The notes under the pieces: model-generated | The model's database searches: none | What the model was told of the DNA's origin: nothing | What the model saw: only the letters and a program-made list of their open reading frames with translations | Position numbers and translations under genes: made by a program | Shown: positions 1 through 64,000 of the stretch, piece after piece | How the letters are laid out: every line of letters starts with the position of its first letter | Position numbering within the stretch: position 1 is the stretch's first letter | IMG/VR virus record: IMGVR_UViG_3300043499_000238 | Coordinates: 1-64,000 of that record | DNA length: 64,000 bases | Origin: a virus | Strand: one strand, 5' to 3'

Positions 1-2
1 CC

Positions 3-431
3 AAGGCGGGTGGCTGGGTCGGGCGCGCCGGGTGGGCGATCTCCCCGAGCATCGAGATGCTCTCCACTGCCACCGAGTACGCCGCCGTCGCATGCTCTGA
101 GTTCCTCCGACGTGGTCGCGCCGTCGCATGGCGCACCGTCGAGCAAGTGGTGGCACTGGCACCCCGTCGCTACGTCGACACCGAGGAGGCAGCCGAGATC
201 AACGACGAGTTCTTCGAGCTGACCCACGTCTACCCGTTGCTCGTGATCGACGGCGTGCAGTTGCTCGGCAGCACCGAGCACGAGGAGCGCGTGCTGTTGA
301 AGGTGCTCAACGAGCGCCTCATCCGCAGGGTCGCCACGATGGTGCTCGTGTCGCCCGCCTCGGCCACGGGAGAGGGCACCTCGGTGCTCATCCAGTTCCT
401 GCTCGCCAACTACCTCGCCGAGATCCTCTGA
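3..431 (+). CDS. DnaC-like helicase loader, C-terminal part
   Basis: The reading frame is open to the window edge, so the 5' end is missing; 142 residues are visible. It probably loads the replicative helicase encoded at 1176. A Walker B-like strand, PLLVIDGVQLLG, is followed by an acidic helix and KVLNERL, as in DnaC/IstB AAA+ ATPases, where an aspartate pair is followed by a helix and arginine-rich segment. The Walker A loop would lie upstream of the window. The stop overlaps the next start as TGATG. The family assignment rests on this motif and on the helicase two genes downstream. Another AAA+ ATPase is possible. Confidence 0.55.
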   Translation, partial: KAGGWVGRAGWAISPSIEMLSTATEYAAVACSEFLRRGRAVAWRTVEQVVALAPRRYVDTEEAAEINDEFFELTHVYPLLVIDGVQLLGSTEHEERVLLKVLNERLIRRVATMVLVSPASATGEGTSVLIQFLLANYLAEIL

Positions 432-880
432 TGCAGGGCGGGGACATCGAGCAGACCGTGTCGTCGCGCTCCGCCGTCACGCTGATGCCGACGATCGTGC
501 CCGGCCTGCCTGACAACAAGCGTCACCGCTTCCGCTCCACCGAGCGCCAAGCCGATGACGCAGTGGCTGGTGTCCGCTTCAACGTGTTGATGCTGAGGTG
601 GATCGAGTCGATGGGCTACCGCAACTCGGTCGCCTTCGAGGTGTGGCACATCTCTCCGCTGACCGACCTGGAGAACGCCATCTTCGACCGGCTGGTCGAG
701 CGCCTCGCCGACTACTGCGAGCGCGGTGTCGTCGCCTGGGAGCACTACTCCGAAGAGATCGCCACCGAGGTGCTGATGGCCTCGCCCCACATCGACACGC
801 TGTACGACGGCGACCACGACAGGGTCGATCGCTGCTGGCGCTTCCGTGGCTACCGTGTCCCGATCAATGGCACGCCATGA
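431..880 (+). CDS. hypothetical protein in replication operon
   Basis: 149 residues, not recognised. The ATG shares its A with the preceding TGA, and the stop overlaps the next ATG, so it is translationally coupled on both sides. The first 40 residues are basic and polar. The rest is helical with many acidic residues (DLENAIFDRLVERL) and ends in an aromatic and Arg-rich segment. Position between loader and helicase genes suggests a replication accessory role, which is inference only. The obvious zinc, ATP-binding or membrane motifs are absent. Confidence 0.7.
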   Translation: MQGGDIEQTVSSRSAVTLMPTIVPGLPDNKRHRFRSTERQADDAVAGVRFNVLMLRWIESMGYRNSVAFEVWHISPLTDLENAIFDRLVERLADYCERGVVAWEHYSEEIATEVLMASPHIDTLYDGDHDRVDRCWRFRGYRVPINGTP

Positions 881-1179
881 CTGAGCGCTTGTGGGGGCAC
901 GATGCGATGCGCATCGAGATCCCCTACGCCGTCGCCAAGATCATCGCCGACCGTGACCACCCGCATCGCGACGAGGTGCTCAACCACATCTCGACAGCAC
1001 TGGAGCAGATGCTCGCCAGCGCTTCGCTGATCGAGCCGACGCCGATCTCCACCATCCTCGAAGGGATCCTTCTCGACGGTGAGGACATGTCGATGGGGCC
1101 GGTGGCCTACATCCGCAAGACGTTCATGTCCGACGTCGAGCGCAGCTTCGCCACCCTCCAGACGGAGCTGGGTCTGTGA
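877..1179 (+). CDS. hypothetical protein in replication operon
   Basis: 100 residues, not recognised. ATG at 877 overlaps the previous stop by 4 bases; a longer open frame exists upstream but would overlap the preceding gene heavily. The protein looks fully helical, with a central EVLNHISTALEQML helix, and no catalytic motif. It sits directly in front of the DnaB-like helicase, whose GTG start overlaps its stop. Confidence 0.65.
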   Translation: MTERLWGHDAMRIEIPYAVAKIIADRDHPHRDEVLNHISTALEQMLASASLIEPTPISTILEGILLDGEDMSMGPVAYIRKTFMSDVERSFATLQTELGL

Positions 1180-2453
1180 GCGTCGAGTCCTCGATCATCA
1201 GCAACATCGTGCGGGGCGGCGGCGACGACGCACTGACCTACCTCCTCGCCCAGGGGATCACCGCCCAGTACTTCACCGAGCAGCGCACCAACGACGCCTA
1301 CGAGTTCCTGCTGGAGGAGTGGAACACCAACGGCGAGGTGCCGAGTCAGGAGCGCTTCGAGCGTCGCTTCCCCAACTTCCGCCTCGTGGTCGAGCCGGAC
1401 CGGCTGTCCGCTCTCGTCGGTGAGCTACGCAACCACTACGCCATCTCGATCGCACGCGAGCGCGTGCCGCGCATCACCGCCCGCTTCGCCATGCCCAAGG
1501 ATCAGTTCGAGCTGGCCCCTGCGATCGGTGAGCTGACCGAGCTGTTGGAAGCACTCAACCTCGCTCGCACCGTCAACGAGGTGGCGCTCATGTCCGAGCG
1601 CATCGACGCATACCTGGAGGCTCTGTTCGCAATGGATGGCAACGAGGTGCCCGGCATCCCCACCGGCTTCGTCTCACTCGACGCCGCCAGTGGTGGGTGG
1701 CAGCCCGAGAACTTCGGTGTGATCGGCGCCGCACCCAAGCGCTTCAAGACAGCGATCCTGACGTGGATGGCACTGGCCGCTGCCCGAGCTGGCTACCGCG
1801 TCAAGGTGGTCACGTTCGAGATGTCCATCAAGGAGCTGATGGACAGGCTCACCTGCTTCGGCTCGCAGGTGAGCTACACGCACATCCTGCGCGGCACGCT
1901 GAGCAAGAACGAGGTGCGCCGCCTCGGTGAGTTCGCCGACGAGTTCAAGGAGTGGAGCGGCGACATCGAGATCGTGCACGACGTGGCCGCAGCGACCACG
2001 CTCGGTGGTCTCTCGGCGATGGTGCGCTCGGGCGAGCGACCCGACCTGCTGATGGTCGACGGCCTCTACCAGATGACCGACGACAGCCGTGAGTGGTCCA
2101 ACGAGACAGCCGCCCTGACCGCCGTGAGCCGTGGCATCAAGCGCCTCGCTGCCACCCAGCAGATCGCCATCGTCGGCACGACACAGGCGCTCACCTCACG
2201 CATCACGCGCTCGCGCGGTACTGAGATGGACTCGCTCGGCTACACCCGTGCGTTCGCACAGGACGCCAACGTGGTGCTCGGCATTGACCGCACCGACATG
2301 CAGACGAACCAGGCGGTGCTCAAAGTGATCGGCGCTCGTGCGATGGCAGGCATCGCCATCACGATCACCGTGGACATGGACAGCGGCACGATCTTCGAGG
2401 GGGGTGAGGTCACCCTTGGCGGGGACGACGGATCCGAGTACGACGACGACTGA
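1176..2453 (+). CDS. DnaB-like replicative helicase
   Basis: 425 residues. It should be the hexameric 5'-3' fork helicase of the phage. The N-terminal 150 residues resemble a DnaB N-domain. The RecA-like core begins near residue 150 with GIPTGFVSLD and a Walker A-type loop IGAAPKRFKTAIL. KT is kept, but the glycine normally before it is Phe. Then come a VVTFEMS strand (as in the DnaB H1a/FEMS motif), Walker B DLLMVDGLYQM, a motif H3-like VGTTQ and an acidic C-terminal tail. GTG at 1176 overlaps the previous TGA. DNA polymerase, primase and SSB genes follow on the same strand. A RadA/Sms-like core is the main alternative. Confidence 0.85.
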   Translation: MSVESSIISNIVRGGGDDALTYLLAQGITAQYFTEQRTNDAYEFLLEEWNTNGEVPSQERFERRFPNFRLVVEPDRLSALVGELRNHYAISIARERVPRITARFAMPKDQFELAPAIGELTELLEALNLARTVNEVALMSERIDAYLEALFAMDGNEVPGIPTGFVSLDAASGGWQPENFGVIGAAPKRFKTAILTWMALAAARAGYRVKVVTFEMSIKELMDRLTCFGSQVSYTHILRGTLSKNEVRRLGEFADEFKEWSGDIEIVHDVAAATTLGGLSAMVRSGERPDLLMVDGLYQMTDDSREWSNETAALTAVSRGIKRLAATQQIAIVGTTQALTSRITRSRGTEMDSLGYTRAFAQDANVVLGIDRTDMQTNQAVLKVIGARAMAGIAITITVDMDSGTIFEGGEVTLGGDDGSEYDDD

Positions 2454-2457
2454 GCAA

Positions 2458-3372
2458 GTGCTGCGCAGCCTCGGCGTGCGCATCACATCGATCGGCTCGC
2501 AGATCCGCGGCCACTGCCCGGTGCACAAGTTCGTCACTGGCCACGAGGACTCCAACCCCTCGTGGGGGATGAACGCCGTCACTGGTGCCTGGCTGTGCTT
2601 CTCGTGCCACGAGACAGGATCACTGCCCACGCTCGTGGAGCTGCTCGGTGGCGACCCCGACAACCTCTCCGAGCTGATCCTCCACAACGCACACGAGCAG
2701 CTCGTCGCCGCCCTCGATGAGACCGAGGTCGAGGAGGTCGAGCCGCAGCCGTACGTGTCGGCGTACGCCTTCAACAAGAACCCGCTGCCGCCGCAGAGGA
2801 TGATCGAGTCGCGTGACCTCGACGTCGACACCTGCACCGAGATGAACATCCGATGGGACAAGGAGGGCCGCTGCTGGCTGCTGCCGATCTACGCCTTCCA
2901 AGGTGCACTGCTCGGTTGGCAGGAGAAGAGCACCGGGTACTTCAACAACGTGCCGAAGGGCGTGATGAAGCGTGACTCGCTGTTCGGCTACCAACTGCTG
3001 ACCGGCACCCAGCAAGTCATCGTGGTCGAGTCGCCACTCGACGCCGCACGCTTCCACCGGTACGGGTACGAGGCGGTGTCCATCTACGGCAGCTATATCT
3101 CCACCGAGCAGATCGAGGCGATCGCCAACGTCGACCCGCGTCAGCGCGTCACCGTCGTGCTCGCCTTCGACAACGACCACGCCGGGCTGACCGCAGCCTT
3201 CTGGTCCTCGCTCCAGTTCCTCGGACTCGGTGTCGACGTCATGTACTTCACCTACCCTGACCCTTCACGCCCCGACGACCCCGGTGACCTCGCACCCCGA
3301 GATCTCCACCGAGGAGTGCGTACAGCGTCCCGCATGATGCCCAAGCCAGTGTGGGTCATTGGACAACGTTGA
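2458..3372 (+). CDS. DnaG-type primase (CHC2 zinc finger plus Toprim)
   Basis: 304 residues from GTG 2458; an upstream in-frame GTG at 2404 would add 18 residues overlapping the helicase. It should make RNA primers for replication. The N-terminal zinc finger is visible as CPVH followed by CFSCH about 28 residues later (CHC2 type). A Toprim domain follows, with VVESPLDAARF (catalytic Glu) near residue 195 and LAFDNDHAG (the DxD pair) near residue 240. It is short compared with bacterial DnaG and has no obvious C-terminal helicase-binding domain, as in other phage primases. The -35 and -10 of the next promoter overlap its last codons. Confidence 0.85.
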   Translation: MLRSLGVRITSIGSQIRGHCPVHKFVTGHEDSNPSWGMNAVTGAWLCFSCHETGSLPTLVELLGGDPDNLSELILHNAHEQLVAALDETEVEEVEPQPYVSAYAFNKNPLPPQRMIESRDLDVDTCTEMNIRWDKEGRCWLLPIYAFQGALLGWQEKSTGYFNNVPKGVMKRDSLFGYQLLTGTQQVIVVESPLDAARFHRYGYEAVSIYGSYISTEQIEAIANVDPRQRVTVVLAFDNDHAGLTAAFWSSLQFLGLGVDVMYFTYPDPSRPDDPGDLAPRDLHRGVRTASRMMPKPVWVIGQR

Positions 3373-3388
3373 ATGATGGTGCTATACT
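3359..3388 (+). promoter_or_regulatory. class I leaderless promoter for 3396
   Basis: TTGGAC (3359-3364), an 18-base spacer containing AACGTTGAATGATGG, and TATACT (3383-3388), followed by 7 bases and then GTG 3396. The -10 to start distance leaves no room for a ribosome-binding site, so the mRNA is predicted to start at the GTG. Confidence 0.65.
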
Positions 3389-3395
3389 CATGGCT

Positions 3396-3593
3396 GTGAC
3401 CCTGACCACCAACCCGCGCAACGTCAAGTACATCAAGCGACCCGCCCCCGAGCCACACCTGTGGGCGTGCGAGCACTGCGACTCCCACGTCATCCTCTAC
3501 GTGCAGCCGGTCGAGGTGTTGCACCGCTGCCTCCGAACGAGGAACACTCGCCGTCTGGTCGAGCGCCCGCTCGGCTGGAAGCGCACCGCATGA
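3396..3593 (+). CDS. small zinc-ribbon-like protein
   Basis: 65 residues. GTG 3396 is chosen over ATG 3390 because it lies exactly 7 bases after the -10 box, as in the other leaderless genes here. A CEHC knuckle near residue 24 and a later HRC could hold zinc. The C terminus is Arg-rich. The stop overlaps the start of the SNF2 helicase by 4 bases, so it may be a small partner or leader gene for it. Function unknown. Confidence 0.65.
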   Translation: MTLTTNPRNVKYIKRPAPEPHLWACEHCDSHVILYVQPVEVLHRCLRTRNTRRLVERPLGWKRTA

Positions 3594-5173
3594 TCCAAGG
3601 CGTCACCCTCCGCAGCTACCAGAACGAGGCCGTCGAGATGATGGTGGCTCGTGGGCGCGCCCTGCTGTCTCTGTGCATGGGTGCGGGCAAGACCGTCACC
3701 TCACTGGCCGCCGTCGAGGAGCTGATGGACGAGGGCGTCGTCGCCCGTGGTCTGGTGATCGTGCCCGCCTCGTTGAAGTACCAGTGGCAGCGAGAGATCC
3801 GACGCTTCACCGGCCGCCACGCACTGGTCATCGACGGCAGCCCGAGCGCACGCAAGAACCTCTACGCCTTCGTGCCCAAGACCATCTACACGATCGTCAA
3901 CTACGAGACGCTGCGCAGTGCCAAGGACTGGAAGTACTGGCGGGACGCCGACTTCGACTTCCTCATCATCGATGAGATCAGCTACTGCAAGTCGCCGACG
4001 GCGCAGCGCACCAAGAAGGTGCGCTTCATGTCGAAGCGTTGCGACGTGGTGTTCGGGCTAACAGGTCAACCAGTGGAGAACAGAGCCGAGGAGCTGTACT
4101 CGATCATGCAAGTGGTCGACCCCATGGTGCTCGGTGACTACCGAGTCTTCGACCGCACGTTCATCGTGCGCGACCACTGGAACAAGCCGGTGCGCTACCG
4201 CAACTTGAAGACGTTGCGCAAGACGATGTCCGACGTGATGTACCGCAAGACGCGCGACGACATCGCCGACCAGTTCCCTCGCCTCGTGAGCACGGTGGTG
4301 CCGTTCGACATGTCAGCGTCGGAGCACAAGCTCTACAACGTCGCTGCGATACACACGCTCGGCCGACTCGCCGAGGCGATGGAGCGGTACGGCCCGAGCT
4401 TCTCGTTGGCACAGCACTACGGCGAGGCCGACGACAACGCAGAGTCGATGAAGATCCGCGGCGACATCATGGCCGGGATGCTGTTGCTCCGGCTGATCGC
4501 CGACGACCCGCTGCTCGTCATCGACTCGGCCCGCCTGTTCGAGGAGAACGTGGACGACAAGGGCCACAGCAAGGTCGGCTCGGCCCTCGCTTACGACTTC
4601 GTCAAGGCCGGGCTGCTCGACCACGTCGGCGAGGTGTCAACCAAACGTCAACTGTTCGCCGAGCTGCTCGCCGACGTGTACGAGGAGGATCCACGCAACA
4701 AGGTCGTCGCCTTCTCGACCTTCAAGGGGATGATCCGTCGGGTGCAGGACGACGTCGCCGACATGACGCGCAGCGTGCAGTTCACCGGGGACATGAACGC
4801 ATGGCAGAAGAGCCAGGCGATGGCGACGTTCAAGGACAGTGACGACTGCCGCCTGTTCCTGTCGAGCGATGCCGGTGGGTACGGCGTCGACCTGCCCGAG
4901 GGCAACCACCTGTTCAGCCTCGACCTGCCGTGGTCGACCGGCGCCTTCGAGCAGCGCGAGGCCCGCATCATCCGCATCAGCTCCGAGTGGGAGCACGTCA
5001 ACCTGATCAGCCTCCAGGCCGCAGGCTCCATCGATGAGCGCATCTACGAGATGATCAACGCCAAGCACGGGGTGAGCGCCGCCTTCATCGACGGCAAGTT
5101 CGACAGCCAGGGGATCCACACCCCGACCCTCGGCTCGCTCACCGCCTTCCTGTCGGCCAACCTTGTGTCGTGA
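3590..5173 (+). CDS. SNF2-family DEAD/H helicase
   Basis: 527 residues, superfamily 2 ATPase that translocates on double-stranded DNA. Motif I is SLCMGAGKT near residue 30, motif II is LIIDEIS, and motif III is GLTGQPVENR. The C-terminal lobe ends with LFSSDAGGYGVDLP-type motif V sequence (written SSDAGGYGVDLP here) and a motif VI-like FEQREARIIR. The compact size without a DNA-binding extension matches phage SNF2 proteins. ATG 3590 overlaps the previous stop. A second SNF2 gene lies at 22847. Possible roles are fork restart, recombination or displacement of host proteins, which the sequence alone cannot decide. Confidence 0.88.
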   Translation: MIQGVTLRSYQNEAVEMMVARGRALLSLCMGAGKTVTSLAAVEELMDEGVVARGLVIVPASLKYQWQREIRRFTGRHALVIDGSPSARKNLYAFVPKTIYTIVNYETLRSAKDWKYWRDADFDFLIIDEISYCKSPTAQRTKKVRFMSKRCDVVFGLTGQPVENRAEELYSIMQVVDPMVLGDYRVFDRTFIVRDHWNKPVRYRNLKTLRKTMSDVMYRKTRDDIADQFPRLVSTVVPFDMSASEHKLYNVAAIHTLGRLAEAMERYGPSFSLAQHYGEADDNAESMKIRGDIMAGMLLLRLIADDPLLVIDSARLFEENVDDKGHSKVGSALAYDFVKAGLLDHVGEVSTKRQLFAELLADVYEEDPRNKVVAFSTFKGMIRRVQDDVADMTRSVQFTGDMNAWQKSQAMATFKDSDDCRLFLSSDAGGYGVDLPEGNHLFSLDLPWSTGAFEQREARIIRISSEWEHVNLISLQAAGSIDERIYEMINAKHGVSAAFIDGKFDSQGIHTPTLGSLTAFLSANLVS

Positions 5174-5192
5174 CTCCGGTCGTTGCTATCGT
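5163..5192 (+). promoter_or_regulatory. class I leaderless promoter for 5200
   Basis: TTGTGT (5163-5168), 18-base spacer, TATCGT (5187-5192) in the context TTGCTATCGTCACC, 7 bases, ATG 5200. It fits the class I consensus but lacks the GTTGAACGAC element in its spacer. Confidence 0.55.
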
Positions 5193-5199
5193 CACCGGG

Positions 5200-5520
5200 A
5201 TGGAGCAACCGTTCGACAGTCAGAACAACGACGACGACGAGGGCAACCCAGCCGGGGGGTACGTGGATGGGGTGGGCCTGCACATTCGGTGGCAGGACGG
5301 CCCGCTCGGGCGCGGTGAGCACCGCTCGGCGCCCAACGGTGCGTTCGTGGAGACCGTGCTCGCCGCCGCCAAGCAGCGGATCCAGTACTACCAGCGATCG
5401 AGGTTCGCCTGCGACGAGAACGCCGAGGCGCTCGGCTTCATCGAGCAGGCACTGATGGTGCTGCACCAGCGCACCGCCCAGCGCGAGGCACGCAAGGTCG
5501 AGGGAACGCACGCCGTCTGA
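5200..5520 (+). CDS. Acb2/Tad1 hairpin-like protein, possible anti-CBASS/Thoeris sponge
   Basis: 106 residues. After a polar N terminus and a HIRWQDGPLGRG segment, two long helices run from PNGAFVETVL to the end. The second carries ENAEALGFIEQALMVL and then RTAQREARKVEGTH. Phage proteins with this layout and an R-T-x-x-R-E-x-R-x-V-E-G-T-H ending are, as far as I recall, placed in the Acb2/Tad1 hairpin family. Some members of that family bind cyclic nucleotide signals and block CBASS or Thoeris immunity. Binding is not shown by sequence. ATG 5200 is chosen because it lies 7 bases after a -10 box; an upstream in-frame GTG exists at 5170. Confidence 0.5.
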   Translation: MEQPFDSQNNDDDEGNPAGGYVDGVGLHIRWQDGPLGRGEHRSAPNGAFVETVLAAAKQRIQYYQRSRFACDENAEALGFIEQALMVLHQRTAQREARKVEGTHAV

Positions 5521-5954
5521 TGCCGCGCCTCACGCCGACACCGAAGCGTGTGCTCACACCGGTCACCCTGCCCGAGTACTTCGCTCACTACCTCGCCGAC
5601 AAGCAGGCGGTCGACGCACTGACCGCCAAGGTCAACGGGATGAAGGCCACGCTGATGGCGTACCTCGAAGAGCACGGCATCGAGAACGAGAAGGGCCACC
5701 GCACACTCGTGGTCGACGGGGTCGGCACGATGACGCGCGAGCAGCGCATCAGCGAGGTGTTCCTCGACACCGTCGCCGAGCGGTGGTTGAAGCGCAAGGG
5801 CAAGCGCGACGAGGTGATCAAGGAGGTCATGGTGGAGGAGTGGGACTTCGACGCCTTCATGGCGCTGCTGTACGAGGAGAAGGTGCCACAGTCCGTGGTC
5901 GACACGTTCTACGAGCGCAACCCAGTGTTCGCATTCAAGGCCAAGCGAGCATGA
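5520..5954 (+). CDS. hypothetical protein, helical
   Basis: 144 residues, not recognised. TGATG overlap with the previous gene. It has two helical halves, the first with alternating Lys and Ala, and the middle GHRTLVVDGVGTM resembles a small beta hairpin as in host-nuclease inhibitor-like or recombination accessory proteins. That resemblance is too weak for a call. The C terminus is basic (FKAKRA). Confidence 0.65.
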   Translation: MPRLTPTPKRVLTPVTLPEYFAHYLADKQAVDALTAKVNGMKATLMAYLEEHGIENEKGHRTLVVDGVGTMTREQRISEVFLDTVAERWLKRKGKRDEVIKEVMVEEWDFDAFMALLYEEKVPQSVVDTFYERNPVFAFKAKRA

Positions 5955-6223
5955 GCCGCTTCGAGGCGTCGGTACGTCAGGTCGACTTCGGTCGCGAGAT
6001 CGAGATCGGTGTCACCGACACCGAGAACCCGTCGAGGCACATGGTCATCCGTGTGCCCGAGATCCACGTCGATGACGTCGCCGAGATGCTGCAGGCTCTG
6101 CTCGATCAGCTCAACCTCCACCGCAAAGGGGAAGACCCCAAGGACATCACGGCGCCGTCGTTCGACCGGCTCGTCGCGGCGTTCGAGGACGAGGTGAAGA
6201 CCTCACGAGGCGACGACGGGTGA
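5951..6223 (+). CDS. hypothetical protein
   Basis: 90 residues, not recognised. ATG overlaps the previous stop by 4 bases. A beta-rich N-terminal half (FGREIEIGVTDTEN) is followed by a helix VDDVAEMLQALLDQLNL and a charged tail. Confidence 0.6.
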   Translation: MSRFEASVRQVDFGREIEIGVTDTENPSRHMVIRVPEIHVDDVAEMLQALLDQLNLHRKGEDPKDITAPSFDRLVAAFEDEVKTSRGDDG

Positions 6224-6375
6224 CCAAGGTGATCGAGCGCCCACCGATCGTCCATCAGCTACGTGAGTTCCGCAACGGCGTGGTCACCACCAAGTGCGGC
6301 AAGGAGGGCAAGGCCGCCGAGCTACCGCACTCCTCGTGGCACGTCGACATCACCTGCGACGAGTGCTCACCGTGA
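6220..6375 (+). CDS. small Cys-containing protein
   Basis: 51 residues from GTG 6220, which overlaps the preceding TGA. Contains a single Cys mid-protein and a C-terminal CDEC knuckle, so it could bind zinc. The stop overlaps the GTG of the next gene. Its size and perfect coupling on both sides argue that it is real. Confidence 0.55.
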   Translation: MTKVIERPPIVHQLREFRNGVVTTKCGKEGKAAELPHSSWHVDITCDECSP

Positions 6376-6833
6376 AGCACGACGCCGCCAAGATGGACGC
6401 CGTCTTCGGCAACGTCGTGGAGAGCATCACCTCCGTTTCCAAATGGCGTGAGCAAGCGACCCCTCCTCCAGAAGTGAAGAGCTGGGACCGCAACCCCGTC
6501 GTGTTGAAGCGCAAGGGCGTGGTCGAGGAGTACTTCGACGTGGCCGCCATGGGCGAGGCGCTCGGGCGTCGCGGCGTGACCATCCGCTCGTGGGAGGAGA
6601 AGGGGTTCCTGCCCAAGGCGTGGTACCGCACCAAGCCACCGCGCCCGTTCAAGAACACCGGCAAGGTCATCGCCGGGCGGCGCCTGTACACGCGCCAGCA
6701 GATCGAGGCGGTCATCGCAGCCGCCAAGGTGTCGCGGGTCTATGATCCCGCCGACAGCCGCATCGCTGATTGGCCTGAGTTCACCCGCCTCGTGCGGGCA
6801 GCCTGGTCGGCGCTGTGGGCATCATCCATCTAG
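6372..6833 (+). CDS. MerR/AlpA-type winged helix DNA-binding protein
   Basis: 153 residues from GTG 6372. The central part reads like a MerR-type recognition region: EYFDVAAMGEALGR (helix-turn-helix), then VTIRSWEEKGFLPKAW, and later GRRLYTRQQIEAVIAAA, the usual wing plus helix that follows the recognition motif. No C-terminal effector domain is visible. Located between nucleic acid enzymes, it could regulate the early operon or act as a replication initiator accessory factor. Confidence 0.6.
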   Translation: MKHDAAKMDAVFGNVVESITSVSKWREQATPPPEVKSWDRNPVVLKRKGVVEEYFDVAAMGEALGRRGVTIRSWEEKGFLPKAWYRTKPPRPFKNTGKVIAGRRLYTRQQIEAVIAAAKVSRVYDPADSRIADWPEFTRLVRAAWSALWASSI

Positions 6834-6849
6834 ACAATGGAGCACAACC

Positions 6850-7710
6850 ATGTTGATCACGAGCAGCGCGAAGAAGGCTGCACCGGCCAAGAAGGCCGCA
6901 GCCCCGGCGAAGAAGACCGCCGCCCCCGCCAAGAAGGCAGCCGCCCGACCGCGGTACGACGACGACGATGACGATGACGATGCGCCACCGCGCAGCGAGC
7001 GACGACGTGCTCGCGAGAACGGTGGTCGTGGACGTGAGGGTGGTGCGAAGAAGTCAGCCGCCAACGGTGCCGCCGCCGCTGCTGCTCGCAGTGGCACGGC
7101 CAAGGCTGGGTGGCGCGAGGCCGACGAGGTGTTCCAGGGTGGCGAGTTCGCCAACAACCTGACGATGAAGGACGGCGAGGAGATCGTCATCCGCTTCCTC
7201 GAAGACCAGCCGTACGCATCGCTGCGCATCCACTGGTTGGACCGCAAGGGCAAGCGCTCGTACCCGTGCCCCGGCGATCGCAAGAAGGACACCGCCAACA
7301 ACGGGTGCCCGCTGTGCGCCTACAACATCAGCTACAAGAGCGAGTCACGGTTCAACGTCGCTGTGCTGACCGACGAGGATCCGGTGGTCAAGTCACTGAC
7401 CGCCACGCCCCGCACCAAGAAGCGCATCCAGAGCCACGCCGACTCCAAGCACGGCCCGCTGTCTCGCAAGTACTACTTCTACCGACGCACCGGTACGAAG
7501 TTCGACACCGAGTACACGTTCGAGGTGGCACGTACCGTCAATGACGTCAAGGAGGACTACCCGGGCGTCTACATCCCCACCGAGGAGGAGCTGGCCGAGC
7601 TGGTGCTGTTCACCACCGAGCAGGCGAACAAGGAGTTCGCACCGCTCAGTGAGATGCGCAAGGTCGCTGCCGAGATCGTGTCCGGCGAGGACGAAGACGA
7701 CGACGAGTAG
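6850..7710 (+). CDS. gp32-like single-stranded DNA-binding protein
   Basis: 286 residues. Residues 1-36 are tandem AAPAKKA-type Lys/Ala/Pro repeats, followed by a run of eight aspartates and an Arg-rich linker. The core (about residues 90-260) has EIVIRFLEDQPY and CPGDRKKD, and NGCPLCAYN gives a Cys-x2-Cys zinc knuckle, as in T4 gp32-like phage SSBs. An acidic tail, EDEDDDE, closes the protein, as expected of SSBs that recruit partners. It lies directly before the DNA polymerase. The histone-like N-terminal tail recurs in two other proteins here (55178 and 46678). Confidence 0.7.
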   Translation: MLITSSAKKAAPAKKAAAPAKKTAAPAKKAAARPRYDDDDDDDDAPPRSERRRARENGGRGREGGAKKSAANGAAAAAARSGTAKAGWREADEVFQGGEFANNLTMKDGEEIVIRFLEDQPYASLRIHWLDRKGKRSYPCPGDRKKDTANNGCPLCAYNISYKSESRFNVAVLTDEDPVVKSLTATPRTKKRIQSHADSKHGPLSRKYYFYRRTGTKFDTEYTFEVARTVNDVKEDYPGVYIPTEEELAELVLFTTEQANKEFAPLSEMRKVAAEIVSGEDEDDDE

Positions 7711-7713
7711 CCC

Positions 7714-9846
7714 ATGGTCATCACCTCCGCCGAGGATCTCCGCGAGCTAGTCAAGGAGTACATGCGGCGGGATGAGTTCGTCTTCGACTTGGAGACGCGC
7801 TTCATCCCGCCGCCCGACCAACAGGCCGAAGCCGAGCGACTGCGTGAGCTGTCGCCGAAGGAACGCAGCGTCGATGAGAAGGCGTGGCTTGTCGAGTACG
7901 ACATGCGCGCCACCGACGAGCGCCTCAACGAGGTGATCTGGTTCGGCCTCGCCACGCTCGGGCGCTCCGACTCGGTGGCCTGCGGTCACCCCAATGGTGT
8001 GATGTTGAAGCCAGCTCGCATCGAGAAGGTCTCGGTGCAGGAGGTGTATCCCGAGGGCCACCCCAAGCGCACGACGAAGAGCGGCATGCCCTCGTGGGCC
8101 AAGGTGCCACGCTCACTGCCCGCAGTGTTCGGTCCACCACCACCGCAGGTGCGCATCGATCAGGCCATCGAGATCCTCGAACCACTGATGTTCAGCGAGC
8201 GTCGCAAGGTCAACCAGAACCTGCGCTTCGACATCCGCTCGTTGGTCAAGTACTACGGCACCCTGCCGCCCGGCCCGTACGGTGAGCTGCAGGTGGCACT
8301 GCACCTGCTGGACGAGAACCGCTTCCTCGGCTGGGACTTGGAGAACTTCGTAGACAAGGTGCTCGGGCACACGTACGACAAGCTCGGCAAGAAGGGCGTC
8401 ACCAACTTCTCCTTCGCTGCCGCCGCCCGCTACGCCGAGCAGGACGCCCGCTTCACCTGGCTGCTGTGGACCGACGCCCGACGCAGGCTGCACAAGAACC
8501 CGGTGATGTGGGAGCTGTTCGAGTTCGAGATGGAGGTGGCGCAGGCGCTGCGCGATCAGGAGATCCACGGCATCAAGGTCAACACCGCCGTGATGAACGA
8601 GCTGCGCGCTCGCTACGAGGCCACGGCCCAGGGCATCCTCGATCGACTCATCACCGACTACGGAGCGTCGCCCACGTTCAACCCCAACGCCACGCTGCAG
8701 AAGGCGGCGCTGCTCTACGACCAGCTCGGCGCCAAGACCGTGACGTACACACCGAAGACCGCCAACATCTGTGTCGACGCCAAGGCGTTGAAGGGTGTCG
8801 TCGCCGAGGGTGGACCAGCCGGTGAGGCAGCGGGGCTGCTGCTGACCCACGCCGAGCACGCCAAGGTGATCGGCACGTACTTCGTCGGCATGTCATCGAA
8901 GCTGCACGAGGACGACTACCTCTACCCGAGCTTCAACCAACACCAGACGGTGACCGGCCGCCTGTCGTGCTACATGCCCAACCTCCACAACATCCCTCGT
9001 GGCTCCGACATCCGAGCGATGTTCATCCCCGAGAAGGGGGAGGTGATGATCGCCGCCGACTACGACCAGATCGAGCTGCGCTTCATCTGCATGTACGCAG
9101 AGGACGAGACGATGCGCGACCTCTTCCTCGGTGACGAGGACATCCATACCGCCACCGCCGCACGCATCCGCGGCGTCGACCCGACGCTGATCAGCAAGGA
9201 GGAGCGCACCGTCTACGGCAAGACGCCCAACTTCCTCATCGGCTATGGCGGTGGTGCCTACCGCCTGCACCAGCAGACCGGCATCGAGATCGACCGCGCC
9301 CAGGAGATCATCGACCGGTACTTCAAGACCTTCCGTCGCATCCTGCCGTGGAAGATGCGCGAGCTGTCGATGGCCCGCAGCCGGGCGCGCTGGGTCACCC
9401 GTGAGGATGGCCGCCGTCGCCTCGCCTCACCGCCCTACGTCGAGACGATGCTCGGTCGGCGGCGCCGCATCCCTGCCCTGGTCAACGTGGATCCACGCCG
9501 TGCCGCCACCAAGGAGGAGTGGAAGAAGCTCAACGCCAAGGTGAATGCGGCAGAGCGACAGGCGATCAATGCTATCGTTCAAGGCTCCGCCGCAGACACG
9601 ATCAAGCTCGCCATGGTGGACATCCGACGACACCTGGCCGAGACGGGGTTCCCGTTGACGCCTGTCCTGAATGTCCACGACGAGATCGTCGCCGTGTGCC
9701 CGGAGGAGTACGCCGAGGAGGGCTTGAAGGTGCTGGTGAGCAGGATGGAGGGCGTCGTGAACTACCGCACGGGAGAGCCGCCTCTGCAGGGCTGGGTGCC
9801 ACTGCTGGCCTCGGGAACGATCGGTGACCGCTGGGCCAAGTCATGA
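7714..9846 (+). CDS. family A DNA polymerase with 3'-5' exonuclease
   Basis: 710 residues, the replicative polymerase. The proofreading exonuclease has FVFDLETR near residue 20 and later Exo II and III motifs (NQNLRFDIRSL, and YAEQDARFTW). Polymerase motif A is YDQIELRFICMY, motif B is RTVYGKTPNFLIGYGGG, and motif C is NVHDEIVAVC. There is no 5'-3' exonuclease domain, so it is Klenow-like, as in many phages. ATG 7714 follows the SSB stop after 3 bases. The stop overlaps the next start. Confidence 0.92.
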   Translation: MVITSAEDLRELVKEYMRRDEFVFDLETRFIPPPDQQAEAERLRELSPKERSVDEKAWLVEYDMRATDERLNEVIWFGLATLGRSDSVACGHPNGVMLKPARIEKVSVQEVYPEGHPKRTTKSGMPSWAKVPRSLPAVFGPPPPQVRIDQAIEILEPLMFSERRKVNQNLRFDIRSLVKYYGTLPPGPYGELQVALHLLDENRFLGWDLENFVDKVLGHTYDKLGKKGVTNFSFAAAARYAEQDARFTWLLWTDARRRLHKNPVMWELFEFEMEVAQALRDQEIHGIKVNTAVMNELRARYEATAQGILDRLITDYGASPTFNPNATLQKAALLYDQLGAKTVTYTPKTANICVDAKALKGVVAEGGPAGEAAGLLLTHAEHAKVIGTYFVGMSSKLHEDDYLYPSFNQHQTVTGRLSCYMPNLHNIPRGSDIRAMFIPEKGEVMIAADYDQIELRFICMYAEDETMRDLFLGDEDIHTATAARIRGVDPTLISKEERTVYGKTPNFLIGYGGGAYRLHQQTGIEIDRAQEIIDRYFKTFRRILPWKMRELSMARSRARWVTREDGRRRLASPPYVETMLGRRRRIPALVNVDPRRAATKEEWKKLNAKVNAAERQAINAIVQGSAADTIKLAMVDIRRHLAETGFPLTPVLNVHDEIVAVCPEEYAEEGLKVLVSRMEGVVNYRTGEPPLQGWVPLLASGTIGDRWAKS

Positions 9847-10217
9847 GCGCCGCCACCAAGCGGACGTTCCTGAACCGTGCCTTCCACCCCGACGGGTGCC
9901 ACGCCTGCGCCGTGAGTGGGATGGTCAACGCCTCGGACGAGGTGCTCCACGCTGAGTTCGTGTCGACGCAGCGCTCACTCGACACCGTGTCCGACGACGT
10001 GGTGCAGCGAGCCATCGAGCGCGCCTCGTGGATGGTCGACGTGCTCGTGCGTGGTGAGTGTCCGATCGACATGGAGTCGGCGATCGGCGAGGGCGAGGGA
10101 GTGTGTGCCGACTGCGGCTCGCCGTGTGCCGTGCTCACTCTGCACGAGCTGCTCGTGAAGTTCTACCTCGCCATGCGCCTCGAAGAGGAGGATGCTCGTG
10201 GGCAACTGGTTCGCTGA
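9843..10217 (+). CDS. Cys-rich hypothetical protein
   Basis: 124 residues. Contains two potential zinc knuckles, GCHAC near residue 19 and CADCGSPC near residue 90, joined by a helical segment. ATG overlaps the polymerase stop by 4 bases. Function unknown; the placement suggests a nucleic acid-linked role. Confidence 0.6.
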   Translation: MSAATKRTFLNRAFHPDGCHACAVSGMVNASDEVLHAEFVSTQRSLDTVSDDVVQRAIERASWMVDVLVRGECPIDMESAIGEGEGVCADCGSPCAVLTLHELLVKFYLAMRLEEEDARGQLVR

Positions 10218-10632
10218 CCGTCTCGGTCCACCTCCTGCCCCTGTGGTAGCTCGGTTCCAACCCGGTCAGCCGTGGCCGCCACAGGGGCAGTACCAACCGC
10301 AGCAACAGGCACTGCTACCGCAGCAGCAACCAATGGTGCCACAGCAGCAGGCGTTCGACCCGAGCACCGTGCAGATCGACAACCTCGATCAGCTCCTCGC
10401 ATTGAAGGACGCCTGGCAGGGCACCGCCGAGGAGAAGCGCAACACCGATCTCTGTCCGAAGTGCGGTGGCCCGTTGCAGATGTTCACGCAGATCTCTGCA
10501 CCCAAGATCATGAACCGTAACGGTGTGAGTTGCCGACCGATGGAGCGCTGTCACTACTGCGGCTACAACGGTCACTTCGAGCAGCTCGGACAGCAGGCGA
10601 CAGACTCCGGTGTCGCCATCCGAGCCATCTGA
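10198..10632 (+). CDS. Gln/Pro-rich protein with zinc ribbon
   Basis: 144 residues. GTG 10198 is preferred over ATG 10192 because a perfect AGGAGG (10186-10191) lies 6 bases upstream of it. Residues 10-55 are a disordered Gln/Pro tract (PQQQAL, PQQQPM, PQQQAF). The C-terminal half holds a CPKCGG and CHYCGYNG pair typical of a zinc ribbon. It sits between polymerase and RecA-like genes. Function unknown. Confidence 0.6.
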   Translation: MGNWFADRLGPPPAPVVARFQPGQPWPPQGQYQPQQQALLPQQQPMVPQQQAFDPSTVQIDNLDQLLALKDAWQGTAEEKRNTDLCPKCGGPLQMFTQISAPKIMNRNGVSCRPMERCHYCGYNGHFEQLGQQATDSGVAIRAI

Positions 10633-11696
10633 TGCCAGCCAAGGCGGCGGCGCACCAGTCACTCGATGAGGTGATGCGCGACATCACCAAGGCGTTCGGT
10701 GAGGACGTGGTCGTGCTCGGCAGCCAGATGCGCGGTCGCACGATCAAGCGCATGACCACGGGCGTGCTGAGCTACGACACCGCACTCGGTGGCGGTTGGC
10801 CCATCGGCTCGTGGTCCGAGATCATCGGCAACGAGAGCCACGGCAAGTCACTGCTCGCACAGTCGACGGTGATCGCCAACCAACGTCGCGACCCCAAGCA
10901 CAAGACGTTGTGGATCGCAGGCGAGCCGGTGAACTTCGAGTGGTGCGAGCTGCTCGGCATGGATCTCGACCGTGTGCAGTTCGTGCCCGGCAACAACATG
11001 GAGCAGGCGTACGACGTGTCGCTGCGCTTCATGACCAACCGTCTCGTGGACCTCGTCATCATCGACTCGATCCCCGCCCTGATACCCACGAGTGAGGACG
11101 ACCGCGAGTTCGAGGAGTTGACCATCGGCAAGGCGGCGATGCTCAACAACAAGTACTTCGTGCGCAAGGCCACGACGGCAATGAAGCGGAGCTACACCAA
11201 GGTCGACCGCCCGGTCACCGGTCTCGCCATCAACCAGTGGCGCGAGCGCATCGGTGGCATGGGTGACCCGCGCATCGCACCGGGAGGCAAGGGCAAGAAC
11301 TTCGCCTTCTACATCCGTGTCGAGATGACCCGTACCGAGTGGATCAAGGAAGGCTCACGCTCGGTGGGTGGTCGCTTCCGACTGCGCACGATCAAGAACA
11401 AGACGGCGCCGGTCAACCGAGGGGCCGAGGTCAACTTCTACTTCGATGATGCCACGGGCTTCCCCAAGGGGACGTTCGACCACGCCGAGGACATCGTGAT
11501 GACGGCGCTGTACTACGACCTGCTCGGCGTCGGTGGCGGCGGCTACTACGTGTTCGGTGACCATCGCTGGCGAGGCAAGGACAAGGTGCTGGCGTCAGTA
11601 CGTGAAGATCTCGACCTGCGCGCCGAGCTGAGCGCAGCGGTGATGCACATCGTCAACCCACCGCCCGCCAAGATCAAGCTGGTGCGCAAGAAGTGA
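10632..11696 (+). CDS. RecA/Sak4-like recombination ATPase
   Basis: 354 residues. Expected to form filaments on single-stranded DNA and to pair homologous strands. The N terminus carries a RecA-like VLSYDTALGGGWPIGSWSEI stretch, Walker A GNESHGKS, and Walker B LVDLVIIDSIPAL, then GLAINQWRERIGG, which resembles the RecA L2 region with its DNA-contacting Asn/Gln. No C-terminal RecA domain is evident. TGATG overlap with the previous gene; nuclease genes follow immediately. Confidence 0.85.
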   Translation: MPAKAAAHQSLDEVMRDITKAFGEDVVVLGSQMRGRTIKRMTTGVLSYDTALGGGWPIGSWSEIIGNESHGKSLLAQSTVIANQRRDPKHKTLWIAGEPVNFEWCELLGMDLDRVQFVPGNNMEQAYDVSLRFMTNRLVDLVIIDSIPALIPTSEDDREFEELTIGKAAMLNNKYFVRKATTAMKRSYTKVDRPVTGLAINQWRERIGGMGDPRIAPGGKGKNFAFYIRVEMTRTEWIKEGSRSVGGRFRLRTIKNKTAPVNRGAEVNFYFDDATGFPKGTFDHAEDIVMTALYYDLLGVGGGGYYVFGDHRWRGKDKVLASVREDLDLRAELSAAVMHIVNPPPAKIKLVRKK

Positions 11697-11992
11697 AGAG
11701 CTGGGACCGCCAGGAGGAGCGCACCGCCAAGCGTTACCGCGGGTCACGCTCACCCGGCTCGGGCAACGGTCACTCCCGCAAGAACGACGTGCGCAACGAG
11801 CACCTGCTCATCGAGAACAAGACCACCGACAACACCAAGTCGATCCGCCTCCTGGTTGAAGACCTGGAATCGTTGCGACGGCACGCTACTGTCGAAGGCC
11901 GTGTTCCAGTACTCCAGTTCGACCTGGCCGGGCGGAGCTACGTAGTCCTCCATGAAGGGGACTTCTACGCCCGTCTCGGAGGGGACGAGTGA
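11693..11992 (+). CDS. PD-(D/E)XK nuclease-like small protein
   Basis: 99 residues from GTG 11693. The N terminus is basic (SWDRQEERTAKRYRG), then comes a conserved-looking SPGSGNGHSRKNDV, and HLLIENKTT places a Glu-x-Lys pair on a strand as in PD-(D/E)XK resolvases. The last third (RVPVLQFDLAGRSYVVL) forms more strands. It is likely a structure-specific endonuclease or its inactive relative. It overlaps the RecA-like gene stop by 4 bases. Confidence 0.5.
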   Translation: MKSWDRQEERTAKRYRGSRSPGSGNGHSRKNDVRNEHLLIENKTTDNTKSIRLLVEDLESLRRHATVEGRVPVLQFDLAGRSYVVLHEGDFYARLGGDE

Positions 11993-12380
11993 ACCACCGA
12001 TCCGCCGCGGTCACGTCGACCTCTCGTCGTGGGCGTACTTCCTCAGCGACCCCATCGATCGCATCCGCACCGACTGGTGGATGGCGTACGGCAAGTGCTT
12101 CCGAGACAGTGCGACGACCGAGTACTTCGTACCCGACGACCTATCGGTGCGTGAGGCGCGACGTCGCACAGCGATCGCCAAGTCGATCTGCAACGGCAAG
12201 GACGGGCTGCCGCCATGCCAGGTGAAGGGAATCTGCGCCTCGTACGCAATCCACAACGAGATATGGGAAGGGGTGTGGGGCGGCATGAGCAAGCGCGAGC
12301 GAAGGCTGGCGCTAAGGCAGCAGCACGTCTTGGTGGCGGCGGTACACGTATCGTTTCGTCGTCCAAGTCGCGTTGGTTGA
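11952..12380 (+). CDS. WhiB-family iron-sulfur transcription factor
   Basis: 142 residues. WhiB proteins hold a [4Fe-4S] cluster with four Cys and bind the principal sigma factor. Here the four Cys are in GKCFRDS, KSICNGK, PPCQVKG and GICASYAI, followed by the signature turn GVWGG and a basic MSKRERRLAL helix. The usual Cys-x2-Cys pair is expanded to Cys-x8-Cys. ATG 11952 overlaps the previous gene by 41 bases; a later ATG at 12081 would cut just before the first Cys. Phage WhiB proteins can control host or phage promoters. Confidence 0.8.
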   Translation: MKGTSTPVSEGTSEPPIRRGHVDLSSWAYFLSDPIDRIRTDWWMAYGKCFRDSATTEYFVPDDLSVREARRRTAIAKSICNGKDGLPPCQVKGICASYAIHNEIWEGVWGGMSKRERRLALRQQHVLVAAVHVSFRRPSRVG

Positions 12381-13249
12381 CCGACAGCTACCGCAAGACA
12401 CACCCACTCATCGGGGCGCTGCAGCGCCACATCGTCAGCGAGAACACGCGCATCAACGACGTGCGCGACGTGGCGGTGTCGGGCTACATCCACCCGTCGT
12501 CGGCGAGCAAGAGCGACTGGTGTCCGCGCTCCTCGTGGTACGAGATCATGCGCGCCCCGGCACTGCCGCCGGAGAAGGTCGGCCACCGCCTCGCCAACGT
12601 GTTCGCCGAGGGCCACGAGATCCACGACAAGTACCAGCGATGGTTCACGCAGATGGGGATCCTCATCGGCATGTGGGAGTGCCTGGTCTGCGGCTACCAA
12701 CAGTGGGGCAAGGGCATGCAGACCTCGTGCCACTTCTGCCTCGGCGATCGCTTCCGCTACGCCGAGGTGCCGGTCGAGGACGAAGACCTGATGATCCGCG
12801 GGGCGGGCGACGGCATCGTTGACTTCGATGAGCGCAAGAGCCTGATCGAGATCAAGAGCATCGGGCTGCGCTCGATCGAGTTGGACTACCCCAAGCTGTA
12901 CCGCCCGTACAAGGAGGGCCAGCTCGATCTCAACGGGCTGTGGGCCTCGGTCAAGGAGCCGTTCCCGTGGCACATCCGCCAGGCAACGTTGTATCTCCAC
13001 ATCCTCCGCCAGACCTGGTCCGACATCAACGACATCATCTTCATCTACGAGTTCAAGGGCAACCAGGACGTCAAGGCGTTCACGATCGGCTACCGACCCG
13101 AGGCCATCGAGAGCATCCTCGTCGGCGCTCGCGCCATCGCCGACGCCGTCGATCGACAGCGACCGGTGCGCCGCCCGCCGTGGGCCGACGAGCCGACGAA
13201 CAAGGTGTGCAAGGTCTGCCCGTACCGAGCGACGTGCTGGGCCGCATGA
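12263..13249 (+). CDS. Cas4/RecB-type PD-(D/E)XK exonuclease
   Basis: 328 residues. The start is uncertain: ATG 12263 is chosen, but ATG 12215 and GTG 12275 are also open, and each overlaps the WhiB gene. An early Cys (KSDWCPRSSW) and a C-terminal KVCKVCPYRATCWAA give the four-Cys iron-sulfur signature of Cas4-type nucleases. Between them lie GAGDGIVDF (catalytic Asp) and SLIEIKSIG (Glu-x-Lys). An extra CLVCGYQQW and CHFC zinc knuckle sits near the middle. Function is expected in recombination or DNA degradation with the RecA-like protein. Confidence 0.78.
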   Translation: MGRGVGRHEQARAKAGAKAAARLGGGGTRIVSSSKSRWLTDSYRKTHPLIGALQRHIVSENTRINDVRDVAVSGYIHPSSASKSDWCPRSSWYEIMRAPALPPEKVGHRLANVFAEGHEIHDKYQRWFTQMGILIGMWECLVCGYQQWGKGMQTSCHFCLGDRFRYAEVPVEDEDLMIRGAGDGIVDFDERKSLIEIKSIGLRSIELDYPKLYRPYKEGQLDLNGLWASVKEPFPWHIRQATLYLHILRQTWSDINDIIFIYEFKGNQDVKAFTIGYRPEAIESILVGARAIADAVDRQRPVRRPPWADEPTNKVCKVCPYRATCWAA

Positions 13250-13695
13250 GACTCGTGCCCAACCCCAAGACACTCGACGGGTTCAGCGACCCGCGCCAGC
13301 CGAACGTGCCGATCCCCGACATGGTGATCGACGTCGGCGACATGCACGACGACGAGCTGATGGAGCTGTTCAACACCTTCACTGCGTGGGCTGACTTCCT
13401 CGCCGTCGAGTCGGTCAAGGCCAACCTCGTTGAGGAGGAGTACGAGGACAAGATGCTGGAGTTGAAGAGCGAGCACATCGCCTTCGGCGACAGCCTCTAC
13501 CGTGACCGTGCTGCGGCGGAGATCACGCCCGGCATGCACGAGCTACGGTTGCGACTACGGACCTTCAAGAACGTACGGAAGCTACTGGAAGCGAAGTTCA
13601 CCAACTGTGATCGCAACGCCAAGGCGCTCTCTCGTGAGCTGACACGGCGCACCACGATCGCGGAAGGGAACAGGGGGAGACGGTATGGGCCATGA
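13246..13695 (+). CDS. hypothetical helical protein
   Basis: 149 residues. Begins in an MRLVPNPKTLDGF segment, then a long helical stretch with coiled-coil character (NLVEEEYEDKMLELKSE) and a basic tail. ATG overlaps the preceding stop, and its own stop overlaps the next ATG. Possible partner of the neighbouring nucleases; not recognised. Confidence 0.6.
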   Translation: MRLVPNPKTLDGFSDPRQPNVPIPDMVIDVGDMHDDELMELFNTFTAWADFLAVESVKANLVEEEYEDKMLELKSEHIAFGDSLYRDRAAAEITPGMHELRLRLRTFKNVRKLLEAKFTNCDRNAKALSRELTRRTTIAEGNRGRRYGP

Positions 13696-13937
13696 AACGT
13701 TGCTACGCCTGCGGCCGAGAGGATGCCGACACGCGCCCGTTGGGTGAGCGTGGTCAGGACGTCTGTCTCACATGCCTGGGTCAACCAGCGATACGAGCGA
13801 CCGCCGCCGCTCTCCTCACATCATCGATCAACGCTGCGTACATCGCATCGTCGTCAGGGATGGTCACCATCGACGGCGAGGAGGTGCGGCCGATGACACC
13901 GGATGATGTGTGGATCGTGCCGCAAAGCAACTCTTGA
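13692..13937 (+). CDS. small zinc-knuckle protein
   Basis: 81 residues. CYACGRED at the N terminus and CLTCLG about 20 residues later make a four-Cys zinc site. The rest is Ala/Ser-rich and ends in VWIVPQSNS. Coupled by 4-base overlaps on both sides. Confidence 0.6.
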   Translation: MKRCYACGREDADTRPLGERGQDVCLTCLGQPAIRATAAALLTSSINAAYIASSSGMVTIDGEEVRPMTPDDVWIVPQSNS

Positions 13938-14329
13938 CCAACAAGCCTCGGCGCGATGGCACCGACGCCGAGACCAAGGTTCAACGTTGGTTGATCAAGC
14001 GTGGCTATCGCTACGCCAAGAAGCTCCGCCAAGAGGGAGCGCTCGACGTCGGCGACGTGCACATGGGCGACGGGTACCCGGTGTGCATCGAGGTGAAGGG
14101 TGGCCAAGGTGCGGTCACCCACATCTCGACGCACGTCAACGAGACCATCGCCGAGATCGCCAACAGCCACGCTGAGACGGGCGTGGCGATCATCAAGAAG
14201 GCGCGCAGCGCCAACGTCGATGACTGGTACGCCGTGATGCCAGCGAGCGTGTGGCTGGAGTTGATCGCACGTCTCTACCCGCCGCCGCCCAGTACCAAGG
14301 TGAAGCTCCGCTCGAACCGACGCCACTGA
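13934..14329 (+). CDS. Hjc-like Holliday junction resolvase
   Basis: 131 residues from TTG 13934, which overlaps the preceding TGA; GTG 13910 is an alternative adding 8 residues. The nuclease signature is complete: GTDAETKVQRWL (Glu on the first helix), GALDVGDV (Asp), and CIEVKGGQ (Glu-x-Lys). Archaeal Hjc and phage resolvases of this size cut four-way junctions. A final proline run and basic tail, KVKLRSNRRH, may contact DNA. It closes the recombination module. Confidence 0.72.
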   Translation: MTNKPRRDGTDAETKVQRWLIKRGYRYAKKLRQEGALDVGDVHMGDGYPVCIEVKGGQGAVTHISTHVNETIAEIANSHAETGVAIIKKARSANVDDWYAVMPASVWLELIARLYPPPPSTKVKLRSNRRH

Positions 14330-14330
14330 C

Positions 14331-14336
14331 TACTGT
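14331..14336 (+). promoter_or_regulatory. -10 box of leaderless promoter for 14343
   Basis: TACTGT followed by TGGAGC (6 bases) and GTG 14343. No convincing -35 hexamer is visible upstream. Confidence 0.45.
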
Positions 14337-14342
14337 TGGAGC

Positions 14343-14642
14343 GTGGCAACCGCAGTGATGATGGGGTTCGACGCTGACCACCACACCCTTGACGACAAGG
14401 GCTGGGTGGTGAGCTACGACGACGGCACCGGCACCAAGGTCACGACGTACTACGACTCGCTGACGTTGGCCGCAGCAGCGGTGCAGAACATCTTCACTGC
14501 CGACGTCTCGATCGACAACGTGCTGCGCGCCCAGGTGACCACGACGTTCATCGGCTCGGGCGGCAACCCCGCCACCATCAACACCAACCTGACGGCCAAG
14601 CGCACCGCCGAGGGTCTCGACCCAACCACCACCCCGGTGTAG
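14343..14642 (+). CDS. hypothetical protein
   Basis: 99 residues from a leaderless GTG. Beta-rich start (GWVVSYDDGTGTKVTTYYDS), then Ala-rich and Thr-rich segments (QVTTTFIGSGG). It may be a small structural or decoration protein, but nothing identifies it. First gene after the replication module. Confidence 0.55.
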   Translation: MATAVMMGFDADHHTLDDKGWVVSYDDGTGTKVTTYYDSLTLAAAAVQNIFTADVSIDNVLRAQVTTTFIGSGGNPATINTNLTAKRTAEGLDPTTTPV

Positions 14643-14652
14643 CGCCCACAAC

Positions 14653-14658
14653 TACGCT
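14653..14658 (+). promoter_or_regulatory. class II leaderless promoter (-10) for 14665
   Basis: TACGCT in the context CAACTACGCTGGGATC, then ATG 14665 after 6 bases. The same ACTACGCTGGG string precedes the gene at 58886. Confidence 0.55.
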
Positions 14659-14664
14659 GGGATC

Positions 14665-14934
14665 ATGGCGATCCGCTCGCGTCTCGACTACTACGCCGCC
14701 AGCGCAGACCCCAGTCGGGCCACGCTCGGTTCGGACGATCCGAACGCCAACCCGGTGCAGCAGGGCGTGTTCCGCTCGCGCCGCTCGATCGATGAGATGC
14801 GCCGCCGCCCCGAGGCGCTGCGCACCGGCTACGGCAACATCCGAGTCGTCGGTGCGGGCCAGCCCTACCAGTCGGGGATGGGCAAGCCGTTGATCGAGCG
14901 TGAGGACGTCGTCACCCGCGAAGACGGTTCGTGA
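14665..14934 (+). CDS. hypothetical protein, possible virion-associated
   Basis: 89 residues, not recognised. Tyr-rich N terminus (MAIRSRLDYYAASADPS), then NANPVQQGVFRSRRS and a Gly-rich end. Its style and promoter match the genes downstream of the terminase (58886 onward), so a virion or assembly role is possible. The stop overlaps the next start. Confidence 0.55.
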   Translation: MAIRSRLDYYAASADPSRATLGSDDPNANPVQQGVFRSRRSIDEMRRRPEALRTGYGNIRVVGAGQPYQSGMGKPLIEREDVVTREDGS

Positions 14935-15449
14935 TGCCTGGGCCACACACGGCTCCGCAGACCGTCAACAACTGGTTCAGCATGCAGGAGGTCGCGCTCG
15001 GCCTCGGCGTGTACGGGCCTGGGCCGAACCCGCAGTTCCGTGATGCGCTCGACGCAGCTCGGCTGAACTGGAGGCAGACGCCAGAGGGGTCGTACCCCGA
15101 CGGGTACCTCGGCACGGTCGGCGGGCGCCGCGGCGACAAGCTGCGCAACGCCGTGTGGCGCAACCAGCGACCGTACGATCGCGGGGTCCACAAGGACACC
15201 CGTCTCGACATGAGCGACTACCTCTGGCCGGAGGAGTTCAACCTGATGAGCGGGGTGGTCAACGAGCTGACCGGGCTGCGCTACGTGTCGCCAGCGATCG
15301 CCATCGGCCCGCTGCAGCTCACGAATCGCGGCAAGCCCAACACCCGGGACTACAACAACATGACCGGGCGCCCCGACACCGGCACGCCCATCCAGGTCGA
15401 CCCCGGACAGCAGGCCGCCAAGCGCAGGATGCTGCCGCGGTGGAGCTGA
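14934..15449 (+). CDS. hypothetical protein
   Basis: 171 residues. ATG 14934 shares a base with the preceding TGA; GTG 14931 is also open. Trp- and Pro-rich (ALDAARLNWRQTPEGSYPDG), Gly/Arg loop GGRRGDKLRN, and a C terminus resembling short virion proteins. Not recognised. Its last 10 bases overlap the next gene. Confidence 0.6.
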   Translation: MPGPHTAPQTVNNWFSMQEVALGLGVYGPGPNPQFRDALDAARLNWRQTPEGSYPDGYLGTVGGRRGDKLRNAVWRNQRPYDRGVHKDTRLDMSDYLWPEEFNLMSGVVNELTGLRYVSPAIAIGPLQLTNRGKPNTRDYNNMTGRPDTGTPIQVDPGQQAAKRRMLPRWS

Positions 15450-16333
15450 GCAAGCAGTTCGTCACGGCGCCGCGCGGCACGCCTGGTCACCCCCAGCTCT
15501 TCGGCATGGAGGACGAGCCAGCGCGCATGACCGAGTGGCCCGACGTCGGCCGCCAGATGCGCCCCGTGCACGACAAGGTGGGCCAGCCACGAGCCATCAC
15601 GCCGGTCGACGTCGAGGGCGTCGGCAAGGTGCACCCGTTCGTCGGCGGCTACCACCACACCGAGGAGCGCCAGCTCCGCATGCTGATGTCGGCTCGGGAG
15701 ATCCAAGAGCAGTACGCACCGGCCGAGGGCGACCGCATGTACAAGGGCACCGACTACGCCTCCAACCTGGGTGGCCCTCAGCCGCCCGGGCGTGCCGACC
15801 CACGGGCCGGGGAGATCACCGACCGGCGTGCGACGACCGACTTCCGCATGAACGAGCGCTGGGGCCACCCAGTGACCGGTGAGCGGTACTTCAAGCGCAC
15901 CATGGAGCCGATCAGGCCGCCGATCGAGACCAACAACGAGATGTGGCAGCGCAAGGCCCAGGAGGCCGCTGAGACGCCTGAGGAGGGCCACGCACGCCTC
16001 GGGCGGGTCTACGCCGCCAACGGCCTCGCCACGCCCACACAGCTCGCCAAGTACGCCACGGTGCCACCGCGGCACAAGACGTCGCTGATCGAGCACCTGC
16101 AGAGCGGTGCCGACCCCGGCGTGATCCCGCTCGGTGTCCGCTCCAACCCGCTCAGCTCCAACCGCAAGCCGATGGTCGCCGGAGGCCAGCACCGGATCGC
16201 AGCACTGGGTGAGATCGATCCTGACCGCCTCGTACCGGTGGAGCACTGGCGCGACACGCACGACGCCAAGTTCGAGACCCGCAAGACCAAGAGCGGCCGC
16301 ACGGTCTCACTGCCGCGCAAGGGCTACACCTGA
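15440..16333 (+). CDS. ParB/sulfiredoxin-fold protein, long paralogue
   Basis: 297 residues from GTG 15440. A GYHHTEERQLRMLMSAREI segment near residue 60 matches the N termini of the two shorter paralogues downstream. The C terminus carries the ParB-like signature: VIPLGVRSNP, VAGGQHRIAALGE (the G-[HQ]-H-R turn) and LVPVEHW. In ParB this fold binds and hydrolyses CTP; in phage relatives the activity is unknown. A Trp/Gln-rich insert separates the two parts. Confidence 0.6.
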   Translation: MELSKQFVTAPRGTPGHPQLFGMEDEPARMTEWPDVGRQMRPVHDKVGQPRAITPVDVEGVGKVHPFVGGYHHTEERQLRMLMSAREIQEQYAPAEGDRMYKGTDYASNLGGPQPPGRADPRAGEITDRRATTDFRMNERWGHPVTGERYFKRTMEPIRPPIETNNEMWQRKAQEAAETPEEGHARLGRVYAANGLATPTQLAKYATVPPRHKTSLIEHLQSGADPGVIPLGVRSNPLSSNRKPMVAGGQHRIAALGEIDPDRLVPVEHWRDTHDAKFETRKTKSGRTVSLPRKGYT

Positions 16334-16698
16334 TGCCGACGACGTTCTCAGCGGCAGCGAACGCCTCGCTGCTGCGCTCTCAGTACCCGCCGCCCTTCCA
16401 GCTCCAGGGCGAGTACGCCACCGACGAGGTGATCACCCAGGCGCAGATGCCAGCCGACCTGATCCGCATGCGCGCCCCGCAGGTGCCTCAGCAGCTCTTC
16501 CCACCGCGCTACGGCTACGACCGCATCCCGCTGACGATCACCGACGTGCTGCAGACCGACCGGTGGGCGCCGACCTACCGCTCGTGGACGTCGGGGCCGC
16601 GCATCATCCCACCACCGATCGACCCCAACGGACTCAGCGGGGCGCCCGACGGCGGCTTCACCAAGAACGCACTCGTCGGCGGGGTGTACCAGCAGTGA
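16333..16698 (+). CDS. hypothetical protein
   Basis: 121 residues, Pro-rich (QYPPPFQLQGEY, IIPPPIDPNG) and without helical stretches or motifs. It is wedged between two ParB-like genes with 1- and 4-base overlaps, so it is probably made with them. Confidence 0.55.
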   Translation: MPTTFSAAANASLLRSQYPPPFQLQGEYATDEVITQAQMPADLIRMRAPQVPQQLFPPRYGYDRIPLTITDVLQTDRWAPTYRSWTSGPRIIPPPIDPNGLSGAPDGGFTKNALVGGVYQQ

Positions 16699-17045
16699 GC
16701 GCAGCCGACCATCTCGGCGAGCAGATGCGACTGTTCATGACGGCGGGCGAGCTGCACGGCACCCACTCGATCGAGATACAGCAGACCCCCGAGTCACGGT
16801 TCGGCATGCCCAGGCGTTCGATGGGCGAGATGTGGGACGTGAAGCGCAGGGAGAACAAGCGCAGCGGGTTGAAGAAGGACGTTGCGGCGCACGGTGTGCA
16901 GCATCCCGTGGAACTGGTCTCCGGTCAGGATGTCGAGGGGACTGTCATCTACACCGGGCACCACCGAGTACAAGCCGCCTTCGAGCACAACCCCGAGTCG
17001 TACGTTCCCGTGGAGCACCACGATCTCGACAAGCGGGGCTTCTAG
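16695..17045 (+). CDS. ParB/sulfiredoxin-fold protein, paralogue 2
   Basis: 116 residues from GTG 16695. Starts ADHLGEQMRLFMTAGEL, close to the next gene's SDHLSDRQLRMFMQAKEL. The ParB-like core follows: SGLKKDVAAHGVQHPVEL, then TGHHRVQAAFEHNP and SYVPVEHHD. The GHHR turn of the CTP/nucleic acid-binding site is intact. No HTH domain is present, so it is not a full ParB partition protein. Confidence 0.65.
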   Translation: MSAADHLGEQMRLFMTAGELHGTHSIEIQQTPESRFGMPRRSMGEMWDVKRRENKRSGLKKDVAAHGVQHPVELVSGQDVEGTVIYTGHHRVQAAFEHNPESYVPVEHHDLDKRGF

Positions 17046-17434
17046 TGGCTGCCAGCGATCACCTCAGCGATCGACAGCTCCGCATGTTCATGCAAGCCAA
17101 GGAGCTGCGCTCCATGCCGTCGGCAGAGGTCGGCGACCATCTTCATGAGATCGGCGGGTGGTCTTCCCATGAACAGATGTGGGCGTCCAAGGCCAAGGAC
17201 AACGCTGAGGACGGCCTCGGTGCCAGTGTGGCCAAGCACGGTGTCGAGTACCCGGTGACGATCACTCACCGAGACGAGGGCGAGCCGCAGATCGACTCTG
17301 GTCATCACCGCATCCAGGCCGCCTACGACGCCGACCCCAACAGCTATGTGCCAGTCCGACACACCGACCACTCGCGCCGCAGCTATAGCGAGTCGCCGCA
17401 GCCGGTGACCGCTCGCTTCCCGTCCTACCCGTGA
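17045..17434 (+). CDS. ParB/sulfiredoxin-fold protein, paralogue 3
   Basis: 129 residues from GTG 17045, which shares a base with the preceding TAG. Contains KHGVEYPVTI, SGHHRIQAAYDADPNS and YVPVRH, the same core as paralogue 2, so the pair looks like a tandem duplication that has diverged. The C terminus is Ser/Pro-rich. Function unknown. Confidence 0.65.
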   Translation: MAASDHLSDRQLRMFMQAKELRSMPSAEVGDHLHEIGGWSSHEQMWASKAKDNAEDGLGASVAKHGVEYPVTITHRDEGEPQIDSGHHRIQAAYDADPNSYVPVRHTDHSRRSYSESPQPVTARFPSYP

Positions 17435-17450
17435 TGTAGCACCCCAGGAG

Positions 17451-17456
17451 TACGGT
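17451..17456 (+). promoter_or_regulatory. -10 box of leaderless promoter for 17463
   Basis: TACGGT, then GGAGCC and ATG 17463. The GGAG could instead serve as a very close ribosome-binding site, but the 6-base gap fits the leaderless pattern. Confidence 0.45.
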
Positions 17457-17462
17457 GGAGCC

Positions 17463-17741
17463 ATGGCCATTCCCAGCGACCGGTCGATGAACGACGACAT
17501 GCGCATCGGCGCCGTCGAGGGCCGTGTGCGCTTCCTGCGTCCCAACGCCGTCAACGCCGAGATGGGCGAGGCGCTGACCCGCCAGTCGTGCCTCCAGGGC
17601 GACGCTCCGTTCTACGGCTGGTACGGCAACTTCGGCATCGGCTACGGCGACATCGACAAGATCCGCTGCGCCCTGCCTGGCGCCGTGCACCCGCTCGCTC
17701 CCATCCGTGTCAGCAAGCACGAGGTGGTCGATCCGCTGTGA
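17463..17741 (+). CDS. hypothetical protein
   Basis: 92 residues. A Gly/Tyr/Phe-rich middle (FYGWYGNFGIGYGDID) lies between mixed flanks. Not recognised. Coupled to the next gene by GTGA. Confidence 0.55.
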   Translation: MAIPSDRSMNDDMRIGAVEGRVRFLRPNAVNAEMGEALTRQSCLQGDAPFYGWYGNFGIGYGDIDKIRCALPGAVHPLAPIRVSKHEVVDPL

Positions 17742-17947
17742 TCAGAGGCCGCCACCCGCGCTACTCGGGACCGGAGTTCGAGGCGCTGGCGCGCTCGATG
17801 GCGCACCACCCGATGGCCGGGCCACCTGACCCCAAGTGGAACACGGCCAAGCCCAACTTCGAGGGCATCGCCATGAACGACGATCCCGACGCCTACGACG
17901 CAGAGCGTGACCGCCGGTTGGCCGGGGAGATCCCTGAGCGCCGCTGA
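17738..17947 (+). CDS. small charged protein
   Basis: 69 residues from GTG 17738. Basic first half (IRGRHPRYSGPEF), acidic second half (NDDPDAYDAERDRRL). No motif. Possibly a short assembly or regulatory protein. Confidence 0.5.
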   Translation: MIRGRHPRYSGPEFEALARSMAHHPMAGPPDPKWNTAKPNFEGIAMNDDPDAYDAERDRRLAGEIPERR

Positions 17948-17951
17948 ACGT

Positions 17952-17957
17952 TACGCT
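17952..17957 (+). promoter_or_regulatory. class II leaderless promoter (-10) for 17965
   Basis: TACGCT within GTTACGCTGCC, 7 bases before ATG 17965. Confidence 0.5.
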
Positions 17958-17964
17958 GCCTCCA

Positions 17965-18474
17965 ATGAGGTTGTGCTACTGCTACCACTGCCACACGCTC
18001 AGCAAGATCGCTGACTACGAGGGCGAGTACCGCGAGGACTCACAGCCCCTCAACGACGTGCTGTTGGAGAACTGGGTGCAGCGCCACATGCACGGCTTCT
18101 CCGAGGAGCAACACCCCGGTGGCCGGGTGTTCGCCTTCGTCGGACGTGACATCGAGGTGCAGGGCGGGCGCTTCGACGGCCGCGGCGTACCGGTGGCCAA
18201 CGAGGTCGAGCACGTTCGCACCGAGCTGGCGCGCGCCGGGCAGGAAGTGTTCGAGTTGAAGGACGAGTTGAAGGAGGACGCCCACAAGTGCTTCCTCCGA
18301 CACAAGCGCCCGACCTACCCCGACCGCAAGTGCATCGACTACCACGACGACTCCAAGTGGCTCGGCCGCAAGGAGCACATCGAGGGCCAGACGCTCGCCG
18401 TGCAGCAGGGCTACCTCTGCAGCTACTGCCCCTACGAGGTGAATGTGTCCGTCACCCGGCGTGGCTACAACTGA
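17965..18474 (+). CDS. double zinc-finger protein
   Basis: 169 residues. The N terminus has CYCYHCHTL, and the C terminus has CSYCPYEVNV, with a further KCFLRHKRP, so two zinc sites are plausible. Between them a coiled-coil-like helix (ARAGQEVFELKDELKEDA) could dimerise the protein. Shares a base with the next ATG. Function unknown. Confidence 0.6.
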   Translation: MRLCYCYHCHTLSKIADYEGEYREDSQPLNDVLLENWVQRHMHGFSEEQHPGGRVFAFVGRDIEVQGGRFDGRGVPVANEVEHVRTELARAGQEVFELKDELKEDAHKCFLRHKRPTYPDRKCIDYHDDSKWLGRKEHIEGQTLAVQQGYLCSYCPYEVNVSVTRRGYN

Positions 18475-18920
18475 TGTCGGCAGTCATCATCGTCCACGCC
18501 GATGGAGTCTTCTGCGACTCCACGCACGAGGTGCCCAACGTCGAGCCGGACGCCAACGCATTGCGCTGGTTCCACAACATGACCGACGCCTCGCAAGAGC
18601 AAGTGATCGTCACCTGCGAGTCGCCGAACAGCACGGTCGTGGACATCTGGCTCCGTACCTTCGACCTCCGCTACAGCTACGTGCTGTCGCTCAAAGAGAC
18701 CAACGAGCGCCAGCAGGTGTTGGAGATCATGCGCCATCTCGGTGCACAGCAAAGCAAGGCCGTGCTCTACATCGGTCAGCGCTTCAACATCTGCAACCTC
18801 ATCGCTGACTTCGGCGTGCCCGCATTGCGCTACCTACCGCCTACCGGTCGGGAACAATGGGAGGTCGATCCACGCGAGAGTTGGGGGATGGTCGTCGCCC
18901 GACAAGGGGGTGAGAAGTGA
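18474..18920 (+). CDS. degenerate HAD-like protein
   Basis: 148 residues. The pattern is that of a HAD-family hydrolase: IIVHADGVFCDS at the start, QVIVTCESPNST (the Thr/Ser motif II strand) near residue 45, and KAVLYIGQRFNICNLIADFG (motif III/IV region). The nucleophile Asp of the usual DxDG is His here, so catalysis as a phosphatase is doubtful. It may be a binding protein derived from a HAD phosphatase. Confidence 0.45.
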   Translation: MSAVIIVHADGVFCDSTHEVPNVEPDANALRWFHNMTDASQEQVIVTCESPNSTVVDIWLRTFDLRYSYVLSLKETNERQQVLEIMRHLGAQQSKAVLYIGQRFNICNLIADFGVPALRYLPPTGREQWEVDPRESWGMVVARQGGEK

Positions 18921-20215
18921 GGCTGTACTTCTCAGGTGCTGAGGTAGGAGCGCACCGCAAGCGCTTCGCCAAGCTCGATGTGCGACGTGTCGCCTTCAAC
19001 CTCGGACCTGTGCTCAACAGCGGCGGGCACAGCTCAGTGGCGCCCGACGACCTGCTGCCGTTCGTGACGTTGTTCTACGCCTCACAGACAGTTGATGTCG
19101 ACAAGGCGGCCGAGATCATGCGAGCGCATGGTGACGAGACGTCGCTCGCAGTAGGCATGGAGTACTCCGGCCGCTTCCCGGGCACGGCTATCCCCCTGTG
19201 GAATGGTGTCGATGTCGACGCCGCACTCGAAGCGATGGTGGAGCACGGCGCCGTCTGCATCGAGGAGGCCGACCTGCTGGAGAAGCGGAACCAGATCCCG
19301 CTCAACGCCTTCGTCGCCCGCAACCCGAGCGTCCACCTCTACTGCGCCACCTCGAAGGTCGACGCCCTCGCTCTGCCGTGTCTCACCGACGCCATCGTGG
19401 CGGGTTGGATCGCCACGCAGAAGCACCGTGAGTTCCAGGTGTGGGACGGCAAGAAGGTGCGCAAGTTCCCACGTACCGCGCGCAGCGCCGCCGTCGACAA
19501 CGCCATCGGCCAGATCAACAACATGGGCTGCGACCCCACGAAGTTGAAGGAGGGCGACGTGGACGAGCTGGTGCGCCTCTCGTTCGCCTCGTGGCGCCAG
19601 TACGAGTCAGTCGTTGCTACCGCGTCGTTCCAGCAGAGTGTCGAGCCGATGTCCGAGACCGGGGGTGGTGTTGGGATCGCACGTCCCGAACCGCGTCCAA
19701 GAGACCGGGTGCTGCTACCGGTGCTGGCTGCGTTCGAGCAGACCGAGAACGGCGGTGTAGCTCGCACCTCGATCGACTCACTGCGTCAGTGCAACGGCTG
19801 CTTCATCGCTCACGCATGCCCCGGCTACGAGCCGGACCACGCTTGCGCCTACTCGGTACCGGTCGAGATCCGCACCGTCAAGCAGATGCGCGACGCCCAA
19901 CAGCTCGTGCACGAGATCCAGTGGCAACGCATCCTGTTCATGCGACTCGCCGAGGAAGTCTCAGGTAGCGAGCTGGATCCGCACCTCGGTCGTGAGATGG
20001 ACCGCTTCTTCGCTCAGGCCGAGTCGGTAGCTCGCCAGAGCGAGAGCCGCTCGACGCTGACGATCCAGTCCACCGACTCCACAGGTGGTGGTGGGATCCT
20101 CGCCTCGATCTTCGGTGGTGCGATGAGCAAGGGTGCTCAGGCACTCCCACAGCCGGTGCCGAGTGACGAGATCCTCGCCGAGGCGTGGGAGGCGGTACCA
20201 ACGACGGCCGACTGA
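18917..20215 (+). CDS. large Cys-containing phage protein, unknown
   Basis: 432 residues from GTG 18917. The N-terminal 200 residues are a mixed fold beginning MRLYFSGAEVGAHRKRF. A four-Cys cluster follows near residue 293 (CNGCFIAHACPG and DHACAYSVPV), then a long helical region (QLVHEIQWQRILFMRLAEEV) and a Gly/Ser-rich tail, GGGGILASIFGGAM. A Cys cluster followed by a helical region recalls a terminase or portal-associated factor, but I cannot place it firmly. The last gene before a structured non-coding segment. Confidence 0.55.
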   Translation: MRLYFSGAEVGAHRKRFAKLDVRRVAFNLGPVLNSGGHSSVAPDDLLPFVTLFYASQTVDVDKAAEIMRAHGDETSLAVGMEYSGRFPGTAIPLWNGVDVDAALEAMVEHGAVCIEEADLLEKRNQIPLNAFVARNPSVHLYCATSKVDALALPCLTDAIVAGWIATQKHREFQVWDGKKVRKFPRTARSAAVDNAIGQINNMGCDPTKLKEGDVDELVRLSFASWRQYESVVATASFQQSVEPMSETGGGVGIARPEPRPRDRVLLPVLAAFEQTENGGVARTSIDSLRQCNGCFIAHACPGYEPDHACAYSVPVEIRTVKQMRDAQQLVHEIQWQRILFMRLAEEVSGSELDPHLGREMDRFFAQAESVARQSESRSTLTIQSTDSTGGGGILASIFGGAMSKGAQALPQPVPSDEILAEAWEAVPTTAD

Positions 20216-20240
20216 GCGTCGCTGAATCGGGGTACGTCGC

Positions 20241-20310
20241 TTTCCAATCGCCCAAACGGCGACACCCCCCTTCCAGAAACGGCACGAACTACGCTCGGCA
20301 TAGAGCCGAG
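20241..20310 (+). repeat. duplicated structured element, copy A
   Basis: TTTCCAATC (20241-20249), then a spacer, GACACCCCCCTTCCAGAAAC, and a hairpin CTCGGC (20294-20299) ATAGA GCCGAG (20305-20310). Copy B with the same order of parts lies at 21713-21782. Copy A is in the leader of the gene at 20325, just before its CAAGGAG ribosome-binding site, so it may act as an RNA element. Confidence 0.5.
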
Positions 20311-20324
20311 ACCAAGGAGACGTC

Positions 20325-20897
20325 ATGACCGAGACCGACACCCCGGAGGGCACCGAGGTCGCACACACGACCAGCCCCGAGCTGCGCGAGCGTGACCCCG
20401 AGACGGCGCCGGATCCCGTCGACACGACCGAGGCCGAGTCGCTCGATGAGGTCCATGCCATGGCGGCCTACAACCGGGCCGTGATGGGTCCGGCGGCCGA
20501 CGATCCCACCATCGCCACGCCCGGCACCGATCCGGTCCCCGAGCCTGGCCCCGGTCCCGAGGACAACGAGGCGCTCGACAACGCCACGGGCGGAGCACTG
20601 AGCAACGCCGCCGAGACCGGTACCGCATGGCCCGAGCCGCGCGACCACGACAGCTTCGCCAACAAGGGCGAGCTGGAGGCGCGCAAGGACGAGAACATCG
20701 GGATCAAGACGACGTTCGACCTCAACGCTCCCGGCGAGCAGGGTGATGTCGAAGGTGACGACGGCAGCGGCGAGTTCGACCCCGGCAATCACACCGTCGC
20801 CGAGGTGCAGGACTACCTCGATGCTCACCCCGAAGAGGAAGAGCGAGTGCTCGCCGCCGAGGCCAACGGCAAGAACCGCGCTGGCATCGTCGGTTAG
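20325..20897 (+). CDS. acidic disordered protein, possible assembly factor
   Basis: 190 residues, strongly acidic and Pro/Thr/Glu-rich throughout. The only folded-looking part is the C-terminal TVAEVQDYLDAHPEEEERVL followed by AAEANGKNRAGI, a short helical motif seen near the ends of some phage assembly proteins. An SD-like AAGGAG sits 9 bases before ATG. It might be a scaffold or head-associated protein; this is inference from composition. Confidence 0.6.
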   Translation: MTETDTPEGTEVAHTTSPELRERDPETAPDPVDTTEAESLDEVHAMAAYNRAVMGPAADDPTIATPGTDPVPEPGPGPEDNEALDNATGGALSNAAETGTAWPEPRDHDSFANKGELEARKDENIGIKTTFDLNAPGEQGDVEGDDGSGEFDPGNHTVAEVQDYLDAHPEEEERVLAAEANGKNRAGIVG

Positions 20898-21151
20898 TCG
20901 TCGTCCCAGCCGGGAACCGACTGACCTACGGCGGAGTCGAGGCGGTCCTCGGCACCTCCAACGACGGGGACCGTCTCCCGCCGTAGTCTCACTTGACGAC
21001 CGTGCCCACTGCCGTTGTGCAGTGGGCACTTGTCGTTGTCGCCCTTGGCCGCCCAGCCGTGCTTACGCCCCGCTCTGAACCGGCATAGGCACGCACCGCA
21101 GATGTGGCACCAGCGCCCGTCGTAGCGCTCTCGACAGCGAACGATGAGCAC
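20894..21151 (-). CDS. small Cys/His-rich protein
   Basis: 85 residues from GTG at 21151, one base after the stop of the upstream - strand gene. A zinc-like CHICGACLCRF is followed by DKCPLHNGSG. The C-terminal half is less convincing and overlaps the last codon of the + strand gene. Moderate support from the Cys pattern and operon position. Confidence 0.45.
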   Translation of the reverse strand: MLIVRCRERYDGRWCHICGACLCRFRAGRKHGWAAKGDNDKCPLHNGSGHGRQVRLRRETVPVVGGAEDRLDSAVGQSVPGWDDD

Positions 21152-21577
21152 TTAGCCGTACGGGTCGTCGTAGACCGGCGCAGGCACCGGAGCACGAGGT
21201 GCTTCCGGCTCAGGGTTGTCCAGCTCGTGCTGAGTCACGTAGCTGACCGGCACCGGGTATTGACGCTGGGTGCTCTGCTGTAGACCGTGAGCAATGGCGA
21301 CGCGGTGATGCCCCTCAACGAGCTTGTCCGGCGCCCCCTCGATACCGGGCATGATCATGATTGGTCGCTGCACGCCGTGCTCGGCGATGTTCGACTGCAG
21401 CCGCCCGTACAAGCGCCCCGACTCGGCCGTCTTGGCCTCCATCACGTCACCCGGTGAGAGCTGGCGCCCGTAGCGGTCTTCCATGTGCTCGGCAGAGTGC
21501 ATCTCGCCCGCCATCATGCGGTTGTAGATCACCGAGGGATCGAGCTGGGTCGGGCGCTCGGCCGTGGAGCGGATCAC
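21152..21577 (-). CDS. ParB/sulfiredoxin-fold protein, paralogue 4
   Basis: 141 residues. GTG 21577 is chosen because TAGCGT lies 7 bases upstream on this strand; the frame remains open further but that extension is Arg/Pro-rich and unlike protein. It has the ParB-like layout: SPGDVMEAK, LQSNIAEHGVQRPIMI, then VEGHHRVAIAHG and YPVPVSYV, and a Pro/Glu-rich tail. It is transcribed against its three relatives at 15.4-17.4 kb. Confidence 0.6.
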   Translation of the reverse strand: MIRSTAERPTQLDPSVIYNRMMAGEMHSAEHMEDRYGRQLSPGDVMEAKTAESGRLYGRLQSNIAEHGVQRPIMIMPGIEGAPDKLVEGHHRVAIAHGLQQSTQRQYPVPVSYVTQHELDNPEPEAPRAPVPAPVYDDPYG

Positions 21578-21584
21578 ACTGCCA

Positions 21585-21590
21585 ACGCTA
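21585..21590 (-). promoter_or_regulatory. -10 box of leaderless promoter for the 21577 gene
   Basis: On the - strand TAGCGT, then TGGCAGT (7 bases) and GTG. No clear -35. Confidence 0.4.
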
Positions 21591-21712
21591 CGCGAAGCAG
21601 GACCGCCCGGGGGACGGCCCTGCTCTCGGAGACAATGGTGAGCACCCCATAGAACTCGATGGCGTGTCGAGACGCAGCATAGGGCAGCCAGTACGCTCGC
21701 GCCAGGAGGCCG

Positions 21713-21782
21713 TTTCCAATCACTGATTTGGAGAGACCCCCCTTTCAGAATCGGGACATGATCTGGCTCGGGACGCCGAGCC
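21713..21782 (+). repeat. duplicated structured element, copy B, in a 419-base gap
   Basis: TTTCCAATC (21713-21721), a spacer, GAGACCCCCCTTTCAGAATC, and a hairpin GGCTCGG (21765-21771) GACG CCGAGCC (21776-21782). The arrangement repeats copy A at 20241. The whole gap 21578-21996 between the divergent ParB-like gene and the gene at 21997 has no convincing ORF; apart from this element and the flanking promoters nothing else was recognised in it. Confidence 0.5.
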
Positions 21783-21961
21783 GGTAGGTGCGCCGGAGCG
21801 GCGACGCACGCCCACCCCTTCCGCCGGGGGCGGCGAATGGCGAGACCGCCCCGACGCACCGTTCTACCGAGCATGCGGTACTCCGCCCGGCGGACCATGT
21901 CGCACCCCCTGCGTAGGGTCGTGGCATGGGAGGAAATGTCGACAGATGTTGTGCTGAGACG

Positions 21962-21989
21962 TTGCACGACGTTGAACATCTGCTACTAT
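21962..21989 (+). promoter_or_regulatory. class I leaderless promoter for 21997
   Basis: TTGCAC (21962-21967), 16-base spacer containing GACGTTGAACATC, TACTAT (21984-21989), 7 bases, GTG 21997. Confidence 0.65.
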
Positions 21990-21996
21990 CACTGGT

Positions 21997-22806
21997 GTGA
22001 GCAACGCACCTGCCTCTCCCCCTCAGCTCGGCTTCATCGAGCGACTCCTCGCCGAGCGCACCAGCCAGGCGCCCCAGGGTGTCGACGCCTTCATGGAGGT
22101 GCTGCGCACCAAGCGGATCACCAAGGAAGGCGCCAGCTCGCTGATCAACAGCCTGCTGGCCATCCCGGTGGACGTGGTCGAGGCGCCGGTCGCCGAGGCT
22201 GGCACCCCGGCCCGTGACCTGAGCCGCCGCAGCAACGCCTACGCAGGCAAGTGCGGCAAGTGCGGCCACACCGTGGCAGCGCGCGAGGGGTACCTCACCG
22301 GCAGCCGCGGCAACTGGGGCTGCGAGCACCTGGAGGGCGCCTGCCCCACCGAGGCCGCCAAGCCCGGCGTGCACGAGCTGAGCGAGATCGTGGGCGACCT
22401 GGAGGACGGCAACTACGCCATCCCCGCCACGTCCGGTGAGACCGACGTGTGGTACTTCACGGTCAAGACGAACAAGGGGTTCTACAACCCCGACAAGAAG
22501 GGTCAGCGCATCGTGCGCATGGTCGCTGGCGGCGGCAACGAGTTCCCGATCACCAACGAGTGGGTGCGCAAGGCTGTCGCCTCGGTGCGTGCGCTCGGCA
22601 CCACCGAGTCGATGCAGATGTTCGCTCGTGAGATGCACATCTGCGGCCGCTGCGGTGAGGATCTGACTCAGGTCACGAGCAAGGTCACCGGCTTCGGCCC
22701 GGTGTGCCGCCGCAAGATCCACTACGTGGTCTCCCCCGCCGAGGCCGCTGAGATCAAGCGCCTCATCGAGGAGGCCAAGGCTCGTGGCGAAGACTTGTTG
22801 GTCTGA
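21997..22806 (+). CDS. DUF6011-like zinc-finger protein
   Basis: 269 residues from a leaderless GTG. A zinc ribbon near residue 85 (GKCGKCGHTV, later NWGCEHL) is followed by a beta-rich region (WYFTVKTNKGFYNPD) and a C-terminal ICGRCGEDLTQ with FGPVCRRKI. This ending with its four Cys is typical of DUF6011 proteins common in actinobacteria and their phages. Role unknown; a nucleic acid-binding factor is likely. The SNF2 helicase follows from its own promoter. Confidence 0.65.
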   Translation: MSNAPASPPQLGFIERLLAERTSQAPQGVDAFMEVLRTKRITKEGASSLINSLLAIPVDVVEAPVAEAGTPARDLSRRSNAYAGKCGKCGHTVAAREGYLTGSRGNWGCEHLEGACPTEAAKPGVHELSEIVGDLEDGNYAIPATSGETDVWYFTVKTNKGFYNPDKKGQRIVRMVAGGGNEFPITNEWVRKAVASVRALGTTESMQMFAREMHICGRCGEDLTQVTSKVTGFGPVCRRKIHYVVSPAEAAEIKRLIEEAKARGEDLLV

Positions 22807-22810
22807 GACG

Positions 22811-22839
22811 TTGTACATCGTTGAACGACCTGCTACCAT
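22811..22839 (+). promoter_or_regulatory. class I leaderless promoter for 22847
   Basis: TTGTAC (22811-22816), 17-base spacer ATCGTTGAACGACCTGC, TACCAT (22834-22839), 7 bases, GTG 22847. The clearest example of the GTTGAACGAC element between the two boxes. Confidence 0.72.
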
Positions 22840-22846
22840 CACTGCT

Positions 22847-24436
22847 GTGACCACCACCACCAACTACCGCACTGCACTCGGCCCCCTCGCCGACGTCGTG
22901 ATGCCTCACCTCATGGGCGAGGCGCACGTCGTCGCTCGTGGGCTGGCCGCCATGGCAGTCGCCACCGACGCCGACCTCGACACCTCGAACATCCTCGCCC
23001 CCGGCGTGGTGCTGTTCCCCTACCAGCGCGCTGGCATCGTCTACGCCCTGCAGGCCCGTCGCTGCGTCATCGGACACGCCATGGGCCTCGGCAAGACGGT
23101 CCAGGCCATCGCCGCCCTCGCCATCGAGAAGCGCAACACCGGCAGCCTCCGGGCGCTCGTGGTCGCTCCTCCGAGCCTCACCCTGAACTGGGTGCGTGAG
23201 TTCAAGATGTTCGCACCGCACCTCACGGTCGCAGTGGTCAAGGGCCAGACGCCCTCCGAGGTGCCGGACACCGACGTCGTGATCATCGGTCACAGCGTCG
23301 TCAAGCACTGGGAGAAGGCACTCATCGCCGCCCAGTTCGACGCACTCGTGATCGATGAGAGCCAGAACTTCAAGAGCCGCACGGCGCAGCGCACGAAGAG
23401 CATGCAGCAGGTCGCCCGCTGGCTGGACGACGATGCGCTCGTGCTCCTGCTCTCCGGCACGTTCGTCACCAACGACCCGGGCGAGGCCGCCCCGCAGCTC
23501 CAGATCCTCAACGTCATCGACGGGCTGTTCGGCGACGTGTTCGGCTTCCTCGACCGCTACTACCCCAAGGTCAACAAGTGGGACCGCGAGCCTCGCAACC
23601 TCGCCGAGCTGCACGAGATCCTCCTCGACTCGTGCTACTGCCGCCTGACGTTCGATCAGGTGCGTGGCCAGATGGGCGACCGTGCGCCGAAGGGTGTCGC
23701 TCGCCAGAGCACCGCCGTGGAGATGCACGGCAAGGCTGCCACCGACTACAAGGTCGCTCTGGCCAAGCTCCGCAGCTACCTGCTGGAGCACCACGAGGAG
23801 ATCGCTCTGGAGGAGGGCATGACCATCGCCGAGGCCGAGCGCCTCGCCGAGGAGAAGACGGAGCGCAGCATGAAGGCTGAGGCGCTCGTGCAGCTCGGCG
23901 TGCTCCGCCGCCTGGCTGGCGAGGCCAAGATCCCGAGCGTCATCTCGTTCGTGGAGAACCTGGTGGAGCAGGGCGAGCAGGTCATCGTCTTCGGTTGGCA
24001 CAAGGACGTTGTCCGCACCATCGCTGCCCACTTCGGTGCTCGCACGATCATGGGTGGTGACAAGGTGGAGGCTGTCGAGGAGGCCAAGGCTCGCTTCCAG
24101 GCCGGGCTGGACAAGGTCATCGTGCTCAACATCAAGGCAGGCGGCACGGGCCACACGCTCACCGCCGCCAGCCAGGTCGTCTTCGCCGAGTTCCCCTGGA
24201 CGCCCACCGACTACCAGCAGGCCGAGGCCCGCGCCGACCGCATCGGTCAGACCGAGCTGGTCACCTCGCACGCTCTGCTCGCCGCCAACGGTGAGAGCAC
24301 GATCGATGAGGCGCTCGTGGGCATCCTCAACCGCAAGGCGCTGATCGTCGGCGAGCTGCTCGACGGCAAGGCTGACACCCTGATCGAGGATCAGAGTGTC
24401 GCCGACGCCCTCCTCGATTGGGCGAGGGGGGCGTGA
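22847..24436 (+). CDS. SNF2-family helicase, SMARCAL1-like
   Basis: 529 residues. Motif I is IGHAMGLGKT near residue 80, Ia VVAPPSLTLNW, II LVIDESQNFK, III LLLSGTFVTN. The second lobe has VIVFGWHKDV, the motif V LNIKAGGTGHTL, and motif VI YQQAEARADRIGQ, all characteristic of annealing helicases related to SMARCAL1/HepA. It differs from the first SNF2 gene (3590), whose motifs are more divergent, so the two are not a recent duplication. The start is the leaderless GTG. Confidence 0.9.
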   Translation: MTTTTNYRTALGPLADVVMPHLMGEAHVVARGLAAMAVATDADLDTSNILAPGVVLFPYQRAGIVYALQARRCVIGHAMGLGKTVQAIAALAIEKRNTGSLRALVVAPPSLTLNWVREFKMFAPHLTVAVVKGQTPSEVPDTDVVIIGHSVVKHWEKALIAAQFDALVIDESQNFKSRTAQRTKSMQQVARWLDDDALVLLLSGTFVTNDPGEAAPQLQILNVIDGLFGDVFGFLDRYYPKVNKWDREPRNLAELHEILLDSCYCRLTFDQVRGQMGDRAPKGVARQSTAVEMHGKAATDYKVALAKLRSYLLEHHEEIALEEGMTIAEAERLAEEKTERSMKAEALVQLGVLRRLAGEAKIPSVISFVENLVEQGEQVIVFGWHKDVVRTIAAHFGARTIMGGDKVEAVEEAKARFQAGLDKVIVLNIKAGGTGHTLTAASQVVFAEFPWTPTDYQQAEARADRIGQTELVTSHALLAANGESTIDEALVGILNRKALIVGELLDGKADTLIEDQSVADALLDWARGA

Positions 24437-24452
24437 TGGTTGAGCCGAGATG

Positions 24453-24482
24453 TTGTGCATCGTTGAACGACGGTGCTACACT
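24453..24482 (+). promoter_or_regulatory. class I leaderless promoter for 24490
   Basis: TTGTGC (24453-24458), 18-base spacer with CGTTGAACGACGG, TACACT (24477-24482), 7 bases, ATG 24490. Confidence 0.7.
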
Positions 24483-24489
24483 CACCAGC

Positions 24490-25248
24490 ATGAACGCACC
24501 CACGCCCGAGCAGGAGCACGACGACCGGCTCCTCGCCCTCTTCCTCGCCGCCGACCAGGCCGAGCAGCAGCTCGCCTGGAAGACCGACACCTACCGCCGC
24601 GAGTCGTTGACCCGCAACGACCCCCGCCAGGGCTGGAAGGGGCCGAAGGACATCCGCACGATGAACGAGGTCGCCGACGACCTGCAGGCCCGCCGCGACG
24701 AGCTGGTCCCGTTCTGGACCGAGCGCTCGGACAACGCCGAGGACGCCGCCCGCATGATCGCCTACACGGTCGGCGAGCTGGACCAGGTCGAGACGGCGTA
24801 CTTCGAGGCGCTCGGCGCCACGGCTGTCGCCCGGTACGAGATCACCGCCCACGAGCAGAGCTACACCGGCTGGCAGCGCTACTTCCTCGTGACCAGCTCG
24901 GCCGGTCTCGTGCACGCCAGCATGAACTGCAGCACCTGCAACAAGGGCCGCCAGGCCACGACGTTCGCTCTGCTGCCGAGCTGCTCGGGCCGCTCGCACG
25001 AGGCGCTCGTTGCGGCGCTCGGGCCGTCGCTGTGCAGCGTCTGCTTCCCCGACGCCCCGGTCGCCTGGACCGACGAGCAGAGGATCTCCCCCAACGTCGC
25101 CACGGTGCTCGCCACCCAGGGCGAGGAGGCGTTCTGGACGGCGCTCGCCGACAGCCGTGCGAAGGCTGCCAAGCGCGCCGCCACCAAGGCTCGCAACGAC
25201 GCCGAGCTGGCCGCCCGCCGGGCCGCCCGTGCTGCAGGCAATCGTTGA
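24490..25248 (+). CDS. hypothetical protein with Cys pairs
   Basis: 252 residues. Helical N-terminal half with RRDELVPFWTERSDNAED, then a beta segment (RYFLVTSSAGLVHAS) leading to CSTCNKGR and later CSVCFPD, a probable zinc site, and an Ala/Arg-rich helical tail. Such composition occurs in actinophage accessory proteins of unknown role. Confidence 0.65.
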   Translation: MNAPTPEQEHDDRLLALFLAADQAEQQLAWKTDTYRRESLTRNDPRQGWKGPKDIRTMNEVADDLQARRDELVPFWTERSDNAEDAARMIAYTVGELDQVETAYFEALGATAVARYEITAHEQSYTGWQRYFLVTSSAGLVHASMNCSTCNKGRQATTFALLPSCSGRSHEALVAALGPSLCSVCFPDAPVAWTDEQRISPNVATVLATQGEEAFWTALADSRAKAAKRAATKARNDAELAARRAARAAGNR

Positions 25249-25254
25249 ACGACG

Positions 25255-25284
25255 TTGCGTAACCACCACCACTGCTGCTACCAT
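25255..25284 (+). promoter_or_regulatory. class I leaderless promoter for 25292
   Basis: TTGCGT (25255-25260), 18-base spacer, TACCAT (25279-25284), 7 bases, ATG 25292. Here CGTTGAACGAC (25244-25254) lies directly upstream of the -35, not in the spacer. Confidence 0.65.
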
Positions 25285-25291
25285 CACTGAC

Positions 25292-25522
25292 ATGAGCACT
25301 TCCAATCCCTACGTCGTCAGCCGTGCGGCCCGCGACATCGTCGTCGGCAACGTCCTGCTGGACGGCAAGGTCACCCGCGTCGACGCCGCCACCACGCCCG
25401 GCGTGATCTACCTCTGGCTGAACGGCAGCCTCAACGTCGCCGCCGACGTGGTCCTGAACCACGGCGACCCCGTCAAGGTCTACCCGCAGGGCCGCGGCCG
25501 CGTCGGCGCCCCCCGCGCCTGA
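25292..25522 (+). CDS. small beta-rich protein
   Basis: 76 residues from a leaderless ATG. Alternating hydrophobic residues (DIVVGNVLLDGKVTRVD, VIYLWLNGSLNV) suggest a small beta barrel; the tail is basic. It may bind RNA or protein. No family recognised. Confidence 0.6.
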   Translation: MSTSNPYVVSRAARDIVVGNVLLDGKVTRVDAATTPGVIYLWLNGSLNVAADVVLNHGDPVKVYPQGRGRVGAPRA

Positions 25523-25565
25523 TCCACCACCCACTGACCAACCACCTCACCAAGGAACCACCACC

Positions 25566-26039
25566 ATGAAGCGCAACGAGATCGCTACCGGCACCCCCGT
25601 GCGGATCCGCCCCAGCAACAGCCGCTACGGCCACAACTACGGCCACAACATCGGCCGCATCGTGAGCGACAACGTGTCGCTCCGCACCGTCGGCTACTTC
25701 GGCAAGACGACCGCTCTGGTCGACGTCGAGTGGTACGCCACGCTGAGCAGCGACGGCTCCACCCGACGCTGGGCCGAGACCCGGGTCGAGAAGACCGACT
25801 CCCGCAAGCTGGAGGCGATCGATGTCGCCAAGCTCGCCGCCGAGTACCGCGCGAGCCACGAGCTGGAGCAGGCCCACCAGAACGACGTCATCGAACGGCG
25901 TGACCAGATCGACGCCAACCTCGCCACCATCCGCGCCGCCCTCGGTAACGACCAGTGGGGCTACGCCCGCAACGAGCGCGAGATCACGCTCACCGCCGCC
26001 GAGCTGGCCGCCATCGTGAGCAAGGTCGTGGCGTCATGA
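25566..26039 (+). CDS. hypothetical protein
   Basis: 157 residues with AAGGAACCACC before ATG. N-terminal beta region with GTPVRIRPSNSRYGHNYGHN, then a helical C-terminal half (LAAEYRASHELEQAHQ). The first part looks like an SH3-like barrel with a Tyr/His/Asn loop. Function unknown. Overlaps the next start by 4 bases. Confidence 0.6.
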   Translation: MKRNEIATGTPVRIRPSNSRYGHNYGHNIGRIVSDNVSLRTVGYFGKTTALVDVEWYATLSSDGSTRRWAETRVEKTDSRKLEAIDVAKLAAEYRASHELEQAHQNDVIERRDQIDANLATIRAALGNDQWGYARNEREITLTAAELAAIVSKVVAS

Positions 26040-26302
26040 GCCTCACCGTCGCACTGCAGCACCACCTGCAGTACAACCACTACCCATCGATCAGTGCTCG
26101 GTTCGTGCCGTCCGCTGAGCGCGCCATCGAGCTGGCCAACGAGGACGACTGGGACGCCATGATCGAGCTGCCCAACGGCGTGTCGATCTCGGTCGGCGAG
26201 ATCGTGGACCAGCTCCACCTCACCACGTTCGTCACGTTCCCCGAGGACGAGGAGCTGGAGGACGACCTGGAGGAGATCGAGCGCCAGGAGCTGTCGCGGT
26301 GA
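26036..26302 (+). CDS. small acidic protein
   Basis: 88 residues. Ends in a run of acidic residues (EDEELEDDLEEIERQEL). The first half, LQYNHYPSISARFVPSAE, is a mixed segment. Translationally coupled on both sides. Confidence 0.55.
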   Translation: MSLTVALQHHLQYNHYPSISARFVPSAERAIELANEDDWDAMIELPNGVSISVGEIVDQLHLTTFVTFPEDEELEDDLEEIERQELSR

Positions 26303-26469
26303 GCAACCCCCGCGACAACGCCGACGACGCCTACGCAGCGTTCATGAGCATGCCCCAGTCCGAGTGGCTCGGGCTGTGCATGTCACTGCTCGGAGGCGGC
26401 GTGCTGCAGCCCGAGGAGCAGATCGGGTTCGAGCGTGCGCTCGCCGACCGAGCGAAGGCGCAGGGCTGA
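26299..26469 (+). CDS. small hypothetical protein
   Basis: 56 residues from GTG 26299, overlapping the previous stop. It reads AFMSMPQSEWLGLCMSLLG followed by a helical tail; compact and helical. Last gene of this run before a 253-base gap. Confidence 0.5.
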   Translation: MSNPRDNADDAYAAFMSMPQSEWLGLCMSLLGGGVLQPEEQIGFERALADRAKAQG

Positions 26470-26479
26470 GTCATTCAAC

Positions 26480-26636
26480 AGAATGCCACCATTGCCCTCT
26501 GTACGCCCCTGTGAGCGACGCAAGCGAATCTGCGCACCGAACACCGCACCGAGGCCCGTTACGTCGATCCTGGCGCAACGGGCTTCGTCGCGTAACGGCC
26601 GCTGGTCCATGGCGCAGTAGGCGCAGAGGCTCGTGG
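26480..26636 (-). ncRNA. candidate - strand RNA in 26470-26722 gap
   Basis: A class I-type promoter on the - strand (TATCAT at 26644-26649, TTTGTT at 26667-26672, 17-base spacer with GTTGAACGATGG) would start transcription near 26636, where no start codon stands at +1. The transcript would include two mutually exclusive stems: GCCCGTT/AACGGGC (26554-26560 with 26577-26583) and CCGTTACG/CGTAACGG (26556-26563 with 26591-26598). The 3' end is not defined. No convincing protein is encoded in either strand of the gap. Confidence 0.35.
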
Positions 26637-26686
26637 GCGAGTGATGATAGCAACGCACCATCGTTCAACAAATGCTCGCAACCACG

Positions 26687-26715
26687 TTGGCACGGCGTTG
26701 AACGTCTGCTAGCAT
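26687..26715 (+). promoter_or_regulatory. class I leaderless promoter for 26723
   Basis: TTGGCA (26687-26692), 17-base spacer with GGCGTTGAACGTC, TAGCAT (26710-26715), 7 bases, GTG 26723. Confidence 0.65.
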
Positions 26716-26722
26716 CACTCTC

Positions 26723-26902
26723 GTGACCACCACCCCAACCCCCGGCACCCGCGTGTCGATCCGCAAGTACGGCTCGGTGTACCCGGCCTTCCTCGTGCGC
26801 ACCACGCCCACGCGGGCACTCGTGCGCTTCACCACCAAGGCCGGTCGGGCCAAGGAGATGTTCATCCCCTTGTCCGACGTGCTCGGCAAGTCCCCGTACT
26901 GA
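26723..26902 (+). CDS. small basic beta-barrel-like protein
   Basis: 59 residues from the leaderless GTG. Basic, with alternating strands (TRVSIRKYGSVYPAFLVR, RALVRFTTKAGR), resembling a KOW or SH3-like fold. Possible RNA- or ribosome-binding protein. Confidence 0.6.
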   Translation: MTTTPTPGTRVSIRKYGSVYPAFLVRTTPTRALVRFTTKAGRAKEMFIPLSDVLGKSPY

Positions 26903-26929
26903 CCAACCACCACCACCGAAGGAACCACC

Positions 26930-27703
26930 GTGACTGACACCGCAACCACCACCAACTTCGAGCTGGACATCCTGCTCGCCAAGGTCGAGAAGATGTGGCG
27001 CCGGGCCAACCACCCGAACACGCCCCCGGCCGAGAAGGCCGTCGCCGAGGCCAAGGCGCTGTCGCTCATGGCGCAGCACCGCATCGAGATGGCGATGCTC
27101 AACATCGAGCAGGCCGACGAGCTGGCTGACCACGAGTACGGCGTGTTGAAGGGCGCCTACGGCCTGCTGCACGCCAGCCTGATCTCCGAGGTCGCCCAGG
27201 CGTACGACTGCCGTGTTTGGTGGCGCTCCAGCGGGATGACGTACAACGTGCGCATCAGCGGGTTCCGCTCCGACTTCGAGCGCGTCAAGCGCCTCGCCAA
27301 CTTCCTCCTCACCGATGCGGTGGCGCAGTCGTGCGAGTTCAAGTCGCGGTCGATCGCAGTCACCAAGGACTACCGGCGCTCGTTCGTCGCCGGGTACACG
27401 GTCGAGATCGGCAAGCGCCTGCGCGAGAGCGTGCGCCTCGCTCGCACCGCTGCCGTGGCGCACGCCGCTGAGACCGTGACCGAGGCGGCTGCCGAGCAGC
27501 GCGTCGTGGGCGCCGAGCTGGTGCTCGTGGAGCGCAAGAAGGCCGTCGAGTCGTTCATGCGCACCAAGCGCCTGCGTCACGTCGGCCACTCCACGGGGCG
27601 CAGCTCCAACGGTCGGGCCAACGGCGCCATCGCCGCCCGCAACGCTGACCTCAGCGGCGGCCGCAACCGGGTCGGCTCGGGCACCAAGGCGCTCGGGCGA
27701 TGA
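26930..27703 (+). CDS. DUF2786-like protein
   Basis: 257 residues from GTG with GAAGGAACCACC upstream. The N terminus has LLAKVEKMWRRANHPNT and AVAEAKALSLMAQHRIEMAML, the two-helix layout of DUF2786 (a short helix, a variable hinge, then AxxKAxxLMxxH). A beta-rich middle and a basic tail (MRTKRLRHVGHST) follow. It is coupled by a 4-base overlap to a putative metallopeptidase, a pairing also known from actinobacterial genomes. Molecular role unknown. Confidence 0.7.
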   Translation: MTDTATTTNFELDILLAKVEKMWRRANHPNTPPAEKAVAEAKALSLMAQHRIEMAMLNIEQADELADHEYGVLKGAYGLLHASLISEVAQAYDCRVWWRSSGMTYNVRISGFRSDFERVKRLANFLLTDAVAQSCEFKSRSIAVTKDYRRSFVAGYTVEIGKRLRESVRLARTAAVAHAAETVTEAAAEQRVVGAELVLVERKKAVESFMRTKRLRHVGHSTGRSSNGRANGAIAARNADLSGGRNRVGSGTKALGR

Positions 27704-28212
27704 GAGACGTCAGCAAGAGCGTGGCCTACGGCGCCGAGCTGCACGCCTTCACCAACACGCTGCTCGGCGAGCAGCAGGACTTCGCCTCCCTCGTGAGCAC
27801 CACGAGGGAGGTGGAGGCCACGCCGGAGTGGCAGCACGTCTACGGCAACACGCCGCTCAACATCATCAGCACTCGTGGCTCCCACGACTACGCCCGTGGG
27901 TTCACCACCATCGCCTACAAGACGATCGGCTCGTGGCGCTTCGCAGTGCCGCACGAGATGGCCCACATCCTCACCGACGACCGCCACGGCCCGAGCTGGC
28001 GCGCACGCTACGTGTGGCTCGTGCGCATCATGTACGGCAACGAGTGGGCCGAGGCACTCATCGCCGGGTTCGACAGCTCCAAGCTGTCGGTCGTGAGCTT
28101 CCCCGTCGCACGCACCACGCCGATGCTGCCGCCCGAGCTGTTCGACGCTCAGGTCGGCAGCCCTCTGTTCGCACCCACCACCAACGCGCCCGCCCGGGCG
28201 ATCGCACTGTAA
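27700..28212 (+). CDS. putative zinc metallopeptidase (HExxH)
   Basis: 170 residues. The active site helix FAVPHEMAHILTDDRHGPSW contains HEMAH, and the following RHGPSW supplies a third histidine, as in the TIGR04338-type metallohydrolases of mycobacteria. No signal peptide, so it would act in the cytoplasm. Coupled to the DUF2786 gene. Possible targets are host or phage proteins; the substrate is unknown. Confidence 0.7.
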   Translation: MRDVSKSVAYGAELHAFTNTLLGEQQDFASLVSTTREVEATPEWQHVYGNTPLNIISTRGSHDYARGFTTIAYKTIGSWRFAVPHEMAHILTDDRHGPSWRARYVWLVRIMYGNEWAEALIAGFDSSKLSVVSFPVARTTPMLPPELFDAQVGSPLFAPTTNAPARAIAL

Positions 28213-28221
28213 GGAACCACC

Positions 28222-28830
28222 ATGGCCAAGATCACCAACGTAGCCTCGGCACGCAAGCGCAAGGACGGCAATGACCCTCACACCTGCTACGCCTGCCACG
28301 AGGACATCGCCGAGGGCCAGTCGTACTCGTGGTGCCAGCCCAGCCGGTACAGCCCTCGCATCAACTGGCACAGCACCTGCCCCACGCCTCCGCCGTCACG
28401 GCTGGAGTCGAACGAGAAGCGTGCCGCCGCCATGGCTGCATTCGAGGAGGGCTACGACGACCTGAGTGCACTGCGCGAGACCGACACCGAGACCACCACG
28501 GTCGACGGTGAGGAGGTCGTGTTCGATCCTGAGGCGTTCGTGGAGGAGATCAAGTCGGTGCTGGGCGCCATCGCCGAGAACGTGCGTGAGGCCGGTGAGC
28601 TGTGGCGTGAGGCCGCCAGCAACATCGAGGACGGGTTCGGTCACTCCACCTCGATGTCCGAGGAGTTCGAGGGGTACGCCGACGATGTCGAGGGCGTCGC
28701 CGATGAAGTCGACAACATCGAGCCGGACGAGTACGACGCTGAGCAGTGGGACGACGTGCAGCAGTGGCTGGAGGCCACGATCGACAGCGTCGTGGACGAG
28801 ATGGGCAGTGCTGAGGGCAATCTGCCCTGA
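28222..28830 (+). CDS. acidic protein with N-terminal zinc knuckle
   Basis: 202 residues with a TAAGGAACCACC ribosome-binding site. N terminus HTCYACHEDI with a later WCQPSRY and STCPTPP forms a possible zinc finger. The remaining 130 residues are strongly acidic and helical (IEDGFGHSTSMSEEFEGYAD). DNA-mimic activity is conceivable, since such acidic helical proteins can block DNA-binding enzymes, but that is inference. Confidence 0.6.
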   Translation: MAKITNVASARKRKDGNDPHTCYACHEDIAEGQSYSWCQPSRYSPRINWHSTCPTPPPSRLESNEKRAAAMAAFEEGYDDLSALRETDTETTTVDGEEVVFDPEAFVEEIKSVLGAIAENVREAGELWREAASNIEDGFGHSTSMSEEFEGYADDVEGVADEVDNIEPDEYDAEQWDDVQQWLEATIDSVVDEMGSAEGNLP

Positions 28831-28834
28831 GACG

Positions 28835-28862
28835 TTGCATGTCGTTGAACGACTGCTACACT
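28835..28862 (+). promoter_or_regulatory. class I leaderless promoter for 28870
   Basis: TTGCAT (28835-28840), 16-base spacer GTCGTTGAACGACTGC, TACACT (28857-28862), 7 bases, ATG 28870. Confidence 0.7.
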
Positions 28863-28869
28863 CACCAGT

Positions 28870-29298
28870 ATGACCACCACTCACATCACCGCCGACCTCT
28901 TCGCCGACGCCAACGTCGCCGGAGGCTGGACCGAGCACGACACGGTTGCTCGCCGGATCTGCACCGCCATGTGGAAGGCCACCGGCGCCTTCGGCCGCAT
29001 CACCAACTACCACTCGGACGTCGTCCTCGACTGCATCACGGTGCAGGACATCGTGGCCAAGCTGGAGCCGGGTCGTGGCTTCGACTTCCTCTACAGCGTC
29101 GGCGCCAACGGCACGATGCTGATGCGTAGCACGAAGAACGAGGACATCGCCTTCTTCCTCGCCGACGACCGCGGTGGCGACTCGGCTCGCTTCCTCGTGA
29201 CCATCAACCGCTCGCACCTGGAGACCACGCCCTACGGGTCGACGTGGGGCGGAGACAAGTACGAGCTGATCGTCCGCACGCTCGAAGCCGCCGCCTGA
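28870..29298 (+). CDS. hypothetical protein
   Basis: 142 residues. Mixed alpha/beta; GFDFLYSVGANGTMLMRSTK and DIAFFLADDRGGDS are the most regular parts. Not recognised. Confidence 0.6.
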   Translation: MTTTHITADLFADANVAGGWTEHDTVARRICTAMWKATGAFGRITNYHSDVVLDCITVQDIVAKLEPGRGFDFLYSVGANGTMLMRSTKNEDIAFFLADDRGGDSARFLVTINRSHLETTPYGSTWGGDKYELIVRTLEAAA

Positions 29299-29333
29299 GC
29301 AACCCTGTTACACCCATCAACGATACTGAAAGC

Positions 29334-29720
29334 ATGAACATCCCCATGAGCACCACCCGCACCACCGCCGCCGAGCGCCTCGCCGACGAGATCCTCGCCG
29401 CCAAGGCCGAGCTGGCCCAGCAGGAGCTGGCAGTCAAGGAGCTGCAGAAGGCTCTCCTGGCCCTGGCCCCGGTCGGCACCGTCATCATCCGCGACGCTGG
29501 CAAGGTCACCGTCACCGAGCGCACCGACCTGGTCGCCGATGTCGAGACCCTCCAGGGCGTCGCCAGCCGCTCGCTCTTCAAGAGCCTCACCAAGACGGTG
29601 TTCGACGTCGCTGGCTACCGGGCGCTCGTGACGCTCGGCAAGAGCACGCCGGAGATCGACGCAGTCGTGACGGAGAAGGTGAGCGCGCCGTTCCTGGTGA
29701 CCACGGTCGCCAAGAAGTGA
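29334..29720 (+). CDS. coiled-coil protein
   Basis: 128 residues. Starts with a long Ala/Glu/Gln-rich helix (AELAQQELAVKELQKALLAL), then a beta segment GTVIIRDAGKVTVTERTDL. The start is ATG 29334 with a weak GATACT box 6 bases upstream; ATG 29346 is an alternative. Overlaps the membrane protein gene that follows. Confidence 0.55.
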   Translation: MNIPMSTTRTTAAERLADEILAAKAELAQQELAVKELQKALLALAPVGTVIIRDAGKVTVTERTDLVADVETLQGVASRSLFKSLTKTVFDVAGYRALVTLGKSTPEIDAVVTEKVSAPFLVTTVAKK

Positions 29721-30274
29721 CGTACGACGAGGCCCGCTTCTACCGCAGTGCCAACACTGCGGTAGCGGTGGGCACGGGCGTCATCACCGGGCTGGCCCTT
29801 GGCTGGGCCATCCGCCGCTTCTCAGCTCTGACGTGGCTGTACTTCGTCGCCTCGCAGGGCTGCATGTGGTGGGGCATCCTCATCACGCCGGACTGGGTCG
29901 ACCATCCCGAGCAGGAGGGGTTCACTGGCTTCCAGTGGTGCCTCTTCATCGCCGCCGCCGTGCTGTTCATCCTCGCCATCCGCGAGGGTGGGCGCAGCCT
30001 GCGGCGCTTCGCTCAGGCTCAGCTTGCAGCACAGCAGGAGTGGGCAGCTCAGCAGGTGCCAGCTCCAGTGCCAGCACCGACCACTCAGCGTGTCACACGC
30101 ACCGTCACGGTCACCAGGGCGCCAGTGCGCAACGAAGATGCGCAACAACGCTCACAGGGCACCACAGGCACCTCTCCGAGGCGTCCTGAGCCTCGGCCGG
30201 TACGCAGCATCGAACAGCACGGCAACCTCAGGATCACCGACCGCCGTCCGTTCGACCCTGAGCTGGGCGAGTGA
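29717..30274 (+). CDS. membrane protein with three TM helices and Pro-rich tail
   Basis: 185 residues. Hydrophobic segments near residues 14-31 (VAVGTGVITGLALGWAI), 38-54 (LTWLYFVASQGCMWWGI) and 72-88 (WCLFIAAAVLFILAI). A 90-residue Ala/Gln/Pro/Arg-rich cytoplasmic tail follows. Candidate for superinfection exclusion or membrane remodelling; a holin is less likely given the long tail. Confidence 0.65.
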   Translation: MTYDEARFYRSANTAVAVGTGVITGLALGWAIRRFSALTWLYFVASQGCMWWGILITPDWVDHPEQEGFTGFQWCLFIAAAVLFILAIREGGRSLRRFAQAQLAAQQEWAAQQVPAPVPAPTTQRVTRTVTVTRAPVRNEDAQQRSQGTTGTSPRRPEPRPVRSIEQHGNLRITDRRPFDPELGE

Positions 30275-30310
30275 CTTCTACGGTGCGGCATGACGTTGAA
30301 CACCTCGTGC

Positions 30311-30316
30311 TACAGT
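30311..30316 (+). promoter_or_regulatory. class I leaderless promoter (-10) for 30324
   Basis: TACAGT with GACGTTGAACACCTC just upstream, 7 bases before GTG 30324. The -35 position reads GCATGA, a poor match, so the promoter may be weak or need an activator. Confidence 0.55.
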
Positions 30317-30323
30317 CACCAGC

Positions 30324-30737
30324 GTGAAGTACACGGCCACCGAGGCAGCTCGGATCGCTGGCATCTCCTACCGGCAGCTCGACTACTGGGATCGCACTGG
30401 TCTCATCACGCCGAGCACACAGGAGGCGCACGGCTCAGGCACGCGCCGTGCCTACAGCTACCGCGACCTCGTAGACCTGCGCACGGTCAAGGCGATGCTG
30501 GACGCCAACATCGGGCTGTCGGCCGTGCGCAAGGTGATGCTCGTGCTGCAGCAGTTCCCCAGCCTCGACATCCCCAACCTCACTGTCGTGATGATGGGCG
30601 ACAGCGTGCGCCTGTGCTCGCAGGACGAGCTAGTCGAGATCGTGCGCACCGAGAAGGGCATGCTCAACGTGCTGCCGCTGAGTGGCATCACCGAGGCTCT
30701 CGACAACGAGTTGATGGTAGACGTTGTACATCGTTGA
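30324..30737 (+). CDS. MerR-family regulator
   Basis: 137 residues from a leaderless GTG. N terminus YTATEAARIAGISYRQLDYW followed by DRTGLITPS and RRAYSYRDLVDL: a complete MerR winged helix with recognition helix and wing. A long helix, TVKAMLDANIGLSAVRKVML, should form the dimer interface, and the C-terminal 60 residues form a small sensor-like domain (LTVVMMGDSVRLCSQ). MerR proteins act from operators placed in promoter spacers, which is where the GTTGAACGAC element lies in this genome, so it is a candidate controller of that regulon, and of itself. Confidence 0.75.
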   Translation: MKYTATEAARIAGISYRQLDYWDRTGLITPSTQEAHGSGTRRAYSYRDLVDLRTVKAMLDANIGLSAVRKVMLVLQQFPSLDIPNLTVVMMGDSVRLCSQDELVEIVRTEKGMLNVLPLSGITEALDNELMVDVVHR

Positions 30738-30753
30738 GTGATGCTGCTAGCAT
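30724..30753 (+). promoter_or_regulatory. class I leaderless promoter for 30761
   Basis: TTGTAC (30724-30729), 18-base spacer with CGTTGAGTGATG, TAGCAT (30748-30753), 7 bases, GTG 30761. It overlaps the end of the MerR gene. Confidence 0.65.
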
Positions 30754-30760
30754 CACTGGT

Positions 30761-31057
30761 GTGACCACCACCAACGCCACCACCGTCCGCTGCGCCTGCG
30801 GCTACAACCTCACCGAGCGCCCCTGCCCGCACCACGGCATGGACCGCGCCCACACGTTCCGCACGGTCATCACCACGACCGGCAACGAGTGGCTCGGCTA
30901 CCGCAACGGCATCATCGTCGCTGTCTACGCCAACCGTTGGGTCGGCGAGTCCCGCCTCCAGGCCCGTAAGGTCGACTCGATCGCCCCCGTCGCCCAGTCG
31001 CTCAAAGGCGCCCCCGAGACCTTCATCGGCGAGCGCATCCTCGTGAAGGTGGCGTGA
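30761..31057 (+). CDS. small zinc-finger protein
   Basis: 98 residues. RCACGYNL and PCPHHGMDRAH at the N terminus form a Cys3His-type site. The rest is beta-rich (TVITTTGNEWLGYRNG). Overlaps the next ATG. Confidence 0.55.
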   Translation: MTTTNATTVRCACGYNLTERPCPHHGMDRAHTFRTVITTTGNEWLGYRNGIIVAVYANRWVGESRLQARKVDSIAPVAQSLKGAPETFIGERILVKVA

Positions 31058-31248
31058 TGAGCCGCAAGGACTACCAGCTCCTCGCTGAGGCCATCCGCAA
31101 GGCCCGCATCCTGGTCACCGCCAGCGCCACGCTGACCTGCCCTGCTCAGGGCGTCGGCATCACCGCCAGCTTCATCGCTGAGGCGCTGGCTGATGACAAC
31201 CCAGCGTTCGACGCCGAGCGCTTCCTTGTAGCGGCTGGTGAGATGTGA
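31057..31248 (+). CDS. small helical protein
   Basis: 63 residues. ATG 31057 shares a base with the preceding TGA; GTG 31054 is also open. The ending ALADDNPAFDAERFLVAAGE is a pattern I have seen in small actinophage proteins of unknown role. Confidence 0.6.
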   Translation: MSRKDYQLLAEAIRKARILVTASATLTCPAQGVGITASFIAEALADDNPAFDAERFLVAAGEM

Positions 31249-31469
31249 GCCAGTGCATCGAGACCGTCACCGGCCGCGTGAGCGTGGGCATCCTGGGCCG
31301 TGGCACCGAGTCGTTCCGCGACGGTGTCCCGCACCAGTGCCCGCGCCGGGCCGTCGAGGGCGCCACGCGCTGCGCTCAGCACCAGGCCATCGCCGACCGC
31401 CGAGCTGCCGTGGTCGCAGCTCGCAGGGCTGCTGCCCAATCGTTGAACGACGTTGTGGAACTGCCGTGA
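31245..31469 (+). CDS. small Cys-containing basic protein
   Basis: 74 residues from GTG 31245. HQCPRRAVEGATRCAQH could bind zinc, and an Ala/Arg-rich helix follows. The last codons overlap the operator of the next promoter. Confidence 0.5.
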   Translation: MSQCIETVTGRVSVGILGRGTESFRDGVPHQCPRRAVEGATRCAQHQAIADRRAAVVAARRAAAQSLNDVVELP

Positions 31470-31482
31470 CTGCTGCTAGCAT
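31453..31482 (+). promoter_or_regulatory. class I leaderless promoter for 31490
   Basis: TTGTGG (31453-31458), 18-base spacer, TAGCAT (31477-31482), 7 bases, ATG 31490. CGTTGAACGAC (31441-31451) lies immediately upstream of the -35, as at 25255. Confidence 0.65.
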
Positions 31483-31489
31483 CACCACC

Positions 31490-31690
31490 ATGACCAACGA
31501 CCACGACCTCGGCTTCGAGGCATCAGTCAAGCTGGAGCAGTGGACGGCGATGGAGCAGGAGGCTCTGCGCTTCGCCGCTGAGTACGACGAGAAGGGCTGG
31601 ACCTTCGCGGCCACCCTCGCCCGCCGCCGTGCTCGTGGCTACAAGAGCGCCCGCAACCGCCTCGCCCGTCGCATGGGATGGCTGTCATGA
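31490..31690 (+). CDS. small helical basic protein
   Basis: 66 residues. A helix EQWTAMEQEALRFAAEYDE is followed by a very basic tail (ARRRARGYKSARNRLARR), consistent with nucleic acid binding. Coupled to the next gene. Confidence 0.55.
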   Translation: MTNDHDLGFEASVKLEQWTAMEQEALRFAAEYDEKGWTFAATLARRRARGYKSARNRLARRMGWLS

Positions 31691-32016
31691 GCACCTACCG
31701 CTGCACCGAGTGCGACGCCACGTTCCCCACGCTCGCCAAGGCCAGCCGGTGCCACTGGGGCATCGGCGGCGTGGAGGAGGTCACCCCTCGCCCGCTGTAC
31801 GAGATCGCCGCCGAGATCACCGCCGACTGGAAGCCGGTGTGGTTCGGTGCGGTGCCCTACGTCGAGGCGATGGGCTGCCTCACCTCGCTGGACCAGATGT
31901 ACGGCATGGAGTCCGGGCGCATCATCGTGAGCTACTTCCTCAGCAACGCCAAGCTCTGGCGCGGCGACACGGCCAAGCGCATCAAGCGTGAGCTGAGGGC
32001 GATCCTCGATGCCTGA
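31687..32016 (+). CDS. small zinc-knuckle protein
   Basis: 109 residues. YRCTECDATFPTLAKASRCH opens the protein and resembles a C2H2/C2HC finger. The rest is Trp-rich alpha/beta. Function unknown. Confidence 0.6.
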   Translation: MSTYRCTECDATFPTLAKASRCHWGIGGVEEVTPRPLYEIAAEITADWKPVWFGAVPYVEAMGCLTSLDQMYGMESGRIIVSYFLSNAKLWRGDTAKRIKRELRAILDA

Positions 32017-32029
32017 TCTCTCAACGACG

Positions 32030-32058
32030 TTGTGTGTCTCCGATGCTGCTGCTAGCAT
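32030..32058 (+). promoter_or_regulatory. class I leaderless promoter for 32066
   Basis: TTGTGT (32030-32035), 17-base spacer, TAGCAT (32053-32058), 7 bases, GTG 32066. A perfect CAACGACGTTG (32022-32032) overlaps the -35. Confidence 0.65.
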
Positions 32059-32065
32059 CACACCT

Positions 32066-32431
32066 GTGAGCACCACCACCTTCGCCTGCGACACCTGCTA
32101 CGACACGGGTGAGATCGACTACGAGGGCCGCGTCACTGCGTGCCCCGACTGCACCATCGCCGCCCCCGACACGATCACCATCCGCATCAGCGGCCTGGGC
32201 CACGGCCTCGGCGCCGACGGTCGCCACTACGAGACCGCCGTCGCCTGGACCGCCAGCTCGATCACGTTCGAGGGCACCAAGAGCGCCATCCGCGCCGACG
32301 TGCGCCGGGTGCGTGCCCACGCAGTCGTGGCCGCCAACATCGCCGGGTACAAGGGCCGCACCCGCAACTCGATCAGCTCGGGTGCGATCGCCATCGACAA
32401 CCGCGTGAGCGCAGAGCTGGCCAAGTCATGA
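32066..32431 (+). CDS. small zinc-ribbon protein
   Basis: 121 residues. FACDTCYDTGEI and TACPDCTIA form a four-Cys ribbon at the N terminus. A beta region (DTITIRISGLGHG) and a helix with basic residues follow. Likely nucleic acid-binding. Confidence 0.6.
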   Translation: MSTTTFACDTCYDTGEIDYEGRVTACPDCTIAAPDTITIRISGLGHGLGADGRHYETAVAWTASSITFEGTKSAIRADVRRVRAHAVVAANIAGYKGRTRNSISSGAIAIDNRVSAELAKS

Positions 32432-32784
32432 GCACCAAGGCCGAGCAGGCCATGGAGCTGGCGCTCGCCGCCGGGTTCGAGGTCACCGAGGAGTTCGACG
32501 CCTCCAACCAGGGCGACAGGTACTTCATCGATGGCAGCTACAAGGTCATCATCATGCGCCGCCTCCACGGCGCCCGGCCTATCCACGGCTTCGACTCGCT
32601 GGAGCTGCGCACCTGCGGCCCCAAGCTCATCAACGCCGTGCTCCGCTTCGGTGACGGTCGTGCGTTCGCCTCCAAGACGTGCACCTCGATCCCAGCGTTC
32701 ACACGGGCGCTGCTCGATGTGCGCAACGGCCCCAAGCGCCGCCGGGCCGTCGCCGCCCACCTCAACATCCCCATCACCATCTGA
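32428..32784 (+). CDS. hypothetical protein
   Basis: 118 residues. It starts with a helix and then strands including DRYFIDGSYKVIIMRRL and LRFGDGRAFASKTCT, ending in a basic helix. Not recognised. ATG overlaps the previous stop. Confidence 0.55.
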   Translation: MSTKAEQAMELALAAGFEVTEEFDASNQGDRYFIDGSYKVIIMRRLHGARPIHGFDSLELRTCGPKLINAVLRFGDGRAFASKTCTSIPAFTRALLDVRNGPKRRRAVAAHLNIPITI

Positions 32785-32807
32785 CCAACCACCAAGGAAC
32801 CACCACC

Positions 32808-33185
32808 ATGATCACCATCAAAGTCACCGACGATGGCTGCTTCGTTGAGACGTACACCATCGATGTCGACGCCGCCACCGGCCAGGTCACACTGGCCCGA
32901 GGCACGGGCGGAGTCATCGACTTCGGCGACGACCGTGACGCTGCCAAGAGCCATCTGCTCAACCATCTCCAGGCCGATCTCAACAAGGGCATCGGGTTCA
33001 ACGTGCCGGTGCGTGAGCACGTCACCAAGGTCACCGAGGGCCACCTGGCCACCGGCAACGGCCGGGTGGCTTACTGGGGCACCTGCTCGTGCGGCTGGAA
33101 GGGCACGCCGTGGGAGAGCCGTGAGACTGCTCAGGCGAGCGCCAACGGCCACTTCGTCTTCCCCGAGATGGTGGTGCAGTCATGA
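32808..33185 (+). CDS. small CxC-containing protein
   Basis: 125 residues with AAGGAACCACC upstream. Beta-rich N terminus, then WGTCSCGWKGTPW, a tight Cys-x-Cys pair with Trp residues, common in small actinophage proteins that read like half of a zinc ribbon. Overlaps the next ATG. Confidence 0.6.
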   Translation: MITIKVTDDGCFVETYTIDVDAATGQVTLARGTGGVIDFGDDRDAAKSHLLNHLQADLNKGIGFNVPVREHVTKVTEGHLATGNGRVAYWGTCSCGWKGTPWESRETAQASANGHFVFPEMVVQS

Positions 33186-33490
33186 GCGTCTTCACCCCCA
33201 AGAGCGTGGGCGTCACGTTCACCTACGAGGCCAACCCGTTGCTCGAATCCGTCGACATCGGCGCCAACGCCTTCCTCGTGCAGCGCCTGACCGTCAGCAT
33301 CGAGCCTGACGAAGAGGCCGACGACGGCATCTACACCGACGTGCGTACGTGGGGTCGCAAGCTCACCAAGTCCGGTGAGATCGACCAGCGCAGCTCGTTC
33401 GGCGCCGTCTTCGTCCGCCTCGCCGACACCCAGCCATGGGTGGACGACGCCAAGGCCCGCTACGCCAAGCTCGTGGTGCTCGCATCATGA
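33182..33490 (+). CDS. hypothetical protein
   Basis: 102 residues, mostly beta strands (SVGVTFTYEANPLLE, GANAFLVQRLTVSIE), acidic. No motif. Coupled by ATGA to both neighbours. Confidence 0.55.
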   Translation: MSVFTPKSVGVTFTYEANPLLESVDIGANAFLVQRLTVSIEPDEEADDGIYTDVRTWGRKLTKSGEIDQRSSFGAVFVRLADTQPWVDDAKARYAKLVVLAS

Positions 33491-33822
33491 AGTACACCAA
33501 CTACACCAACCTCGACAGCCGCTACGCGCGTGCGTACGAGCCGGGCGACCGGCTGGTGCGTGGGTACGAGGGCGAGCTGCCCAACCACTTCGCTCTCGTG
33601 GTCGATGAGGCCACCGCTCGTGCTACGGCCGAGGTGGTGTTCTGGATCCACAACCGTGACGATCGCCCCGATGGTCAGCTCTGCCCATCGATGAGCGTCG
33701 GCGACGTCGTGGTCTTCGGTGAGATGGCACTCAGTGCTGAGCCTGCTGGGTGGAGGATCGTGCAGCTCGATGCTGCCGATCTGGTCACCGATCGTACGTG
33801 GTCAGATATGGTGCGATCATGA
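33487..33822 (+). CDS. hypothetical protein
   Basis: 111 residues. Tyr-rich start (KYTNYTNLDSRYARAYE) then GDRLVRGYEGELPNHF and SVGDVVVFGEMAL; reads like a small beta domain of the kind found in phage-encoded ASCH or SH3-like proteins. No call. Confidence 0.55.
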   Translation: MKYTNYTNLDSRYARAYEPGDRLVRGYEGELPNHFALVVDEATARATAEVVFWIHNRDDRPDGQLCPSMSVGDVVVFGEMALSAEPAGWRIVQLDAADLVTDRTWSDMVRS

Positions 33823-34349
33823 GCGACTCCAGAAGCACCACAGAGGCCACTCAGGTGCCCCAGGAGACGAGCAACGACGTGGAAGCACCTACGACAGCCC
33901 AGGAAGCTCCTGAGGCCACACAGCGCGAGCTGGCCTACGGTGACCACGAGCACCTCGTGACCATCGCTCGTGGCCTCGTGACCAACGAGCTGATGATCGC
34001 CGACCTCAGCCGCCACGAGTGGCAGACGTCGCTGGCGATGATGTTGCCCAGCCTCGCCGAGTACACCAACCTCGGCCTGATCCTGGTGCCGTTCGCAGCA
34101 CACGCCAGCATGCCCTGGATCAACAACATCGCGCCCGGCATGGTGATGCAGTGCCAGGGCGTGGCCCGAGAGGACATCGAAGCATTGACCGCCGAGTGCG
34201 AGCGCATGTACGCCGCACTCCACCCCGAACAGGAGAAGACCGTGAGTGACCAGCCGGACGAGCGCAAGCCGGACGAGTACGTGGACGACGAGCCGGGTAT
34301 CGACCCGCGACTCATCGACCCCGACGAGGAGGACGAGCCTGATGAGTGA
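33819..34349 (+). CDS. hypothetical protein with disordered ends
   Basis: 176 residues. The first 35 residues (STTEATQVPQETSND and on) and last 35 (DERKPDEYVDDEPG) are disordered and acidic; the centre is a helical domain with YTNLGLILVPFAAHASM, possibly membrane-touching. A TATGGT box 6 bases before ATG may allow leaderless expression inside the run. Confidence 0.6.
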   Translation: MSDSRSTTEATQVPQETSNDVEAPTTAQEAPEATQRELAYGDHEHLVTIARGLVTNELMIADLSRHEWQTSLAMMLPSLAEYTNLGLILVPFAAHASMPWINNIAPGMVMQCQGVAREDIEALTAECERMYAALHPEQEKTVSDQPDERKPDEYVDDEPGIDPRLIDPDEEDEPDE

Positions 34350-34548
34350 TCGTCACACCAAGGGTCCAGGCCCGTGGTGCGGCACTGCTGGTGGCTACAG
34401 CAACCACAAGTGCAAGTGCGACGCATGCACCACGGCGTGGGCCGACGCGCGCCGTGACTACATGGCACGCAACCCCGAGCAACGAGAACGACACCGCGCC
34501 CGTGTTGCGGTGTGGAAGGCCAACCAGGTCAAGGAGACCGCATCATGA
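34342..34548 (+). CDS. small Cys-rich basic protein
   Basis: 68 residues. GTAGGYSNHKCKCDACTTAW is a pattern frequent in actinophages, with three Cys and one His suited to zinc, followed by an Arg-rich helix (ARRDYMARNPEQRERHRAR). Probable nucleic acid binder. Confidence 0.65.
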   Translation: MSDRHTKGPGPWCGTAGGYSNHKCKCDACTTAWADARRDYMARNPEQRERHRARVAVWKANQVKETAS

Positions 34549-34892
34549 GGATCATCACACTGCCCCACTTCGCCATGGAGCGCGACGAGGACGGCACCGC
34601 CAACGCTGAGTTCCAACGTCTCGTGACGTACGCCATGCGGTGGTGGCCCGAGGGTCTCAACATGAGCGACATCGACTTCGCCAAGGGCGCCGCAGCGATT
34701 CGCTCGCTGGCCCAGGGCGACACGATCAGCTACGACCGCATGCAGCTCGCAGTCGGCTACGTGATCGACTCCATCGCCTTCTACGAGTCCGGCCCGTGGG
34801 AGGGCAGCGAACCGTACGAGGGACGCAACGCAGCAGCGATCGCCGACCTGCGCGCCCTGCTCGATGTGGTCAACGTCGAGGTGCTCGCATGA
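34545..34892 (+). CDS. hypothetical helical protein
   Basis: 115 residues. Helical, with FAKGAAAIRSLAQGDTISYD and acidic patches. ATGA overlaps on both sides. No family recognised. Confidence 0.55.
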   Translation: MRIITLPHFAMERDEDGTANAEFQRLVTYAMRWWPEGLNMSDIDFAKGAAAIRSLAQGDTISYDRMQLAVGYVIDSIAFYESGPWEGSEPYEGRNAAAIADLRALLDVVNVEVLA

Positions 34893-35056
34893 GCACCATC
34901 AACACCTGCGCTACGTGCGGTGGGCCGATCGCACGTCGCACCAACGTGGCCTACAGCCACGACGAGCAGCCCAACGACGGACCGTGGCTGCACCTCCACG
35001 CCGAGGACTGGCAGGACAACGTGCACGAGGCCAAGCCGGTGGAGGTGGACGCATGA
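34889..35056 (+). CDS. small zinc-knuckle protein
   Basis: 55 residues. NTCATCGGPI at the N terminus, then a His/Trp-rich segment (PWLHLHAEDWQDNVHE) that may supply the other ligands. Confidence 0.55.
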   Translation: MSTINTCATCGGPIARRTNVAYSHDEQPNDGPWLHLHAEDWQDNVHEAKPVEVDA

Positions 35057-35181
35057 TGCGCTGCGACCACTGTGGTGAGGAAGTGCACCACGACGCCAAC
35101 GGCTGGTGGGTGGGCGAGGACGACTCGTCCGACTGCCCAGTGGGCGATCGTGGCCACGAGGTGGGAGGCAGCAGCTCGTGA
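35053..35181 (+). CDS. very small zinc-knuckle protein
   Basis: 42 residues from ATG 35053 (ATG 35056 also possible). RCDHCGEEVHHDANGWWVG and SSDCPVGDRGH make a compact four-ligand finger. Coupled to its neighbours. Confidence 0.55.
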   Translation: MMRCDHCGEEVHHDANGWWVGEDDSSDCPVGDRGHEVGGSSS

Positions 35182-35399
35182 AGTTCAAGGTTGTCATCGC
35201 CAGCCAGCCGCTCGGCAACACCGTGGGACGCAACGGTGAGGACGTGTACGCCGCCTACGTGTCGCTGGCTGGTGTGCAGGTGCACAGCACCAGTGTGACC
35301 AACCCAGGCGGCCCCACGGCCCACGAGGAGATGCGGCACGAGGCGATGCAGAGCTTCGCCTACCTGCTCCACGACGTGCTCGCCGAGCACACCGTATGA
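35178..35399 (+). CDS. small hypothetical protein
   Basis: 73 residues from GTG 35178. Strand-rich start KFKVVIASQPLGNTV, then a helix EMRHEAMQSFAYLLHD. Not recognised. Confidence 0.5.
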   Translation: MKFKVVIASQPLGNTVGRNGEDVYAAYVSLAGVQVHSTSVTNPGGPTAHEEMRHEAMQSFAYLLHDVLAEHTV

Positions 35400-35569
35400 C
35401 CGACAACGAGGTGCAGGACTTCCTGCGCGCCCTGGCGCGCAAGGAGTTGGCACAGATGGCCTACGACGACATGAGCGTGCACGAGGTGCACATCCACGCC
35501 GTCGCCGACGAGCGTCGTGAAGCTCGTGCTGAGTTCAAGCGTGCGTGTGAGTGGGTGAGGGGACACTGA
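35396..35569 (+). CDS. small helical protein
   Basis: 57 residues, one long charged helix interrupted by SVHEVHIHAVADERR. ATG overlaps the preceding stop; its stop shares a base with the next ATG. Confidence 0.5.
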   Translation: MTDNEVQDFLRALARKELAQMAYDDMSVHEVHIHAVADERREARAEFKRACEWVRGH

Positions 35570-35766
35570 TGACCCAGGACCACGAGCCGCCCGCCAACAT
35601 CGATCCACGACCCTGCTGCCACCGTTGGCGTGCACCGCGCAAGGATGTGCCAAGATCTACGCCAGTGGAACACGTCTGCATGCGTCCGGTGGCCAACGCT
35701 GGCCACATGGGCGTGCACATCTGCACCTGCGGTGAGGTCACCACGTACTCAGGAGACGAACCATGA
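35569..35766 (+). CDS. small Cys/His-rich protein
   Basis: 65 residues. Contains PCCHRWRAPRK, HVCMRP and VHICTCGEV, enough Cys and His for one zinc site. An actinophage style small protein; role unknown. Confidence 0.5.
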   Translation: MTQDHEPPANIDPRPCCHRWRAPRKDVPRSTPVEHVCMRPVANAGHMGVHICTCGEVTTYSGDEP

Positions 35767-36074
35767 CGTGCCCCATCTGTGACGAGGCCATCGACAGCCC
35801 CGACACGATCGTGCTGTACACCGAGGACGGCCCGCGTCCCTCGCACCGTGAGTGCATGCTGCGCGAGGTGATGGGTGGCATCGGCCACCACCTCGGCCAC
35901 GAGTACTGGTGCATCCAGCGCGACGATCCCGACGCCGGACTCACACGCCGCCAGTCAGCGGTGATGGTGGCCAAGCTGTTGGAGCTGCTCGGCCCCGACG
36001 CCATGGCCGCCAACGCCGCAGTCATCCCCATCAATCCCACCGAGGAACCACCATGCCCAAGCACCCCAATCTGA
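35763..36074 (+). CDS. zinc-knuckle protein
   Basis: 103 residues. CPICDEAIDSPDT and a later HRECM give a HNH-like or RING-like ligand set at the N terminus. A helical middle (RRQSAVMVAKLLELLG) follows. The end overlaps the next gene by 22 bases. Confidence 0.55.
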   Translation: MTCPICDEAIDSPDTIVLYTEDGPRPSHRECMLREVMGGIGHHLGHEYWCIQRDDPDAGLTRRQSAVMVAKLLELLGPDAMAANAAVIPINPTEEPPCPSTPI

Positions 36075-36415
36075 GAGGCACACCGATCGAGGAGATGCGA
36101 GAAGAGTTCCTCGCATGCCGCGCACTGAGACACGCATGGGAGCCGATCGGTGCAACGCCTGGTGGTCGACGCCCTCAGTTCGGTGAGCTGGTGACGCTGC
36201 GCTGCATCCGCTGCGGTGGGCTGCGCTACGACAAGTTCAGCCGCATCACTGGTGAGCGCCTGGGCAAGCCACAGTACGACCAGGCGCCCGGCTACAAGGC
36301 CAGTGAGTCACACTCGTTCGCCTGGTGGAGAGCTGCGTGGGCCGAGACGATCAGTGACATGATCGTGAGCAGTCACGACAACGTCACACCGATCAAGAGG
36401 GGCAAGGCGTCATGA
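36053..36415 (+). CDS. small zinc-ribbon-like protein
   Basis: 120 residues with GAGGAACCACC upstream. FLACRALRHAWEP and LRCIRCGGLRYDKFSR, a pattern seen in actinophage proteins with one Cys-x2-Cys pair plus Cys and His from the first helix. Confidence 0.6.
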   Translation: MPKHPNLRGTPIEEMREEFLACRALRHAWEPIGATPGGRRPQFGELVTLRCIRCGGLRYDKFSRITGERLGKPQYDQAPGYKASESHSFAWWRAAWAETISDMIVSSHDNVTPIKRGKAS

Positions 36416-36582
36416 CCAAGTATCTCGTCACCTACGTCGTCAGGGGAGCCTTCTCGGTGGAGGTCGACAACCCGTCGGACGACCCGGCGAAGGCCAAGGA
36501 CAAGGTGAGGGATCTCATTCGGGAGATCCCAGGCAGCATGGAGCACGAACTGGTCGTCCACTACCTGGAAGAGTTGTCATGA
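36412..36582 (+). CDS. small hypothetical protein
   Basis: 56 residues: two strands (KYLVTYVVRGAFSVEV), a charged helix, and a strand. Could be a small ferredoxin-like fold. Coupled on both sides. Confidence 0.5.
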   Translation: MTKYLVTYVVRGAFSVEVDNPSDDPAKAKDKVRDLIREIPGSMEHELVVHYLEELS

Positions 36583-36983
36583 GCAGCGACACGATGCTGA
36601 TCACCACCAAGCTGGCCGTGGTCACCTGCTGGTGCGGGATGACGTACGCCATCCCCGAGAAGATCACCACCCGCATGCTCCGTCAGCGTGACAACAACGA
36701 GCGCCAGACCGACTGCTACTGCCCGCTCGGTCATGTGTGGGAGTACACCGGCAAGAGCAAGCTGGACGAGGAGCGCGAGCGCGCCGAGCGCCTGGCGCGC
36801 CAGCTCGCATCGCGCGAGGAGGACGTGCGCGCTGAGCGCGCCTCGCACATCGCCACCAAGGGACAGCTCACCCGCGCCCGCAAGCGCGCTGACCGCGGTG
36901 TGTGCCTGCACTGCAACCGCTCGTTCGTCAACGTCGCCCGCCACATCGAGACCAAGCACCCAGGAGTACTCGCACATGAGTGA
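36579..36983 (+). CDS. coiled-coil protein with C2H2 finger
   Basis: 134 residues. N-terminal TCWCGMTYAIP and YCPLGHVWEY form a zinc ribbon. A long Arg/Glu coiled coil (DEERERAERLARQLASRE) follows, and the C terminus CLHCNRSFVNVARHIETKH is a classic C2H2 finger. It is likely a DNA- or RNA-binding dimer and is widespread in actinophages. Confidence 0.65.
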   Translation: MSSDTMLITTKLAVVTCWCGMTYAIPEKITTRMLRQRDNNERQTDCYCPLGHVWEYTGKSKLDEERERAERLARQLASREEDVRAERASHIATKGQLTRARKRADRGVCLHCNRSFVNVARHIETKHPGVLAHE

Positions 36984-37188
36984 CACCCCGCCCCAACCGA
37001 GCGCCATGCTGCCAGGCGTGGCCGCCCTACTGCTCCAGCGTGGCTGCCCTGACGATCGCCTCGATGAGGCGCTGGATGGCCTCAGCGCCACGCAACTGCC
37101 CACCACACTCACCGAGGCCGTGGAGCACGCCGACCGCGCCGTTGCATCACTCAACGCTCGCCCACCGATCGATACGACAGCAACGTGA
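36976..37188 (+). CDS. small hypothetical protein
   Basis: 70 residues. Pro-rich start, then helices LPGVAALLLQRGCPDDRLDE and TLTEAVEHADRAV. Not recognised. Confidence 0.5.
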   Translation: MSDTPPQPSAMLPGVAALLLQRGCPDDRLDEALDGLSATQLPTTLTEAVEHADRAVASLNARPPIDTTAT

Positions 37189-37442
37189 GCGACTTACGCC
37201 CTGACGCACAGGGCGTCAACCCGTACTGCGTGAACGACGAGCACGCCCTCTACGTCGGCTGCGTGGCAGGCATCGCCGTGCGCAACGGACTGCGTGTGAG
37301 CTTCGTTGATGACGAGCGTGGCGTGCACACCGACCGCCTGCTGATACACCTGCCTCGTGGTGTCGAGATCACGGTGATCGTGCCGCCGCCACCAGAGGGC
37401 TGGAAGCTCACCGACTGGCTGCCCGACGATGACGCGAACTGA
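37185..37442 (+). CDS. small hypothetical protein
   Basis: 85 residues from GTG 37185. Contains VGCVAGIAVRNGLRVSFVDD and VEITVIVPPPPEGW; a mixed alpha/beta domain. No family. Confidence 0.5.
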   Translation: MSDLRPDAQGVNPYCVNDEHALYVGCVAGIAVRNGLRVSFVDDERGVHTDRLLIHLPRGVEITVIVPPPPEGWKLTDWLPDDDAN

Positions 37443-37611
37443 GGCGCTGCGCCTCTTCGCTGACATGGGGTGCAACGAGCTGGAGGCGTGCGATCTCATG
37501 CGCATCTTGGACAAGGAGAGCTACCCATGGAACAGCACCGCCAGTTCGACCTCGCCATCGAGCAGTACGAGATCTTCAACAGAGGCACGTACGATAAGCG
37601 CAAGCACGTAG
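37429..37611 (+). CDS. doubtful small protein overlapping next gene
   Basis: 60 residues from ATG 37429, which overlaps the preceding stop. The first 33 residues (RTEALRLFADMGCNELEACD and on) look like a real helical peptide, but the rest is Ser/Thr-rich and lies entirely within the next gene. It may be a short coupled gene; otherwise 37443-37526 is untranslated. Confidence 0.3.
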   Translation: MTRTEALRLFADMGCNELEACDLMRILDKESYPWNSTASSTSPSSSTRSSTEARTISAST

Positions 37612-37910
37612 AGCACGTCCGCGCCGTGGTGGTACGCGGTCAGCAGCTACTGCGCGAGCTGGGCGAGCCGCCAACCACGAGCGCCAGTCTGAGCGTGATC
37701 ATGGAGGCCAACGTGTGGGCACTGCAGCACTTCGAGGCCATCGACCGCGCCAACGCAGCAGTGCACTGCGCCCCCGTGCGCTACAGCCCGATCACGTTCC
37801 GCCTGGCGCGAGCACTACGTGAGGTGTGGCCGCCCACCGACGAGTTCACGCAAGCGATGACCAACGTGCTCCAGCACGACGGCGTGTACGAAGAGGATCC
37901 AGGCCGATGA
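37527..37910 (+). CDS. hypothetical helical protein
   Basis: 127 residues with an AAGGAG 9 bases before ATG. Helical throughout (QHRQFDLAIEQYEIFNR, VEHVRAVVVRGQQLLREL). Not recognised. Confidence 0.6.
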   Translation: MEQHRQFDLAIEQYEIFNRGTYDKRKHVEHVRAVVVRGQQLLRELGEPPTTSASLSVIMEANVWALQHFEAIDRANAAVHCAPVRYSPITFRLARALREVWPPTDEFTQAMTNVLQHDGVYEEDPGR

Positions 37911-38275
37911 GCATCCTCGACAAGCTGCGCACGAGGTACAAGGTGCGCTGCCGCATCTGCAACCACTTCGACGCCGACATGACCACAGTGCACGAGGTGA
38001 TGGACGAGGCCGCCTCCACGATCGAGCTACTGCAGCACGAGCTGGACCGCATGCAGCTCGCCTACATCGAGGCCACCAACCCAGGCATCGACATGCACAG
38101 CGTGCGCCGCCTACGAGGCTGCGGCCCCGAGTGCTCCGAGCACCACACGTACACAGCGCCGTGCGTACTGGACGGTGATGCTCAGATCATGGAGGCAGCT
38201 CGTGCCAGCAACCGTGAGCAGGCGGCCGCCGTCGAGCAGCGCATGCTCGATGCGATGAGGTCACCTGATGCCTGA
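37907..38275 (+). CDS. zinc-knuckle coiled-coil protein
   Basis: 122 residues. RCRICNHFDADMTTVHE near the N terminus resembles a zinc finger, followed by a helix, and then GCGPECSEHHTYTAPC, a second Cys/His group. C-terminal helix AARASNREQAAAVEQRM. Confidence 0.55.
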   Translation: MSILDKLRTRYKVRCRICNHFDADMTTVHEVMDEAASTIELLQHELDRMQLAYIEATNPGIDMHSVRRLRGCGPECSEHHTYTAPCVLDGDAQIMEAARASNREQAAAVEQRMLDAMRSPDA

Positions 38276-38486
38276 CTGGCCCGAGTGCGATCGCCCACAC
38301 TGCGAGGCGCCTGCTCGTTGGAAGGTCTACGCCGCCTACGAGGCTGAGCAAGACTCCGCCCACCCACGAGTAGCTCGCCACACCGAGCCACTGGCGCGCA
38401 CCTGCGGCATGCACCTGCCACTCACACTGGGCCGCGACGCCGCCAACCACGACAGCACACAGATGTGGGTGGTGCAGCCACTGTGA
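38268..38486 (+). CDS. small Cys/His protein
   Basis: 72 residues. CDRPHCEAPARW and TCGMHLP supply four zinc ligands in a compact domain, with Trp and Tyr between. Overlaps the previous gene by 8 bases. Confidence 0.5.
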   Translation: MPDWPECDRPHCEAPARWKVYAAYEAEQDSAHPRVARHTEPLARTCGMHLPLTLGRDAANHDSTQMWVVQPL

Positions 38487-38578
38487 GAGCACTGCGCTTC
38501 TCGATCGCCTACATGGCAGCGATGACCGTGCTCTACACCGCCGTGTTCTACGCCTTCCACCACGAGGTGCCCTGGTGA
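38483..38578 (+). CDS. 31-residue membrane peptide
   Basis: From GTG 38483, overlapping the previous stop: one hydrophobic helix (FSIAYMAAMTVLYTAVFYAF) with basic N terminus and a short charged end. It may be a minor membrane protein. Confidence 0.45.
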   Translation: MRALRFSIAYMAAMTVLYTAVFYAFHHEVPW

Positions 38579-38763
38579 TCGACGCACTGGTGCTCTGGCT
38601 CGAACGCATACACGGTCGCTACCAATGGCGCCGGTACTGGCGTGACACTGCACGAGCTGCCCAACGCCAACAGCACGCAGCGCGCATGCGCGAGCACGAC
38701 GCCGAGTACAACCGCAACGCCGCCGCCCTCCACACGGCACAGCGCAAGGCCGCCGAACGGTAA
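38575..38763 (+). CDS. small helical basic protein
   Basis: 62 residues from GTG 38575. An N-terminal hydrophobic and Trp-rich part, MIDALVLWLERIHGRYQWRR, then a strongly basic and Ala-rich amphipathic helix. Could associate with the membrane or nucleic acid. Confidence 0.45.
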   Translation: MIDALVLWLERIHGRYQWRRYWRDTARAAQRQQHAARMREHDAEYNRNAAALHTAQRKAAER

Positions 38764-38768
38764 GCACC

Positions 38769-38861
38769 ATGTACCGCTACGCACACATCGCCGCACTGGT
38801 GATGAGTGTGATCGCAGTACTGGTCTTCCTGGTGGCCTGGCATCACGCCCGCCGTCACTGA
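38769..38861 (+). CDS. 30-residue membrane peptide
   Basis: ATG 38769; hydrophobic core LVMSVIAVLVFLVAW and a His/Arg-rich end. Last gene of the + strand run. Its stop overlaps the end of a - strand gene. Confidence 0.45.
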   Translation: MYRYAHIAALVMSVIAVLVFLVAWHHARRH

Positions 38862-39097
38862 GCACGCTCCACCTCGAACGTCACGCAGCAACTGCCCAAC
38901 GCAGCAGCCAGCCGCCGCCCACTACCGAGTGCAGTGGTCAACCCGCGCCCACGTAACCAACGCACCATGGCCGCCCCGCACAGGGACGCCGTTGGATACT
39001 CACCAAGCTCGTACTCGACGCCGCCCACCGACACGCTCAGTAGGTAGAGGTCGTGGTCGATGAGGATGGACACGGTGGTGGTGGGTAGTGCGTTCAC
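38855..39097 (-). CDS. small hypothetical protein
   Basis: 80 residues from GTG at 39097 (GTG 39073 also possible). The internal SILIDHDLYLLSVSVGGVEY and WLRGRGLTTALGSGRRL look like a genuine alpha/beta protein, and it converges on the + strand run. A TTGACA lies about 35 bases upstream on this strand, without a well-placed -10. Not recognised. Confidence 0.5.
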   Translation of the reverse strand: MNALPTTTVSILIDHDLYLLSVSVGGVEYELGEYPTASLCGAAMVRWLRGRGLTTALGSGRRLAAALGSCCVTFEVERAQ

Positions 39098-39387
39098 ACC
39101 TAGTACAAGGAGCGTTGCGCACCTCGATGTCAACGCCACCCGGCACGCCGCCTAGCTAGCCGGACAGGCCGCCCGTAAGTGCTTCACTGCTCCACAGCCA
39201 CTGCATGCACTACTCACACTCACACACGCACCCGTAGCGCTCACAGCACAACGACGTTGCGCTCACGCACGTTGCTACCTGGTGTGCGTCTACCACTCGC
39301 GCGACAGCCGCGCGCGAGCACTCAGGCCCGCACCCCGCCCCTACCGTCATACCGCAGCAAGCGCTCACGCTGCGTGTGCAACAGCTC

Positions 39388-39414
39388 TAATGAGGAGGCT
39401 GCGCCTCCGCATTA
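39388..39414. repeat. hairpin TAATGAGGAGGC / GCCTCCGCATTA
   Basis: Arms TAATG-A-GGAGGC and GCCTCC-G-CATTA with a TGC loop; 11 paired bases and one mismatch. Confidence 0.6.
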
Positions 39415-39510
39415 GCGCTTAGTCGTACAACGGCGTTGCGCCATTAGGCACTAATGGGCGCTACGCGCGCACGCCATTAGCACTAAGCAGCGGAGCTGCT
39501 AAGCGCTAAT
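39411..39510. repeat. 100-base cruciform: ATTAGCGCTTAG ... CTAAGCGCTAAT
   Basis: A perfect 12-base inverted repeat (39411-39422 with 39499-39510) encloses smaller hairpins: CCATTAG GCA CTAATGG (39441-39457) and AGCAGC GGA GCTGCT (39486-39500). GAGCTGCG / CGCAGCTC (39535-39542 with 39549-39556) follows. Confidence 0.6.
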
Positions 39511-39854
39511 TGCGCAACGCAAGCAAGCAGCGCTGAGCTGCGTAGCAGCGCAGCTCTGCGTTAGCAACGTGCAACGACGTTGCGCATGTCACACCCTGTG
39601 GAGGTTGCGTTCGGCGTAGCCGAGCGCTACCACCCCCCACCCTTAAGTCGGCGGCTGCGCAGCAGTCGGCGGCTGGAGGTAGGCGCAATCCCAGCCACAA
39701 CAGCATCGAGCTACGTACCCCTAGGCCCATTCCTGAGCCGAGATAGCTATTCAGCCGTACCACTAACCACTGCCGTACCCCCGTTAGTTAGCTGGTAGGC
39801 GCAGGCCGTAAGCGGGCGCACTGCTGGGAGTCGTACAACGACGTTGTGGGGAAG

Positions 39855-39860
39855 TAGGAT
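39855..39860 (+). promoter_or_regulatory. -10 box of promoter for 39867
   Basis: TAGGAT, 6 bases before ATG 39867. CAACGACGTTG (39836-39846) sits in the spacer region; the -35 position reads TCGTAC, a weak match. Confidence 0.45.
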
Positions 39861-39866
39861 GTGTGG

Positions 39867-40121
39867 ATGCCACGCACCATCTACAAGTACCCGTTCATGG
39901 ACTCCACCACCATCGAGGTGACTGGCGGCGAGCCGAAGCCGCTCTTCGCTGGGATCGACCCAGCGACGGGAGCGGTAGCCGTGTGGGTGGAGGTGGATCC
40001 CGATGGCGAGGACACCGCTACCTTCTCCTTCGTCGGCACTGGGTGGGAGGTACCGCAAGGGAGTTACGTCGGTAGTTGTATCGCTCCCGGTGGGTTCGTC
40101 TGGCACGTCTATCGTACGTAG
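39867..40121 (+). CDS. DUF7352-like small protein
   Basis: 84 residues; ATG 39867 preferred over GTG 39861 by the leaderless spacing. The layout PRTIYKYPF ... FAGIDPATGAVAVWVEVDP ... FVGTGWEVPQGSYVG ... GGFVWHVYR is that of a short beta protein family common in actinobacteria and their phages (opening IYKYP, closing VWHV). Function unknown. Confidence 0.6.
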   Translation: MPRTIYKYPFMDSTTIEVTGGEPKPLFAGIDPATGAVAVWVEVDPDGEDTATFSFVGTGWEVPQGSYVGSCIAPGGFVWHVYRT

Positions 40122-40123
40122 CT

Positions 40124-40327
40124 GTGATCGAGGCGACGTGGTTGGGCGGGCCGCACGACGGTGATACGTGGCCGCTGAGCGGGCCAGCGTGGTTCTCGTT
40201 GGAGTTCCTCGATGAGGAGTGCTACGACGCCAGTGGGCAGCGCGAGTCGCTGACGTTCCACTCTCGCTGGTTCAAGCCCGAGCTGCTCTCTGATGGGCGG
40301 TACGTGATCGTGTGGAGGGAGAGCTAG
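40124..40327 (+). CDS. small hypothetical protein
   Basis: 67 residues from GTG 40124. Starts IEATWLGGPHDGDTWPL, a Gly/Asp/Trp pattern shared by small phage proteins, then strands. Two bases after the preceding stop. Confidence 0.55.
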   Translation: MIEATWLGGPHDGDTWPLSGPAWFSLEFLDEECYDASGQRESLTFHSRWFKPELLSDGRYVIVWRES

Positions 40328-40398
40328 GTTGGCGGGCGGCCCCCCGTCAGCAACTCCATACACGACGTGGTGGTTTCCGCCGCAGGCGGGGGGTCAAC

Positions 40399-40427
40399 TT
40401 GCTCACTGCTCAACGACGTTGTACTGT
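40399..40427 (+). promoter_or_regulatory. class I promoter with CAACGACGTTG in spacer
   Basis: TTGCTC (40399-40404), 17-base spacer ending in CAACGACGTTG (40411-40421), TACTGT (40422-40427). A GTG follows after 5 bases (40433), opening a 24-codon frame, but the transcript may be non-coding. Confidence 0.5.
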
Positions 40428-40432
40428 GACCG

Positions 40433-40507
40433 GTGACGAAGGGTCTCGACTGGGTTGGCGCTCGGTCGTCCGGTTCCCCTCGTCCCAACCAGGTGGTTGG
40501 CGGCTAG
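40433..40507 (+). other. 24-codon frame or short RNA with long palindrome
   Basis: The gap 40328-40629 (302 bases) has no convincing gene. From GTG 40433 a 24-residue frame is open (KGLDWVGARSSGSP and on). An imperfect inverted repeat of about 20 bases (CAACCAGGTGGTTGGCGG near 40488-40505, its partner near 40524-40543) would fold the RNA. It may be a small RNA or an attenuator. Confidence 0.3.
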
Positions 40508-40540
40508 GCGGCGACGTCGAACCCGCCGACCACCGCCTGG

Positions 40541-40570
40541 TTGTACAACGACGTTGGGACGCTGTAGGAC
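40541..40570 (+). promoter_or_regulatory. class I-like promoter upstream of 40630
   Basis: TTGTAC (40541-40546), 18-base spacer with CAACGACGTTG (40546-40556), TAGGAC (40565-40570). It would give a leader of about 50 bases before the GGGAGG of the secreted protein gene. Confidence 0.5.
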
Positions 40571-40629
40571 GGCAGAGGGACGCCGTCGAGGGACGTTGAG
40601 GTCTCCAACTACCTTGGGAGGTACCAGAC

Positions 40630-41037
40630 ATGAGACGACTACTCGTCGGCCTCGTCGCCGCCGCCAGCCTGATCGGAGCGGGGAGCGTTGCTACGGCGGC
40701 GCCACCGGCTGCTCAGGAGGTCACCGTGCACCACGAGGCGCCAGCGGCCACCATGCACCCCGAGTGGGTGCGCACCTGTGGGTTCGCCAACTGCTCGGTG
40801 TACTTCAACAAGTCGGAAACCCGGGTGGCCGCCTACGGCGGGGCGCTGCTGTCCACGCTGATCTGCACGATGTTGCGCTCGACGCCAGCGGCGTTGGTGT
40901 GCACGGCGATCTCGTGGGCGGTGGGCAAGGCTGGTGACAACGCCGTGTCGGCAGGCAGGTGCGTGAAGCTGAGCTTCTCGCGCTGGACCGGCGTCGTCTA
41001 CTACATCGGTACCTACTCAGGATGGCAATGCAAGTGA
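40630..41037 (+). CDS. secreted Cys-containing protein
   Basis: 135 residues with GGGAGG 10 bases before ATG. Signal peptide: MRRLLVGLVAAASLIGAGSV, probable cleavage after ATAAPPA. The mature part has six Cys, including TCGFANCSVYFNKSETR, a hydrophobic centre (GGALLSTLICTMLRST) and an aromatic end (WTGVVYYIGTYSGWQCK). The size and layout recall secreted actinobacterial peptides, some of them antibacterial or surface-acting, but I cannot place the family. It could exclude rival phages or act on neighbouring cells. Confidence 0.65.
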   Translation: MRRLLVGLVAAASLIGAGSVATAAPPAAQEVTVHHEAPAATMHPEWVRTCGFANCSVYFNKSETRVAAYGGALLSTLICTMLRSTPAALVCTAISWAVGKAGDNAVSAGRCVKLSFSRWTGVVYYIGTYSGWQCK

Positions 41038-41270
41038 TGGCCCGTCGAGTGATTCCCGTGACCGAGTACCGCTCGCCGTTCCAGGTGCCGAGGACGTTGG
41101 ACGAGTGGTTGGTGACCGCAGTGGCGGTCGCCTGGCCGCTGCTGTTCATCTTCGTGATCTACCCGGACATGGAGCTGAACGCCTTCGGGCAGGTGATCGC
41201 CTGGGGGGCGGCGTTCGCCGTGCAGTGTGGGATCCTGTTCGCACTGCGCAACGCCAGGCGACACGCCTAG
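41037..41270 (+). CDS. small membrane protein with two TM helices
   Basis: 77 residues; ATG shares a base with the preceding TGA. TM1 AVAVAWPLLFIFVIY and TM2 VIAWGAAFAVQCGILFAL with basic ends. Coupled to the secreted protein, so it may be its immunity or export partner (inference). Confidence 0.6.
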   Translation: MARRVIPVTEYRSPFQVPRTLDEWLVTAVAVAWPLLFIFVIYPDMELNAFGQVIAWGAAFAVQCGILFALRNARRHA

Positions 41271-41280
41271 CATCATCGTT

Positions 41281-41348
41281 GGCGGCCCGGCCGACCGAGG
41301 TTCAGCTCTGGCAACAGACCTAGTTCGTGTAGGTCGAGCCGGGCCGCC
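41281..41348. terminator. bidirectional terminator between convergent genes
   Basis: GGCGGCCCGGCCGACC (41281-41296) pairs with GGTCGAGCCGGGCCGCC (41332-41348) with a single bulge; loop of about 35 bases. It separates the + strand secreted unit from the - strand cassette. Confidence 0.6.
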
Positions 41349-41353
41349 GCCTA

Positions 41354-41518
41354 TTAGAGCAGCAGCAGGATCCCGAGCACGACGGCGCCGATCGCCCACC
41401 ACAAGAGCTGGTTCATCGTGATCCCTGGGTCGTCGCCCTGGTCGTAGACGGGGGGCGGGACGAACGGCTCGTAGTCGATGCCCTGGGCCGCCAACAGGTC
41501 ATCGAGATCGTCGTCCAC
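41354..41518 (-). CDS. tail-anchored membrane protein
   Basis: 54 residues from GTG at 41518. Acidic soluble part (DDDLDDLLAAQGIDYEPF) and a C-terminal hydrophobic helix, LLWWAIGAVVLGILLLL. Last gene of the - strand cassette. Confidence 0.5.
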   Translation of the reverse strand: MDDDLDDLLAAQGIDYEPFVPPPVYDQGDDPGITMNQLLWWAIGAVVLGILLLL

Positions 41519-41525
41519 CGCCCCA

Positions 41526-41702
41526 TCATGGCTCGTAGACGCTCACCCGGCAGTCGACCCAATGGCCGGTGGCCTCCATGTGCTCACGCCGCCAGTTGTC
41601 GCGCTCGACGTGGTTGGTGAACACCTTCACGAGGCGCGCTCTCGACAGTGGCGTCCAGTGCGTCAGGGCGCAGCCAGGGCACTCGGCCTGCCAGAGCAGC
41701 AT
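41526..41702 (-). CDS. small Cys/His protein
   Basis: 58 residues. ECPGCALTHW and a C-terminal HMEATGHWVDCRV give zinc ligands; basic middle. ATG overlaps the upstream gene's end, so the two are coupled. Confidence 0.5.
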   Translation of the reverse strand: MLLWQAECPGCALTHWTPLSRARLVKVFTNHVERDNWRREHMEATGHWVDCRVSVYEP

Positions 41703-41977
41703 CAGTCGGGAGGCGTCGCCCGCAGCTCGTCGCCGAGGCCGCAGAAGAGGTTGTGCTCGATGTAGTCGTCGGGGTCGTCCTCGTAGACCTTGGCGATCAC
41801 GCCGTCGTAGAACCAGCTCCAGCGGAACGTGCCCACCGTCCAGTGCTCGGCGCCCTTCTTGCGCCACCAGCAGCGGTCGCCCACGATCATCGTGCTCGCC
41901 AGCCATTCTGCTTCGTTGCAGCGGTAGCCCTCGATGATCGGCCCGACGAAGCCGGGCGGGTAGGCAGCGAGGCTCAC
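41702..41977 (-). CDS. hypothetical protein
   Basis: 91 residues, Trp-rich (CWWRKKGAEHWTVGTFRWSW) with an acidic C terminus. Looks like a small beta domain. Not recognised. Confidence 0.5.
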   Translation of the reverse strand: MSLAAYPPGFVGPIIEGYRCNEAEWLASTMIVGDRCWWRKKGAEHWTVGTFRWSWFYDGVIAKVYEDDPDDYIEHNLFCGLGDELRATPPD

Positions 41978-42309
41978 TGGCGCGGCTCGGGCTTCCAGCC
42001 GGGTGCGGGGCCACGGGCCTCTTCCTGCCAGCTCGGCGGGAAGCGCAGGCTGTCAGCGACCCCCTTCATCCACTCGGGGTCACGCCGGTCCACTGTGTCG
42101 ATCCCCATCCCCGCCAGGGCGGCGACCGCAGCATCACGCGCCTGGGTATTGCGGATCGCATCGTCGGCGATCATGCGGGTGATCGGCACCAGCACACGCA
42201 CGAGCGTGTCGATGGTGGCGTGGAACTCGGCGCTGGTCTGGTACATGCGTGGGTAGTTGACGGAGTCGAGATCGAGCACCGCCTCCAGCAGGCGTCGGTG
42301 GGCGTTCAT
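41974..42309 (-). CDS. hypothetical helical protein
   Basis: 111 residues. Helices HRRLLEAVLDLDSVNY and FHATIDTLVRVLVPITRM, then a Pro/Arg-rich tail. ATG at 42309 overlaps the upstream stop by 4 bases. Confidence 0.5.
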   Translation of the reverse strand: MNAHRRLLEAVLDLDSVNYPRMYQTSAEFHATIDTLVRVLVPITRMIADDAIRNTQARDAAVAALAGMGIDTVDRRDPEWMKGVADSLRFPPSWQEEARGPAPGWKPEPRQ

Positions 42310-42899
42310 AGCTTCTCCCCCAGCACCCACTCGTCGGCCTCCTCGTCCCACACCATCACGTAGCGGCCGTACACGCCGAGGTCGCCCTCGGTCCACGTCA
42401 CGGTGCAGTCGAACAGCGTCCCGTCGAGACGCTCGCTCAGCGGGTGCTGGATCATCCAGCCGTCGTCACGTAGCTCGATGATGTGGTCGTTGGCGTGGGG
42501 GTCGTTCTCCAGGCGCTGCTGGGTCGCCAGCGGTAGATCTACGGGCAGGTTGCCCTTGTCGATCAGATCCTCGATGTGGTCGGCCACGATGGCGAACAGC
42601 AGCGCCAGGTCGGCGGTCAGCTTCCACATGTGCATGGAGTTGTCGAGGATGGCCGGGTTGTCGGCAGTGCGGAGCGCCATGTTCTCCAACTCGCCGTTCT
42701 TGGCCCGGCACAGGCGCGCGGCGCGCTCCGGTGTCAGCTTCTCGTCCGCTGGCAACCATCCATCATCTCTGTCACCCATCGTTGTCCTTCCTTTCGTGAA
42801 GTGGAGATCGAGACCGAGGTCGATCACGCCCCCGTCCATCAGTGGGCGCTCTCCCGGTAGGAAGGCGTGCCAGGGCCAGTCGATGTCGTCGTCAGCCAC
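42306..42899 (-). CDS. hypothetical protein
   Basis: 197 residues from GTG at 42899, which overlaps the upstream stop; an internal ATG at 42779 with a strong AAAGGAAGG would give 157 residues. N-terminal segment DDDIDWPWHAFLPGERPLMD, then a helical centre and a beta-rich end (VYGRYVMVWDEEADEW). Two start sites may both be used. Confidence 0.55.
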   Translation of the reverse strand: MADDDIDWPWHAFLPGERPLMDGGVIDLGLDLHFTKGRTTMGDRDDGWLPADEKLTPERAARLCRAKNGELENMALRTADNPAILDNSMHMWKLTADLALLFAIVADHIEDLIDKGNLPVDLPLATQQRLENDPHANDHIIELRDDGWMIQHPLSERLDGTLFDCTVTWTEGDLGVYGRYVMVWDEEADEWVLGEKL

Positions 42900-43083
42900 C
42901 GAGGTTCCAATCGAACGGGCGACACATGCGCCAGCGTTGCTTCCCGTCATCCTCCATGTCGAACTCCATCCACCCGTCCGGGCCTGCCTCACGCAAGAGA
43001 GGACCGACCGGGGCATCCATCTCCTGCCAGTCGGTGCAGAGCGGCTTGCCCAGCCCGTTGGACTTGAACGCTGGACTGCTCAC
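42892..43083 (-). CDS. small hypothetical protein
   Basis: 63 residues from GTG at 43083. Pro/Gly and acidic residues with WMEFDMEDDGKQRWRMCR. No motif. Confidence 0.45.
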   Translation of the reverse strand: MSSPAFKSNGLGKPLCTDWQEMDAPVGPLLREAGPDGWMEFDMEDDGKQRWRMCRPFDWNLGG

Positions 43084-43292
43084 GGCGGCCCCTCTCCCTC
43101 GTGGAGCACCAGCCCGTTGTCGCTGACGTGCTTCCAGGTCCACACACCGTCGCGGCACCAGTACTCCATGCGGGTGCCGTCGCCGTTGTTGAACCAGATG
43201 TCGGGCATCGCAGCGGCGAGGCGCACCTTGTCCTCGTTCGTCAGCTTGGCGCTCCAGGCGATGTCGCCCTTGCGCTTCACCTCGTCACTCAC
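43080..43292 (-). CDS. small hypothetical protein
   Basis: 70 residues from GTG at 43292. Trp-rich beta segment (MEYWCRDGVWTWKHV) after a basic helix. Coupled by 4- and 8-base overlaps. Confidence 0.45.
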   Translation of the reverse strand: MSDEVKRKGDIAWSAKLTNEDKVRLAAAMPDIWFNNGDGTRMEYWCRDGVWTWKHVSDNGLVLHEGEGPP

Positions 43293-43431
43293 GGTTGCCC
43301 TCCTTGATGTGCGTGGCCATCCGCTCGATGCAGCCGCCGCCCTCGGCGCGCGATCCGCACTTGCACTCCAGCTCAGTCGGCGGCATGCCCGTCACTCGCA
43401 CGAGGTAGTGCTTGGCGTTCTCGTCAACCAT
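43285..43431 (-). CDS. small Cys protein
   Basis: 48 residues: HYLVRVTGMPPTELECKCGS ends in a Cys-x-Cys, with a further Cys in GGGCIERMATH. A minimal zinc-binding peptide is possible. Confidence 0.45.
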   Translation of the reverse strand: MVDENAKHYLVRVTGMPPTELECKCGSRAEGGGCIERMATHIKEGNRE

Positions 43432-43714
43432 CGTGTCTCTTCCTGTGACGGGCCAACGCAGCGTCTGACCTCTCTTTCACTTCATCCCAGCGGCTCTCTT
43501 CGATGCCCCTCGCTTCGTTGTAGCGGGCCATCGCCTCGGCCGCCTGCACAGGCGGACGCCCGTACTTGATCCACAGCCCGAGTGCGAGCGCCAGCTCGTC
43601 GGCCAGCGCCTTCTCGGCCACGATCTCGTCAGCGGCTCGCTGTGCGATCTCGCGGAAGATGCTGTCGGGCATCCCGATGCGACCGAGATCTTGAACCACG
43701 TCACTCATCGTCAT
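43424..43714 (-). CDS. hypothetical helical protein
   Basis: 96 residues from ATG at 43714 (43708 also possible, overlapping the upstream stop). Helical: FREIAQRAADEIVAEKALAD, then a Tyr/Arg-rich segment and basic tail. Confidence 0.5.
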   Translation of the reverse strand: MTMSDVVQDLGRIGMPDSIFREIAQRAADEIVAEKALADELALALGLWIKYGRPPVQAAEAMARYNEARGIEESRWDEVKERSDAALARHRKRHDG

Positions 43715-43832
43715 AGTCCTTGTCCTTGTCCTCGGGAGGATCACTCAGATCACGGCCACAGGAGCATCCACAGCGCCACGGCAGGCAGCGCCCGAAGTGT
43801 CGGTGATCGCTCCGGCACTCACTCGTCGTCAT
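43701..43832 (-). CDS. small Cys-rich peptide
   Basis: 43 residues. HRHFGRCLPWRCGCSCGRDL packs four Cys into 11 residues, and the tail is acidic (EDKDKDYDDE). The upstream gene's C terminus also ends KDEDYDDE, so these two tails share a repeated DNA segment. Confidence 0.45.
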   Translation of the reverse strand: MTTSECRSDHRHFGRCLPWRCGCSCGRDLSDPPEDKDKDYDDE

Positions 43833-43935
43833 AGTCCTCGTCCTTGCTCTTGCCACCCTGCTCCAACCAGGCGCCCGCCACGAAGGCGGCGAACAGCAAC
43901 AGCACTGCGACACCCACCGGGATCACGTAACCCAT
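43819..43935 (-). CDS. 38-residue membrane peptide
   Basis: Hydrophobic helix VIPVGVAVLLLFAAFVAGAW and a charged tail GGKSKDEDYDDE. ATG overlaps the upstream gene. Confidence 0.45.
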   Translation of the reverse strand: MGYVIPVGVAVLLLFAAFVAGAWLEQGGKSKDEDYDDE

Positions 43936-44204
43936 TCAACGACCTCCAGCGCCACCGCCATCCTCAGCGGCATCGTGGCGTACCGATCGAAGAAGCCCTT
44001 GCAGACCGGCTCGATCGGCTTGCCCTGATGCAGGTGATGATGGCACGGGATGCAGCCATCATCGTTGCGCGTTGCCTTGGCCACCATGTCGTCCACCCGC
44101 TCCTGGTCGACCGGCGAGCGCGGCCCGAAGATGCACGTACTGCACTGCTTGCGTCGGATGTGCACCTTGCCGTTGACGTAGATCTTGTGGCGCTTGCGGC
44201 TCAC
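43923..44204 (-). CDS. Cys/His-rich protein, HNH-like ligands
   Basis: 93 residues from GTG at 44204. CSTCIFGPRSPV, CIPCHHHLHQ and VCKGF form a zinc-binding set. Proteins of this shape, often named CHCH or CxxC-phage proteins, are found in actinophages; no catalytic HNH site is clear. Confidence 0.55.
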   Translation of the reverse strand: MSRKRHKIYVNGKVHIRRKQCSTCIFGPRSPVDQERVDDMVAKATRNDDGCIPCHHHLHQGKPIEPVCKGFFDRYATMPLRMAVALEVVEWVT

Positions 44205-44452
44205 CGTGGATCGCGCTTGATGCAGGTCTTGCAGGTGATCGGCATCGACAGGGGAAGGTCGTGGGGGCTGGTGAAGTAGGCGCTCGTGCCGGTGCTGGGG
44301 CGGCAGGCGAGCACCCACTCCTTCCAGTCCCTCGACCAGAACTGCAGGTGCACCTTGCCCTCACCCCAACGGCTGCCTCCCGTGGCGACGAGGCGATAGC
44401 GCACGCCCATGACGGTGAACTTGGTCTTGTCCTTGATCGGCTTGTCGTTCAC
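44201..44452 (-). CDS. hypothetical protein
   Basis: 83 residues from GTG at 44452. Basic, strand-rich (KFTVMGVRYRLVATGG, KVHLQFWSRDWKEWV) with a Cys pair at the end (CKTCIKRD). Confidence 0.5.
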   Translation of the reverse strand: MNDKPIKDKTKFTVMGVRYRLVATGGSRWGEGKVHLQFWSRDWKEWVLACRPSTGTSAYFTSPHDLPLSMPITCKTCIKRDPR

Positions 44453-44808
44453 TCGATCACCTCCGAGGTACGCCACTTGCCGCTGGTGGGCTTGAACCGG
44501 ATCCAGGCAACGCCGTTGACGCACAGCCAGATGCGGCCGTCCCAGGCCACCTGGACGCCCACCGTGCAGTGCTTGAAGTCGATGTCCATGATCTGATCGA
44601 CGTTCTCGATCGAGAGCTGCCCCTCGGCGTACTGCGGCCCGAAGTCGATCGAGGCGTTGAGCGACGGCTCGTGACCACGCGACGTCCTCTTGCGAGTGAT
44701 GTGAGTCATCCCGCCCGGCAGAGGGTTGTCGCCCTTGCGGGTACGGCACTCCTCGCCGGGTCGCGCCCCGCAGAAGTGGCACAGCACGCTCTTCGGGTCG
44801 TCGTTCAT
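44449..44808 (-). CDS. zinc-finger protein
   Basis: 119 residues. VLCHFCGARPGEECRTRKG at the N terminus is the short zinc finger (CxxCxAxxGxxC) widespread in mycobacterial and actinophage proteins. A beta-rich part with VQVAWDGRIWLCVNG follows. Confidence 0.6.
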   Translation of the reverse strand: MNDDPKSVLCHFCGARPGEECRTRKGDNPLPGGMTHITRKRTSRGHEPSLNASIDFGPQYAEGQLSIENVDQIMDIDFKHCTVGVQVAWDGRIWLCVNGVAWIRFKPTSGKWRTSEVIE

Positions 44809-45020
44809 GTCGACGGGTCCGCCATGATCCGCAGACGCAGCTCGGCGCGCAGCTTGGTGAGCAGAGCGTCTGAGTCGAGATACTCCTGCGTCGCCTCGCG
44901 GAATCGGCGAGGGTTCTCGCCTCGGCTGCGGTTGCGCTTGTTCAACGCTGCGTCGCAGGTGATGGCGATCGACTTGATCACGAGCTGCAGCTCGACGTCA
45001 GTCATCGGGAAGTCATCCAT
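44805..45020 (-). CDS. small helical protein
   Basis: 71 residues. Helical with a basic loop (LNKRNRSRGENPRRFRE). Not recognised. Confidence 0.45.
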   Translation of the reverse strand: MDDFPMTDVELQLVIKSIAITCDAALNKRNRSRGENPRRFREATQEYLDSDALLTKLRAELRLRIMADPST

Positions 45021-45300
45021 CGCCCAACCTCCGCAGTGTCTCGGCGTGCTCGTCCAGTGTCTCTCGGATCATCTCTGACCGATTGGCCTTGTAGGCGCGG
45101 TAGCGCGCCATTACCCGCTCCACGTCGGGGTACTGAGCGAGGTCGACGCCAATGACGTTCAGCCAACCGACCACACTGCGGCTGAGCACATCGGCCAGGT
45201 CATCGACCAGAGCGGTGAACTGGATCTCTCCGGTACGGCTGTTGCGCGGCAGCAGTGCCTCGATCGCAGCGCTGTCCTCGGGCGTCATCTGGTCGCTCAA
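45013..45300 (-). CDS. hypothetical helical protein
   Basis: 95 residues from TTG at 45300, which overlaps the upstream TGA; ATG 45288 is the alternative. Helical with FTALVDDLADVLSRSVVG and a basic helix. Confidence 0.5.
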   Translation of the reverse strand: MSDQMTPEDSAAIEALLPRNSRTGEIQFTALVDDLADVLSRSVVGWLNVIGVDLAQYPDVERVMARYRAYKANRSEMIRETLDEHAETLRRLGDG

Positions 45301-45587
45301 CGTCGTGCCTTTCCTTGATGCTGTCGGTGTCGTCGGATACGGCGCGCTCTGCGCTCGTCGGGCGAGCCGAGCACCTTGCGCCCATCAGGGATCGGCATGG
45401 GTGCGCTGGAGTAGTGACGGCTCACGATGGTGTCGTGCCAGGCGTCGTTGCACTGCGGCTCGCCGTGGGGGTGGGTGCCGTGCTTGTAGTAGCGGTACTT
45501 CGTTCCGTACCAGTGCATCCAACGCCACTGACGGCCGCAGGACGGGCACAGGGGGTAGGCGAAGCGCCAACGTCGATGGCGGCTCAC
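45297..45587 (-). CDS. small basic zinc-finger protein
   Basis: 96 residues from GTG at 45587. CPSCGRQWRWMHWYGTKYR near the N terminus and an Arg-rich tail (RRARRIRRHRQHQGKARR): likely nucleic acid-binding. Confidence 0.5.
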   Translation of the reverse strand: MSRHRRWRFAYPLCPSCGRQWRWMHWYGTKYRYYKHGTHPHGEPQCNDAWHDTIVSRHYSSAPMPIPDGRKVLGSPDERRARRIRRHRQHQGKARR

Positions 45588-45754
45588 GGCAGCGGCTCCG
45601 TCAAGCGCTCATGCAAGGCGTGGTGCATCTCGGCGGTGGCGACCCGCAGGCGCCGCTGGGCCATCCGCAGTTCCCCTTCGAGGTGCTCGACGTCATCGAA
45701 GGCTTCGTCCCAGCGCTTCACCGCCTGGGCGTACGTGAGTCGCTCAACTATCAT
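45584..45754 (-). CDS. small coiled-coil protein
   Basis: 56 residues, one helix with heptad-like pattern (EHLEGELRMAQRRLRVATAE). ATG overlaps the upstream gene. Confidence 0.45.
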   Translation of the reverse strand: MIVERLTYAQAVKRWDEAFDDVEHLEGELRMAQRRLRVATAEMHHALHERLTEPLP

Positions 45755-46131
45755 GACTCTCGCTCCCTCACGCACTTGGAGCCACGGCAGAGTCCTTCGA
45801 CAGGAACCGACCGCAGCACGCCGCAGTTGGGGCACTGCACGACCTCTCTCGCCCGCCCACCCCAGTCGGCCGAGGCGATGTCACTCGTCCACCCGTAATC
45901 ACCCTCGTGCTCGCCGTAGAGGACGGCGTAGTGATCGGTGTGCGGCCCCTTGCGCTCGCACTTGGTGCGCGACTGGTGGCCTGGTCCGTGGTAGATCACG
46001 GCCTCGCACGGCTTGTTCAAGTCGAGCATCTGCTGGGCGAAGGCGGGCCAGTCGGTGGTGCCGTCGTCGTTGGCCGGGATCTCGGGCAGGCCCAGGATCT
46101 GAGCGATGGTCATCTTCGGATCGTCGGTCAC
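45751..46131 (-). CDS. zinc-knuckle protein
   Basis: 126 residues. CEAVIYHGPGHQSRTKCERK and QCPNCGVLRSVPVEGLCRGS give two Cys pairs. The tail is basic. No family name. Confidence 0.5.
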   Translation of the reverse strand: MTDDPKMTIAQILGLPEIPANDDGTTDWPAFAQQMLDLNKPCEAVIYHGPGHQSRTKCERKGPHTDHYAVLYGEHEGDYGWTSDIASADWGGRAREVVQCPNCGVLRSVPVEGLCRGSKCVRERES

Positions 46132-46460
46132 GACATCGCCTTCAAGACCATCTCGGCCAACTCTTGGCCCCCGGAGTAGTCACGGTCGAGGCCGAGAGCG
46201 ATCACCGTCTCGGCCTCCTGACGGATCTTGTCCCACTCGTCCGTCTCTTCGACCTTGCAGATGCGGTAGCCCATCGACTCCAGGCCCGCCACGCAGTAGG
46301 TGCAGGCGTCCATCCAGGCACTGTCGGTGCTGGCACCGATGGCCTGCCACAGGTCACCACTCGACGGTGCGTCGGACCCCTTGCGGAGGCCGGTGTGGAC
46401 GCCGATGGCGATGTTCTCGACCGCTTGCTCCCGCTCCATGGGCGTGTACTTGGTGCTCAT
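46128..46460 (-). CDS. hypothetical protein, first coding gene of a leaderless unit
   Basis: 110 residues. Helical with MDACTYCVAGLESMGYR (one Cys pair) and an acidic middle. Its ATG lies 8 bases after TACGAT on the - strand, so it can be leaderless. The promoter lies within the upstream gene. Confidence 0.55.
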   Translation of the reverse strand: MSTKYTPMEREQAVENIAIGVHTGLRKGSDAPSSGDLWQAIGASTDSAWMDACTYCVAGLESMGYRICKVEETDEWDKIRQEAETVIALGLDRDYSGGQELAEMVLKAMS

Positions 46461-46681
46461 GGTGCCTTATCGTACAACGACGTTGAACGATCATGCAACA
46501 CAGTGCGTAGATCCTCCACCAACTGCATGCGCAAACGTAGGATCCTGGTGTCGAGCTGTTCGTAGAGTCCGAGCAGCTCGACACTGACGCCCAATCGGCT
46601 CATCTTCTGCAGCAGATCGCGCGCATCACGCTCCAGAAGCATGATGTCGACCCTCGTTGAGGCCGTTTCGTTGAAGATCAC
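46457..46681 (-). CDS. coiled-coil protein
   Basis: 74 residues from GTG at 46681. Helical, with RVDIMLLERDARDLLQKMSR and LDTRILRLRMQLVEDLR heptads. Its 3' part contains the promoter for the following gene. Confidence 0.5.
   Translation of the reverse strand: MIFNETASTRVDIMLLERDARDLLQKMSRLGVSVELLGLYEQLDTRILRLRMQLVEDLRTVLHDRSTSLYDKAP
46469..46498 (-). promoter_or_regulatory. class I promoter on the - strand for the 46460 gene
   Basis: On the - strand: TTGCAT (46493-46498), an 18-base spacer holding CGTTCAACGTCGTTG, TACGAT (46469-46474), 8 bases, ATG 46460. It carries the CAACGACGTTG 11-mer (46475-46485 on the + strand). Confidence 0.6.
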
Positions 46682-46971
46682 GGCTGGGGAGCGGCCTTCT
46701 TGGCCCCCGGAGCCGCCTTCTTGGCCGCTGCGGCCTTCTTCACGGGCTGTGAGCGCTCCTGAGTTGGCTCGGGGAGGTAGGCGACGCCCGCGATCGGCCT
46801 CTTCTCGTCTAATCCGAGCAGTTTGACGACCGCACCGCGCAGGTTGGAGTCGTCCTGCACCCCTCGAACGTCCACCACGACCCCCTCGGAGGTCATGAAG
46901 CGGTACGTCGTCCAGCGGTACTCGACCTCGTAGCCCGTCTCAGTGGGCACGAGGCGGATGATGTTCGTCAT
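46678..46971 (-). CDS. protein with Lys/Ala/Pro tail
   Basis: 97 residues. A small beta domain (IIRLVPTETGYEVEYRWTTY) followed by a KKAAAAKKAAPGAKKAA tail like those of the SSB (6850) and the HTH protein (55178). First gene of the - strand cassette. Confidence 0.55.
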   Translation of the reverse strand: MTNIIRLVPTETGYEVEYRWTTYRFMTSEGVVVDVRGVQDDSNLRGAVVKLLGLDEKRPIAGVAYLPEPTQERSQPVKKAAAAKKAAPGAKKAAPQP

Positions 46972-46977
46972 CCGGTC

Positions 46978-46983
46978 ATCCTA
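46978..46983 (-). promoter_or_regulatory. leaderless promoter for the 46971 gene
   Basis: TAGGAT on the - strand, 6 bases before ATG 46971, with TTCACA 16 bases further upstream. Confidence 0.5.
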
Positions 46984-47011
46984 AGTCGTGAAACGTCCTT
47001 GTGAAGCACAG

Positions 47012-47031
47012 AAGCCCCCCGAAGGGGGCTT
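47012..47031. terminator. intrinsic hairpin AAGCCCCC CGAA GGGGGCTT
   Basis: Perfect 8-base stem with a four-base loop, between the secreted protein gene at 47056 and the cassette promoter. It should stop transcription coming from the secreted island. Confidence 0.7.
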
Positions 47032-47055
47032 CCGGCTCACTCCCTGGGCGGGTTG

Positions 47056-47685
47056 TCAGGGGGCGACGTTGAAGGTCCGCAGCACGACCTCCAGTTCTGC
47101 TGGGTCGGCCGTCTGGACCTGCAACACAGCCGTGAACGCATGGTCGGCCGGGTTGGCCACCACCATGTTCCACGTCATGTGCTGTGGGCCGCAGTCCGAG
47201 CCGACCTGAACGACACCGACGAACACCGGATCGTCGTACTCCTTGAAGGCGATCGACGTGCACCCCGACGTCAGCCCGTACTGGTCCATGATCGTGAGCG
47301 GATCAGCGGTGTACGGCACGGCGAAGTAGCTCAGTCCCGGCACGTCGAAGCTCGTGTAGAACTTCTGGATGTCGGGCGAGGCCACGATCGAGGGCTGCCC
47401 CTCGGCAGCGGTCCCCTCCTCGGGGATGAACGCCGTCGTGTTGACGTCCTGCCATGACGGAGGCACCGCCACCGCGATGGTGTGGCTGTCGTCCACCAGG
47501 GGCACGTAGCCCTCGGGGATCGGGATCGTCGTGGTCGGGCCGCTGGGCACGGTCGTGGTCACTCCTGTGGTCGTTGGTGCTGCCGCCACGGTGGTCGGGG
47601 CCGTGGCGGCAGGGGTGGGTGGCGGCGCTGGCGAAGATGCGTGCACCAGCGCCGCCAGAACGAGAGCTGCTCCTGAGATGATCAT
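47056..47685 (-). CDS. secreted protein with Pro/Thr linker and C-terminal domain
   Basis: 209 residues; ATG at 47685 with AGGAA upstream. An N-terminal hydrophobic segment (MIISGAALVLAALVHA) acts as signal or anchor, then a 60-residue Ala/Pro/Thr linker (PTTTGVTTTVPSGPTTTIP), then a folded domain: TIAVAVPPSWQDVNTTAFIP, a Cys pair (TSGCTSIAF and GSDCGPQHM) and a strand-rich end. The domain resembles exported actinobacterial lipoprotein-like domains found next to Ser/Thr kinases; no lipobox is visible. Confidence 0.65.
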   Translation of the reverse strand: MIISGAALVLAALVHASSPAPPPTPAATAPTTVAAAPTTTGVTTTVPSGPTTTIPIPEGYVPLVDDSHTIAVAVPPSWQDVNTTAFIPEEGTAAEGQPSIVASPDIQKFYTSFDVPGLSYFAVPYTADPLTIMDQYGLTSGCTSIAFKEYDDPVFVGVVQVGSDCGPQHMTWNMVVANPADHAFTAVLQVQTADPAELEVVLRTFNVAP

Positions 47686-47693
47686 CGTTGTTC

Positions 47694-49721
47694 CTAGCAG
47701 GTGAGTGGGAGGAGCATCCCAGGCGTGAACCCGGGCGGCAGAGAGACGGACACCACCGGGTCGACCGGAGCCGTGGTGGGTGGTGCTGGGCAAGTCGTGG
47801 TGGGCGCAACGACGGTCGAAGTCGTCGTCGTACCCACCACGACACTCGTGGTCGACGTGATGACCGTGGTCGGTGTGACCACCGTGGTCGTCGTCGGCTC
47901 GGGATCGCCGCCAGGTGGCTGCGTGGTCGTGGTCGGTGGTGCCAGGCAGTCGATGTCGTCGGCGTTGATCCGCTGACACATGACCACCTGAGCGGTGTTG
48001 CCCGCATCAGCGTCGCCGGTACCAATGATGTTGCCCGCATCGTCCAGAGCGAGCACCTGCACGGCGTCGCCTGACTGCACCCCGTTCACGTTGTTCCCCT
48101 GGCTCACGCTCTGCGTGGTGTTGTTGCCCGTGTTGGCGTTGGCCAGGCCCAGCGAGATGATCACCGTCACCTGACGCATGTTCGCCTGCGCTCCGGTGGC
48201 CGACGTGGTCGTCGTGTCGAGACCCTCGAACGAGGCGTCGAGGCGCAGCAGCACGCCCTGGAACGGCACGTCGATCCCCCGGCTGACGGCGTCCATCGTG
48301 GCGCCGTTGGCAGAGTCGTGCACGAGGGCGAGCATCTCGGCCATGAAGGCCGCCATCATCACGATCGATGAGGCGTCGTCGGCTGAGAGGGTCTGGATGC
48401 CGCCACCCAAGACGTTCCCTCCGGTGTTAGCTGCAGCGGCTCCCATGTTGGCCACGAGGACGTTCTGCACGATGTCCACCACACCGTCGCCCGATGAAGC
48501 CGCAAGAGCAACCTGGCGAACGAACGTGTCGCTGTCGTTACCCACTGCGGTGGCGTCTCCACTGGAGATGGCGCCTGCCGCCGGGCCGTACCCGTACGAC
48601 TGGAGCAGCGCCGGGAGGAGCATGGCGAAGAGGTCTTGTGCGTAGGCGTTGTCGTCGGTCGGGTCGGCGGAGAGAAGTCCACCAGCTACTCCTGAGATGT
48701 CGTTGATACCTGAGTTGGCGAGGGCGAAGCCCACGTTGAGCACCGTGGCGCGTTGCGTCACGTTGAGGGTCGCAGTGTCCTCACCGAGTAGCTGTGCGTA
48801 CTGGTCGATGTTGGTGGTCGACAGGTTGCCGGTAGCGGCCGCATCACCGGCAGTGATCGCACCGCCCGAGCCGCCGGTAGCCCCGGCGCCCGTGACACCG
48901 TTCAGTCCGGTGTTCGCCGTACCGAGGCCCATCCACAGTGAGATGGCGAGCTGCCCGGCGTGGGCGTCGGTGTCCTCGTCGCCCGTCTCGCGCGCCGCCT
49001 GGGTGATGTATTGGCCGATATCGAGGCCGGTGGCGTCGGCGTCGCCCGTGGTGACGCCTGCGGTCAGTCCTGCTCCGCCTGGCGTGCTCGCAACGCCGTT
49101 GTAGCCGGAGTTGGCCAGTGCCACCCCAACATTGATGATGAGGGCCACCTGGACGACGTTGGCGATGGCTTGGTCCTGCAGCGTGATGTCAGCGCCCTGA
49201 GTGACGACATTGGCGTCCTGAGAGCCGACAGCGTCTGCAGCGCCAGTAGCGATGTCAGCAGGAAGCTGCCCACCGCCCGGCTGGCCAGAGTTGTCGACCG
49301 CATTGTTGCCTCCCGTGTTGGCGTTGGCCACCACGGTGGCGGTGACCACGGACTGCTGGTCCTGGTTGACCTGGTTGGGGTTGGAGGTAGGAGCGATCGC
49401 CACCGTCGTCTCGGCGTCGACCACCTGCTGCGGCGTGGTCACAGAATCATTCGATGATTCGGTACCGACGGGCGCTGGCGCTGTGGTGGCTGCCTCGGTA
49501 GGCGCCGGGGTCGTCTCCGGGTCCGTCACCACGATCTGGATCGTCGTGGGAGGATCGGTGTCGGGCGCCTGGGTGGTGGGAGCCTCAGTGACCGGCGCCG
49601 TGGTGGGCGCCTCGGTCGGCGGAGGTGTCTCCGGTGGAGTACTGGCGTCCACCATCGCCGCACCGATCATGGTCAGTGCCGCCGTTGTGACGAAGGCCGT
49701 CACGAGCCTGATGCCGCGCAT
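47694..49721 (-). CDS. large secreted repeat protein (ANTGxN repeats)
   Basis: 675 residues from ATG at 49721. Signal peptide (VTAFVTTAALTMIGAAMVDA), a Thr/Pro-rich region of about 100 residues, then at least six repeats carrying ANTGxN or ANSGxN (VANANTGGN, VALANSGYN, GTANTGLN, FALANSGIN, AAANTGGN, LANANTGNN), each with a following GDAxAxGN-like motif. A Thr/Pro C-terminal region ends in Cys. The repeats recall a beta-solenoid or curli-like fold. It is likely exported to the cell surface or medium. Confidence 0.7.
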   Translation of the reverse strand: MRGIRLVTAFVTTAALTMIGAAMVDASTPPETPPPTEAPTTAPVTEAPTTQAPDTDPPTTIQIVVTDPETTPAPTEAATTAPAPVGTESSNDSVTTPQQVVDAETTVAIAPTSNPNQVNQDQQSVVTATVVANANTGGNNAVDNSGQPGGGQLPADIATGAADAVGSQDANVVTQGADITLQDQAIANVVQVALIINVGVALANSGYNGVASTPGGAGLTAGVTTGDADATGLDIGQYITQAARETGDEDTDAHAGQLAISLWMGLGTANTGLNGVTGAGATGGSGGAITAGDAAATGNLSTTNIDQYAQLLGEDTATLNVTQRATVLNVGFALANSGINDISGVAGGLLSADPTDDNAYAQDLFAMLLPALLQSYGYGPAAGAISSGDATAVGNDSDTFVRQVALAASSGDGVVDIVQNVLVANMGAAAANTGGNVLGGGIQTLSADDASSIVMMAAFMAEMLALVHDSANGATMDAVSRGIDVPFQGVLLRLDASFEGLDTTTTSATGAQANMRQVTVIISLGLANANTGNNTTQSVSQGNNVNGVQSGDAVQVLALDDAGNIIGTGDADAGNTAQVVMCQRINADDIDCLAPPTTTTQPPGGDPEPTTTTVVTPTTVITSTTSVVVGTTTTSTVVAPTTTCPAPPTTAPVDPVVSVSLPPGFTPGMLLPLTC

Positions 49722-49742
49722 CAAATCCGCCTTTCATGCAAA

Positions 49743-49772
49743 GGGGCGGGGCCACCGAAGCAGCCCCGCCCC
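49743..49772. terminator. GC-rich hairpin between secreted genes
   Basis: GGGGCGGGG (49743-49751) and CCCCGCCCC (49764-49772), 9-base perfect stem, in the 85-base gap before the next gene on the - strand. Confidence 0.55.
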
Positions 49773-49806
49773 AGGTTCTCCTCAGACTCCTCAGAGGAGA
49801 GGTTGG

Positions 49807-50841
49807 TCAGCCTGCGTCGCCGGTCGCCGCGGCCGAGTCGGCCGTGGTGTTGTCCTGCGTCTGCGTGACCGTCAACGTCGCGGTGTTGGTGGCCGTGGCC
49901 GCCCCCGTCGTGATGTTGTTGCTCGCCGTCGAGGCGTTGGTCCCGGTGTTGGTGTTGCCACCGCTGCTGGTCCCACCCGCACCACCGGTCGCCTCGGCGG
50001 CATCGCTGCCGCTGGCGGCCGACGCACCCGAGCCGCCGGAGGCGGACGAGGTCGAGTCGCTGGACGAGTCGCTGGTGTGGGCGCTGCCGCCGTCGGCGTC
50101 GCTGTCGGCGTCCTGCGACGCCGAGTTGCTCTGGTTCACCGTGTTGGTCGCCGTGTTGCCGCCCGAGTTGGACGAGGCGTCCTGGCTCACCGAAGCGTGC
50201 ACGGTGGCGTCCTGGTAGACGCTCGCCGAAGCGCTGGCCTCCGCACCGGTCGGCGTCGAGGACGCCGCGGTGGCGCCGCCAGCCGAGGAGGCCGACGTGG
50301 CCGCCCCACCGGTCGCCGTCGCCGTGTTGGTGTTGTCGTTGGTCTGCTCCTGCGAGATGCCGCCGTTGACGGTGTTGCCCGCCGTGGCCGCACCGGCTGC
50401 GATGCCGTTGGTGGCGCCGCTCGTGTTGCCGCCCGTGTTGCCGTTGGTGGCATCGCTGCCGCCGCCGACTCCGCCGGTCGCCTTCACGCCGCCGCCGCCC
50501 TCGGCCGCCGAGGCGCCCGAGCCGGAAGCCGCCGAGACCTCGTCCTCGGAGCGGTCGCTCGAAGAAGCGTCCCCACCGTTGGCGTCGGAGTTGGACTCCT
50601 GGTCGGCGCTGTTGGACTGGTCGACGTAGTTGTACTCGACGTTGTCCCCGGTGTTGGTGTACGCCTTCTGGCACAGCTCGACGTCGGCGACGGCCGACTG
50701 AGTCACGCTGGAGCTGGCGTCCGAGACGGCCGGATCGGGAGCCGGTGCCTCTTCGGCGGACGCCGCAGCGCCGACACCGATGGTCAACCCCGCCGAAGCG
50801 AGGGTGGCGAGAACGACTCGCCGGGTCTTGGAACGAAGCAT
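49807..50841 (-). CDS. secreted Gly/Ala/Ser/Asn repeat protein
   Basis: 344 residues; a near-perfect AGGAGG lies 6 bases before ATG at 50841. Basic signal peptide start (MLRSKTRRVVLATLASAGL) with a probable cleavage after GAAASAEE. The rest is built of low-complexity units with NTGGN, NSGGN, NQSNSA and TGAATA motifs, matching the neighbour at 47694 in style. One Cys only (VELCQKAY). It resembles actinobacterial surface or biofilm proteins; amyloid-like assembly is a guess. Confidence 0.65.
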   Translation of the reverse strand: MLRSKTRRVVLATLASAGLTIGVGAAASAEEAPAPDPAVSDASSSVTQSAVADVELCQKAYTNTGDNVEYNYVDQSNSADQESNSDANGGDASSSDRSEDEVSAASGSGASAAEGGGGVKATGGVGGGSDATNGNTGGNTSGATNGIAAGAATAGNTVNGGISQEQTNDNTNTATATGGAATSASSAGGATAASSTPTGAEASASASVYQDATVHASVSQDASSNSGGNTATNTVNQSNSASQDADSDADGGSAHTSDSSSDSTSSASGGSGASAASGSDAAEATGGAGGTSSGGNTNTGTNASTASNNITTGAATATNTATLTVTQTQDNTTADSAAATGDAG

Positions 50842-51039
50842 TGTGCCTCCTGGTTCAGGGCGTTACCGCCGTTTGCTGCGCCGAGGGGTGCCTGAGTGGA
50901 AGCTGACCCGGTTACCCGCCGTCCCCGCCACACCGTGTTCCTCTCGACTCGGAGCGCAACCTAACACAGATGTGGTGCGTGATGGAAGCGTTCACACACG
51001 CTTCTTTCAAGGATGTGGAGTGTTACGACTAGGTGACAA

Positions 51040-51297
51040 TCAACGACGTTGGCACCTGCGTGAGCGCCTACGCGACAAGACCCCGAGGTCACCTCCATCC
51101 TCGGGGTCTTGGGGTTCGGTCTTCGGCCTGCGGAACATGCGCAGACTGCGCTCGGGTGTCCACAGCGCCGACAGGTTGGCGCAGCGCGTTCGACGGCCCA
51201 CCGACGACACGCCGATCGCCGCCTGGGTCAACGGTCGGGTGGCCGTCTTCGCCCATTCGTCGTACTGCGGTTTCGTGGGAGCTGGGTCGAGCTTCAC
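51040..51297 (-). CDS. basic hypothetical protein
   Basis: 85 residues; GTG at 51297 lies 6 bases after TACGGT on this strand. First half KLDPAPTKPQYDEWAKTATR looks real; the last third (RRPKTEPQDPEDGG) is encoded by the arms of a strong hairpin (51076-51111), so the gene may end at or before it in function. Other sequence in 50842-51382 is non-coding. Confidence 0.4.
   Translation of the reverse strand: MKLDPAPTKPQYDEWAKTATRPLTQAAIGVSSVGRRTRCANLSALWTPERSLRMFRRPKTEPQDPEDGGDLGVLSRRRSRRCQRR
51076..51111. terminator. 13-base hairpin CAAGACCCCGAGG / CCTCGGGGTCTTG
   Basis: Perfect 13-base stem (51076-51088 with 51099-51111) and a 10-base loop. It lies downstream of a CAACGACGTTG site (51041-51051), in a stretch between divergent units, and may stop transcription in both directions. 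Confidence 0.5.
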
Positions 51298-51303
51298 GCT
51301 CCG

Positions 51304-51309
51304 ACCGTA
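51304..51309 (-). promoter_or_regulatory. -10 box for the 51297 gene
   Basis: TACGGT on the - strand with a 6-base gap to GTG 51297. Confidence 0.4.
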
Positions 51310-51346
51310 GATCCCCAGTGGCGAGGTGATGTTGTGGGTTATGTCG

Positions 51347-51375
51347 TTGCAGTCATTCAACGACGTGTCTAGACT
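51347..51375 (+). promoter_or_regulatory. class I leaderless promoter for 51383
   Basis: TTGCAG (51347-51352), 17-base spacer with CATTCAACGACGTG, TAGACT (51370-51375), 7 bases, ATG 51383. Confidence 0.6.
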
Positions 51376-51382
51376 GCCACCC

Positions 51383-51493
51383 ATGAGCTATCGCCGTGGC
51401 ACCCGCCGCAAGCGCATCGACTGGGGTGGCTACTTCGAGTGCGCCCTTCTCACTGTCGGGATCACGCTGATCGTCCTCGCGATCGCCATCTGA
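51383..51493 (+). CDS. 36-residue membrane peptide
   Basis: Basic N terminus (SYRRGTRRKRIDWGGY) then a hydrophobic helix FECALLTVGITLIVLAIAI. Leaderless start. Heads the + strand group with the methyltransferase. Confidence 0.55.
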   Translation: MSYRRGTRRKRIDWGGYFECALLTVGITLIVLAIAI

Positions 51494-51504
51494 ACGGAAC
51501 CACC

Positions 51505-52146
51505 ATGAACCTCCGATCACGCCTCACTACTCACTCCGACACCGTGGCCGCCCGCAAGCGCGACAAGCGGTGGGCGCACTTCATCGCCACCTTCCCCGAT
51601 CTCTACCGCATGACCGTGCTTGACCTCGGTGGCACCGTCAGCTCGTGGCAGCACGCGCCGGTCCAGCCTCTCCATGTCCACTGCATCAACCCGTGGGAGG
51701 ACGAGGTGACCGAGGGGCGGATCACCTCCGAGCAGGAGGACGCCTGCGTCCCTCTCGCCTGGAAGTCACGCCGCCAGGTGTACGACCTCGTCTACTCCAA
51801 CTCGGTGATCGAGCACGTCGGCGGCCACCGCATGCGTATGCGGTTCGCCGAGGTCGTGCGGAACAAGGCGGTACGTCACTGGGTGCAGACGCCGTACCGC
51901 TACTTCCCGGTGGAGCCGCATGTGATGGCGCCGATGATCCAGTTCCTCCCCCTGGCGGCTCGGGCCAAGTTTGCCGAGTACTGGCCGCTGCACACCACGC
52001 CGCACGACTTCCGCGACTCGGTCGTCACGCAGATGAACACCGAGCTGCTGGACATCACCCTGATGCGCCTCTACTTCCCCGGCAGCCAGATCCACTACGA
52101 GCGCATGGCCGGTCTGGTCAAGAGCATCACGGCAGTGCAGGCGTGA
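51505..52146 (+). CDS. class I SAM-dependent methyltransferase
   Basis: 213 residues with CGGAACCACC before ATG. Motif I reads MTVLDLGGTVSSW (Asp-Leu-Gly-Gly), motif II region HCINPWEDEV, and motif IV YDLVYSNSVIEHVGG, the layout of a small-molecule or glycan methyltransferase rather than a DNA base methyltransferase (no DPPY or PCQ motif). The substrate is unknown. Its place among surface protein genes suggests modification of host or surface glycans. Confidence 0.75.
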   Translation: MNLRSRLTTHSDTVAARKRDKRWAHFIATFPDLYRMTVLDLGGTVSSWQHAPVQPLHVHCINPWEDEVTEGRITSEQEDACVPLAWKSRRQVYDLVYSNSVIEHVGGHRMRMRFAEVVRNKAVRHWVQTPYRYFPVEPHVMAPMIQFLPLAARAKFAEYWPLHTTPHDFRDSVVTQMNTELLDITLMRLYFPGSQIHYERMAGLVKSITAVQA

Positions 52147-52271
52147 ACCTCGATGACCTCGCCGAGTGGCTGGAGCGTCACCCCGAGATCGAGTCGGTGA
52201 CCATCACCGAGGTCACGGAGACCGTCGTCATACCCGAGCTGCCTCAGTACTTCAACGAACTTGACGGATAG
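52143..52271 (+). CDS. small acidic peptide
   Basis: 42 residues from GTG 52143, overlapping the methyltransferase stop. NLDDLAEWLERHPEIESVT with a beta end; resembles small antitoxin-like or adaptor peptides, not recognised. Confidence 0.45.
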   Translation: MNLDDLAEWLERHPEIESVTITEVTETVVIPELPQYFNELDG

Positions 52272-52285
52272 ACCGCTCAGTGATG

Positions 52286-52291
52286 TATCAT
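52286..52291 (+). promoter_or_regulatory. -10 box for 52298
   Basis: TATCAT, 6 bases before ATG 52298, with TTGACG 19 bases upstream. Confidence 0.45.
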
Positions 52292-52297
52292 GAAACG

Positions 52298-52447
52298 ATG
52301 TTCGCAGCAGTCACGCATGAGACCGTGAAGCGCTCCAACACCATCGGGATGCTGGTGATCATCATCCTCGTGCTCCTGGCCCTCCTGGTGCTCGACGTGG
52401 TCATCGAGATCGTGCGCATGCACGATCGTCCCAAAGATCGCCGCTGA
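52298..52447 (+). CDS. small membrane protein
   Basis: 49 residues. Basic N terminus, one long hydrophobic helix (MLVIIILVLLALLVLDVVI), charged C terminus RMHDRPKDRR. Single-pass, holin-like in size, though no lysis gene is adjacent. Confidence 0.55.
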   Translation: MFAAVTHETVKRSNTIGMLVIIILVLLALLVLDVVIEIVRMHDRPKDRR

Positions 52448-52494
52448 CGTTCAGTTAGTCAGCGTCGAGGTCGCTGTCGGCGGACGGCGACAGC

Positions 52495-52530
52495 AAGAGG
52501 CCCACTCCTCCACGAGGGAGTGGGCCTCTT
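52495..52530. terminator. 14-base terminator hairpin
   Basis: AAGAGGCCCACTCC (52495-52508) and GGAGTGGGCCTCTT (52517-52530), loop TCCACGAG. It separates the convergent + strand membrane gene and - strand mucin-like unit; A/T ends suit both directions. Confidence 0.8.
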
Positions 52531-52534
52531 CGCG

Positions 52535-52696
52535 TCAGCCCTCGGGATCGTCCTCGTACAGCGCAGCCAGCTCTTCGCTGGCGGCCTCCATCGCCTCAGC
52601 GAGGCGCCCCACGATGGGGTAGGCCGCCGAGGGCAGCGCCTCTTCGAGATCGATGTGGCAGTGGATCATCGGCTGGCTGAGGTCGAGTCGGTTCAT
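52535..52696 (-). CDS. small acidic protein
   Basis: 53 residues. A helix-rich acidic peptide with PMIHCHIDLEEALPSAAY and a C-terminal EELAALYEDDPEG. It is transcribed just after the mucin-like gene. Confidence 0.5.
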   Translation of the reverse strand: MNRLDLSQPMIHCHIDLEEALPSAAYPIVGRLAEAMEAASEELAALYEDDPEG

Positions 52697-52707
52697 GGCG
52701 TACCCCT

Positions 52708-60543: not shown

Positions 60544-61998
60544 GTGCCGAGGAAGAAGGCCGCAGCAGCGCCAGGACCGATGTCACCGGACGAGCTGCGC
60601 GCCGCATACATCCCCGGCGTGGGGCCGCAGGGATCGATCAACGGCGTCAAGCCGCACCGCACCGCCGCCGGTCGTGAGAAGCAGCGGGCCGCCCGTGAGG
60701 AGATGCACCGCACGATCCCGCAGCAGGAGCTGCCCGAGTCGGGCGAGGCCGTGCGCATGCCCAACCCGAAGTCAGCCAAGTTCCACAAGCCAGCCGTGAT
60801 GAGCGAGGCCGAGTCGGTGCAGGCGGCCAACGCTCGTGCGTCTCGCGCTGCGTGGGAGCAGACGCCCGAGGGCAAGGCGCGCACCGCCAACATGAGCGAC
60901 CTGATGGGCGCCGATGCCAAGGGGATGTCGATCCGCCAGGTGTACGGAGCCAAGAAGGCACCGACGCGCGACCCCGGCCCGGTGACCGGTCAGCTACAGC
61001 TCCCCGGCATGGCCGACCCCCACGCAGCTCCGCGCCCGGCGCGCTGGGAGGAGCTGTCGGAGGCCAACCGCAGCCACGCCCTCAAGGGGCTGGCGCTTCA
61101 CGGCACGAGCATCGAGCAGATGATCGGCGACTATGGAGCGCAGATCGACCAGGCCCACCACCGCGCCTGGCAGGCCGGTGCCGAGCGGCCCTTCTCGCAG
61201 GAGTTCTACAGCGTCGGTGAACCACGCCAGGTGATCAGCCAGTCGGCGCACGAGCTGGGCATCCCCGAGCAGATCCACTCGCACATGAACGCCCTCACGT
61301 CGCCGAACACCAAGTTCAGCCAGCGCACCAAGGAAGGCGAGACGGTCTACCCCAACAACCGCGCCGCCGAGCACGCAGTGCGTCACGTCCAGCAGGGTGG
61401 TGATCCGGCCGACCTGACCAACGCCTTCTCGACCACCGGCATGGAGCGCTGGAAGGGCGAGCACGCCCAGGGCTACGAGAAGAACATGATCAAGGCGGCG
61501 TCGTCGTACCAGCAGCACGAGGCTGGCGTTCCTCCGGCGGAGTGGGTGACCGGCAAGAAGGGCGAGGGTCCGTTCGAGTCATCGCCCAAGACCGGCCCGT
61601 ACTCCAACTCGTGGAACGACTCGCACCCGCAGTTCTTCGTCAGCGACGTGCACTCCGGTGGCGGCGGCTTCCTCCCCCACCTCTCATCGGACAAGCCGGT
61701 GCCGATGGAGGGCGGTCAGATCAAGCGCACCGCCTCGGGCAAGAAGGCGTCGGTGAAGAGCGAGCGCGAGGTCGGCATCGAGCGCACGCCGTTCTTCCAT
61801 GCCGCTGCCGACTACGCAGCGCGCCAGGCGCACGAGGCCCGCGGCATCGCTCACGTACGGGAAGGCCAGGCGGTGCAGTGGGGCGAGGAGCAACTGCAGC
61901 GCGGTGAGGCCGGGATGCGCGGCGCCCCCAAGCAGCGCGACGTCTACCCGGCGGCGGTCAACACCAAGCAGTTCAACCACCCGTCGCTGTTCGACTGA
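60544..61998 (+). CDS. DUF7178-like large phage protein
   Basis: 484 residues from GTG 60544. A Lys/Ala/Pro N terminus (PRKKAAAAPGPMSPDE), then about 170 low-complexity residues. The C-terminal two thirds have TSIEQMIGDYGAQIDQAHHR, ALTSPNTKFSQRTKEGETVY and PYSNSWNDSHPQFFVSDVH with GGGFLPHLSS. The sequence pattern K-x(n)-P-Y-x-N-S ... VDVH recalls phage DUF7178 proteins associated with the head region, but no function is established. Confidence 0.5.
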   Translation: MPRKKAAAAPGPMSPDELRAAYIPGVGPQGSINGVKPHRTAAGREKQRAAREEMHRTIPQQELPESGEAVRMPNPKSAKFHKPAVMSEAESVQAANARASRAAWEQTPEGKARTANMSDLMGADAKGMSIRQVYGAKKAPTRDPGPVTGQLQLPGMADPHAAPRPARWEELSEANRSHALKGLALHGTSIEQMIGDYGAQIDQAHHRAWQAGAERPFSQEFYSVGEPRQVISQSAHELGIPEQIHSHMNALTSPNTKFSQRTKEGETVYPNNRAAEHAVRHVQQGGDPADLTNAFSTTGMERWKGEHAQGYEKNMIKAASSYQQHEAGVPPAEWVTGKKGEGPFESSPKTGPYSNSWNDSHPQFFVSDVHSGGGGFLPHLSSDKPVPMEGGQIKRTASGKKASVKSEREVGIERTPFFHAAADYAARQAHEARGIAHVREGQAVQWGEEQLQRGEAGMRGAPKQRDVYPAAVNTKQFNHPSLFD

Positions 61999-62008
61999 GG
62001 AGACCACG

Positions 62009-62200
62009 ATGAGCAACTACGAGAACGAGCGGGAGATGTGGGACGACATCGCCCGCAACGATCGCCCGAGCGGCCGCATGATCCGTCGGGTCGGTGTGCA
62101 CCCCAGCAACTTCGGCAAGGGACCGGCGCTGCAGAAGAACGCGAGCGGAAGTGGGTACCACGTCAAGGGCGCCCCCGGCTTCGAGGACGATCCCGACTGA
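62009..62200 (+). CDS. small hypothetical protein
   Basis: 63 residues with GAGGAG upstream. Polar, basic and Gly-rich (RMIRRVGVHPSNFGKGP). Not recognised. Confidence 0.5.
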   Translation: MSNYENEREMWDDIARNDRPSGRMIRRVGVHPSNFGKGPALQKNASGSGYHVKGAPGFEDDPD

Positions 62201-62231
62201 TGGCCAGTTACCACTACCCAAGGGGAAGACA

Positions 62232-62450
62232 ATGAAGCAGCTCGCAACCGTCATGCTCGCCGAGATCATGGACTCGCCGGACTTCGCCGAGATCATGTTC
62301 CTCGTGGCGTTCATCCTGTTCGTCATCGAGGTCGTGCGTCTCGCCGTCGGCCGCGGCTCGGCGTGGGACTTCCACTGGATCCTCGTCGTCGCCGGTCTCG
62401 CCTGCATCTCTCTCGGGCTGCTCGCCCTACCGACCGGCGCAGCACCGTGA
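62232..62450 (+). CDS. membrane protein with two TM helices
   Basis: 72 residues; AGGGGAAG before ATG. TM1 FLVAFILFVIEVVRLAV, TM2 ILVVAGLACISLGLLAL. Holin-sized. Coupled to the next small membrane peptide. Confidence 0.55.
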   Translation: MKQLATVMLAEIMDSPDFAEIMFLVAFILFVIEVVRLAVGRGSAWDFHWILVVAGLACISLGLLALPTGAAP

Positions 62451-62557
62451 CGCCAGCCGTGCTGTCGGCGATCCTCGCTGATGGCATCTATGTCGGCGGC
62501 GGCTTCCTGCTGCTGGTGCTCGTCATCATCCTGATCGTCATCCTGCTGCGGAGATAG
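62447..62557 (+). CDS. 36-residue membrane peptide
   Basis: GTG 62447 overlaps the preceding stop. One hydrophobic helix, FLLLVLVIILIVILL, ending in Arg-Arg. Together with the previous gene it may form a holin/antiholin-like pair. Confidence 0.5.
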   Translation: MTPAVLSAILADGIYVGGGFLLLVLVIILIVILLRR

Positions 62558-62559
62558 CG

Positions 62560-62775
62560 ATGGCCGCCCACGATCATCTCGGCGCCCAGTTCGGTGTCGG
62601 CGACACCGTGCACGTACCAGGCCACGGGCCGGTCACCGTCGAGTCGATGAACAAGCGCTACTTCTCCGGCACCACGGCGTCCGGTGAGCGTCTCGGTCAG
62701 ACCGGCATCGGTCTGGCCGCCGGGCAGGGGATGCGTGGCGGCACCCCGTGGCGGGTCGAGAGAGGCGCCGAGTAG
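62560..62775 (+). CDS. small protein with DHL-type N terminus
   Basis: 71 residues. Starts AAHDHLGAQFGVGDTVHVPG, sharing the A-x-DHL opening of the ParB-like genes at 16695 and 17045; then a beta-rich domain. The shared opening may be a common signal for virion incorporation or partner binding (inference). Confidence 0.5.
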   Translation: MAAHDHLGAQFGVGDTVHVPGHGPVTVESMNKRYFSGTTASGERLGQTGIGLAAGQGMRGGTPWRVERGAE

Positions 62776-62778
62776 CTC

Positions 62779-63573
62779 GTGACGATCCGAGGCCGTATCT
62801 ACCGAGGGGAGGTGCGCCACGCCGTTCCGACGTACCAGCACCCCGACCCAGCGGCGCATGCGGCCGAGGATCCCGAGGGCTTCCTCCACCAGTGGATGCA
62901 GCCGCACTACCCGTACCCGAAGGGCTGGACCGGCGACGCTCCCACCGTCGGCCAGCACTGGACGCGCTCGCCGCAGAGCATCCCCGAGCGCTTCATCGAG
63001 CCGGTGCTGCTGCGCCCGCAGCCGGGTGTGCCGATGGGCAAGCGTGAGCAGACCGCCGTGATGCGCCGGGAGGCGACCGAGCAGGACACGGGTGGCCCGG
63101 GCTACGGCATGCCCGGCCACGAAGAGCACCAGGAGATGATGCGCAAGTACGCGGCGCATGCCGACCGAGCTGACCGTCAGGGCATCAACACGTACCACGA
63201 TCTCTCCGGCGGCGACCCGGACCGCCCGGGAGCGGCCAAGCCGTACAAGATGGCCGTGGTGTGGGAGGGCCAGCACCATGAAGCTGCCGAGCAAGGCACC
63301 AACTACGAGGACGAGCTGAACATCCCCATGGGTGAGCACGTCACCGTCACTGGTGCGCGCATCTACGTACCGAAGCCAGGCGTGGAGCACGACTTCCGGG
63401 CGCGCCACCCGTCGGTGTTCACGCCCGAGGAGCACGCCCACGCACGGGCCGACGTGATCACTCGATCGGCGTACAGCCACATCGACCCCCACTCGTCTAT
63501 CCCTTGGAGCCGGATCCAGTTCGAGAACGCTCAGCAGCTCAAAGTCGATCGCTACCGGGGAGGGTCGCGCTGA
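62779..63573 (+). CDS. possible ADP-ribosyltransferase-like protein
   Basis: 264 residues from GTG 62779. The order IRGRIYRGE (Arg of the R-S-E class), VGQHWTRSPQSIPERF (the Ser-Thr-Ser-like strand with aromatic), and NYEDELNIPMGEHVTVTG (Glu-x-Glu-type loop followed by a beta strand) matches the arrangement of ART-fold proteins. The central 60 residues are charged and helical. No signal peptide. It may be delivered or act in the cell on host or phage proteins. A family profile search would be needed to settle this. Confidence 0.4.
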   Translation: MTIRGRIYRGEVRHAVPTYQHPDPAAHAAEDPEGFLHQWMQPHYPYPKGWTGDAPTVGQHWTRSPQSIPERFIEPVLLRPQPGVPMGKREQTAVMRREATEQDTGGPGYGMPGHEEHQEMMRKYAAHADRADRQGINTYHDLSGGDPDRPGAAKPYKMAVVWEGQHHEAAEQGTNYEDELNIPMGEHVTVTGARIYVPKPGVEHDFRARHPSVFTPEEHAHARADVITRSAYSHIDPHSSIPWSRIQFENAQQLKVDRYRGGSR

Positions 63574-63616
63574 GCTACAGTGATCTTGAACGTTGGCGTG
63601 AAGAAGGGGACGAGTT

Positions 63617-63727
63617 ATGCGACAACCGGCTCGCCCTGGAGTAGTCGCTGACGACGGGGTCGGGCCGCAGGCACGCAGGTCCGGTTGGTCCGACCCCGAC
63701 CATTCGATGGAGGGCACGTACTGGTGA
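63617..63727 (+). CDS. small hypothetical peptide
   Basis: 36 residues; AAGGGG precedes ATG 63617. Pro/Arg/Asp-rich (RQPARPGVVADDGVGPQAR). The segment 63574-63984 has weaker coding character than its neighbours; this is the best frame in its first part. Confidence 0.35.
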   Translation: MRQPARPGVVADDGVGPQARRSGWSDPDHSMEGTYW

Positions 63728-63891
63728 TCTCGATCGGTGCTGGTGAAGCACGGGCACTTGCCCCTGACGCTTTCCTTGGATGCGACGTACAGCCTTCTGG
63801 TTCGCCGGACTGGCCGAGGCGGGACACCATGGTCTGTCGTTCAGGGAGAGAGACCCGGATGGATCCAGAGACCGACGAGGGCATCGGGTAG
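63724..63891 (+). CDS. doubtful small protein
   Basis: 55 residues from GTG 63724, overlapping the preceding stop. Gly/Asp/Arg-rich (ISIGAGEARALAPDAFLG). The low third-position G+C relative to its neighbours makes this uncertain; two other frames are also open here. Nothing more was recognised in 63892-63972. Confidence 0.25.
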   Translation: MISIGAGEARALAPDAFLGCDVQPSGSPDWPRRDTMVCRSGRETRMDPETDEGIG

Positions 63892-63972
63892 GCGTTCACG
63901 GACGTTGAGAAGTGCGGGGGGACCGTGATCCTCCCAATGCGGCGACGTGCCCTCCCTCAATCCAGCGAGCAG

Positions 63973-63978
63973 TACGGT
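63973..63978 (+). promoter_or_regulatory. -10 box for 63985
   Basis: TACGGT, TGGTCC, ATG 63985 (6 bases). Confidence 0.4.
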
Positions 63979-63984
63979 TGGTCC

Positions 63985-64000
63985 ATGGCCAAGCACGAGC
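63985..64000 (+). CDS. start of a gene cut by the window edge
   Basis: ATG 63985 opens MAKHE before the window ends. Placed after a leaderless-type box, so it is probably real; its identity cannot be judged. Confidence 0.4.

Follow-up and report, generated by a model that had tools for sequence, protein, structure and literature searches.

Streptomyces telomeres, found on linear chromosomes and plasmids, are built of 5–8 packed imperfect palindromes that extend over ∼160–300 bp and carry GCA/GGA/GNA triloops; the stems vary by lineage with compensatory changes, while the loops stay (PMC7205883, PMC4513846). The GCA and GGA loops, which have sheared G-A pairs, resist single-strand nucleases (PMC4513846, PMC7205883). 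In phage N4, cruciform extrusion at natural superhelical density requires a C-G closing pair along with the G and the A of the loop (PMC4496689). The hairpin type that concerns us here is, in other words, already known; its three-base loop lets single-stranded DNA fold into hairpins of very high stability.

We describe a block of such hairpins located inside a phage genome. As a whole, the block is best explained as a cis-acting DNA-hairpin site, most likely the main replication origin, an explanation that we put forward tentatively.

Phage genome and position of the block

The window, i.e. the whole stretch of 64 kb that was analysed, is the first part of a 111,140-bp virus record. The ends of this record overlap by 148 bp (identity 146/148); therefore, the genome is essentially complete, with a circular map. 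The phage encodes DnaB, a Toprim primase, a DNA polymerase, a UvsX-like recombinase and a terminase, as well as a tape measure protein and parts of a baseplate. Its terminase is 44–46% identical to the terminases of Streptomyces phages BRock, LuckySocke and pSt2308; judged by sequence, the window phage is a distant relative of the Streptomyces myophages BRock (a described myovirus, PMC7453282) and LuckySocke. No tRNA was found in the window.

In our own gene call, no stretch without genes is longer than positions 38579–39866, leaving aside a 94-aa ORF within it; the block is the core of this gap. The 94-aa ORF (38855–39139, − strand), situated left of the array, is conserved in both relatives described below and has the opposite orientation in one of them (G004). 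A DUF7352 gene (39867–40121, + strand) lies right of the block. The search with the DUF7352 protein produced no relatives, the search of genome contigs with the neighbouring 134-aa protein produced none either, and no phage or plasmid record showed DNA similarity to the block or to the sequence around it.

The long + strand gene run of the left arm covers 0–38.6 kb. The original prediction had put the block where this run ends; the run does stop at ∼38.6 kb, but + strand genes resume at 39867, so that the block does not simply mark its end. A convergent gene junction, with a long stem of its own, is located at 41270–41354. Recognisable replication genes are ∼28 kb or more away from the block.

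Structure of the hairpin array

The whole structured block, supported by the fold z-score and by homologous blocks in two relatives (G001 and G004), extends from 39383 to approximately 39676. It had been predicted to end at 39583; the block is real, but this end is too short. Folding of the region 39360–39680 gave z-scores of −5.8 (RNA) and −6.5 (DNA), with no shuffled sequence folding equally well, and the fold strength of the two strands is about equal. Three strong triloop hairpins were observed in the block where 0.012 were expected from first-order Markov shuffles. The G+C content of the block is 59%, compared with 64% for the remaining intergenic DNA and 66% for the whole genome.

The block contains at least five local palindromes in a row, with CAACGNCGTTG palindromes interleaved. 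Hairpin 1 (39383–39419) has the loop TGC (GCA on the − strand) and a C-G closing pair. The loop of hairpin 2 (∼39437–39461) is GCA; this is the sole GNA loop in the block that is closed by a G-C and not by a C-G pair. Hairpin 3 (39472–39514) has the loop GGA and hairpin 4 (39527–39559), in its triloop register, the loop GTA, both closed by C-G; RNA folding prefers an alternative register of hairpin 4 with a larger loop. Hairpin 5 (∼39604–39631) has the loop GTA, while its counterpart in G004 has the loop TAC and a stem in which both bases of one pair differ. Next to it, alignment of the three blocks identified the conserved right-hand motif CCCCCCACCCTTAAG (39633–39649, + strand).

Several elements of the original prediction were confirmed. 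The perfect 12-base inverted repeat (39411–39422 with 39499–39510) is present, being formed by the arms of two different hairpins that have the word CTAAGCGCTAAT in common; two CAACGNCGTTG sites are found at 39428 and 39572; and all five CATTAG/CTAATG copies of the 64-kb window fall inside the block. The three nested hairpins, on the other hand, gave way to a row of local hairpins as the main structure.

The words CTAA and TTAG each occur five times in the block of the window, with 0.15 and 0.22 occurrences, respectively, expected in other intergenic DNA of equal length (10 versus ∼0.4 when both are summed). Both words are over-represented in the G001 and G004 blocks, too, and may represent a candidate binding or melting motif. 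We also considered a REP-like dispersed family; it was rejected, as the hairpins are confined to the block.

Homologous blocks in related phages

Close relatives were taken from a terminase search; two of the contigs reach the block, G001 (IMGVR 3300045110_000357) and G004 (IMGVR 3300018083_000074), with terminases 83–85% identical to that of the window phage. In each of them a hairpin array occupies the equivalent position, with the 94-aa gene as its left and the motif CCCCCCACC(C/A)TTAAG as its right boundary. The fold z-scores of these two blocks are −8.2 and −10.4 for RNA and −7.9 and −9.0 for DNA.

In the alignment of the three blocks the sequences are largely diverged except for islands at CAACGNCGTTG and at the right-hand motif, and the relatives differ in the number and order of hairpins. 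The flanks allowed one hairpin to be matched between two of the phages: the window has GGTTGCGTTCGGC-GTA-GCCGAGCGCTACC and G004 has GGTTGCTTGCGGC-TAC-GCCGCACGCTACC, with a T-A pair replaced by G-C on both sides and the loop replaced by its own complement. As to stem conservation, two relatives retain the architecture with largely rewritten stem sequences; since the array has been kept despite this rewriting, its architecture looks selected.

Between close relatives, genes on the sides of the block have switched side or orientation (window 36191–36983 versus L018 4069–4676; window 38855–39139 versus G004). Two genes located left of the block in the window and in G004 are found right of the block, inverted, in G001. 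Another element, at 41281–41347 in the window and 2855–2918 in L018, has a 10-bp closing stem (z-scores of −4.3 and −3.1) and the conserved inner sequence ACCGAGG.TCAG.TCT ... GTCGAGCCGG; in the window its place is the junction of convergent genes, in G001 a site next to the block, and it was not found in other loci.

BRock, LuckySocke, pSt2308 and four other distant phages lack an array; at 44–51% terminase identity it is absent. The pattern CCCCCACCMTTAAGYCG matched ten unrelated contigs, all of them lacking both the operator palindrome and a hairpin array. Hairpins of other kinds were seen in distant relatives. One of them, G008, has several copies of the palindrome GTGCGTTA-CNG-TAACGCAC (L131 14998–18940, L132 1252). 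A perfect hairpin with the stem GGGGCGC and a varying triloop is shared by three distant relatives (L116 4900, L122 3837, L130 8134); in two or more of these records the DNA polymerase gene is near it.

The GNA triloop rule

Perfect stems of at least 5 bp with a triloop were collected, and loops GNA or their complements TNC were counted. In the three blocks, 16 of the 22 perfect-stem hairpins have such loops; the corresponding figures for the genome of the window are 13/214 in coding DNA and 6/32 in other intergenic DNA. The difference between the three blocks and coding DNA (Fisher P = 1.4e-12) is descriptive only, as the rule was formulated post hoc and the blocks are related. Four of the six exceptions are an operator palindrome (see below) or directly adjoin an operator palindrome or a neighbouring hairpin. 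When mismatches were allowed, 13 of 14 strong hairpins in the three blocks fitted the rule, all 13 of them closed by C-G; the single exception is an operator palindrome.

In distant relatives none of 23 strong hairpins fitted the rule in 382 kb; at a higher threshold 2/7 fitted in 962 kb, neither of them closed by C-G. Two sequences served as positive controls. In the first 8 kb of the N4 genome the scan marked GTTGC-TTC-GCAAC, AAGAAGC-TCC-GCTTCTT and AAGCTGC-TCC-GCAGCTT, which we take to be mapped early promoters, and at the end of the Streptomyces plasmid SAP1 it marked CCCGC-GGA-GCGGG and CACATCGC-TGC-GCGATGTG.

Outside the block, the genome of the window phage has one other strong hairpin that fits the rule, a perfect 9-bp hairpin with the loop TTC (C-TTC-G) located downstream of the last called gene (110638–110658 in record coordinates; L004 6638–6658).

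DNA structure versus RNA structure

The GNA loop is on the + strand in some hairpins and on the − strand in others, as would be expected from selection acting on DNA and not on one RNA strand. Among the 24 mismatches found in stems there are only three G.T; this lack of preference for G.T, taken along with GNA on either strand, argues for a DNA structure and against an RNA. We consider it probable that the block is a cis-acting DNA site acting via extruded or single-stranded hairpins.

A structured non-coding RNA transcribed from the block, one of the roles offered in the original prediction, would agree with the fact that all three blocks can fold very strongly as RNA and with the promoter-like sites near the block. 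Still, the loop rule, the loops on either strand and the scarcity of G.T speak against it: one and the same strand carries GNA in one hairpin and its complement in another. Moreover, the number and order of hairpins vary between relatives, either strand folds about equally well, and Rfam searches at gathering and relaxed thresholds returned nothing credible. We regard such an RNA as improbable. The loop rule itself is suggested as a key that, from sequence only, could separate functional DNA hairpins from RNA hairpins.

Operator-like palindromes and a candidate binder

The genome has 13 copies of CAACGNCGTTG; nine are intergenic, and six of these nine fall between 39249 and 40556. The operator-like palindrome CAACGGCGTTG (39428–39438) lies between hairpins 1 and 2 and has a counterpart in the same place in G001. 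A second operator-like palindrome is part of a longer palindrome, GTGCAACGACGTTGCGCATG (39568–39587), the best conserved stretch of the block. The form CAACGACGTTG is found left of the array (39249–39259) and at 39836–39846, 20 bp upstream of the DUF7352 gene. It also makes up the end (40411–40421) of the spacer of a promoter-like site, TTGCTC-17-TACTGT (40399–40427, + strand); G004 has the same promoter-like arrangement with TAGTGT. As it fills the end of the 17-bp spacer in both the window and G004, the palindrome has, in addition, the appearance of a promoter operator.

A MerR-like protein encoded at 30324–30737 (+ strand) is a candidate for binding to the CAACGNCGTTG palindromes. It belongs to the MerR family of regulators (E = 6e-16), with HspR as the nearest NCBIfam model, and is conserved in G004.

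Directly after the promoter-like site, the sequence 40442–40552 (+ strand) is 82% identical to a sequence of G004 (L019, ∼6180–6300, − strand). The two arms of its long stem change together, from CAACCAGG/CCTGGTT to CAACTAGG/CCTAGTT; on the evidence of sequence this is a candidate small structured RNA.

Possible functions of the block

The large gap, the strand-exposing design, the loops on both strands and a form conserved without constant sequence make a replication origin the most likely role of the block, and we propose it as possible. The phage's own DnaB, primase and polymerase were counted in its favour. In such an origin the hairpins would be extruded by negative supercoiling or by passing transcription, or would form on exposed single strands; a protein bound to the CAACGNCGTTG palindromes, to the hairpins or to both would mark the site; and the exposed single strands would load the phage DnaB-type helicase and primase. 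Four observations count against an origin: the replication genes are distant, no initiator was recognised, phages with 44–51% terminase identity have no array, and third-codon-position GC skew, compared by gene strand, gave no support to a bidirectional origin here (skew being a weak criterion in phages). More doubtful is the specific proposition that an internal telomere-like array of C-GNA-G hairpins is the origin of a dsDNA actinophage, initiated via hairpins extruded on both strands.

The position of the block, between the end of the + strand run and small genes with promoter-like sites of their own, would also suit an array of transcription terminators or insulators. It would stop the left-arm operon (0–38.6 kb, + strand) before the small genes at 39.87 kb, its hairpins damping antisense transcription that enters from the − strand genes to the right. 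Palindromes act in either direction, and other intergenic hairpins are slightly richer in GNA/TNC (6/32) than coding ones (13/214). Yet no block hairpin is followed by a T-run, a row of at least five hairpins exceeds what a terminator needs, and RNA terminators explain neither GNA on either strand nor the lack of G.T pairs. The true convergent junction, moreover, is elsewhere (41270–41354) and has its own long stem. We find this role somewhat unlikely.

Another alternative, in keeping with rearrangements beside the block, is a site of recombination, inversion or resolution, where strand exchange would use the palindromes as substrates or leave them as by-products. In G004 the orientation of the 94-aa gene is inverted, in G001 two neighbouring genes change side and orientation, and the matched hairpin has a complementary loop in G004. 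The palindromes possibly caused the rearrangement without being there for it; identical repeats that would fit as crossover sites are lacking, and no site-specific recombinase was found among the scanned part of the gene set. This alternative appears unlikely to us. The original prediction had named both an origin and a recombination or attachment site; both are compatible with the loop rule, the either-strand loops and the few G.T pairs, and the evidence does not separate an origin from a recombination site.

Comparison with known systems

The block resembles Streptomyces telomeres in size and make-up, and the telomere trait of packed palindromes with GNA triloops is seen in the blocks (16/22, the SAP1 telomere being the control). 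It differs from the telomeres in being internal, in having GNA on either strand and interleaved CAACGNCGTTG palindromes, and in lacking the terminal 13-mer CCCGCGGAGCGGG. That the block could be a Streptomyces-type telomere, i.e. a true genome end, is extremely improbable: it has genes on both flanks in three genomes, the map is circular (146/148), and no match to Tap/Tpg was found among 46 proteins (part of the gene set) scanned with NCBIfam.

The early promoters of N4 are hairpins with C-GNA-G triloops, extruded from supercoiled DNA (PMC4496689), and the block has the same loop type. N4 stems, however, are 5–7 bp long and the loops are on the template strand, whereas the block has longer, mismatched stems in a dense array with GNA on either strand. 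Hairpin promoters for a virion-borne RNA polymerase of the N4 kind would account for the common C-GNA-G hairpins, and the block hairpin AGCAGC-GGA-GCTGCT resembles AAGCTGC-TCC-GCAGCTT of N4. Such promoters are nevertheless very unlikely here, given the much longer stems of the block and the content of the large proteins scanned, which have tail, Ig-like or baseplate domains or nothing, and no RNA polymerase domain; the PF00940 search was empty, as was its control.

REP/REPIN-type palindromes are, like the block, clustered imperfect intergenic hairpins; unlike them, the block hairpins are confined to one place in the genome and differ from one another in stem sequence. The literature searched, whose coverage was partial, gave no example of an internal two-strand GNA array in a circularly mapping dsDNA phage. 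A dense array on both strands that is kept through stem turnover would make a natural test case for cruciform-driven initiation.

Compared with phage and plasmid origins that bear hairpins, the block lacks a recognised initiator, a nearby replication gene and a skew signal. It has in common with them a large intergenic gap, repeated palindromic protein sites and strand-exposing structures. If the block is indeed an origin, Streptomyces telomeres would share their hairpin logic with phage origins.
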